Origin: a virus
Length of the DNA stretch: 28,303 nucleotides
Strand: one strand, 5' to 3'
Virus record (IMG/VR): IMGVR_UViG_3300030419_002158
Location: 1 to 28,303 of that record
Shown: positions 1 through 28,303 of the stretch, in pieces
Numbering within the stretch: the stretch's first letter is position 1
Layout of the letters: the number at the start of each line of letters is the position of its first letter
Notes under the pieces: generated by a model
The model's database searches: none
What the model was told of the DNA's origin: nothing
The model's input: only the letters and a program-made list of their open reading frames with translations
Made by a program: the position numbers and the translations under genes

Positions 1-313
1 ATTCTGTACCATCTCTTAAAGTATAACTTGCACTTCCACTATCATCTGTAGGAATCCAACCAGGTCTATTATCTACTGCATGTTCACCAGGATACAATAA
101 GATTGTGGTTTTACCGAAACGGTCATTATCTAAACCACGCTGATAGGAAAATCTTGATGCCTCAACAAGAGCCCTTTGAATAGTCTTGAAAGGACGGGTT
201 AAGGAATTTCCCTTATTGTCGATACTATCCGTTGAGTCCAAGTCATTTGGACTGACGTACAGGATATTACCTCGCGCATTTTTGAGAAAGTTCTCTAATC
301 TGGAAAGACCCAT
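1..313 (-). CDS. Large virion structural protein, beta-helix type, N-terminal part only
   Basis: The start codon is at 313 and the gene runs off the left edge, so only about 104 residues are visible. The N-terminus reads MGLSRLENFLKNARGN, followed by ILYVSPNDLDSTDS and RPFKTIQRALVEASRFS. A short 'display of position, then PFKTIQ.AL..A' block is typical of the first turn of pectate-lyase-like right-handed beta-helices in phage tailspikes and of the large structural proteins of T4-like cyanophages. It is the last visible gene of the minus-strand tail module. A near-consensus late promoter (349-356) lies 36 bases upstream. The role in host binding or the baseplate periphery is inferred from fold type and position; the C-terminal domains are outside the window. 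Confidence 0.75.
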   Translation of the reverse strand, partial: MGLSRLENFLKNARGNILYVSPNDLDSTDSIDNKGNSLTRPFKTIQRALVEASRFSYQRGLDNDRFGKTTILLYPGEHAVDNRPGWIPTDDSGSASYTLRDGTE

Positions 314-348
314 GTTATTGTTCCAAGCTATATGTATCCGTTATGGAT

Positions 349-356
349 TATTTATC
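349..356 (-). promoter_or_regulatory. Candidate T4-type late promoter
   Basis: The minus strand reads GATAAATA, one mismatch from the T4 late consensus TATAAATA. It lies in the 66-bp gap between two structural genes and 36 bases upstream of the ATG at 313. T4 late promoters need only this -10-like box, read by gp55-containing polymerase with gp33 and the sliding clamp. The match is short, so the call rests mainly on position. Confidence 0.4.
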
Positions 357-379
357 ATATTAAAAAAGAAGAATATCTA

Positions 380-664
380 TTAGCTTGATTTATCAGCTAT
401 AAGTTTAGCCTTCCAGGAATCTTTAATAGTTGAAGTCCATACAGTATTACATATACCCTGCACTTCAGCCGTTTCTCCACTAATATCTGTGTTTACTAAA
501 TTATCTGATCCATCTAGATAACCTGGATCTAGAGCTTTACGATGGAAACTACGACTTAATTCGGTACCATCTTCTTTGATTATTGTAGCTGTTCTTACTT
601 GAACATGCTTATAAGGACCAACTACTTCTATTTGATCCACTTCTACTGTTTTTGTTAGTGCCAT
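380..664 (-). CDS. Conserved small cyanophage protein in the fibre region
   Basis: A 94-residue soluble protein beginning MALTKTVEVDQIEVVGPYKH. It has alternating beta-strand character (VQVRTATIIKEDGTELSRSF) and ends with several tryptophans and lysines. There is no signal peptide, membrane segment or catalytic motif. It starts 2 bases after the stop of the 371-residue fibre gene, so the two are co-translated. A small beta-rich protein encoded between two fibre-like proteins is plausibly a minor virion protein or a fibre-assembly factor, but I do not recognise a characterised family. The start is the only ATG near the upstream stop. Confidence 0.7.
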   Translation of the reverse strand: MALTKTVEVDQIEVVGPYKHVQVRTATIIKEDGTELSRSFHRKALDPGYLDGSDNLVNTDISGETAEVQGICNTVWTSTIKDSWKAKLIADKSS

Positions 665-666
665 AA

Positions 667-1782
667 TTAAGGTACTTGATATTGCATAGTTGTATTTATT
701 GCGCCAGAAGCATTACAATCACTAGCATTTAAGTTATCTAGACTGTCATGAATACATTGTAGGTATGTTCTGGTATCACCTAGATAAAGTTGACAATCTA
801 CATTATCGCTTTCTGAACTGAAAAGGGTTGAATAAGATGTTCTTCCTCCACCTCTAAAAGTAGACCCTCCACTAGTAAAAGGTAATCCATTGATATGTAC
901 AAGTCCTGAAGAACTACCTTTAGCACTAATACTGGTGGTAAAACTAATTGTTACCATCCTACCAACTCTTGTATAAGTACCCTCACAAGTGCCATAAGAA
1001 CCTCCACTGAAATCAGATGTATTTCCAAATGTAATTTTTGGAGTAAATGTACCTTCTTCATACCAGTCAAGGAGTTCAGAAGTCATTGCAGCACCAGTAG
1101 TGGTTGTACTTGTATTGGCACTAAAGTCAATACCTTTACCAGCTGTGCCTATAATTAAATTTCCCTCATTTACTTCTACGTCACCATCTGATTGAATTTC
1201 AAGATGTGTTGTTGCATTAGTTTTAAAACTAAGTTTATTACCAGCACTGTTATATAACATCTCACCTATATCATCATCATCAGTATCTCCTAAACATATT
1301 CTTGAATATCCAGTAGTTGCTGACGTAAGTTTAAAGTGTACATCACTAGAAGATGTTTGAATCCAGTTAGCCCCATCATAGGTGACATTTGCTTCACCAT
1401 TTAATGTATCAGCAGTTCCTGAACCAGTAATAATACGATTATCTGCATTATTGTTTATTGTTGTTGCCGTAACACCACTAAAACTTGCTGCAGTTATTAT
1501 ACCTGATACTGCAATATTACCAGTATTTCCATCAATTGTAACACCACTACCTACATTATATCCCGTATTATGAACATTACTATCACCCGTCTTAAAGTTC
1601 GCAGCAGTGATAATACCCGTAAGTCCTAAATTACCATTAGAATGAATCGTAGCAGCACTACCAACTTGAATACCACCCTCAAAAGTTCCAATTCCAGTAG
1701 TTTTAATAGAGAAACCTTCAATACTCAGACTACCATCAGCAGCCTTTATACTGTCATCCGTTCCTTTGATGATAACACCCAT
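667..1782 (-). CDS. Tail fibre / adhesin-like structural protein
   Basis: 371 residues. The N-terminal half is built of short beta repeats ending in GIITAANF and GIITAASF, with glycine/asparagine-rich turns (TIHSNGNL, TIDGNTGNI) as in trimeric phage fibre shafts. The C-terminal third has the pattern DWYEEGTFTPKITF, then TRVGRMVTISF and INGLPF. This 'EEGTFTP...GRMV...GLPF' block recurs at the tips of marine phage fibres. No endosialidase-type autocleavage domain is seen. The gene has its own consensus late promoter 25 bases upstream (1807-1814), so it can be transcribed independently of the genes before it. Host-receptor contact is inferred from architecture, not shown. Confidence 0.78.
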   Translation of the reverse strand: MGVIIKGTDDSIKAADGSLSIEGFSIKTTGIGTFEGGIQVGSAATIHSNGNLGLTGIITAANFKTGDSNVHNTGYNVGSGVTIDGNTGNIAVSGIITAASFSGVTATTINNNADNRIITGSGTADTLNGEANVTYDGANWIQTSSSDVHFKLTSATTGYSRICLGDTDDDDIGEMLYNSAGNKLSFKTNATTHLEIQSDGDVEVNEGNLIIGTAGKGIDFSANTSTTTTGAAMTSELLDWYEEGTFTPKITFGNTSDFSGGSYGTCEGTYTRVGRMVTISFTTSISAKGSSSGLVHINGLPFTSGGSTFRGGGRTSYSTLFSSESDNVDCQLYLGDTRTYLQCIHDSLDNLNASDCNASGAINTTMQYQVP

Positions 1783-1806
1783 TTCTGTCCAGATATGACT
1801 TTTAGA

Positions 1807-1814
1807 TATTTATA
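1807..1814 (-). promoter_or_regulatory. T4-type late promoter, perfect consensus
   Basis: The minus strand reads TATAAATA exactly. It lies in the gap between two genes and 25 bases before the fibre ATG at 1782, the spacing expected if transcription starts about 12 bases downstream of the box. gp33, whose gene lies at 18265-18522, is part of the machinery that reads such promoters in T4. Confidence 0.7.
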
Positions 1815-1830
1815 AAAAAAGTAATAGGGC

Positions 1831-1856
1831 AAAAAAATTGCGGAGTTTTTTTTCCG
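1831..1856 (-). terminator. Weak candidate intrinsic terminator
   Basis: On the minus strand a short stem (CGGA with TCCG, 4 bp, A-rich loop) is followed by CAATTTTTTT. It sits just after the stop of the 74-residue gene (1869) and before the late promoter of the fibre gene. The stem is short for an intrinsic terminator. The same palindrome followed by T residues also reads on the plus strand. Confidence 0.35.
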
Positions 1857-1868
1857 ACTTTTTTGGAA

Positions 1869-2093
1869 TTAAAAGCTAGCCTCCCCTGAGGCTATTGGTT
1901 CAGTGTACACTAACCTACCTTCAGGACACGTAGCACGTATCACACCCAATACATTCATAAACTGTTCTGTATTATCACACACTACCTCTTTAGTATCCCC
2001 TTCATTAGAATATAAGTAAATAGTTTTCTTAAGTGGATCCACCACACATTTCATTAGATATTCTTCGTCCATCCAGGCAGTTATCATACTCAT
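1869..2093 (-). CDS. Small conserved protein with its own early promoter
   Basis: 74 residues (72 if the second ATG at 2087 is used), acidic, with no membrane segment. The sequence MITAWMDEEYLMKCVVD and the C-terminal RLVYTEPIASGEASF show no motif I can assign. It differs from its structural neighbours in lacking Gly/Asn repeats and beta-fibre composition. A near-perfect sigma70 promoter (2097-2125) lies so close that the predicted start site falls within or next to the first ATG. The message would therefore be leaderless or nearly so, probably using the ATG at 2087. This points to early expression and to a regulatory or host-directed role rather than a virion part. That is inference from the promoter only. 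Confidence 0.65.
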   Translation of the reverse strand: MSMITAWMDEEYLMKCVVDPLKKTIYLYSNEGDTKEVVCDNTEQFMNVLGVIRATCPEGRLVYTEPIASGEASF

Positions 2094-2096
2094 GGT

Positions 2097-2125
2097 ACTA
2101 TACCAGATACTCAGGGTTTTGTCAA
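2097..2125 (-). promoter_or_regulatory. Near-consensus sigma70 promoter inside the tail module
   Basis: The minus strand carries -35 TTGACA (2120-2125), a 17-base spacer and -10 TATAGT (2097-2102). The -35 box overlaps the stop codon of the upstream fibre gene. The start site is predicted at about 2089-2091, on or just after the first ATG of the 74-residue gene. Confidence 0.7.
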
Positions 2126-2730
2126 GCGTCCTGCTCTACTTCAAGAGAAACGTCTTTACGAGTAGCATTAACAGTATAATAACAGTTGATAGATGTACCT
2201 GTACCAGACTTAAGAATTATATTCACACCATCAATCTTCTCGACAATTAAATCTTGACTCGATCCTATCTGAGTTAGATGCACTGTAATACTATCCATAT
2301 CAACCAATGAAGGCCAATATTCTGGTAGTTGAATTATTCTCTTATCTTTTAAGTGACCTCTAACATACACACCATGCTCTGGTCCCTCAAGACATCCATG
2401 CCATAACCTCTTCCCTCCTTTAGTTGGGTGAGGAATATTAAAGGACTTTGAATTAGCACTAAATGATCCTGCAGAACAGAGACCATTAATTGTAACCGTT
2501 GCTCCAACAAAAGCAGTAGTATTTGCCTTTCCACATGTACCATTTACTTGAAGATTATCAATCTGTGCATTACCATGATACCTGGGAGGACATGCATCAT
2601 CAGGATACTCGTTCTCATCCATGTCACCCTTCCAAATATAATCATAGAGAGCAGATTTAAGACCCCAACCCCCTGCTTTCTCTGTACAATCTTTACCGCT
2701 AGGTGCGGGATCAAACCTTAATTCAGACAT
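2122..2730 (-). CDS. Fibre-like structural protein, paralogue A
   Basis: 202 residues. The C-terminal half (about 95-200) contains SFNIPHPTKGGKRLWHGCLEGPE, LPEYWPSLVD, LTQIGSSQDLIVEKID and INCYYTVNATR (each block read separately). The same order of blocks recurs in the upstream neighbour (2733-3521), so the two are tandem paralogues. The 'IPHPTK..RL.H.C.EGP...VY.RG' block is common at the ends of fibre proteins of marine T4-like phages. The N-terminal part (CPPRYHGNAQIDNLQVNGT) is a short beta linker and differs from that of its paralogue. The gene starts 2 bases after its neighbour's stop. A receptor-binding or collar role is inferred. Confidence 0.72.
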   Translation of the reverse strand: MSELRFDPAPSGKDCTEKAGGWGLKSALYDYIWKGDMDENEYPDDACPPRYHGNAQIDNLQVNGTCGKANTTAFVGATVTINGLCSAGSFSANSKSFNIPHPTKGGKRLWHGCLEGPEHGVYVRGHLKDKRIIQLPEYWPSLVDMDSITVHLTQIGSSQDLIVEKIDGVNIILKSGTGTSINCYYTVNATRKDVSLEVEQDA

Positions 2731-2732
2731 AA

Positions 2733-3521
2733 TTAACCCTCTCTAACATCATAGTGGTAACCGGAAACAGAATACTCATCATTATTTCCTGGATAATCAT
2801 TAGGTGACTCCCCTTCATACTCAGGAATAAGTCTTTCTCCATCAGCACGAGTACCATATACATGGAAGAAACAATTGATAGGCATTCCGCCCTGTGCTTG
2901 CAAATGAATCTGTGTGGGTTCTATTCTCTTAACAATCACATCTTGATGAGCACCAATAGGAGTAAGACTTACCGTAATAGTAGTGGGATCAACAAGTTTT
3001 TCCCAATACTCTGGGAGATAAATGACTGTTTTATTTCTTACTCGTCCTCTAAAATAGACATCATTTGATGGACCTTCAGGACAAGTATGACGTAATCTAT
3101 ATCCTTCTTTAGTGGGGTGAGGGATATCAAAGTTCTTCTTTGCTGCTAAGACATGACCACCACAATTAGAAATTACATGTCCCTGTGCTAATACATGACC
3201 ACCAGCAGCAACATCAGCATTAGTTTGAACTTTATTCATAAAGGCTGCAGGACCTACAACTGCTAATGAATATGGATTAGCAAGTCCAGAACAAGCAGCA
3301 CCAGGAATCTTGGGACTAGGACCATTATCAGAAGGACCAACCATTAAAGTTGCTGCTACAAATGGATATGCACCAGCAGTTCCTACCTGCACAGGACCTT
3401 GAAGATAAGTAGAGTGATCAATCTTGGCCGCAGCCAAACCTAATGCAACAGGTGTTACACCCTTCTTACAGACAAGATGTTGTCCTTTATAAACCCAAAC
3501 TTCATCTAATTGATATGCCAT
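2733..3521 (-). CDS. Fibre-like structural protein, paralogue B
   Basis: 262 residues. The N-terminus (MAYQLDEVWVYKGQHLVCKK) is followed by Ala/Gly-rich beta repeats (VLAQGHVISNCGGHVLAAKK). The shared C-terminal domain starts near residue 128 with NFDIPHPTKEGYRLRHTCPE, then LPEYWEKLVD, LTPIGAHQDVIVKRI and INCFFHVYGTR. Compared with paralogue A it has an extra tail of about 25 residues rich in Tyr and Asp. One base separates its stop from the start of nothing else in frame, and its own start lies 1 base after the neighbouring beta-helix gene's stop, so these genes form one translational unit. Probably a fibre or fibre-attachment protein; specific partner unknown. Confidence 0.72.
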   Translation of the reverse strand: MAYQLDEVWVYKGQHLVCKKGVTPVALGLAAAKIDHSTYLQGPVQVGTAGAYPFVAATLMVGPSDNGPSPKIPGAACSGLANPYSLAVVGPAAFMNKVQTNADVAAGGHVLAQGHVISNCGGHVLAAKKNFDIPHPTKEGYRLRHTCPEGPSNDVYFRGRVRNKTVIYLPEYWEKLVDPTTITVSLTPIGAHQDVIVKRIEPTQIHLQAQGGMPINCFFHVYGTRADGERLIPEYEGESPNDYPGNNDEYSVSGYHYDVREG

Positions 3522-3522
3522 G

Positions 3523-4068
3523 TTAGTTTATTGGATCTCCTATTTTTTTATTAGGGTTTGTAGCCTTAGAAACTCCAGTTATGAGAGATCCTATAATATC
3601 TATGGGTTTACCCTTTATACCCAACACTCCTGTAGATACTAACTTCAGAGATTGTTTTGCATCTAAAGTAATGTTCTTTGAATCTATTTTAACTCTTTCA
3701 GTTGCATTGACCCAGAAAGATCCTTCTCCTGCTGTACCATTAGCAACCATCTCAATAGAGTTACCTTCCATACGGATCTTCCCGTTGGATGCTTTTAAAT
3801 GAATGTCTCCTTGATGTGCAAGAATAAAAACAGTTTCATCTTTTCTACTAAGATCCTTTCCAGCATGAATAAAAGTTGCACCAGGAGAATTCATTAAAGT
3901 ATATCCTGTGCGTTCACCATCTTCATCAAAAGTAATGAAGTGTCTACCATCTAAACCAGTAACACTCCAACTAGAAGTAACATCTCCTTTAGGACTGAGA
4001 CCACCAAACTTCATCAGAGCATTCATTGATCCGATGACTTGAGACCAAAAATTACGTTTCGTAGCCAT
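3523..4068 (-). CDS. Beta-helix-like baseplate/spike candidate
   Basis: 181 residues. From about residue 85 the sequence is a run of short strands ending in small turns: GDIHLKASNGKIRMEGNS, then ERVKIDSKNITLDAKQSLKL, then GVLGIKGKPIDIIGS. This periodic pattern resembles the triple-stranded beta-helix at the C-terminus of T4 gp5 and VgrG. The N-terminal part (GRHFITFDEDGERTGYTLMN, then FIHAGKDLSRKDETVFIL) is also beta-rich. It overlaps the upstream structural gene by 1 base (shared A of TAATG type). The gp5-like protein two genes upstream lacks such a repeat, so this protein may supply the membrane-piercing needle. That is a hypothesis from repeat pattern and position. Confidence 0.6.
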   Translation of the reverse strand: MATKRNFWSQVIGSMNALMKFGGLSPKGDVTSSWSVTGLDGRHFITFDEDGERTGYTLMNSPGATFIHAGKDLSRKDETVFILAHQGDIHLKASNGKIRMEGNSIEMVANGTAGEGSFWVNATERVKIDSKNITLDAKQSLKLVSTGVLGIKGKPIDIIGSLITGVSKATNPNKKIGDPIN

Positions 4069-5039
4069 CAGTTAGTCCCCTTTGTACTTTCTGGTTTAGT
4101 ATCATAAACTCTAGTGTTAGTTCCATCAGCAGATGAAGTACCAGCATACTTTACCCCATCAACATAGTAAACATTACCATAGTATGCTTTACCTCCAATA
4201 TATCCATTGATATTTAACCCTACAAGATCAAATACCTGTACAATATCAGTAGGTAATGCCACCTCAGGAACTAAAGGATCCCGTATCACCTCAAAGACAG
4301 GAACAAATCGGGCATTAAATCCTTGTTCACTTGGTAAAGTTATATTTGGAAGTGATGTAAAGTTTCCTCCTCTAATCACACCAACAGATTTAATCTTACC
4401 AAAAGGATCACATTTATACTCCAAAACTGTACCATTATTAGGAGTAACTGTCAACTGATCAATACCACATTCATAATTGATTCCAGGATTAGTAACTACA
4501 ACATCCGTAAGTTTAATAAGAGCAGGGTATTGTGGTGTTGCTCCTGCTGCAGGAAGATAACCTCTACCAGTATCTAAAACAATAACTTTTACTACTACAC
4601 CATCCAAAATGATTGCTTGAAGTACAGCCCCTGACCCATTCTCACAATGATCGATAACCTCTACCTTAGGTGGAGATTCATACCCAAACCCTCCACTAAC
4701 AATATCAACAGCAATAAGATTACCATTAACATCTACAACTGGATTGGCCTCAGCACCAATACCTCCGCCACCAACAAAATTAAGTATAGGTGGACCACAA
4801 GGTTGAGGTCCCACTTCACAAGGTTCTTTCCTTGCAAGATCATCAGGAGTAAGATTATTAACTTCATCTATGCTTAGATATTTTATCTTTCCATCACCAT
4901 CAACAAATATAAAAGCAGTACCAGGGAATAACTTTTCATATTCATTTGCAGCAGAAATTGATACATCTTTGACGTATCCAGCAGTCTCATCGATGTATCC
5001 TACTTTAATATTGGTGGGTGAGGTTGGTACTATTGGCAT
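4068..5039 (-). CDS. GxGY-repeat virion structural protein
   Basis: 323 residues. It contains repeated units of the type 'V.I.SGGFGYESPPKVEVID' (about residues 113-132), 'VLDTGRGYLPAAG' and 'VIRGGNFTSLPNITLP'. This 'GxGY..PP.V.V' pattern recurs in large structural proteins of T4-like cyanophages and predicts a beta-repeat fold. Four or more cysteines (CEVGPQPCGPP, DHCENG, YECGID, EYKCDP) are unusual for this gene block. The C-terminal part is Tyr/Gly-rich (NGYIGGKAYYGNVYYVDGVK). Gene order places it between the hub protein and the beta-helix protein, so a baseplate or spike-associated role is likely. No enzyme motif is seen. Confidence 0.7.
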   Translation of the reverse strand: MPIVPTSPTNIKVGYIDETAGYVKDVSISAANEYEKLFPGTAFIFVDGDGKIKYLSIDEVNNLTPDDLARKEPCEVGPQPCGPPILNFVGGGGIGAEANPVVDVNGNLIAVDIVSGGFGYESPPKVEVIDHCENGSGAVLQAIILDGVVVKVIVLDTGRGYLPAAGATPQYPALIKLTDVVVTNPGINYECGIDQLTVTPNNGTVLEYKCDPFGKIKSVGVIRGGNFTSLPNITLPSEQGFNARFVPVFEVIRDPLVPEVALPTDIVQVFDLVGLNINGYIGGKAYYGNVYYVDGVKYAGTSSADGTNTRVYDTKPESTKGTN

Positions 5040-5055
5040 TGTTTATCTCCTAAGA

Positions 5056-6834
5056 TCATTTATATTCACCATACTGTTCTAATTGTTCTCTGTCTGAGAG
5101 GTTTACAAATTTATTATATTCTTCCATACTAACTGGTTTATCATTAATGTAGGCTGTTCCTGTGTTTATATCAAATCTACCACTGACTACCCGTTGTTGT
5201 CTTATTGTGTTACTTGATTTGGTAGGTGTGGTAGGAGTAGTAGGAGTAGGTGGTTTCTTAGGAATAGATGGTTTAATAAATTTCTTTTTCTCAGTTACCA
5301 CTTTTTCAATGACTTCATCTGATTTTTGAATAACTTCATCTGCTTGTCCAACAACCTCAGTTGCTTTCTTAGTTACAGATTCTACACTTGGTATGTTCTT
5401 CATGGATTTTCCACTACCAGATCCTCCCATTGTATGAGTATCATTAGGGGAGCACACTGGTTTAAAATCTGTTGGGAAAAATGATGCTATCTCACTAATA
5501 AATCCAAGAGCAGCACTAATATCAAAAGCTAATCCCTTCAATGCACCAAATCCATCAATCAAATTACTAAGACCACTTATTTTAAAAGGTGAAGACCCTG
5601 CTGCTTTAGATCCTTCCGAAGAACCACCAGCAGTCGTAGCATCTTCAGCACCAACTACTGCAGGAGCAATTGCCTCATCATAACTCTTTAATATATCATT
5701 AATTGTTCCACCTAATACCTCACCCATTAGTTCCTCTGTAGAACACATGGGAGTGGGTGAATAGTATCCCTCTTCAGGAACAGGAGGAAGTTCTACTCCA
5801 CTCTCAACTTCTAGACTAGTAGGAGAGGATGAAGGAGAACTATTCTTTTTATTCTTAAACCCTTTCTTCAATGCATTAAGTATTAAAGGAAGAAGTTTAG
5901 ATGTAATCCCATTAAAACTAGCAGCAATCCCTGCAAGACCTGCAATTTCAAGTATCCTTAAAGACAGTCCAGCAGTAGGTGGGGCCAACTTTAACATCTG
6001 TTGCAACTGTTTACTATATTGATCCATAGTAAACTGTTGTACTCGACCCATTATCTCACCCATAAACTTTGTAAGTTCTTCTGCAGATCCTTCTATTACT
6101 TCATCAATACTCTTTTGGGCCTGAACAATAGGTAAACCTGCAGCACTCTCAAAAAATTCTAATGACTTTTGTATTCGTTCTATATCTTGACTCAACTGTT
6201 GCATTACAGTCTGAATCCCTTTCATAGCACTATTCTTTTCAGGATCAGGACATGCTAAGGCAATCTTCTCAGTTAATACAGCGTCCTGCTTAACTGTTGC
6301 TACAACCTTTTGATGAACAGCATCCACTCCTGCACGAATTGGTGGAGATTTTTTTACAACACTCTGATTACTATCAGCAGTTTTCTTATCAGGATCGTCA
6401 TCTTCATTTGCTTCACCTGCAGTTGCTGCATAGGTATGAAACTTTAAGTTAGGAATTTTAGTCTTCGCATTGTTACCCAACACTCCCATAATCACAGGGA
6501 CTTGTTGATCCTGACCATCTAAAAAGAAACCAAAGACAAAATTACCCTGACGAATTCCAGGAGTCTGTTGAGATCCTAGTTGACCACCACCAGCAGTCAC
6601 AGGATACATGACCTGAGCCCAAGGAAGTTGATCATCAGGAATATCTGCATCATCTTTATCATGCAGACCCATGATCCTTACCTTATATCGATACCCCCAT
6701 CCAGGAATCTCTTCAGGGTCTTTAAAGTTAGTATTTTGTATATTTTCGCGCCAAGTTTTATCGGGAGCAACTTGTCCCACCCACCATAAGAAATGACTTC
6801 CCAGAAATCCTGGATTAAATAGTGCTCCCTCCAT
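5056..6834 (-). CDS. 5: gp5-like baseplate hub protein, OB-fold, lysozyme domain absent
   Basis: 592 residues. Residues 1-130 (LGSHFLWWVGQVAPDKTW, RYKVRIMGLHDKD, LPWAQVMYPVTAGGG, GNFVFGFFLDGQDQQVPVIM) match the OB-fold that opens T4 gp5 and VgrG proteins. This domain sits on the gp27 ring at the tip of the tail tube. The remainder is unlike T4 gp5: a helical, partly hydrophobic middle (about 170-470) with coiled-coil character, a KPPTPTTPTTPT linker, and a short beta tail (RFDINTGTAYINDKPV). I find no T4-lysozyme-like domain with its Glu-Asp-Thr triad and no VgrG-type beta-helix. Peptidoglycan cutting, if any, must come from another protein. It follows the gp27-like gene, as expected for a hub pair. 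Confidence 0.82.
   Translation of the reverse strand: MEGALFNPGFLGSHFLWWVGQVAPDKTWRENIQNTNFKDPEEIPGWGYRYKVRIMGLHDKDDADIPDDQLPWAQVMYPVTAGGGQLGSQQTPGIRQGNFVFGFFLDGQDQQVPVIMGVLGNNAKTKIPNLKFHTYAATAGEANEDDDPDKKTADSNQSVVKKSPPIRAGVDAVHQKVVATVKQDAVLTEKIALACPDPEKNSAMKGIQTVMQQLSQDIERIQKSLEFFESAAGLPIVQAQKSIDEVIEGSAEELTKFMGEIMGRVQQFTMDQYSKQLQQMLKLAPPTAGLSLRILEIAGLAGIAASFNGITSKLLPLILNALKKGFKNKKNSSPSSSPTSLEVESGVELPPVPEEGYYSPTPMCSTEELMGEVLGGTINDILKSYDEAIAPAVVGAEDATTAGGSSEGSKAAGSSPFKISGLSNLIDGFGALKGLAFDISAALGFISEIASFFPTDFKPVCSPNDTHTMGGSGSGKSMKNIPSVESVTKKATEVVGQADEVIQKSDEVIEKVVTEKKKFIKPSIPKKPPTPTTPTTPTKSSNTIRQQRVVSGRFDINTGTAYINDKPVSMEEYNKFVNLSDREQLEQYGEYK
5057..5064 (-). promoter_or_regulatory. Possible late promoter overlapping a stop codon
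   Basis: The minus strand reads TATAAATG (one mismatch from TATAAATA), 18 bases before the ATG at 5039. The same bases encode the last two residues and stop of the upstream hub gene (TAT AAA TGA), so the match may be coincidental. Confidence 0.25.
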
Positions 6835-6837
6835 AAG

Positions 6838-7107
6838 TTATTCGTCGTATACCCGACACTCTTGTGCATCTGGATGATTATCACAATAGACTTCAAGTTT
6901 CTTATCTTGATGCCTCTGATGCCAATCATTTATTTTACCATCACCAGGATTTGCTTCATCCTCCTCATGATCATGGAATGCATCATTGTGCATCTTTAAA
7001 TCTTCTTCTGTGTATTCCAACATACCATGATTAATATGTTCTTTATGATCCTTGGGATCAAGATAAACTTCATGGTTTAGATCGTGTTCTGGAACTTTAG
7101 TGGTCAT
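6838..7107 (-). CDS. Small His-rich acidic protein of the hub cluster
   Basis: 89 residues, with about a dozen histidines and more than twenty Asp/Glu, for example MHNDAFHDHEEDEANPGDG and DWHQRHQDKK. The C-terminus, VYCDNHPDAQECRVYDE, holds two cysteines and a CRVYDE-type ending that I associate with small cyanophage proteins. No membrane segment or known fold is evident. The His/Cys/acid content suggests metal binding. It lies between the gp27-like and gp5-like hub genes with gaps of 5 and 3 bases. An internal sigma70-like promoter (7212-7240) precedes it by about 105 bases, so it might also be made early. It is not a PAAR protein: the usual hydrophobic Pro-Ala-Ala-Arg core is missing. Confidence 0.68.
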   Translation of the reverse strand: MTTKVPEHDLNHEVYLDPKDHKEHINHGMLEYTEEDLKMHNDAFHDHEEDEANPGDGKINDWHQRHQDKKLEVYCDNHPDAQECRVYDE

Positions 7108-7112
7108 AATAG

Positions 7113-8483
7113 TTACTTGCTACGTGGGTTTATTCTTCCAAAAGAATCTCTTACTAAATTTAATTTAGTATAAGTTTCTTTAGATGAAATATAGTGGCAT
7201 AAGTCAGCTATAATATATAGACCCCCATATTCCTTGTCAACTTCATCGTCTCTTTCTGCCTTTAATGCTGGGAAATCAACAAAAATGGCATCACCTGCAT
7301 GTAAACTATAGTCTGCAGCAATAGTAATTGTCTCAACCACAGAGAACAATTGATTGTATCTCCTAATGGCTTGATTCAATACAGTTTGAGACTTAAAGTT
7401 TTGTTCTGCACTACTCTCTACCTGCTGTTTAGTATTCCCTGTAGGAAGACTACCAGTATCAAATAACATGTATGTAGTACGAGTAGAATTCTTAGGTGCA
7501 TTAAACTCAAACTTATCATTCAGTTGTGGGAGATTTGTTCCTGCAATTGTAATCCCATCTTGATCCTCAGTCTCCTTTGCCGTCTGACCAAAGACTCTGT
7601 ATGCACAATTAAAAGGATCAAATACCACCAACTTAGTTTGGTATGCTCCCATCTTTAACTTCTCTTGGATCTGAACACGATTATCTGCAGTGTGTTCTAG
7701 TATCTTACCATCATAGTCAGCAGGAATTTTTGAAGATTCATTGTAAATATATTTCTTCTTCCACTTCCTTCCATTATAATCCTGTGCAAAGAATGAATCA
7801 ATAGATCTGAAATAATATCCCTCTGAAGTTTCATAGAAAAGAAAACCTGCACTGTCTCCTTCCTTTCCATCCTTACTAGGAACAGCAGCTTTAGATAACC
7901 AATTCAATAAGTAATAAGGTTTGCGACCATTACCTATAAAATTATAGTTGTTACTTGTCTCATCAATATTTAATTCCTTCTCTGTCTTTAAAAAGTCTGT
8001 AAAAATTCTCTTGATATGATCAGAGATCCTACCATCCATTCTAATGTTTACACGTGAGGACCCTTGCTCATTCCTGATTGCTTCTTCTGAAACTAATTTT
8101 ATATTAACTAATGATCTCTTAGATTCTTCAATAATAGGAGTAACCTTATTCACATATAAAGAATTACCTATAGAAGGTGTAAACCTTAACTCATTCTCAT
8201 AATTATCTTTCAATCTCATCTCTACTTCTTCAGTACCTACTAATGGTAAACCTTCTAAAACAGATTTTCCATCAACACCATAACCTGTATCAGCAAAAGT
8301 AAAATCTGCCTTGACAGTATCCTGAGTGATGCTTTCATAATACTTTAACAAGACAAAACCCTGACTCAAATCCGTATCATTATCACCACTATTTGATGTC
8401 ACCTTAATGATGCCAGGAAAAGATGGTTCAGCAAACATCGTTGCCATTCTTGCTTGAGATTTTTGGATACTATTTCTTGCCAT
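7113..8483 (-). CDS. 27: gp27-like baseplate hub protein
   Basis: 456 residues, somewhat longer than T4 gp27 (391). The N-terminal part (about 20-110) has FVLLKYYESITQDTVKADFTF followed in separate strands by DTGYGVDG, LEGLPLVGTEEVEM and LRFTPSIGN, the two-barrel pattern of gp27/gpD-type hub proteins. A later segment (HAGDAIFVDFPALKAERDDE, YGGLYIIADLCHY) resembles the tube-like barrel that docks the tail tube. It is encoded directly before the gp5-like protein, with only the His-rich gene between, supporting a hub ring/spike pair. A Shine-Dalgarno AGAGG lies about 9 bases before the ATG. Assignment is by pattern and gene order, so the exact T4 counterpart is probable rather than certain. Confidence 0.68.
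   Translation of the reverse strand: MARNSIQKSQARMATMFAEPSFPGIIKVTSNSGDNDTDLSQGFVLLKYYESITQDTVKADFTFADTGYGVDGKSVLEGLPLVGTEEVEMRLKDNYENELRFTPSIGNSLYVNKVTPIIEESKRSLVNIKLVSEEAIRNEQGSSRVNIRMDGRISDHIKRIFTDFLKTEKELNIDETSNNYNFIGNGRKPYYLLNWLSKAAVPSKDGKEGDSAGFLFYETSEGYYFRSIDSFFAQDYNGRKWKKKYIYNESSKIPADYDGKILEHTADNRVQIQEKLKMGAYQTKLVVFDPFNCAYRVFGQTAKETEDQDGITIAGTNLPQLNDKFEFNAPKNSTRTTYMLFDTGSLPTGNTKQQVESSAEQNFKSQTVLNQAIRRYNQLFSVVETITIAADYSLHAGDAIFVDFPALKAERDDEVDKEYGGLYIIADLCHYISSKETYTKLNLVRDSFGRINPRSK
7212..7240 (-). promoter_or_regulatory. Sigma70-like promoter within the gp27-like gene
   Basis: The minus strand carries TTGACA (7235-7240), a 17-base spacer and TATATT (7212-7217). It lies inside the 3' end of the gp27-like gene and points to the His-rich gene starting at 7107. 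It could be chance in AT-rich coding DNA, but the exact -35 box and 17-base spacing match three other candidates in the window. Confidence 0.4.
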
Positions 8484-8506
8484 TAATTGTTACCTCTTGC
8501 ATCTAT

Positions 8507-10168
8507 TTAAGCCGGAATTCCACCAGCATAAAGATTGTCAGAGAAATTTTCTTCCTCTGTCGCAGTAAATTCTGGAAGTGTTGAACTAACTTCATCACCA
8601 ACAGGAGTCATACCTCCTCCTTGTGCTACTGGTACTACCATCGTTTTTGAACTACCAGATTCATATGACGCATACTTACTGACAGTTGAAGGTACCTCTT
8701 TCTCAACTGCAACAACCACATCAACAGTTTTGTATCCAACTATCCTTCCTCTCCTATTGTAAATGGGTTTACGTTTAGGTTGAACCTCTTTTACAACTAT
8801 TGTTTTTTTCTTTTCCTTAGTATCCTTTGCTCCCACTTCTTGAGGTGTATCATCCTCTTCACTATCAACATTCTCCTTGCCACCAAATATCATATCATAT
8901 ATCAATCCACCTAACGCATCACCCGCAGCACCACCTGCTAAACCTCCTAAGAAAGTTCCTGCTATTGGAATCACACTACCGATCATTGCACCAATCCATA
9001 AACCTAAACCAGCACCAATGGCTTTGAATGCTGCTTTTCCTATTGGTTCTTTAAATACAAAAACATTCAAAGCAAAATCAATTAGTGCTCCAATAAAAGG
9101 AATCCTTTTAACAATAGGACTAATAAAGTTCTTCATAAACTTCAGTCCTGTTTTTGTTCCTTGCTTACCAAGAACAGAAACAATTGCTCTTCTACCTACA
9201 TTTGTTGCCTGACTTCTTGCAAACTTTCCACCCAAACCCTTAACAGCTTGAGTTCCAAATCTTCTCTGAGCAGCACGAGTACCATACCTTTGAGCATACC
9301 TTCTAATTGCTTTTTTACCACCACCTCTTGCAAGTTGTCTTGGAGTAAATCCTCGTACTGCTGATCCCATGTTACGACCAGCTCTGGGTCCAAACATTCT
9401 ACCTAATCCACCACCCCTTACTCCAATCATTGCTGCAATTAATGCAACATTCATTAACTTTGTAAAGACACCTTGGAACTCTTTGAACTTTCTTAATCCT
9501 TCCTCACCAAATGTATCACCAATCTTTTTTTCCAATCCATTAACAGCATCATATCCCTTCTCTATCATCCACGCTATTCCATTAAAGACTTTACCACCCC
9601 AGTTTATCAAAGTGTCTACTGCTCTACCTAAAACAGGAAGTATCTTTGCTATCTTAGGAGCCCAATCCAATAACTTAAGTGCTAACCAACCAAAGATTAA
9701 ATTACCAATAAAATTTTTAAGTTGATCTAAGAATCCCATTTTAGGAAGGGACATCTTCATCCTGGGTTCTTTCTTATCCTTAGGTTTCTTTAATTCAGAC
9801 TCCCTCTCATCCCTCTTCTGTCTTTCCTTTGCTTTTCTCCTACTCTTCGATTGTACCTCATCTAATGCAAGAGATCCTTTTAATAAAGTATCAATCGTAA
9901 TAACACTAGTCTTTATCTGAACTAAAGACCTTGCCATACTTTGGTCCTTAGTCTGAATAGAAGTAGAATCTTCCGTAGGTCTAACAGGAACTAAAGAAGT
10001 CTTAGGTTTAGCAACAGGAAGTTGTCCCTCCTCTTGCATTATATCTGTTACTTTCTCTCTTCTAAGTACTTTATTTTGATTACCTTTACCTCTTCCCAAT
10101 AGTTTATTAGCGGCTACTTTTTTAGCCGCTCCCGATGCCATACTCTTAATAGCAAGTCCTAATGCCAT
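8507..10168 (-). CDS. Tape-measure-like tail protein 1 (gp29 candidate)
   Basis: 553 residues, close to T4 gp29 (590). Order of parts: a basic N-terminus; a highly charged helical stretch (about 100-140, rich in Lys/Arg/Glu); an amphipathic motif LKNFIGNLIFGWLALKLLDW (about 148-167); an Arg/Gly-rich section (GGGLGRMFGPRAGRN and repeats of ARR/QRR); and a long Gly/Ala hydrophobic segment (about 370-420: AIGAGLGLWIGAMIGSVIP, then GGLAGGAAGDALGGLIYD). Such Gly-zipper hydrophobic stretches are usual in tape measures, which enter the cell membrane ahead of the DNA. The neighbouring 463-residue protein shares the N-terminal plan, including the 'F...IFG....KL.DW' motif. Which of the two sets tail length cannot be decided from sequence. 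Confidence 0.62.
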   Translation of the reverse strand: MALGLAIKSMASGAAKKVAANKLLGRGKGNQNKVLRREKVTDIMQEEGQLPVAKPKTSLVPVRPTEDSTSIQTKDQSMARSLVQIKTSVITIDTLLKGSLALDEVQSKSRRKAKERQKRDERESELKKPKDKKEPRMKMSLPKMGFLDQLKNFIGNLIFGWLALKLLDWAPKIAKILPVLGRAVDTLINWGGKVFNGIAWMIEKGYDAVNGLEKKIGDTFGEEGLRKFKEFQGVFTKLMNVALIAAMIGVRGGGLGRMFGPRAGRNMGSAVRGFTPRQLARGGGKKAIRRYAQRYGTRAAQRRFGTQAVKGLGGKFARSQATNVGRRAIVSVLGKQGTKTGLKFMKNFISPIVKRIPFIGALIDFALNVFVFKEPIGKAAFKAIGAGLGLWIGAMIGSVIPIAGTFLGGLAGGAAGDALGGLIYDMIFGGKENVDSEEDDTPQEVGAKDTKEKKKTIVVKEVQPKRKPIYNRRGRIVGYKTVDVVVAVEKEVPSTVSKYASYESGSSKTMVVPVAQGGGMTPVGDEVSSTLPEFTATEEENFSDNLYAGGIPA

Positions 10169-10169
10169 C

Positions 10170-11561
10170 TTATCTTATAAACCCTAACGTCTTAGTCTTA
10201 GGTAAACTACCCCAAGTAGTAGCAAGAAAAGGAGGTATCGCATTTGCTTGAGAGACATTATTACCTCCACCAGCAGCATCCTGTGCGATTGAAGGAGTAA
10301 CTATAACTTCAGTGGAAGGAGGAAGAGGAGGTTCTACTGTTCGTTGATCAAGAGTAGTAGCACCAGATAAAATCATTGGTGTTGAGTTATCAACTGATGT
10401 TACATTCTTAACTAATCCACCACCTTTAAAATAAGAAACCCTATTCAATAAATTATTCTGTACTACTCCACCACCTTCATATCTACCCATAGTTGGTCGG
10501 TTAGTTCCACCACCCATAGAATTCATTGCACTCAACATACCTGCACCAAAAGTATCTACAGCACCTTTACTCATTACAAATTCACCAGCAGTTAATCTTG
10601 CAGGAACTTTATCTACACCAGAAGGACCAGATACAAAACCACCTTGGTTTAATGCTTGGAATCCAGGAGTTCCTTCAAACTCCTTCATATAACCATCACC
10701 AGTAAAAGTTCCCATATTAGGTTCTGCTTTTACATCTGACCATTTACCATCATCATCACCACCTTCTTCACCACCTCCTTCTCCTTCTCCTTCTTTATTC
10801 TTATTCCGATTAAGCATCCATGCAGCACCCCCTATTACAGCCGCTCCACCAACAATAGCAGCAACATAAGGATTAGATGCTATCAATTTCGCAGTTGCTA
10901 TTCCCATCTTAACTATCCACCCAGTCATACTAACAAGAAGAGTAGATATCATTCCACCAAAAGATGTTCCAAATAAAACAACACCAGCAAGTATTGCAGG
11001 CCAATAATCCTTTGTAAAGTTAATTATTGATTCCATCTTCTTCCCATTCGCAGGGTCAGCCCACCAATCTATTAACTTCATAATCACACGACCAAAGATA
11101 ATAGTAGATATAAAATTAATTACCTGATCGAATACACTCTTGACTGGAGAAAGAATCTTTTGTGCTGTACCAGTAAATGCTTTAAAAACTTTTGATTCTA
11201 ATAACTTTTCTCTTTTAGTTCTCTTATCCTTTTCTTCTTCCTGTCCTGCTTTTAATGCTGTCTTCTTATCAAACTCTTGCTGTTTTAATAATGTCTCCTT
11301 AATAGAACCAACACTTGCTGCAATAGATGCAACCATTGATTGTAAACCCTCTTTATTATCTGCAGAGGGAGATAGACTAGCAAGTTTTTCTCCTGTTGTA
11401 ATCTTCTGTGCTTTAATTATATTCTTTAACAGCGTAATCTTTCTTGAATTATTATTAACTTTCTCTTCTAAACCCTTACCTGCAGCAAAAGATGCACCCA
11501 TAAACTTGGATGGATTTATCCCTCTTCTAGTTGTCGATGCTGCTGGGAGTGCTTCAGGCAT
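10170..11561 (-). CDS. Tape-measure-like tail protein 2
   Basis: 463 residues. The N-terminal coiled region (about 30-125) leads to QVINFISTIIFGRVIMKLIDW, related to the motif in the 553-residue protein downstream. Two hydrophobic segments follow (AILAGVVLFGTSFGGMISTL and YVAAIVGGAAVIGGAAWML). The C-terminal part has GGFVSGPSGVDKVPARLTAG and EFVMSKGAVDTFG, a block I know from the C-termini of many phage tape measures ('GG.V.GPG..D.VPA.L..GE.V....AV...G'), followed by glycine-rich turns. It overlaps the gp51-like gene by 8 bases. With gp26 and the gp51-like gene immediately upstream, the order resembles the chaperone-then-tape-measure order of other long-tailed phages. Confidence 0.66.
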   Translation of the reverse strand: MPEALPAASTTRRGINPSKFMGASFAAGKGLEEKVNNNSRKITLLKNIIKAQKITTGEKLASLSPSADNKEGLQSMVASIAASVGSIKETLLKQQEFDKKTALKAGQEEEKDKRTKREKLLESKVFKAFTGTAQKILSPVKSVFDQVINFISTIIFGRVIMKLIDWWADPANGKKMESIINFTKDYWPAILAGVVLFGTSFGGMISTLLVSMTGWIVKMGIATAKLIASNPYVAAIVGGAAVIGGAAWMLNRNKNKEGEGEGGGEEGGDDDGKWSDVKAEPNMGTFTGDGYMKEFEGTPGFQALNQGGFVSGPSGVDKVPARLTAGEFVMSKGAVDTFGAGMLSAMNSMGGGTNRPTMGRYEGGGVVQNNLLNRVSYFKGGGLVKNVTSVDNSTPMILSGATTLDQRTVEPPLPPSTEVIVTPSIAQDAAGGGNNVSQANAIPPFLATTWGSLPKTKTLGFIR

Positions 11562-11736
11562 TAGCGTTTTGCTGTCTTTGTTTTAACTGCTCTTCCTCAA
11601 GATGTGCTTGAAGAAGACCCACATAAATGTCTCGTTCCCAAGGCATCCAATTTTCAATCTCAGTTAGGCTATATTTATGGTACTGCATCAAGGCAAAATT
11701 CAACCTGAAATAATTTTCCAGGCTCATATAAATCAT
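11554..11736 (-). CDS. 51: Small tail/baseplate assembly protein, gp51-like (tentative)
   Basis: 60 residues from the ATG at 11736, or 57 from the ATG at 11727 (MSLENYFRLNF). Helical and charged, with HKYSLTEIENWMPWERDIY and LLQAHLEEEQLKQRQ. Short proteins with this 'MPWER' core next to gp26 are annotated as gp51, baseplate hub assembly catalyst, in cyanophages as I recall; T4 gp51 is far longer (249), so the name is provisional. No Shine-Dalgarno is visible before either ATG. The reading frame is open upstream through the end of gp26 in the -1 frame, and gp26 ends in a T-TTT-TTC slippery site, so part or all of this protein may be made as a gp26 fusion. Confidence 0.65.
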   Translation of the reverse strand: MIYMSLENYFRLNFALMQYHKYSLTEIENWMPWERDIYVGLLQAHLEEEQLKQRQQNANA

Positions 11737-11738
11737 AG

Positions 11739-11752
11739 CTACGCGAAAAAAG
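11739..11752 (-). promoter_or_regulatory. Candidate -1 ribosomal frameshift site at the gp26 end
   Basis: On the minus strand the zero-frame codons are TCT TTT TTC GCG TAG (stop at 11739-11741). The heptamer T TTT TTC fits the X XXY YYZ rule exactly. After a -1 slip the frame reads CGC GTA GCT ATG and stays open through the gp51-like gene to 11554. A 7-bp stem (CCTGGAA with TTTCAGG, 5-base loop) lies about 22 bases downstream, farther than usual stimulators. The P2 tail genes E/E' use the related T TTT TTG. Confidence 0.55.
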
Positions 11753-12458
11753 ACGCTAAGCCCTCAAGTACTACTTCACTCTCAACATTAGTCTTAGGAT
11801 TAGTCACCTTCACTGTATGAGATAACTTAGGCATCGTTGTAAAGAAACTTTCAATCTCCTTGAACTGAGTAGAATTCATCGACTCAAGGAACTCATTAAT
11901 CTCTTTCTTTGTACAGTCCTCAGTTGCCCATACCTCTTCAGCAGTATAGATCTTATCAATACACTGACCAATTAAATCAAAGGACTGATCCATTTGATTC
12001 TTATCATTCACATCAAAATTATTCTTGATGAATTCATTTAATGATGGGTACTTCATCTCCATCATAATATTATCATCAAGTTTAATCTTATTAGTATGCT
12101 CTTCACTCTTCTTGACTTGAATATCATCCAGGTCAATAGTTATTGGTACCTGAGTCTCTTCATCATCAGGACATATAATATTAACTTCAAGTTCTTCTCC
12201 TACCGATTTACCTCTGATATTTAAAAAGAGATATTCAATATCAAAAGTAGGAAGTGTTTCAACCTTTATACCCCTAGTGAGAATACAAGATTTAATAACT
12301 GACTTAATAGCATTTGTAATCTGCTTTGTATTTTCACTCTCCAATGCAAGTACAAGTAACTTCTCTTCCTTAACTAAGAAAGGTCTGTATTGTATTGTCT
12401 TTCCTGTAGATGGCAACTCAAGTTCATAAGTTGGTGTCGCAATTTTTGGTAAAGGCAT
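11739..12458 (-). CDS. 26: Baseplate hub subunit gp26
   Basis: 239 residues, near T4 gp26 (208). The N-terminal MPLPKIATPTYELELPSTGK, then YRPFLVKEEKLLVLALES and IKSCILTRGIKVETLPTFD, are hallmarks of the T4 baseplate family (gp26 type). T4 gp26 acts in assembly of the central hub. The C-terminus ends TCT TTT TTC GCG TAG: the last two sense codons before GCG form the heptamer T TTT TTC in the zero frame, and a -1 slip there continues CGC GTA GCT ATG into the gp51-like gene. The protein is encoded directly upstream of the tape-measure genes, the position of chaperones that use programmed frameshifts in lambda and P2. The start is the first ATG; the gap to the upstream gene is 31 bases. Confidence 0.85.
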   Translation of the reverse strand: MPLPKIATPTYELELPSTGKTIQYRPFLVKEEKLLVLALESENTKQITNAIKSVIKSCILTRGIKVETLPTFDIEYLFLNIRGKSVGEELEVNIICPDDEETQVPITIDLDDIQVKKSEEHTNKIKLDDNIMMEMKYPSLNEFIKNNFDVNDKNQMDQSFDLIGQCIDKIYTAEEVWATEDCTKKEINEFLESMNSTQFKEIESFFTTMPKLSHTVKVTNPKTNVESEVVLEGLASFFA

Positions 12459-12489
12459 AATAATTGATAAAGATTTCAGTGTGTTTTAT

Positions 12490-13305
12490 TTAGAAGAGTT
12501 GTCTAACAGTTTGTGCAGCAAATCTTCCCAGTCTCTGGTTTCCAAAGGTATTTCCAACAGCATTTCCAGCTGCTCGTGCAATCACAGATGGAATACCACC
12601 AGGACTAAATGATTGGTTATTAAAGACTGCTTGTGCTAAAGGATTTAAGAAACCAGCAAGTCCCTTCTCACCAGAGTCTATAAAGTACCTGCTGTACTGC
12701 ATAGAAACTGTACATTTTAAAAGAGAAGATGACTCATAAGACACAGGCATTGATGAGATTGCTAATGGATAAACATTAACAAAAGAATACGTAAGTGGTT
12801 TAACAAACTTCTTCTCATCTATATTCTTTTCAAACTTAGTAATCTCTAATGATCCTTTATATCTATTGGGAAACTTCATACGATAAAAGAAGTTTGGATC
12901 ACTAACTCTTCCCTGTGTTCCATTAGAAGTAGTTTCATTAGTAATATAATTCATCCATGCTTCAAAGAATCTAATAGGTAAATACTGTTCTGCATCTGTA
13001 TAGAAAGTTAGATCAGTTCTGTCATCATATATTCTACGATAAACATGTCTCTCAGTTACACCACTAAAATCATTTGTTAATTCTGATGTTGCAAACTGCG
13101 ATCCAGGTAATGAAGCCTCGGAACACATCAAATCTAATCTATCTTGATCAAGGAAACCACCCGCTTCACTCATAAACAAATTAAAAGTTCCATCATCATC
13201 AGTGGGTTTACCAATGTTGACTTGAAAGTGGGAGGTTGTAGCAGGATTAAGGAGTTTAGTCTTTATCTCTGCAAGAGTTCTAGACCTTGGTGGAACGGCA
13301 GCCAT
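12490..13305 (-). CDS. 54: Baseplate tail-tube initiator, gp54-like
   Basis: 271 residues (T4 gp54 has 320). The order of parts fits the tail-tube fold shared by gp19, gp48 and gp54: an early LMCSEASLPGSQFAT segment, RRIYDDRTDLTFYTDAEQYL, FFEAWMNYIT, then after a loop FPNRYKGSLEITKF, YSFVNVYPLAISSMPVSY and LLKCTVSMQYSRYFID. The last block is the closing strand pair of tube proteins. The C-terminal 60 residues are Gly/Ala/Asn-rich. It is the first minus-strand gene of the tail module and is divergent from gp4; the plus-strand unit next door encodes gp48, its usual partner in starting the tube. The gp54 name is by fold and context; another tube-fold baseplate protein is possible. Confidence 0.62.
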   Translation of the reverse strand: MAAVPPRSRTLAEIKTKLLNPATTSHFQVNIGKPTDDDGTFNLFMSEAGGFLDQDRLDLMCSEASLPGSQFATSELTNDFSGVTERHVYRRIYDDRTDLTFYTDAEQYLPIRFFEAWMNYITNETTSNGTQGRVSDPNFFYRMKFPNRYKGSLEITKFEKNIDEKKFVKPLTYSFVNVYPLAISSMPVSYESSSLLKCTVSMQYSRYFIDSGEKGLAGFLNPLAQAVFNNQSFSPGGIPSVIARAAGNAVGNTFGNQRLGRFAAQTVRQLF

Positions 13306-13306
13306 T

Positions 13307-13314
13307 TATAAATA
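13307..13314 (+). promoter_or_regulatory. T4-type late promoter for the gp4-gp48-gp53 unit
   Basis: The plus strand reads TATAAATA exactly, 33 bases before the gp4 ATG at 13348. It lies in the 42-bp divergent gap. Confidence 0.68.
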
Positions 13315-13323
13315 TTTTTTGAC

Positions 13324-13344
13324 CTTATATATTATGTATATAAG
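13324..13344. repeat. Perfect 8-bp inverted repeat in the divergent late promoter region
   Basis: CTTATATA and TATATAAG flank TTATG. Each arm, read on the strand pointing outward, contains TATATAAG, a late-promoter-like box pointing to the gene on its own side (13305 on minus, 13348 on plus). It could serve as paired weak late promoters or as an operator. Confidence 0.5.
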
Positions 13345-13347
13345 ATA

Positions 13348-13791
13348 ATGGGAGAAAGTATTAAGAGTCGCTTCAAACCACTTCATCCTAAGAAATATAA
13401 AGGTGATCCTAACAATATTATATGTCGTAGTAGTTGGGAACGCAAGTTTTGTCAATGGTGTGATCGAAACAGTAGTATAATATACTGGGCTTCTGAAGAG
13501 ATTAAAATACCATACGTCTCACCGAAAGACAATAGAGTGCATCGTTACTACCCAGACTTCCTAATTAAAGTACAAGAAAAAAATAATGCAGTCAAAACAT
13601 ATGTGGTAGAAGTTAAACCTAAGAAACAAACTCTTCCACCTAAACCCAGAAAGAAAGTAACTAAATCATATCTTTATGAATGTACTACCTATGCAGTCAA
13701 CCAAGCAAAATGGAAAGCAGCATCTGAATTTTGTAAGGATAATCGAATTGAATTTAAAATAGTAACAGAAGATGAGTTAGGAATCAAATGA
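13348..13791 (+). CDS. 4: Head completion protein gp4 (nuclease fold)
   Basis: 147 residues, the same size as T4 gp4 (also called gp50/65, 150). It has PNNIICRSSWERKFCQWCDR, then EIKIPYVSP, RYYPDFLIKV (Asp70) and YVVEVKPKKQ (Glu88, Lys90). Glu31, Asp70 and the ExK pair match the core of TnsA-type PD-(D/E)XK nucleases, to which the gp4 family belongs. In T4 gp4 finishes the DNA-filled head so that tails can join. All the expected acidic and lysine residues are present. It is first in the plus-strand unit, downstream of a perfect late promoter, and overlaps the next gene by 4 bases (ATGA). Confidence 0.9.
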   Translation: MGESIKSRFKPLHPKKYKGDPNNIICRSSWERKFCQWCDRNSSIIYWASEEIKIPYVSPKDNRVHRYYPDFLIKVQEKNNAVKTYVVEVKPKKQTLPPKPRKKVTKSYLYECTTYAVNQAKWKAASEFCKDNRIEFKIVTEDELGIK

Positions 13792-14138
13792 ATCGTATCG
13801 AAGCAATCAAAGAAGATCTAGAAGCAACAAATGATCCTGAAGATCAAATGCTAATGATCATGGATGCTCTGAAAGATACTGTGACACCTATCCCAGACAT
13901 CGGAAAATTCTATACCTTTGTATATAATGCCAAGACTCCTCAACTTCAGTATGATCAACACCCACTCATTGCATGTACCCATTTAGAACGATGGGGATTC
14001 AAAGGTATCAATTATCATTGGCAACAAACAAGAAATTATACATGGGAAGAACTTGCAGGTAACCTTTATATTGTTGAGTGGAATGAACTTGATGATCTAC
14101 TTGCAGTACCTTATGCAAAATACATACTAAATAGATAA
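13788..14138 (+). CDS. Conserved T4-like cyanophage protein between gp4 and gp48
   Basis: 116 residues. Helical N-terminus (EAIKEDLEATNDPEDQMLMI) followed by a beta/aromatic part: IGKFYTFVYNAKTPQLQYDQ, then GFKGINYHW and RNYTWEELAGN. I recall this 'GKFYTF.Y..KTP...YD.HP.....GINYHW' pattern in many marine T4-like phages at the same position, but know no function. ATGA overlap with gp4 and a 16-base gap to gp48 show one translational unit. A virion assembly or baseplate accessory role is inferred from context. No catalytic motif or membrane segment is visible. Confidence 0.75.
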   Translation: MNRIEAIKEDLEATNDPEDQMLMIMDALKDTVTPIPDIGKFYTFVYNAKTPQLQYDQHPLIACTHLERWGFKGINYHWQQTRNYTWEELAGNLYIVEWNELDDLLAVPYAKYILNR

Positions 14139-14154
14139 AAATAGTCCTGTATAG

Positions 14155-15516
14155 ATGGCCTCAACGCAAAAAACGGGCTTTATCGGTAGTGATGCTGAGA
14201 AGAACCAATTTACTGGTCCAAAAAATGAAAAATATTTCCTCCAGATCAACCCAAAGACTGGGGAAACTGAGGTATGGAATGAAGAATTAGGTCAGGATAG
14301 AAAGGTAGGTACTTATAATAAAGCAGGAGATGTATTCACTCCCGACACCAGTAATAGATGGTTAGGAAAAGGTGCAAGAGATTGGGAGACAGATCATTTT
14401 AATACTAAAGCGGCTCAACAAAATGTAAGAAATCAAAAAGTAACTGTAATAAAAAATGAAAATGGAAGAGTAAATCAAGAAGGTAGGAACCTAACTACCC
14501 AAGAAAAAGATGAAGTAGTTGGTGGTAACTACCAAGGATTTAAAAAAGAAGAACAACTAACGCAAAAACAAGCTGCCAATGCAAGAAAAGCAGCAAATGA
14601 ATTTAGAACTGCTGGTGGAGAAGCAATAGCAAGAAAAAGATATGGTAACTATGTCTATCCAATCACTCTTAGAAGATCCCAACAAGACAGATTAAGAATA
14701 TCTGTAATGAAATTTCAACCTAGAGCATTTAGAGAAGGTGGTCTGGGTGGATTTGGAGACAGAAATCAAGCACGAATGCAAGGTGGTAACATGTCACCTA
14801 TTGGATCAGTTACTCTACCCGTTCCAGGTCAAGTATCTGATAACAATAAAGCAGATTGGGGTAAGGATAACATGAATGCTGGTGAAATTGCACTAGCAAA
14901 TCTAGCCCTAACTGGTTTGACAGAAGGTTTAGAGGAAATGGGTAATACAGGAAGAGGAATGGCAGAGTCAGTTGGAAGAAATAAAAAAGAAATTAAGGAT
15001 GCAGTTGCACAATTCTTTGTTAGTCAAGCAACAGGTGTTAAAGGAATCATGGCACGTACAAAAGGTGCTGTGATTAATCCCAACATGGAATTAATATTTA
15101 ATGCACCTCAACTCAGACCATTTAGTTTCCAATATAGATTAAGTCCTAGAGATGAAAAGGAAAGTGGAGAAATCTTAAAGATAATTAGAATGTTTAAGCA
15201 ATCAATGGCTCCACAAACTACTGCCTCTAATATATTTTTAAAAGCACCTAACACATATAAGTTAGAGTTTCTTACTGCTGGTCAGAACAATCGACATAAG
15301 TTCTTACCCAGAATAAAAGAGTGTGCTTTAACTGGTTTTGATGTTACATATACACCCGATGGTTCTTATATGACCTATGAAAATAGTTCAATGGTTGCTT
15401 ATCAAGTAACATTTAGTTTCCAAGAACTCGAACCAGTATACAATAATGATTATGGAAACCTACAAGGTAGTGAAAGAGGAGATTTAGATGGCGTTCATGG
15501 AGGAGTAGGTTTCTAA
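14155..15516 (+). CDS. 48: Baseplate tail-tube cap gp48
   Basis: 453 residues, longer than T4 gp48 (364). The N-terminal 200 residues are polar and Lys/Gln/Asn-rich (ARKAANEFRTAGGEAIARKR), an extension relative to T4. The C-terminal tube-like domain (about 290-440) has INPNMELIFNAPQLRPFSFQ, YRLSPRDEKESGEILKIIRM, FKQSMAPQTT, then LEFLTAGQNNRHKFLPRIKE and VTYTPDGSYMTYENSSMVAY. The 'PF.F...LSPR...E...I..II..FK..MAP' block is diagnostic for gp48. In T4 it caps the hub together with gp54 and begins polymerisation of the gp19 tube. A CTAAATAG box about 30 bases upstream may add late transcription. Confidence 0.85.
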   Translation: MASTQKTGFIGSDAEKNQFTGPKNEKYFLQINPKTGETEVWNEELGQDRKVGTYNKAGDVFTPDTSNRWLGKGARDWETDHFNTKAAQQNVRNQKVTVIKNENGRVNQEGRNLTTQEKDEVVGGNYQGFKKEEQLTQKQAANARKAANEFRTAGGEAIARKRYGNYVYPITLRRSQQDRLRISVMKFQPRAFREGGLGGFGDRNQARMQGGNMSPIGSVTLPVPGQVSDNNKADWGKDNMNAGEIALANLALTGLTEGLEEMGNTGRGMAESVGRNKKEIKDAVAQFFVSQATGVKGIMARTKGAVINPNMELIFNAPQLRPFSFQYRLSPRDEKESGEILKIIRMFKQSMAPQTTASNIFLKAPNTYKLEFLTAGQNNRHKFLPRIKECALTGFDVTYTPDGSYMTYENSSMVAYQVTFSFQELEPVYNNDYGNLQGSERGDLDGVHGGVGF

Positions 15517-15517
15517 A

Positions 15518-16198
15518 ATGTCTAATCCATACTTCCGTAACTTATCCAATTTTGAATATGTTAATCGCAATTCCTCTAAAGAAGGAAGGAGTGAAGGTGA
15601 TTATACAACAGTAAAGAATCTTTTTAAAAGAGGAAAACTCAGAGAAGATATCTTTCAAGACACTACATTCTTTACAAAATATACTATCGAAGGTGATGAT
15701 CGTCCAGACAATGTTGCAGAAAAAATGTATGGAGATCCTACTTTAGATTGGGTCATCCTAGTATCAAATAATATTATTAACATACAAAGTGAATGGCCTA
15801 TGTCACAGGCAGATTTTAATAGTTATCTTACAGAAAAATATGGAGATGATACCACATTATACTCTGGTATTCATCACTATGAGGCTAATGAAGTAAAAGA
15901 TAGTAATGATGTGGTCATTATCCCAAGTGGAATGCGTGTAGGTGTAGCACAAAGTGTTAGTTACTTTGATTATTCAAGCAGACAACAAGTAACTGTTACT
16001 GATATTGCACTACCCGTCACTAATATAACACACGAAATGAAATTAAATGATGGGAAGAGAGAAATATTTGTACTCAAACCAGAGTATCTAAACATAGTAT
16101 TTGATGACATCGAAGAAATGATGACATATAAAAAAGGTTCTACTCAATATGTGAATAGAACCCTTGTACGTGGAGAAAATATTAGACTGTATAGTTAG
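15518..16198 (+). CDS. 53: Baseplate wedge subunit gp53
   Basis: 226 residues (T4 gp53 has 196). The N-terminal YFRNLSNFEYVNRN, TVKNLFKRGKLRED, TTFFTKYTIEGDDRPDNVAE and KMYGDPTLDWVILVSNNIIN contain the gp53 pattern 'Y.I.D...P..VA...YG.P..DWVIL..N', followed by EWPMSQADFNSYL. In T4 gp53 joins neighbouring wedges to the hub; the N-terminal part has a LysM-like fold. A C-terminal strand-rich extension (VTNITHEMKLNDGKREIFVL) follows. It starts 1 base after the gp48 stop, and its TAG stop overlaps the TAA of gp32 on the other strand. Confidence 0.87.
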   Translation: MSNPYFRNLSNFEYVNRNSSKEGRSEGDYTTVKNLFKRGKLREDIFQDTTFFTKYTIEGDDRPDNVAEKMYGDPTLDWVILVSNNIINIQSEWPMSQADFNSYLTEKYGDDTTLYSGIHHYEANEVKDSNDVVIIPSGMRVGVAQSVSYFDYSSRQQVTVTDIALPVTNITHEMKLNDGKREIFVLKPEYLNIVFDDIEEMMTYKKGSTQYVNRTLVRGENIRLYS

Positions 16199-17082
16199 AC
16201 TTCAGCTAACTTCTGGAAGTAAGATAGTGCATCATCTTCATCGTCTGAAGTGACAGTAGTAGTTGCTTCCTCGACTTGTCTTGTAGCAACAGTACGACTA
16301 TCATCCTCATTAACTACCTCCTCATCTACACGACGAGTAGTAGGTTTCTGTCCTAGAACATACTTCAAACGCTTCTCAAGATCTTGATAAGACTTGAATT
16401 GGTCTGGAGCAGTAATCTCAGTGAGAGAATACTCCTTCTTCCATAATGCTTCTAGTGCATCGTCATCATCAAGAAGTGGTGCTGGTTTATCGAACTCTGA
16501 CTTATCATAGTTCCAGTAACCATCTACCTTGCAAATCTTCAACTTGAAGTTTGCACCTTGCCAGAAATCAAAAGGATTGATTGCTTCTTCATCTTCAAAG
16601 ACAGGTTGCATAGCAGCGAGGATCTTATCATGGATCTTCTTACCATACTTGAAGAGGAAAACCTTACCTTCATTCTGAGGGTTAACGGGATCCTTCACAA
16701 CATAGATGTTGCTGTAATAAGATAACTTACGCTTCTGCTTACGAACTACATCCTTATCAGACTCATTACCACTGTTCCAAAGGTCACGATTGTGATCTGA
16801 AACAGGATCTTTTTGACCTACTGTGGTCAATGAGTTTTCAATGTACCATCCACCAGGGCCTTGGAATGCATGTGAATACAACTTTGCCCAGGGAATTTCT
16901 TCACTATCTGGTGCTGGAAGGAATCGGATAACGGCATAACCGTTTCCTGTTTTATCTAGTTCTGGTTTCCAGAGACGCTCATCTGCACCTCCACCAGTAT
17001 TATTTGTTTTCTCGACCTCTTTAACTAACTTAGCGGTCAACGAACCAAGCGAAGACTGCTTCTTTAGATTTGCAAAAGACAT
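16195..17082 (-). CDS. 32: Single-stranded DNA-binding protein gp32
   Basis: 295 residues (T4 gp32 has 301). N-terminal basic motif MSFANLKKQSSLGSLTAKLV is the cooperativity region (LAST-like). The core has YAVIRFLPAPDSEEIPWAKL, LSYYSNIYVVKDP, NEGKVFLFKYGKKIHDKILA and FDFWQGANFKLKICKVDGYW. The C-terminus is acidic (DEDDALSYFQKLAEV) for partner contact. The zinc site of T4 gp32 (His64, Cys77, Cys87, Cys90) is not preserved: the equivalent segment reads GQKDPVSDHNRDLW with no CxxC. gp32 coats ssDNA in replication, recombination and repair. It is preceded by a sigma70-type promoter (17132-17160) and by a repeat-bearing leader that may be a translational operator. Confidence 0.93.
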   Translation of the reverse strand: MSFANLKKQSSLGSLTAKLVKEVEKTNNTGGGADERLWKPELDKTGNGYAVIRFLPAPDSEEIPWAKLYSHAFQGPGGWYIENSLTTVGQKDPVSDHNRDLWNSGNESDKDVVRKQKRKLSYYSNIYVVKDPVNPQNEGKVFLFKYGKKIHDKILAAMQPVFEDEEAINPFDFWQGANFKLKICKVDGYWNYDKSEFDKPAPLLDDDDALEALWKKEYSLTEITAPDQFKSYQDLEKRLKYVLGQKPTTRRVDEEVVNEDDSRTVATRQVEEATTTVTSDDEDDALSYFQKLAEV

Positions 17083-17099
17083 TCGGATTACCTCGGATT
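17083..17099 (-). repeat. Direct repeat AATCCGA flanking the gp32 ribosome-binding site
   Basis: On the minus strand AATCCGA occurs at 17093-17099 and again at 17083-17089, separated by GGT. The Shine-Dalgarno GAGGT lies across the junction, 7 bases before the ATG. A related AAATCC precedes them. T4 gp32 represses its own translation by binding the leader, so the repeat may be part of such an operator. Confidence 0.45.
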
Positions 17100-17131
17100 A
17101 AATTGGATTTGGCTTTTGTTTGTACCTTGTT

Positions 17132-17160
17132 ATTCTAAGACTCAACACCGTTAGTGTCAA
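17132..17160 (-). promoter_or_regulatory. Sigma70-type early promoter for gp32
   Basis: The minus strand carries TTGACA (17155-17160), a 17-base spacer and TAGAAT (17132-17137). The boxes overlap the end of the DUF1825 gene. The predicted start at about 17125 gives gp32 a leader of roughly 42 bases. Confidence 0.65.
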
Positions 17161-17479
17161 GTTGTTGTTTCATCATGCTAATCATTTGGGTCATCTGCTT
17201 GAAGACTGTATTCATATCAATGTCAGGAGGAAGACCCATCATAACAGCAGACTTAGTAAGATCATCCTTCATTGCTTTCGCTTGAGGATCATCAGACAAA
17301 CTTAATCGTGCGTACACAATCTTTTGTTTCTCAATAAGTCTTTCTAAAACTTTAATATGATATAATTTGTCAGAATTATTCATGTAATGAAATTTCATGA
17401 CGTTCGCATAGACTTCTTCCTGAAGTTCTTGAACCTCAGCCATCTCTGCTCTAACTATATCGGAATCAAAGAAACTCAT
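17135..17479 (-). CDS. DUF1825-family protein
   Basis: 114 residues beginning MSFFDSDIVRAEMAEVQELQ, then VLERLIEKQKIVYARLSLSD and MMGLPPDIDMNTVF. The 'MSFFDSDIV..EM.E...LQE..Y' start and 'MGLPP..DM..VF' C-terminal half are diagnostic of DUF1825, a family found in cyanobacteria and their T4-like phages. The structure is predicted all-helical. Function is not known; the family's restriction to cyanobacteria and cyanophages suggests host gene capture. It overlaps the upstream small gene by 4 bases and its final codons contain the -35/-10 boxes of the gp32 promoter. Confidence 0.85.
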   Translation of the reverse strand: MSFFDSDIVRAEMAEVQELQEEVYANVMKFHYMNNSDKLYHIKVLERLIEKQKIVYARLSLSDDPQAKAMKDDLTKSAVMMGLPPDIDMNTVFKQMTQMISMMKQQLDTNGVES

Positions 17480-17679
17480 TCACCACCCTCATTATCTACT
17501 ACTTCAACCGTACCAGTTTCTGGTACCTCCTCTTCTTTCTTACTCTCTTCAATCTGATCTAGTACCTCAATAGCACCAAGAAGTTTCAGACGAGTAGTAG
17601 TTAAACTATCTACCTGTTTCTGTACTTCTTCTAGTTGTACTTTTAAATTACCTAGAACTTCTTCATTATTAAGAGTCAT
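17476..17679 (-). CDS. Small coiled-coil protein
   Basis: 67 residues. MTLNNEEVLGNLKVQLEEVQ and the following SLTTTRLKLLGAIEVLDQI form heptad-like helices, then an acidic tail (EESKKEEEVPETG). Similar short coiled-coil proteins lie next to gp59 in related cyanophages as I recall; none has a known role. It overlaps gp59 upstream by 11 bases and DUF1825 downstream by 4 bases, so its amount is tied to these genes. A scaffold or adaptor for replication proteins is possible, with no direct evidence. Confidence 0.72.
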   Translation of the reverse strand: MTLNNEEVLGNLKVQLEEVQKQVDSLTTTRLKLLGAIEVLDQIEESKKEEEVPETGTVEVVDNEGGE

Positions 17680-18265
17680 GAATAATAACCTCCTTCAAAA
17701 TCTTTTTATAACGGGGTACATTAATATTTAGGAAAGGTGAGTATTTTTTCACCCTCCTACTTACGGTTTCCCACACGGGGTCTTTCAACTTTTTATCAAA
17801 GTTTTTTCCGTACTCAAATATTCTATCACATATTACCAAAGTTTCCAAGCTCGTCTTTCCACCCAGATAACTTCTTAGGATAGGAGGATGTCCCTTACTA
17901 CAATCAAACACCGCATCTACTTTCTGATTATCAAACAAAGTATTAACTTCTTCTTTAAACACATACGATAATGACTGTACTTTCTTCTGCCAATCCTGGT
18001 ACCTTCCCTCTCCTTCCTTTATCATCTCTCCTATCCATAGTGACTCAGGATCAGGACAAGATGTAAAGTTAGCAACAAAAAATTCTTCTACTTCTTTATC
18101 AGTCTTCTGTCTAGAAAATTTCTCAAACCAAAATCTATCCTTTCTCTTATAGAATGCTTGCTGTGTTGCTCTAACTTTACCACGATACTTAAGGTAATCA
18201 TAATTATCCTTGGTGAAATGATTCTTCATCGCAAGGTAGCATTTATAGCTATCAAAAGGCATCAT
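17669..18265 (-). CDS. 59: DNA helicase loader gp59
   Basis: 198 residues (T4 gp59 has 217). Features: MMPFDSYKCYLAMKNHFTKD, then YDYLKYRGKVRATQQAFYKR, KDRFWFEKFSRQK, FFVANFTSCPDPESLWIGEM, and near the C-terminus SRRVKKYSPFLNIN. These match the two-domain helical gp59 family: an HMG-like N-terminal half that binds forked DNA and a C-terminal half that contacts gp41 and gp32. It loads gp41 helicase onto gp32-coated lagging-strand DNA. The family's placement upstream of gp32 is kept. The start overlaps the gp33 stop as TAATG; a second ATG follows directly and either could be used. Confidence 0.87.
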   Translation of the reverse strand: MMPFDSYKCYLAMKNHFTKDNYDYLKYRGKVRATQQAFYKRKDRFWFEKFSRQKTDKEVEEFFVANFTSCPDPESLWIGEMIKEGEGRYQDWQKKVQSLSYVFKEEVNTLFDNQKVDAVFDCSKGHPPILRSYLGGKTSLETLVICDRIFEYGKNFDKKLKDPVWETVSRRVKKYSPFLNINVPRYKKILKEVIIHDS

Positions 18266-18522
18266 TAAAAAACAAGTTTTGCTCTTGAAGTTCTCTTTAA
18301 AAAGTTAAGTTCTTGTGCTTCGTATTTAATTTTTTCTTTAAGGGGTTTAGAGATAAGTTTAGGAACAGATTCTAGATCAATAGAATTAATTTCACAGAAA
18401 TATACTATCGCATCAATGTAATTCATGTCTTCTTGATTATGCACAAGACCTTCTATCTCCTGTGCGAAACGAGCAGGACAAAAGAATTTATCTTCAAATG
18501 CCTTTTCCAGTTCATTCTCCAT
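18265..18522 (-). CDS. 33: Late-transcription co-activator gp33
   Basis: 85 residues from the ATG at 18522 (MENELEKAFEDKFF). An in-frame TTG 27 bases upstream is not needed. The core NYIDAIVYFCEINSIDLESV and then KLISKPLKEKIKYEAQELN is the gp33 pattern of T4-like phages. gp33 bridges RNA polymerase (beta flap) and the gp45 clamp so that gp55 polymerase can fire late promoters; the T4 C-terminal clamp-binding tail is hydrophobic, and here the end is LKRTSRAKLVF. The gene overlaps the upstream nuclease gene by 11 bases and gp59 by 1 base. A sigma70-type promoter inside the upstream gene (18578-18606) may serve it. Confidence 0.78.
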   Translation of the reverse strand: MENELEKAFEDKFFCPARFAQEIEGLVHNQEDMNYIDAIVYFCEINSIDLESVPKLISKPLKEKIKYEAQELNFLKRTSRAKLVF

Positions 18523-19195
18523 GCTCTGACCCAATATTGTGAGATACAAATTCTTTAATGTAACGAACTAATAATTTAATATAATCCCCTTTGTTTCTTT
18601 TGTCAAATACTTTTACATCTCCACCTGGTGTAACCATAATGGTGATGAGTTTAGTCACAGGGATCTCTGTCAACTCATAGTATGCTGCTGCATAAAACAT
18701 CTCCTGAACAAAGTAGTTTTCCAACCACTTCTCAGGTTTAATTTTTTCTGATGTCTTAAAGTCTATTACCGCTAGCTCGCCGTCATACTCAGCAATGCAA
18801 TCAACTCTACCTGCAAGACCTAAGTATTCCGAGTAAAGAGTTCTTTCTATAGCGTGTATGTTATTTATACGATCCAGATATGGTGCAGCATGATGAAACA
18901 TAAACTTCGTAAGAGGTCTATACTCCTCCCAATCAAGTTCTCTGTTCTCTAGATATGCCTGTGCTGCCTCATGGAAATCTGTACCACGAGCAGTTGCTTT
19001 CTTAGTAATACGATTAGCTTCTTCAATACCAACTCGCTTACGCCAATCAGCAAAGATCTGACGATTATAAAAAGAAGTTACTGATGTAATAGAAGGAACC
19101 CAATCTCCATTAGGAAGATTATAAAGTCTTATTCCATTTGTTTCTTTCTTTTCTAATTCAAGATCACCTAAGTAATTACAATGGGTAAAACTCAT
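18512..19195 (-). CDS. PD-(D/E)XK exonuclease, RecB/MGME1-like
   Basis: 227 residues. RecB-family motifs are in order: ATARGTDFHEAAQAYLEN with His75 and Glu76, LAGRVDCIAEYDG with Asp132, AVIDFKTSEK with Asp145 and Lys147, and then YFVQEMFYAAAYYE, the Q-Y motif. This layout is that of RecB nuclease domains, Cas4 and mitochondrial MGME1, enzymes that trim single-strand DNA ends. All catalytic residues are present, so it should be active. It lies between a 2OG oxygenase and gp33 in a replication unit, overlapping both by 4 and 11 bases. Probable roles: recombination, flap trimming or host DNA breakdown. No Fe-S cysteines of the Cas4 type are seen. Confidence 0.82.
   Translation of the reverse strand: MSFTHCNYLGDLELEKKETNGIRLYNLPNGDWVPSITSVTSFYNRQIFADWRKRVGIEEANRITKKATARGTDFHEAAQAYLENRELDWEEYRPLTKFMFHHAAPYLDRINNIHAIERTLYSEYLGLAGRVDCIAEYDGELAVIDFKTSEKIKPEKWLENYFVQEMFYAAAYYELTEIPVTKLITIMVTPGGDVKVFDKRNKGDYIKLLVRYIKEFVSHNIGSEHGE
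18578..18606 (-). promoter_or_regulatory. Sigma70-type promoter inside the nuclease gene, facing gp33
   Basis: The minus strand carries TTGACA (18601-18606), a 17-base spacer and TATATT (18578-18583). A start near 18570 gives a leader of about 48 bases to the gp33 ATG at 18522. Confidence 0.5.
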
Positions 19196-19782
19196 GAGTC
19201 AAAAAAATATACTAACGTTAATCTAGAAGTTTGAATAGATTTTCCAAAAAAATTCTGGGATCTATGAAAATAATTAGCAGGAAACATTACAATCCTATTA
19301 AATTTATTTGGAACTTTTATAATTGGATTATAATATGAGTTCAACTTCTTTCTTATTCTAGCATACCTATATCTTTTTATCAAATTAGAAGGGTCTTTAT
19401 GAAAAGATTCTTTTAAATGGATTACGTGAGAAGTATTTAAAGTATCAGGAACTTGATCAAAATCACATACCTCCGTTCCTGTATTGAGAGGAGGATCGAG
19501 AGACAAATAAACTATACAAATATATTGAGCACTATCATAATGAAATATACCATCCCCAAATTGTTTAGTAATATATTGAAAACGGGTTGATCGTACTTTT
19601 AAATTAGGATGATTTGTAATATGCCTCATCCTAGAAAGCATATAATCATCTATCCAACCATTAATATTATCCGATCTCATTCCAGGATAAGGAATTGATT
19701 TTGAATACTGTTGTTGAAGTGCGATGTTTCTAACCTTATAAGGATCATTAAAAAAATTATCTTCACTATAAATCACACTCAT
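19192..19782 (-). CDS. 2OG-Fe(II) oxygenase-like protein (DUF6445 type)
   Basis: 196 residues. A double-stranded beta-helix pattern is visible: FGDGIFHYDSAQYICIVYLS with His81 and Asp83 as the HxD iron pair, TGTEVCDFD, then FNRIVMFPANYFHRSQNFFG with His173 as the distal ligand, and SRLTLVYFF with Arg187 as the likely 2-oxoglutarate anchor. The N-terminal MSVIYSEDNFFNDPYKVRNI, with 'DNFF.DP..VR..AL', is typical of the DUF6445 group. Substrate is unknown; cyanophages carry several such enzymes. It overlaps phoH and the nuclease gene by 4 bases each, so it is translated with replication genes. Base or protein hydroxylation is possible but unproven. Confidence 0.75.
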   Translation of the reverse strand: MSVIYSEDNFFNDPYKVRNIALQQQYSKSIPYPGMRSDNINGWIDDYMLSRMRHITNHPNLKVRSTRFQYITKQFGDGIFHYDSAQYICIVYLSLDPPLNTGTEVCDFDQVPDTLNTSHVIHLKESFHKDPSNLIKRYRYARIRKKLNSYYNPIIKVPNKFNRIVMFPANYFHRSQNFFGKSIQTSRLTLVYFFDS

Positions 19783-20531
19783 AAACTAAGTTCCATTTTT
19801 GCAAGGATATATTCCTTAACTAATCCAGAGCGAACAATATCTTCCACTCCAAATTCGATAAGATCAACTGATGACATCAAACGAAGAATCCTCATAAAAT
19901 CTATGATACCATTCCTCTCGTTCTGTTTAACTAAGTCTGTTTGAGTAGCATCTCCACAGAACATAATCTTAGAACTCTCACCAACTCTTGTCATTATACT
20001 ATCAAGTTCGTGAAAATTCAAGTTTTGGAATTCATCAACGATAATAATTGCTTTGTCAAAGGTGGTACCTCTTATGAATGAAGTGCTCCAAAAGTCAATA
20101 GTATCCTGTGCTTTAAGGTTACCATATAACATTTCAAAGTCTGCCTCTGTAGGCATCTCAAACATATACTTTACCATTGCCTTGTAAGGCAACTGATATA
20201 ACCATGACTTATCCTCATGGTCACCAGGAAGAAAACCAATCTCACGAGTAGATACCAACGACCTTACAATATAAATTTTCTCATAAGATGTAGTTGGATC
20301 AAGAACATCACATAGTGCATTGTAAAGAGTAATGAAAGTCTTACCTGTACCTGCAGCACCATAAGCAACAAGATTCTTATCCTCTGCATATGCATTGAAT
20401 AAGGTTTGCTGATTCGCTGTGAGGGGTTCTACTTCCCTCATCATGTCTGCATTAATAGGTTTCTTCCTCTTCATCTGCTTAGCCGTTAGTCCGACCCCTA
20501 TCGGTTGGTCCGTTTTCTTTTTCCTAGGCAT
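19779..20531 (-). CDS. phoH: PhoH-like ATPase
   Basis: 250 residues. Walker A is GAAGTGKT at 58-65, and Walker B is IIIVDEFQN at 162-170. Other PhoH-family blocks are EPLTANQQTLFNAYAED, IYIVRSLVSTREIGFLPGDH, and SKIMFCGDATQTDLVK. The fold is a RecA-like/UvrD-type NTPase. PhoH is widespread in marine phages; its phosphate link is by gene name from E. coli, and RNA- or nucleic-acid-directed ATPase functions have been proposed. All nucleotide-binding residues are intact. It has a basic N-terminus (MPRKKKTDQP), ends in a 4-base overlap with the oxygenase gene, and follows the FmdB-like gene by 2 bases. Confidence 0.93.
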   Translation of the reverse strand: MPRKKKTDQPIGVGLTAKQMKRKKPINADMMREVEPLTANQQTLFNAYAEDKNLVAYGAAGTGKTFITLYNALCDVLDPTTSYEKIYIVRSLVSTREIGFLPGDHEDKSWLYQLPYKAMVKYMFEMPTEADFEMLYGNLKAQDTIDFWSTSFIRGTTFDKAIIIVDEFQNLNFHELDSIMTRVGESSKIMFCGDATQTDLVKQNERNGIIDFMRILRLMSSVDLIEFGVEDIVRSGLVKEYILAKMELSL

Positions 20532-20533
20532 AC

Positions 20534-20785
20534 TTAGAAACTATAGTCACGATGTTTACGAACATTGGCACCTGGTTGTTTAGATGCTCTATCTAGTACT
20601 TCATTCCATCCACTAGACTTTGCTTCACCAGTCCATCTAAACTCAGTGGATTGACTAGCAACACCTGCTTGCCAATCTTTATCCCATTCTGGATTATCTT
20701 TTCTCCACTGATCATAGGCTTTCATAGTCATGGAGAGTTCTTTCTTCTCTTTAGTCTCTCTATGTATCACAGGGTATGTAGGCAT
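20534..20785 (-). CDS. Small FmdB-like protein lacking the zinc ribbon
   Basis: 83 residues: MPTYPVIHRETKEKKELSMT, then YDQWRKDNPEWDKDWQAGVA and a C-terminal GWNEVLDRASKQPG with basic HRDYSF end. The 'MPTY.....(T)GE.....M.M..Y..W...NP' start recalls FmdB-type zinc-ribbon regulators, but the four cysteines of that ribbon are absent. Conserved cyanophage proteins of this length occur beside phoH as I recall. It is 2 bases upstream of phoH. The FmdB link is weak and the function unknown. Confidence 0.7.
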   Translation of the reverse strand: MPTYPVIHRETKEKKELSMTMKAYDQWRKDNPEWDKDWQAGVASQSTEFRWTGEAKSSGWNEVLDRASKQPGANVRKHRDYSF

Positions 20786-20811
20786 TTCAATATAAAGTTA
20801 TGTGAAAGTAT

Positions 20812-21465
20812 TTATGAAACCCATTCAAGAGCTTCAGAGACAGTAGGAAATTGTTCAATAAAAATCTTACGAACATTTTCTACAAGATCCATATGTTCTT
20901 TCTGTGTTCCATGTGCAGATCGTAGGTTAATATAATGCACCCATGATCTAACTGAACCAGTCATATACAAACGGGTAGGTGTAGCAAGAGGAAGAACAAA
21001 CCTTGCACACTCCTTTGCTATACCTGCATCTAACATCTCTTTATATAATTTCATACCATCTACAAAATGTCTTTGCATCTTGAGTTCAAAATCTTGTCTA
21101 ACAAATGGATCTACATCATCAGTAGAGTTCTGACGATTCTTTGTATCCTGTCTACGTAACTGAGGTATTGGTATTTCTTTACCAAGCAAACTACTATCAG
21201 CATATCTCTGTGAGAATTCCTGATAAGTAAATGATCTATGACGCAATATCTGTGCTGCTAATCCCCTAGTAGTATTGATCTCCACTGTCATATGGGCTTG
21301 TTCAAAGACACTCCAATGTCCATGTTCAATACAATACCTTAATAGACCAGCAAACTTTTCATTGTCTTGGTTCTTAGGATTAGAAACTCTGGCAACATAT
21401 GCCATAGTTTTTTCTGCATCTGGAGTAACACTTACCAGTTTAGTCTGGGTAGCCGTCGTCGTCAT
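20812..21465 (-). CDS. thyX: Flavin-dependent thymidylate synthase ThyX
   Basis: 217 residues from the ATG at 21465, chosen because a GAGG lies 6 bases upstream; two ATGs further upstream (21477, 21486) are in frame but lack such a site. The ThyX signature RHRX7S is present (Arg75, His76, Arg77, Ser85 in QILRHRSFTYQEFSQRYADS). Other conserved parts are GHWSVFEQAHMTVEI and GSVRSWVHYINLRSAHGTQ, the FAD/dUMP-binding region with the active-site serine region. It makes dTMP from dUMP using FAD, NADPH and methylene-tetrahydrofolate, for phage DNA synthesis. The start overlaps the end of the 58-residue gene by 26 bases. Confidence 0.94.
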   Translation of the reverse strand: MTTTATQTKLVSVTPDAEKTMAYVARVSNPKNQDNEKFAGLLRYCIEHGHWSVFEQAHMTVEINTTRGLAAQILRHRSFTYQEFSQRYADSSLLGKEIPIPQLRRQDTKNRQNSTDDVDPFVRQDFELKMQRHFVDGMKLYKEMLDAGIAKECARFVLPLATPTRLYMTGSVRSWVHYINLRSAHGTQKEHMDLVENVRKIFIEQFPTVSEALEWVS

Positions 21466-21616
21466 CAAAGACCTCATCGTAATCATTAATTTGTTGAGTC
21501 ATCTCAGTGTAATTTTCATACTTATAAGCATCAATATCAGAGTGAACCTCTGATTCCAATGCATCAACCAATGACTTAAGGTTCCTAACAATGAGTTTTA
21601 ATCTTTCCTTATCCAT
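21440..21616 (-). CDS. Small acidic helical protein upstream of thyX
   Basis: 58 residues from the ATG at 21616 (MDKERLKLIVRNLKSLVDAL). An open frame continues upstream into the tRNA but has no ATG-based start outside it and is not coding. GAG lies 7 bases before the ATG. Features: amphipathic helix, then ESEVHSDIDAYKYENYTEMT and an acidic tail VFDDDDGYPD. The tail is encoded by GATGACGACGACGG, which in another frame encodes the N-terminus of ThyX. Function unknown; transcription from the tRNA promoter is likely. Confidence 0.68.
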   Translation of the reverse strand: MDKERLKLIVRNLKSLVDALESEVHSDIDAYKYENYTEMTQQINDYDEVFDDDDGYPD

Positions 21617-21637
21617 TTTTTTCTCATTATTTAGGAA

Positions 21638-21708
21638 AGCGGGTAGACAGAATCGAACTGCCGACTGGAGGTTGGAAACCTCTGATTTTACCATTAAACT
21701 ACACCCGC
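21638..21708 (-). tRNA. tRNA-Gly (anticodon TCC)
   Basis: 71 bases including discriminator. The acceptor stem GCGGGTG pairs with TACCCGC (one G-T). The anticodon loop TTTCCAA gives TCC, reading GGA (and GGG). The T stem GGCAG/CTGTC with loop TTCGATT is intact. The discriminator is T (U73), as in bacterial tRNA-Gly. The anticodon stem has an A-C mismatch at its outer pair (27-43). CCA is not encoded. The -10 box of its promoter ends 8 bases before the first base. Confidence 0.9.
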
Positions 21709-21716
21709 ACAAATAA

Positions 21717-21744
21717 ATTATAGCACAAAAAAAGAGGAGGTCAA
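21717..21744 (-). promoter_or_regulatory. Extended -10 sigma70 promoter for tRNA-Gly and thyX
   Basis: The minus strand carries TTGACC (21739-21744), a 16-base spacer and TATAAT (21717-21722), with TGC directly before the -10 (extended -10 TGnTATAAT). The predicted start lies 1-2 bases before the mature tRNA. The -35 box lies in the loop and 3' arm of the terminator hairpin just upstream. Confidence 0.72.
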
Positions 21745-21755
21745 CTACCTCCTCT
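21726..21755 (-). terminator. Strong intrinsic terminator after the DUF4278 gene
   Basis: On the minus strand a 9-bp stem (AGAGGAGGT with ACCTCCTCT, loop AGTTG) is followed by a run of T. It ends the short transcript carrying the 52- and 42-residue genes, 24 bases after the stop at 21779. Confidence 0.88.
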
Positions 21756-21778
21756 CAACGTATATGTAAGTCAGTTAC

Positions 21779-21907
21779 TTACCTTGCACATACAGTTTTA
21801 GACTCTGTATGCTTGATGCCTCTGTAAACTAATTCAGAGACTTGCTTCTGACAGGATTTGCTGTCATTGGTATCGTATTTGATACCACGGTAGGTTACTT
21901 GTGCCAT
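21779..21907 (-). CDS. DUF4278-like small protein with two YRGIK motifs
   Basis: 42 residues: MAQVTYRGIKYDTNDSKSCQ, then QVSELVYRGIKHTESK and TVCAR. The 'YRG..Y' motif is the mark of DUF4278, a family of short proteins in cyanobacteria and cyanophages; it appears twice here, at residues 6-11 and 28-33. An AGGAG lies 8 bases before the ATG, which strongly supports the start. The protein is basic with two cysteines. Function unknown. It lies last in a short minus-strand transcript that ends in a strong terminator. Confidence 0.82.
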   Translation of the reverse strand: MAQVTYRGIKYDTNDSKSCQKQVSELVYRGIKHTESKTVCAR

Positions 21908-21947
21908 TGTGTTACTCCTAAAGTAATTGGGTTTTTAATCCGTTCCT

Positions 21948-22106
21948 TTAGTCGTTTGCGTCCCAACACCCAGCTTCTGTAGAGTCTTTAACAACTCTAA
22001 TCAACTCAACCTTCTGTTCTTGAGAAACATTTCTCTTGTTGAATTTCTCTACGAGAGATTCAGCATCAGAGCAAGAAAGAGTTGATGCTAGAAGGAAAGG
22101 TATCAT
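21948..22106 (-). CDS. Small cyanophage protein with hydrophobic N-terminus
   Basis: 52 residues: MIPFLLASTLSCSDAESLVE, then KFNKRNVSQEQKVELIRVVK and DSTEAGCWDAND. The first 12 residues are hydrophobic and end at a cysteine, like a very short signal or lipoprotein-type leader, but the lipobox is imperfect (T-L-S-C). The remainder is a charged helix and a C-terminal GCW. I recall similar 'MIP(F/L)LLAS.LSC' proteins in cyanophages and possibly Prochlorococcus. A GGAG lies 10 bases upstream, inside a hairpin loop (22112-22124). Its promoter, operator-like palindrome and structured leader are described separately. Function unknown. Confidence 0.78.
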   Translation of the reverse strand: MIPFLLASTLSCSDAESLVEKFNKRNVSQEQKVELIRVVKDSTEAGCWDAND

Positions 22107-22111
22107 GGGAT

Positions 22112-22151
22112 GAACGCTCCGTTCCGCGACTTACTTGCGACCCTTATGGGT
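22112..22151 (-). promoter_or_regulatory. Structured 5' leader with Shine-Dalgarno in a hairpin loop
   Basis: On the minus strand the leader has a hairpin ACCC-ATAA-GGGT (22140-22151), a direct repeat GTCGC (22126-22130 and 22137-22141), and a hairpin GAACG-GAG-CGTTC (22112-22124) whose loop is the core of the Shine-Dalgarno for the ATG at 22106. Such a layout can gate translation by temperature, protein or small RNA. Confidence 0.55.
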
Positions 22152-22158
22152 TGAACGA

Positions 22159-22194
22159 TGTGTTAATAATAACACACATACTACTATGTAGCAA
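22159..22194 (-). promoter_or_regulatory. Sigma70-type promoter with a palindrome centred on the -10 box
   Basis: The minus strand carries TTGCTA (22189-22194), a 17-base spacer and TATTAT (22166-22171). A perfect 7-bp inverted repeat TGTGTTA/TAACACA (22159-22176, 4-base centre) is centred on the -10 box and could be an operator. The start is expected near 22159, opening the structured leader. Confidence 0.6.
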
Positions 22195-22199
22195 GGAAG

Positions 22200-22224
22200 A
22201 AGTGTAACATTCGATACACTTTTT
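22200..22224. terminator. Hairpin terminator, possibly bidirectional
   Basis: AAGTGTA and TACACTT form a 7-bp stem with an 8-base loop. The plus strand continues with TTTTT. On the minus strand it lies 10 bases after the stop at 22232 and is followed by CTTCTT, so it probably ends the purC-purN operon. Confidence 0.6.
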
Positions 22225-22231
22225 ACTTATC

Positions 22232-22405
22232 TTAATGATCCTCTACCTTATCAGGGCATAGTAAAGCACCAGCCAGTTCTCGCGCATGTAAATTATGATC
22301 ACACAACTTATTCATCCAGATTCTTTCATCTAAAGAAACTGTATCTGCAGATATAATACGACAACAAATATCTACTAATCTATTTCTGTAATTGGTGCTT
22401 AACAT
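22232..22405 (-). CDS. Conserved small helical protein downstream of purN
   Basis: 57 residues from the ATG at 22405 (MLSTNYRNRLVDICCRIISA). An in-frame ATG at 22432 would add nine residues; I prefer the internal start because similar proteins I recall start MLS(T/P). VSLDERIWMNKLCDHNLHAR follows. The pattern 'N.LVDIC.RI...VSLDE.IW..KL...N..A' recurs in T4-like cyanophages, function unknown. Overlap with purN is 26 bases, and no clear ribosome-binding site is present, so translation probably depends on purN. A terminator follows. Confidence 0.72.
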   Translation of the reverse strand: MLSTNYRNRLVDICCRIISADTVSLDERIWMNKLCDHNLHARELAGALLCPDKVEDH

Positions 22406-22919
22406 GTTGGATTGCGAGAGGAAGGAGAGCATATTCTTGACGTTGAATGGCTTTAGTTAGTGATTCTACATCATCATAAGGTAAAATAGGAACCTCCTCC
22501 TGTAATATAACTTTACCTCCATCTAATTCTTCATTAACATAATGAACACTAACACCAGTATATTCATCACCACTTTCTAATGCTCTTTCAATTGCATGTA
22601 ATCCTTTATACTTAGGAAGCATCGATGGATGAAGATTAATTATCCTGTCAGGAAATGCATTAATTAACTTAGGTGTTACTATTCTCATCCATCCCGCCAG
22701 AACAATAAGATCTACCTTCCATGCATTCATAACATCAATTATTAAATCTTCATTCTTACTCTTAATATGAGTGTGAGGTATACCAAATTTATCAGCTCTC
22801 TTAGCAGCACCACACTTCTCTTTATTGTGGACCATCACCACAACTTCATCATCTCTACATGTACGAACTATATTTTCAAAGTTTGTTCCGTTACCAGAAC
22901 ACATAACTCCTAATCTCAT
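22380..22919 (-). CDS. purN: Phosphoribosylglycinamide formyltransferase PurN
   Basis: 179 residues, slightly shorter than E. coli PurN (212). Signatures: MRLGVMCSGNGTNFENIV (phosphate-binding loop), LIVLAGWMRIVTP, IINLHPSMLPKYKGLHAI with Asn95 and His97 of the catalytic set, and TGVSVHYVNEELDGGKVILQ with Asp133. The Asn-His-Asp triad is complete, so it should convert GAR to FGAR with 10-formyl-tetrahydrofolate, step three of purine synthesis. It lies in one operon with purC, in line with phage demand for purines. The gap to the NdhS-like gene is 4 bases. Confidence 0.93.
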   Translation of the reverse strand: MRLGVMCSGNGTNFENIVRTCRDDEVVVMVHNKEKCGAAKRADKFGIPHTHIKSKNEDLIIDVMNAWKVDLIVLAGWMRIVTPKLINAFPDRIINLHPSMLPKYKGLHAIERALESGDEYTGVSVHYVNEELDGGKVILQEEVPILPYDDVESLTKAIQRQEYALLPLAIQHVKHQLQK

Positions 22920-22923
22920 TGGT

Positions 22924-23124
22924 TCAACTTAAGAATTTAGATTTAGGTAAAGAACCTCCCTCATGGAGATCCTTAATAGGAAAAGTTATCATCTTCTCCC
23001 ACGGAGATAAGTTATCAAAGAGAACAGCAGCTCTATCACCACTAATTCTCTGCACAAATCCTACATATCCCCAATAAATTGAGGTACGATTCTTAACTGT
23101 TACTGTAGTACCTGGTAAAATCAT
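22924..23124 (-). CDS. ndhS: NdhS-like (DUF3252) SH3-type protein
   Basis: 66 residues: MILPGTTVTVKNRTSIYWGY, VGFVQRISGDRAAVLFDN, and SPWEKMITFPIKDLHEG. The series 'MILPG.TV.V.N....Y.G..G.VQR...G.AAVLF....W.K..TF....L' is the NdhS family of cyanobacteria and plants, the SH3-like subunit of NDH-1 that docks ferredoxin. The phage copy keeps the fold residues but departs around the loop before the tryptophan (NLSP instead of the usual EGGN). It could modify cyclic electron flow and thereby ATP supply; that is inference. It overlaps the upstream gene by 4 bases. Plain SH3/KOW-like function is the alternative. Confidence 0.72.
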   Translation of the reverse strand: MILPGTTVTVKNRTSIYWGYVGFVQRISGDRAAVLFDNLSPWEKMITFPIKDLHEGGSLPKSKFLS

Positions 23125-23393
23125 TTACTCCATTCCCGATAGGGTGGTTCTTCTTCCTCAACAGTGTGTTTAAATTGTTCAACATCAAAATAAGATATAC
23201 CAGTCCTTCCTTCTCTCTCATCTAACACTTCATTGATAAGGATTTTTAATTCCTTAACCAACTGAGGAGTATGCATCCTACGTGGTGTAACCATCATAGG
23301 TTTATACTCAGTCTTATCCTTCTTAGGATCATAGTTAGGATTAGCGGGTCCACTCATCCCTTGAGTGTCTATCTTAGAAATTGGATCACTCAT
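23121..23393 (-). CDS. Conserved small cyanophage protein, unknown
   Basis: 90 residues: a polar N-terminus MSDPISKIDTQGMSGPANPN with Pro/Asn/Asp, then VTPRRMHTPQLVKELKILIN and EVLDEREGRTGISYFDVEQF. The N-terminal third looks disordered, the middle helical. No known domain. Overlaps of 4 bases with both neighbours show strict translational coupling. Confidence 0.68.
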   Translation of the reverse strand: MSDPISKIDTQGMSGPANPNYDPKKDKTEYKPMMVTPRRMHTPQLVKELKILINEVLDEREGRTGISYFDVEQFKHTVEEEEPPYREWSK

Positions 23394-23674
23394 AGGGGCC
23401 TCCCATGCTTATCAACTAAACCAAGTTTTTTTATCTGACCAAAATTAGATCTCTCATTCTTCTTAATCTTCTTATACTCTTTAATAATTCTATCTATTTC
23501 TGCATTAGATACATTAACCTTTAACTCTTTATCTTCTTCCTTGGGAACAAAACCCAAACCACTCTCTTTAACTGACTGCTCTTTGTGTTCTACATAATCA
23601 TTTATTTGTTCTTGAATCTCATCTCTAATGAGATCATTTATTTGAGCACGGAGTTCCTCATCATTCTGTTTCAT
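23390..23674 (-). CDS. Small coiled-coil protein, unknown
   Basis: 94 residues from the ATG at 23674, which has a perfect GGAGG 5 bases upstream and overlaps the upstream TAA by one base (TAATG). An in-frame GTG 42 bases further upstream lacks such a site. MKQNDEELRAQINDLIRDEI and EIDRIIKEYKKIKKNERSNF are charged helices. The tail GQIKKLGLVDKHGRPL is basic. No known domain. Confidence 0.7.
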   Translation of the reverse strand: MKQNDEELRAQINDLIRDEIQEQINDYVEHKEQSVKESGLGFVPKEEDKELKVNVSNAEIDRIIKEYKKIKKNERSNFGQIKKLGLVDKHGRPL

Positions 23675-24030
23675 TATTTCCTCCTCTTCTTTTTCACAGG
23701 AGCCTTGTATCCCCACTGTGCAGGGTTAACAGTTCCCTTTCCATAATCAATCTTCTGAATAGCACCCTTCCCAAACTTATCAAAATAAAGATCAAAAAGA
23801 TTAACCCGTGGACCACGAACCATATCCTTGTATAGTTGATCTCCTACCTTATACCATATAACAGATGCATCTGTAGGCATCGCTCTGTCTCCCTGCTGTT
23901 CCTCAGTAGCATTCTCTACTAACAACTGACACCCATAATTGGAGAAGAGATCTCTCTCCTCCTTAGTCCACTGAGATTTGGACTGCTTCTCTTCCTCTTG
24001 CTTCTTCTCAGTCTTGACCTCTTCCGTCAT
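23674..24030 (-). CDS. Conserved cyanophage protein, unknown
   Basis: 118 residues. A charged, disordered start (MTEEVKTEKKQEEEKQSKSQ) leads into a folded part: WTKEERDLFSNYGCQLLVEN, PTDASVIWYKVGDQLYKDMV, VNLFDLYFDKFGKGAIQKID, and a basic C-terminus (WGYKAPVKKKRRK). The Trp/Tyr pattern suggests a small globular domain, perhaps nucleic-acid binding given the KKKRRK end. I know of no characterised homologue. It overlaps its upstream neighbour by 4 bases. Confidence 0.7.
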   Translation of the reverse strand: MTEEVKTEKKQEEEKQSKSQWTKEERDLFSNYGCQLLVENATEEQQGDRAMPTDASVIWYKVGDQLYKDMVRGPRVNLFDLYFDKFGKGAIQKIDYGKGTVNPAQWGYKAPVKKKRRK

Positions 24031-24521
24031 GATCCTCGATTCTCACCCCAGGTAATATCAGGAAATGCAGCAGAGACAATCTCTTTTGTAAGTTTATATC
24101 TCTCTGTCAACCTCTTATCTTTAACCAAACATATAATCTTAGCCTCTTCTGGATGAAGACCTTCTAACATCTGAATAAACATAGTCTCTCTACGAAGTCC
24201 ACTCAGTTCATCATTACCACCCTTAATAAAGTGATAAAGATTCTTCCACTCTCTACGTAAAGAAGTATGATCTGTTCCTACGGGTACTTCATTAGGATTA
24301 TATGGAACATCTCCTTCAGGTATTGCAGATTGAACTCTCTCATCAAAGTTCCAAATTAAAACTGCAGTTAATGAGTCATCTCTATGTTCTTGAAGAGCTT
24401 GAACTTTCTTAGGTTTAGTTCTTTGACTCTCCACATAATCAAGAATCTCATGAACAAACGGATTAGGAGGAAGTTCTACCTTCTTTTTTCTAGTCGTCGT
24501 CTTCGTCGTCGTTGGTGTCAT
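24027..24521 (-). CDS. DUF6433-like phage protein
   Basis: 164 residues from the ATG at 24521; an in-frame TTG twelve bases upstream is not needed. After a Thr/Lys start, LPPNPFVHEILDYVESQRT, ALQEHRDDSLTAVLIWNFDE, EGDVPYNPNEVPVG, LRRETMFIQMLEGLHPEEAK and IICLVKDKRL form the pattern 'PP.P...EIL......KV..L......L...L.W.FD......EG..PY..N..P....LE.L...EA.....VKDK' that I associate with DUF6433 of T4-like phages. Function unknown. The start overlaps the membrane-protein gene by 32 bases, where a GAC repeat encodes DDEDDD in one frame and TTKTTT in the other. Confidence 0.72.
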   Translation of the reverse strand: MTPTTTKTTTRKKKVELPPNPFVHEILDYVESQRTKPKKVQALQEHRDDSLTAVLIWNFDERVQSAIPEGDVPYNPNEVPVGTDHTSLRREWKNLYHFIKGGNDELSGLRRETMFIQMLEGLHPEEAKIICLVKDKRLTERYKLTKEIVSAAFPDITWGENRGS

Positions 24522-24723
24522 AATTGTTTTCAAATCGAACTGCTACAATTTCATCAGGAACAAGTTGTCCATTCTCATCAAACATTTCTGGATGAGCGTA
24601 CACTATTTGGGGTGTTGTTTCATATGAATGCTGTCTTGCCAACCATCCTATCATACCTCCCACTAATAATGCAAGAAATGAAACTATGGTAGTCAAAGTC
24701 AGTGTTACTATAGTAGATTCCAT
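24490..24723 (-). CDS. Single-pass membrane protein with acidic tail
   Basis: 77 residues. One membrane segment near the N-terminus (about 6-29: VTLTLTTIVSFLALLVGGMI, then GWLARQHS). The rest is soluble: AHPEMFDENGQLVPDEIVAV, RFENNY, and a DTNDDEDDD end. The 'HPEMFDENG..VPDEI.AVRFEN' part recurs in cyanophage membrane proteins as I recall. The basic residues just after the segment predict a cytoplasmic C-terminus. Function unknown. Confidence 0.74.
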   Translation of the reverse strand: MESTIVTLTLTTIVSFLALLVGGMIGWLARQHSYETTPQIVYAHPEMFDENGQLVPDEIVAVRFENNYDTNDDEDDD

Positions 24724-24744
24724 GATTGCGTCCCCCAGAGATTT

Positions 24745-24924
24745 TTATTTTTTCTTGATGTTCAAGCAAAAAGTAATCTCCCATTTAAAGAAAGAAAACT
24801 CTACCTGAAAAGTTTTAGGTTGCGGTTTCTTCCTCCTATTACGTAACAATAACTCAACACCCTTATTGATTTCGGGTTTGTCTTTATTTAGAACTCTTTT
24901 TTCGTCTTCCTCTTTTTCTGTCAT
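24745..24924 (-). CDS. Small basic protein, unknown
   Basis: 59 residues, shorter than most gene finders report. MTEKEEDEKRVLNKDKPEIN, VELLLRNRRKKPQPKTFQ, and a strand-rich C-terminus FSFFKWEITFCLNIKKK. A GAGGT lies 8 bases before the ATG at 24924. It fills what would otherwise be a 160-base gap, and overlaps the upstream gene by 41 bases. I recall cyanophage proteins ending in similar 'FFKW.I.F...IKK' strands. Function unknown. Confidence 0.66.
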   Translation of the reverse strand: MTEKEEDEKRVLNKDKPEINKGVELLLRNRRKKPQPKTFQVEFSFFKWEITFCLNIKKK

Positions 24925-25243
24925 TACTATACCTCACTGCGTCTTCAAGAAGAGATGCAAGATAATTTCTTATCTTTCTAGCTTGAGGTTTGGGTATGTG
25001 ATGATACGCTTCCCTCAATTGTTGATGATTAGAATCTTTACCTCCTTTAATGTATTCATCGAGTTCTATCACTTCATCAGCAAGTTCTTTAGCAGTGGAA
25101 CTACATAAAAATTGATCTGCTTCTGCTTTAGTGACTCCCCTTACTTCAAAATAATCATATAATTTTATCACAAATTTACCTTGGAAAGCAAGTTCCAGTG
25201 CTTCCTCTAGAACATAATATACTTCCTCAAAGTTATGTGACAT
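24884..25243 (-). CDS. Conserved cyanophage protein, unknown
   Basis: 119 residues, mostly helical: FEEVYYVLEEALELAFQGKF, YFEVRGVTKAEADQFLCSST, ELADEVIELDEYIKGG, HHIPKPQARKIRNYLASLLE, and a strongly basic tail KRGRRKKSSK. The acidic body with a basic tail suggests nucleic-acid or ribosome contact, without proof. It starts 4 bases after the glutaredoxin stop. Confidence 0.72.
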   Translation of the reverse strand: MSHNFEEVYYVLEEALELAFQGKFVIKLYDYFEVRGVTKAEADQFLCSSTAKELADEVIELDEYIKGGKDSNHQQLREAYHHIPKPQARKIRNYLASLLEDAVRYSNDRKRGRRKKSSK

Positions 25244-25247
25244 GGCA

Positions 25248-25493
25248 TTACACTAATTGTTTTTCTTGTAAGTACTTTACTGTATCAGTACATCCACCAA
25301 GTTTCTCTCCATTCAATACTACCTGAGGAAAGGTAGCACCTTCCCCAAACTCACTGTAGAAACTTTGTTTATCAAAGTTCTTATCTAATTTATAAGTTAC
25401 ATAATTTAAACCAGCCAACTTAAGTACCTCTTGAATCTTCTGACAATAAGGACAACCATCCTTAGAGAAGACTGTAAAGTTCTTAGTTTCCAT
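25248..25493 (-). CDS. Glutaredoxin
   Basis: 81 residues, the normal size. FTVFSKDGCPYCQKIQEVLK has the CPYC active site (Cys14, Cys17). TFPQVVLNG has the cis-proline (Pro56), and LGGCTDTVKYL the glutathione-binding GG.(T/S)D. All redox residues are intact. It can reduce phage or host ribonucleotide reductase or other thiols; the T4 counterpart is NrdC. It overlaps talC by one base (TAATG-type) and so is expressed with carbon-metabolism genes. Confidence 0.92.
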   Translation of the reverse strand: METKNFTVFSKDGCPYCQKIQEVLKLAGLNYVTYKLDKNFDKQSFYSEFGEGATFPQVVLNGEKLGGCTDTVKYLQEKQLV

Positions 25494-26158
25494 TACTTAC
25501 CTTCCTCTAAATCCTTGATTGTTTGTTCATAATCATTGTCAAACAATTGTAATCCCTTCTCTGTTAGAATATGATTATACATCCCATCAAATACTTTAGG
25601 AGGCATTGTAACTATGTCAGAACCATACTCAAATGCTCTTGCTGCATCCCTTACACCACGTAATGATGCTGCTAAAACTTCAGTCTTGGTTACCATCTGC
25701 TCCTTGTAAAGATTAGCAATATCTTTCACCAGACATAGACCACCAAAGGAATTGTCATCCACTCTTCCAACAAATGGTGAGACATACTTAGCACCTGCCT
25801 TCGCAGAAAGCACGGCCTGCGCCACAGAGAAGATCAAAGTAACATTAACCTTAATACCCTCCACTGATAGATTAGCACATGCTAGAAGACCATCTGGAGT
25901 ACAAGGAACTTTTATAGTAGCACACTTACCAAACTTCTTATGCAATCTCTTACCCTCAGAGATCATATTCTCCTTACTACCAATAACTTCCATGCTGATA
26001 TCATTAAGACCTATATCTTTAATCTCTTGATAGACTTCCTCATGATTTCTACCACTCTTTCTGATAAGAGTTGGATTAGTTGTGATACCATCAATCAACC
26101 CAGTGCTCCAACACCTTTTGATTTCAGATACATCTGCGGTATCAAGAAAAATTTTCAT
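25493..26158 (-). CDS. talC: Transaldolase TalC
   Basis: 221 residues, the size of the short TalC/fructose-6-phosphate aldolase-like group. MKIFLDTADVSEIKRCW with Asp6, GITTNPTLIRKSG, CATIKVPCTPDGLLA with Schiff-base Lys83, VTLIFSVAQAVLSAKAGA, and SPFVGRVDD are all family signatures. GGAGGG lies 8 bases before the ATG. In cyanophages this short enzyme replaces the host TalB and helps feed ribose-5-phosphate and NADPH through the pentose phosphate pathway during infection. It is translated with glutaredoxin and lies 2 genes after purC. Confidence 0.94.
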   Translation of the reverse strand: MKIFLDTADVSEIKRCWSTGLIDGITTNPTLIRKSGRNHEEVYQEIKDIGLNDISMEVIGSKENMISEGKRLHKKFGKCATIKVPCTPDGLLACANLSVEGIKVNVTLIFSVAQAVLSAKAGAKYVSPFVGRVDDNSFGGLCLVKDIANLYKEQMVTKTEVLAASLRGVRDAARAFEYGSDIVTMPPKVFDGMYNHILTEKGLQLFDNDYEQTIKDLEEGK

Positions 26159-26338
26159 TCATCTACCCTCCCTAGATTTGTTTCTAATTGTAATGTGATT
26201 GCCTTCAATAGCAATTTCTAGATAATCTCTATGATCCCAATTAAGTTCTTCATAAAGAACATCAAGTTTTTTCATATCATCCCAGAGATCCGTGGGAGTT
26301 GGTTCACCCCAAAAAGGATTTTCGTCTGGATCTGTCAT
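26159..26338 (-). CDS. Small acidic protein between purC and talC
   Basis: 59 residues: MTDPDENPFWGEPTPTDLWD, DMKKLDVLYEELNWDHRDYL, and EIAIEGNHITIRNKSREGR. The start overlaps the purC stop as ATGA, and its TGA stop abuts the talC ATG, so coding is certain from packing. The 'DENPFW.EPTP.D.WDDM..L...YEEL' pattern is familiar from cyanophages. No known domain. Its last codons carry the GGAGGG used by talC. Confidence 0.78.
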   Translation of the reverse strand: MTDPDENPFWGEPTPTDLWDDMKKLDVLYEELNWDHRDYLEIAIEGNHITIRNKSREGR

Positions 26339-27036
26339 GCGAATTGCCTTAAGTTCTGTAGTATATATTTGTATGCCTCTACTATATCACCTTCGTCCTT
26401 TCTGAACAAGTCTTTATCGAATCGTTCTTTTGTATTCTTTTTCCAGAGTCGCATGTTGTCAGGTGATAGTTCATCAGCCAAGAATAAATCGCCGTGAGGA
26501 TCATAACCAAACTCCAATTTAAAATCTACAAGATCAATACCCATCAAAGTGAATAAAGATTGCAATTCATAATTAATCTGCAATGCTTGCTGCTTCATAG
26601 GTTCAGGATCAATACCCATAAGTCTTACCCTATCATAGGTAAGTAAAGGATCATCCTTAGCATCATCCTTAAGGAAGTACTCAACTATAGGTGGTTGAAT
26701 AAATGTTCCCTCAGTGATGTTAGTATTCTTAACGATACTACCAGCAGCAATATTCCTAACGATAACCTCAACAGGTATGATCGTTAGTTTCTTACAGAGC
26801 ATAGTATCAAGTCCCTCAGTTCCTAAGAAGTGAGTCCTGATACCACTCTTCTCCAACTTCTCAAAGAGTAAAGCAGATATAAGACAACATATCTTACCCT
26901 TCTCTTCTGGGAATTCTACATGCCTACCATTCCATGCAGTAACTTTATCATGAAATTTAATAGTTACTTTGGTAGCATCATTAGGTACATCATAAACTGA
27001 CTTTACCTTTCCTTCTAAAATTGGTTGTTGAATCAT
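26335..27036 (-). CDS. purC: SAICAR synthetase PurC
   Basis: 233 residues from the ATG at 27036, which overlaps the upstream TGA as ATGA; an in-frame TTG 9 bases upstream is less likely. LEGKVKSVYDV (phosphate loop), IIPVEVIVRNIAAGSIVK, DPLLTYDRV, LVDFKLEFG and DELSPDNMRLW are all PurC signatures in order. It joins CAIR with aspartate using ATP in purine synthesis. Length is as in bacteria, and no key residue is missing. Confidence 0.94.
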   Translation of the reverse strand: MIQQPILEGKVKSVYDVPNDATKVTIKFHDKVTAWNGRHVEFPEEKGKICCLISALLFEKLEKSGIRTHFLGTEGLDTMLCKKLTIIPVEVIVRNIAAGSIVKNTNITEGTFIQPPIVEYFLKDDAKDDPLLTYDRVRLMGIDPEPMKQQALQINYELQSLFTLMGIDLVDFKLEFGYDPHGDLFLADELSPDNMRLWKKNTKERFDKDLFRKDEGDIVEAYKYILQNLRQFA

Positions 27037-27317
27037 CCTTGCCAAATCAAATCAGGCATCTGTTGGGGTGCCTGTCTTCCCACTGTAAACATCAGGATAA
27101 AATATCCTATGAACCATATTACATTAAAAATCCATGCTTGTCTATAGAGATACTTCCGTACACCCATAGAAAGCATTACATTCCTAACATCCTTTGGATT
27201 GTCCTCATCACCTCTTGCTCTGAAGATCTGTTCTATGATCACAGCAACAATTGTACCTATCACTAATGGATAGAATACAAAGTTTGCAAATGACATTATG
27301 GAAACTAGTAAAAGCAT
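27033..27317 (-). CDS. Two-pass membrane protein, unknown
   Basis: 94 residues. Two hydrophobic segments (about 9-27: FANFVFYPLVIGTIVAVI; about 64-80: FNVIWFIGYFILMFTVG) flank a charged loop (EQIFRARGDEDNPKDVRN). The positive-inside rule places the loop in the cytoplasm. The first ATG (27317) overlaps the upstream TAA by one base, supporting it over the ATG at 27296. Function unknown; its position between psbA and purC may hint at thylakoid or envelope membranes. Confidence 0.74.
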   Translation of the reverse strand: MLLLVSIMSFANFVFYPLVIGTIVAVIIEQIFRARGDEDNPKDVRNVMLSMGVRKYLYRQAWIFNVIWFIGYFILMFTVGRQAPQQMPDLIWQG

Positions 27318-27571
27318 TAGTCTAATGATCCTAAATCGTTGTGTCTTACTGGTCTATGTGCTTTGAACTTATCATGATTACCATCACCAGGCATCTTACC
27401 GTAAGCACAATATTCGATAGCCTGAATAGATCCTTTCAATCTATCTAGATCTCTATCTAATTTAATGTATTCTAAGTGAGCATCTTCTAACTCAGATTGC
27501 CTTGCTTCAAGTTGAGCAGTTCTTTTAGAGAACCTTTCTAGAAGTTGTTCATAGTTTTCAGTTTCTTTCAT
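27317..27571 (-). CDS. Small coiled-coil protein, unknown
   Basis: 84 residues. Residues 3-45 form a heptad coil (MKETENYEQLLERFSKRTAQ, LEARQSELEDAHLEYIKLDR). The C-terminal YGKMPGDGNHDKFKAHRPVR is polar with several histidines. No known family. It ends in TAATG coupling to the membrane protein, and a partnership between the two is possible. Confidence 0.72.
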   Translation of the reverse strand: MKETENYEQLLERFSKRTAQLEARQSELEDAHLEYIKLDRDLDRLKGSIQAIEYCAYGKMPGDGNHDKFKAHRPVRHNDLGSLD

Positions 27572-27577
27572 AGTTAA

Positions 27578-27808
27578 TTACCAATCAGGATAGTCCCATA
27601 GAATAGGGCCTTTGTCTTTCTTGCGATGTTTTCTGCAGACTCTTTTAATTGTACACTCTTTACACTCATATGAATAGGAGGATGCGAGTCTAACATTCTT
27701 ACGAGTCTTATAATACCCGTCTATTAGATTTTTTTCAACCCCACAAACCCTACACTTACGTTCTTGTAATAATAAGTGAGCAAGTTGAAGTTGATCGTCT
27801 ATTTCCAT
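27578..27808 (-). CDS. Zinc-binding protein with two CxxC pairs
   Basis: 76 residues. KCRVCGVEKNLIDGYYKTRK holds Cys19 and Cys22; SYSYECKECTIKRVCRKHRK holds Cys49 and Cys52, then Cys58 and His61. The CxxC-26-CxxC layout is a zinc ribbon as in HNH-type or transcription-factor modules, though no HNH catalytic His-Asn pair is seen. The basic tail (RKHRKKDKG) suits nucleic-acid binding. It starts right after the psbA terminator, so it probably depends on read-through or on a promoter I cannot see. Confidence 0.76.
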   Translation of the reverse strand: MEIDDQLQLAHLLLQERKCRVCGVEKNLIDGYYKTRKNVRLASSYSYECKECTIKRVCRKHRKKDKGPILWDYPDW

Positions 27809-27813
27809 ACATT

Positions 27814-27842
27814 AAAAAAGACCCTAATTTAATTTAGGATCT
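27814..27842 (-). terminator. Intrinsic terminator of the psbA transcript
   Basis: On the minus strand AGATCCTAA pairs with TTAGGGTCT (9 bp, one T-G) around a 6-base loop, followed by TTTTTT. It lies 31 bases after the microprotein stop. Confidence 0.88.
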
Positions 27843-27848
27843 TTTCTA

Positions 27849-27876
27849 CTAGGACTTACCGACACACAGTGCCTAG
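27849..27876 (-). ncRNA. 3'-UTR hairpin after psbA
   Basis: On the minus strand CTAGG-C-ACT pairs with AGT-CCTAG (8 bp with one bulge, 11-base loop). It begins in the microprotein stop codon and precedes the terminator. It may stabilise the psbA mRNA 3' end. Confidence 0.4.
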
Positions 27877-27947
27877 CCTTTTGGTGTCATCCTATATGCA
27901 CCGTATGCTGCGCCAGAAATGGCAGCAAAGATGAATAGGATTTCCAT
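27873..27947 (-). CDS. 24-residue membrane microprotein coupled to psbA
   Basis: The ATG (27945-27947) overlaps the psbA stop as TAATG. The protein starts [16 protein letters not shown] and ends AYRMTPKG: one membrane span with small-residue spacing (AAISGAAYGAY), then a basic tail, predicting an N-out, C-in topology. Length and form resemble the small single-span subunits of photosystems and cytochrome b6f, but I cannot match it to PsbM, PsbT, PetM, PetN or another named one. Coupling with psbA implies it is made with D1. It is too short for standard gene calls. Confidence 0.7.
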   Translation of the reverse strand: MEILFIFAAISGAAYGAYRMTPKG

Positions 27948-28303
27948 TACCCTATAGCAGGAGCAACTAACGCTACCTCAGTGGTCTCAGCAGCTGCCAA
28001 GTCTAGAGGAAAATTGTGAGCGTTTCTCTCATGCATAACTTCCATACCTAGGTTTGCCCTATTGAGCACGTCTGCCCATGTCGGAACTACCCTCCCCTGA
28101 GCATCTAAGATACTCTGGTTAAAGTTAAACCCATTCAGGTTGAAAGCCATTGTACTTATACCCATGCTAGTAAACCAGACACATACGACTGGGAATACTG
28201 CTAGGAAGAAATGGAGTGAACGTGAGTTATTAAACGATGCATATTGGAAAATTAACCTACCGAAATACCCGTGGGCAGCAACGATGTTGTAGGTTTCTTC
28301 CTC
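27947..28303 (-). CDS. psbA: Photosystem II D1 protein, C-terminal third
   Basis: 118 codons are visible; the 5' part lies beyond the right edge. [20 protein letters not shown] and [20 protein letters not shown] cover the QB-pocket Ser264/Phe265 and iron ligand His272. [15 protein letters not shown] carries the Mn-cluster ligands His332, Glu333, His337, Asp342 and the carboxylate of Ala344. The extension [14 protein letters not shown] after Ala344 is to be cut by host CtpA. All ligands are intact, so the protein should be functional. Phage D1 replaces damaged host D1 in the thylakoid during infection. No intron is present in the visible part. Confidence 0.97.

Follow-up and report, generated by a model that had tools for sequence, protein, structure and literature searches.

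The window analyzed here is the whole 28,303-nucleotide stretch of cyanophage DNA in IMG/VR record IMGVR_UViG_3300030419_002158, in which gp26, a gp51-like reading frame, and two tape-measure-like genes follow one another on the minus strand. The 3′ end of gp26 (12458..11739, 239 aa) reads GAG GGC TTA GCG TCT TTT TTC GCG TAG, and the following features were recognized at and around this site.

11739..12458, minus strand: gp26, the putative short form (TAC-N); Pfam PF12322 (T4_baseplate) E=1.5e-77, phrog_150 E=2.1e-82
11762..11765, minus strand: Shine-Dalgarno (SD)-like GAGG, putative upstream stimulator, ending 10 nt before the heptamer
11745..11751, minus strand: slippery heptamer T TTT TTC in the zero-frame phase X XXY YYZ, from sequence and conservation
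11739..11741, minus strand: gp26 zero-frame stop TAG, from sequence
11734..11736, minus strand: ATG usually annotated as the gp51 start, at a position not conserved among representatives
11702..11724, minus strand: stem-loop, possible downstream stimulator, 20 nt past the heptamer, MFE -9.9 kcal/mol, z -1.61
11554..11745, minus strand: −1 extension (putative TAC-C), 63 residues past Phe-Phe, beginning RVAMIYMSLENYF, plus stop; phrog_634 E=1.3e-28
10170..11561, minus strand: first tape-measure-like gene, 463 aa; phrog_35029 E=8e-62 and weaker tape-measure PHROG matches
8507..10168, minus strand: second tape-measure-like gene, 553 aa; phrog_35997 E=7e-44, phrog_167 (tape measure) E=5e-8

In the −1 frame the window reads TTT TTT CGC GTA GCT ATG..., with no stop until 11556..11554. 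These readings bear out two claims of an earlier note made from the DNA alone, namely that the T TTT TTC at the end of gp26 obeys the X XXY YYZ rule (11751..11745, in the correct phase) and that the −1 frame is open through the entire gp51-like gene. At the stop rate of gp26's −1 frame, the single-locus chance of 58 open −1 codons is approximately 8e-5. A slip at the heptamer is predicted to join Phe238 to Arg-Val-Ala-Met..., yielding a 301-residue gp26–gp51 fusion with the junction peptide TNVESEVVLEGLASFFR in this phage; unshifted gp26 ends with TNVESEVVLEGLASFFA.

With respect to domain content, the gp51-like ORF inside the −1 frame comprises 60 codons and corresponds to the C domain only, a domain (phrog_634) that goes by gp51, 'baseplate hub assembly catalyst', in the annotation of relatives. 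The −1 extension also matches the C-terminal part of the phrog_150 profile (positions 231-280, E=4e-4), which suggests that some phrog_150 members hold both domains in a single protein. The position of the locus is that of tail assembly chaperones. Specifically, gp26/gp51 is directly followed by the two tape-measure-like genes, the first of which overlaps the end of the −1 frame and encodes the presumed client of the chaperones, and in relatives the tail-tube gene precedes gp26.

Conservation of the slippery heptamer

In the phage collection searched, gp26 matches 674 records, at one place per record. Viral-contig matches to queries from this phage, P-HM1, and pf16, together with annotated regions, gave a set of 204 distinct loci; viral-contig scans with queries from freshwater cyanophage BUCT-ZZ01 and Vibrio phage D481 yielded no usable loci. 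An in-frame T TTT TTN is present in 202 of the 204 (176 ending in C, 19 in T, and 7 in A). The codon preceding the heptamer's TTT is AGT, GAT, TCT, AAT, GGT, ACT, or GCT, and is thus T-ending for Ser, Asp, Asn, Gly, Thr, and Ala alike. Isolates carrying the heptamer include S-SM2, P-HM1, P-RSM1, MA01, BUCT-ZZ01, pf16, and Ps15, as well as G2, Ahp1, VH7D, D481, phiM12, and Melnitz, so that its spread takes in the Kyanoviridae and phages of Pseudomonas, Stenotrophomonas, Aeromonas, and Vibrio, as well as Sinorhizobium and Methylophilales phages.

Across 68 divergent representatives, against a background of 71% TTT and 76% NNT, the joint chance of heptamer retention is ~1e-18, a value to be read with the representatives being imperfectly independent. 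Codon columns 236 and 237 have T as third base in 100% of the representatives, with the Phe237 codon being TTT in 68 of 68, and they are the only such columns among the 22 aligned columns that are near-always NNY; the remaining 20 have 15 to 89% T. An equally conserved pair within gp26, Phe205-Phe206, served as an internal control and shows TTC 39 and TTT 28 at its first codon, followed by TTT 58 and TTC 6 at its second. The earlier note had proposed comparing gp26 3′ ends in this manner, and the outcome is as it anticipated: the heptamer codons are fixed beyond the other NNY columns, and the −1 frame is kept open. Taken together, the heptamer signal is far beyond chance, and the comparison indicates that the slip site is kept by selection across relatives.

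One could suppose that the T run is conserved solely for the Phe-Phe protein sequence and that the −1 opening is incidental. Phe237 is indeed invariant in gp26 and Phe238 nearly so. Nonetheless, synonymous positions are fixed at this pair and not at Phe205-Phe206, and the conserved domain encoded in the −1 frame occurs fused in T4 gene 51, leaving a pure protein constraint with a negligible probability in our assessment.

The distance from the heptamer to the zero-frame stop is one sense codon in 185 of the 202 loci, eight in 14, and two in 3. As the stop position varies between loci, the fixed feature is the slip site rather than the stop. In the metagenomic loci L201, L208, L219, L231, L235, and L242, the gp26 stop lies eight codons past the heptamer and the gp26 tail overlaps the −1 frame, with heptamer and −1 frame unchanged. 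The zero-frame stop follows the heptamer directly in MA01 (L260, TTT TTC TAG) and Melnitz (L252, TTT TTT TAA), where the short form ends in Phe-Phe.

The −1 frame and its start codons

Wherever the end of the −1 frame is visible in a heptamer locus, 58-70 codons precede its stop, and the −1 relation to gp26 is constant. In the stretch before usable starts, variability is highest at third codon positions and lowest at second positions (1.47 vs 0.80 bits in the start-less subset), a coding-like pattern. Moreover, 28 of the 68 representatives have no ATG, GTG, or TTG ahead of −1 codon 16, though these codons are conserved (FFRIxLxHxxLExYYxTNFA). The first −1-frame ATG falls anywhere from codon 4 to codon 28 among the representatives, or is absent, and in Aeromonas phage G2 and metagenomic locus L231 the first 30 −1 codons contain no start of any kind. 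Since there is no usable early start in those lineages, the whole gp51 domain would be makeable there only via frameshifting. In our phage, the domain is probably not made chiefly from the ATG at 11734..11736, whose position is not conserved.

These data bear directly on the proposal that gp51 is a separate small protein, produced by termination-reinitiation from gp26 and not by frameshifting. Several observations are in keeping with it: the gp26 stop and the gp51 start are a few bases apart in the window, TAATG overlaps occur in Vibrio phages D481, 1.255.O, and K364, the heptamer is lost in the Vibrio 1.255.O group, and public records give gp51 as a separate gene or omit it. Reinitiation is, however, hard to reconcile with the start-less yet conserved −1 codons described above, and it leaves unexplained why T TTT TTN is invariant, why the −1 relation never changes, and why the SD-like element is tied to the heptamer and not to the ATG. 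We accordingly consider reinitiation quite improbable as the general explanation. With regard to the public records, the gp51 frame is unannotated in those of Vibrio phage VH7D (L254), Aeromonas phage G2 (L085), and P-RSM1 (L261), despite the presence of heptamer and −1 frame.

The earlier note had singled out heptamer loss by synonymous change, or a stop between the two frames, as the pattern in homologues that would speak against a frameshift. Neither occurs in the 202 loci, which cover the Kyanoviridae and most other groups, and the pattern is confined to the Tevenvirinae and one Vibrio group. Within the Tevenvirinae, gp51 is a separate gene; the gp26 ends of T4, Enterobacter phage Ent31, a Tulanevirus, and a Muldoonvirus are without the heptamer, and gp51 in these phages is a separate divergent gene product of ~250 aa. 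In the Vibrio group of 1.255.O, D504, and K364 (L087 1360-2252, L258, and L259), the −1 ORF is kept and the heptamer is replaced by CTT TTY. Given the TAATG overlap in the heptamer-less 1.255.O and K364, reinitiation may have replaced frameshifting in this group.

Signals flanking the heptamer

Across relatives, an SD-like GAGG or AAGGG is found 10 nt 5′ of the heptamer. At the GAGG site, the energy of the duplex with the anti-SD sequence averages ~-6.0 kcal/mol, vs +1.8 to -2.6 kcal/mol at most other upstream positions. Codon choice is biased in the same region: the Glu codon at the SD-like site is GAG in 32 and GAA in 12 of 44 representatives, compared with 31% GAG elsewhere in gp26 (p=1.6e-8), and GGG appears at the site mainly after a codon whose last base is not G (Fisher p=0.001), a pattern suggestive of compensation that preserves the purine run. 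A control with shuffled synonymous codons gave a mean rank of only 0.43 for the SD-like pairing, because the conserved Glu-Gly alone already provides much of the anti-SD pairing and the two are partially confounded. In the window, no SD-like sequence lies just 5′ of the gp51 ATG, the only one being the GAGG 25 nt before it, in agreement with the earlier suggestion that the gp51-like gene has no ribosome-binding site of its own.

Downstream of the heptamer, the folding z-score across the 68 representatives peaks in the 45 nt immediately following it (mean -1.84, vs +0.19 to -0.68 in non-overlapping windows). The stem-loop of the window (11724..11702) has 9 pairs, two of them G-U, and in most relatives the stem begins nearer, about 5-10 nt past the heptamer. 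The structure itself differs from lineage to lineage. RNAalifold, applied to ungapped groups only, found weak covariation in the stem (one pair being 82% paired vs 65% expected) and no common downstream structure in two of four such groups; since the covariation is weak, the position-specific folding z-score was used instead as evidence of structure. A stem about 22 bases downstream had been reported from this DNA before. It is real but modest (9 pairs, 20 nt away, z -1.61), and the nearer stem of most relatives had been overlooked; the accompanying remark that it sits farther away than most stimulators holds for this phage, whose best stem starts 20 nt past the heptamer. Of the flanking signals, the downstream stem had been noticed and the upstream SD-like GAGG had been missed.

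These signals are also relevant to transcriptional slippage, in which RNA polymerase would slip on the six-T run and generate mRNAs in both frames. In its favor, every locus with the heptamer contains six or seven consecutive T. This is nonetheless short for polymerase slippage, which usually needs a run of nine or so. In addition, most loci interrupt the run with C and seven end in A, and the heptamer phase, the SD-like element, and the stem all make sense for ribosomes, such that slippage of the polymerase appears extremely improbable. All three rivals, namely gp51 as a gene of its own, polymerase slippage, and constraint on the protein alone, were rejected on the grounds of start-less conserved −1 codons, ribosome-type signals, and fixed synonymous bases.

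Tail assembly chaperones of T4-like phages

Overall, it is very probable from these comparisons that a programmed −1 ribosomal frameshift yields a short (gp26) and a long (gp26–gp51) tail assembly chaperone. We infer slippage at the heptamer, its frequency, and the binding partners; the case for the frameshift comes from conservation, and that for the chaperone role from homology to T4 proteins and from gene order. In the proposed mechanism, most ribosomes would read gp26 through to the TAG and release the 239-aa short form, while a minority would be held at T TTT TTC by the GAGG 10 nt 5′ and the 3′ stem-loop. The held ribosomes would slip back by one base, the Phe tRNAs would re-pair, and reading of the 'gp51' frame would give the 301-aa fusion, such that the two chaperone forms would arise at a set ratio immediately before the tape-measure protein that they serve. 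If they act as lambda gpG/gpGT do, the newly made tape-measure protein would be coated by many copies of the short form, and the C-terminal domain of the rarer long form would bring in tail-tube subunits.

Homology to the T4 proteins is evident for both halves of the fusion. The short form and T4 gp26 both match PF12322 and phrog_150. T4 gp51 consists of a gp26-like domain and a C-terminal domain (Pfam T4_baseplate 3.9e-52; phrog_150 positions 13-280; phrog_634 1.2e-23), and in hhalign its N part reached 6e-7 and its C part, aligned to the −1 extension, 1.4e-5. Gene family and short/long logic are therefore shared with T4. However, in T4 the long form has a gene of its own, 51, which is divergent from gene 26, and there is no heptamer, whereas here one locus would give both forms by frameshifting: in this phage gp51 is the C domain only and the heptamer is present. 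In structural terms, an AlphaFold model of gp26 (pLDDT 85.9) matches T4-like hub proteins in a viral structure library. A PDB fold search with this model returned the HK97 tail assembly chaperone 2ob9 as its top two matches, neither of them significant (E=0.89, prob 0.30), so that the link to this fold is only suggestive; a profile search of PDB sequences gave no match.

Among better-known systems, lambda G/GT likewise places a short gene and its −1 extension directly 5′ of the tape measure, and the extension is not a free-standing gene; the lambda proteins have no detectable sequence relation to those described here, and they differ in the heptamer and in that our locus carries a three-part signal with an SD-like element. 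The idea that gp26/gp51 are the T4-lineage counterparts of lambda G/GT by −1 frameshifting was put forward in the earlier note, and every comparative test that we ran supports it. In P2, also a myovirus, E/E' has a poly-T heptamer of the same class before the tape measure, the P2 slippery sequence, as given in the earlier note, being T TTT TTG, unlike the T TTT TTC found here and the T TTT TTT or T TTT TTA of other lineages. E. coli dnaX resembles our locus in having an upstream internal SD (at a spacing of 10 nt), a heptamer, and a downstream stem, but its heptamer is A AAA AAG, the gene is cellular, and its product is truncated rather than extended. The Vandenendeviridae, a different phage family with a different motif, likewise show a conserved open −1 frame: in the tail chaperone frameshift of Pseudomonas phage Adele, this frame is interrupted by a stop in no genome and accompanies a GTTTTT motif (PMC12846349).

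The abstract by Vladimirov and colleagues reportedly describes frameshifting as conserved in several T4-like groups, with T4 using separate genes 26 and 51. A 2016 review had described the G-T frameshift as a feature that long-tailed phages widely conserve, T4 excepted (PMC5009743). According to PMC10885494 and PMC12846349, it was Vladimirov, Gautam and Davidson 2022 (10.1016/j.virol.2021.11.003) who identified the T4-like tail assembly chaperones. Poly-T slippery sequences in TAC-N genes of T4-like phages are mentioned in PMC12846349, citing that work, and PMC10885494 summarizes it as finding that in some T4-like phages a fused long gene accompanies the short one and takes the place of frameshifting. 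The belief in the earlier note that no such frameshift has been described for T4-like phages is therefore wrong, going by these accounts of Vladimirov et al. 2022. As T4-like chaperones and poly-T slip sites have already been published, the gp26/gp51 frameshift is already known in T4-like phages and the present finding is a correct independent rediscovery. The details of the flanking signals may go beyond published work.

We see roughly even prospects for a broader reading of these comparisons, in which the chaperone frameshift of T4-like phages outside the Tevenvirinae would be a cassette of an SD-like element 10 nt 5′, T TTT TTN, and a rapidly replaced stem-loop, with the SD kept by compensating synonymous codons. 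On this reading, the 'gp51' domain would exist in many lineages only as a fusion, and the 'gp51, baseplate hub assembly catalyst' of hundreds of genomes would be no separate gene. The proposed frameshift would account for the production, in abundant marine cyanophages, of both forms of the protein believed to load the tape measure, and would explain why cyanophage 'gp51' has ~60 residues vs the 249 residues of T4 gp51. It would also mean that, in hundreds of public genomes, the C-terminal half of the fusion is annotated as a separate gene or missed. Frameshifting in cyanobacteria could readily be studied with the conserved signal.

In terms of the surrounding genes, the two adjacent tape-measure-like genes of the window (8507-11561, minus strand) are related to one another (BLASTP E=3e-9), and S-SM2 likewise has two adjacent genes at the tape-measure place (766 and 845 aa). 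Between 19779 and 27045, ORF translations resemble, by eye, PhoH, ThyX, glutaredoxin, transaldolase, and two purine-synthesis enzymes, which are typical cyanophage metabolic genes.
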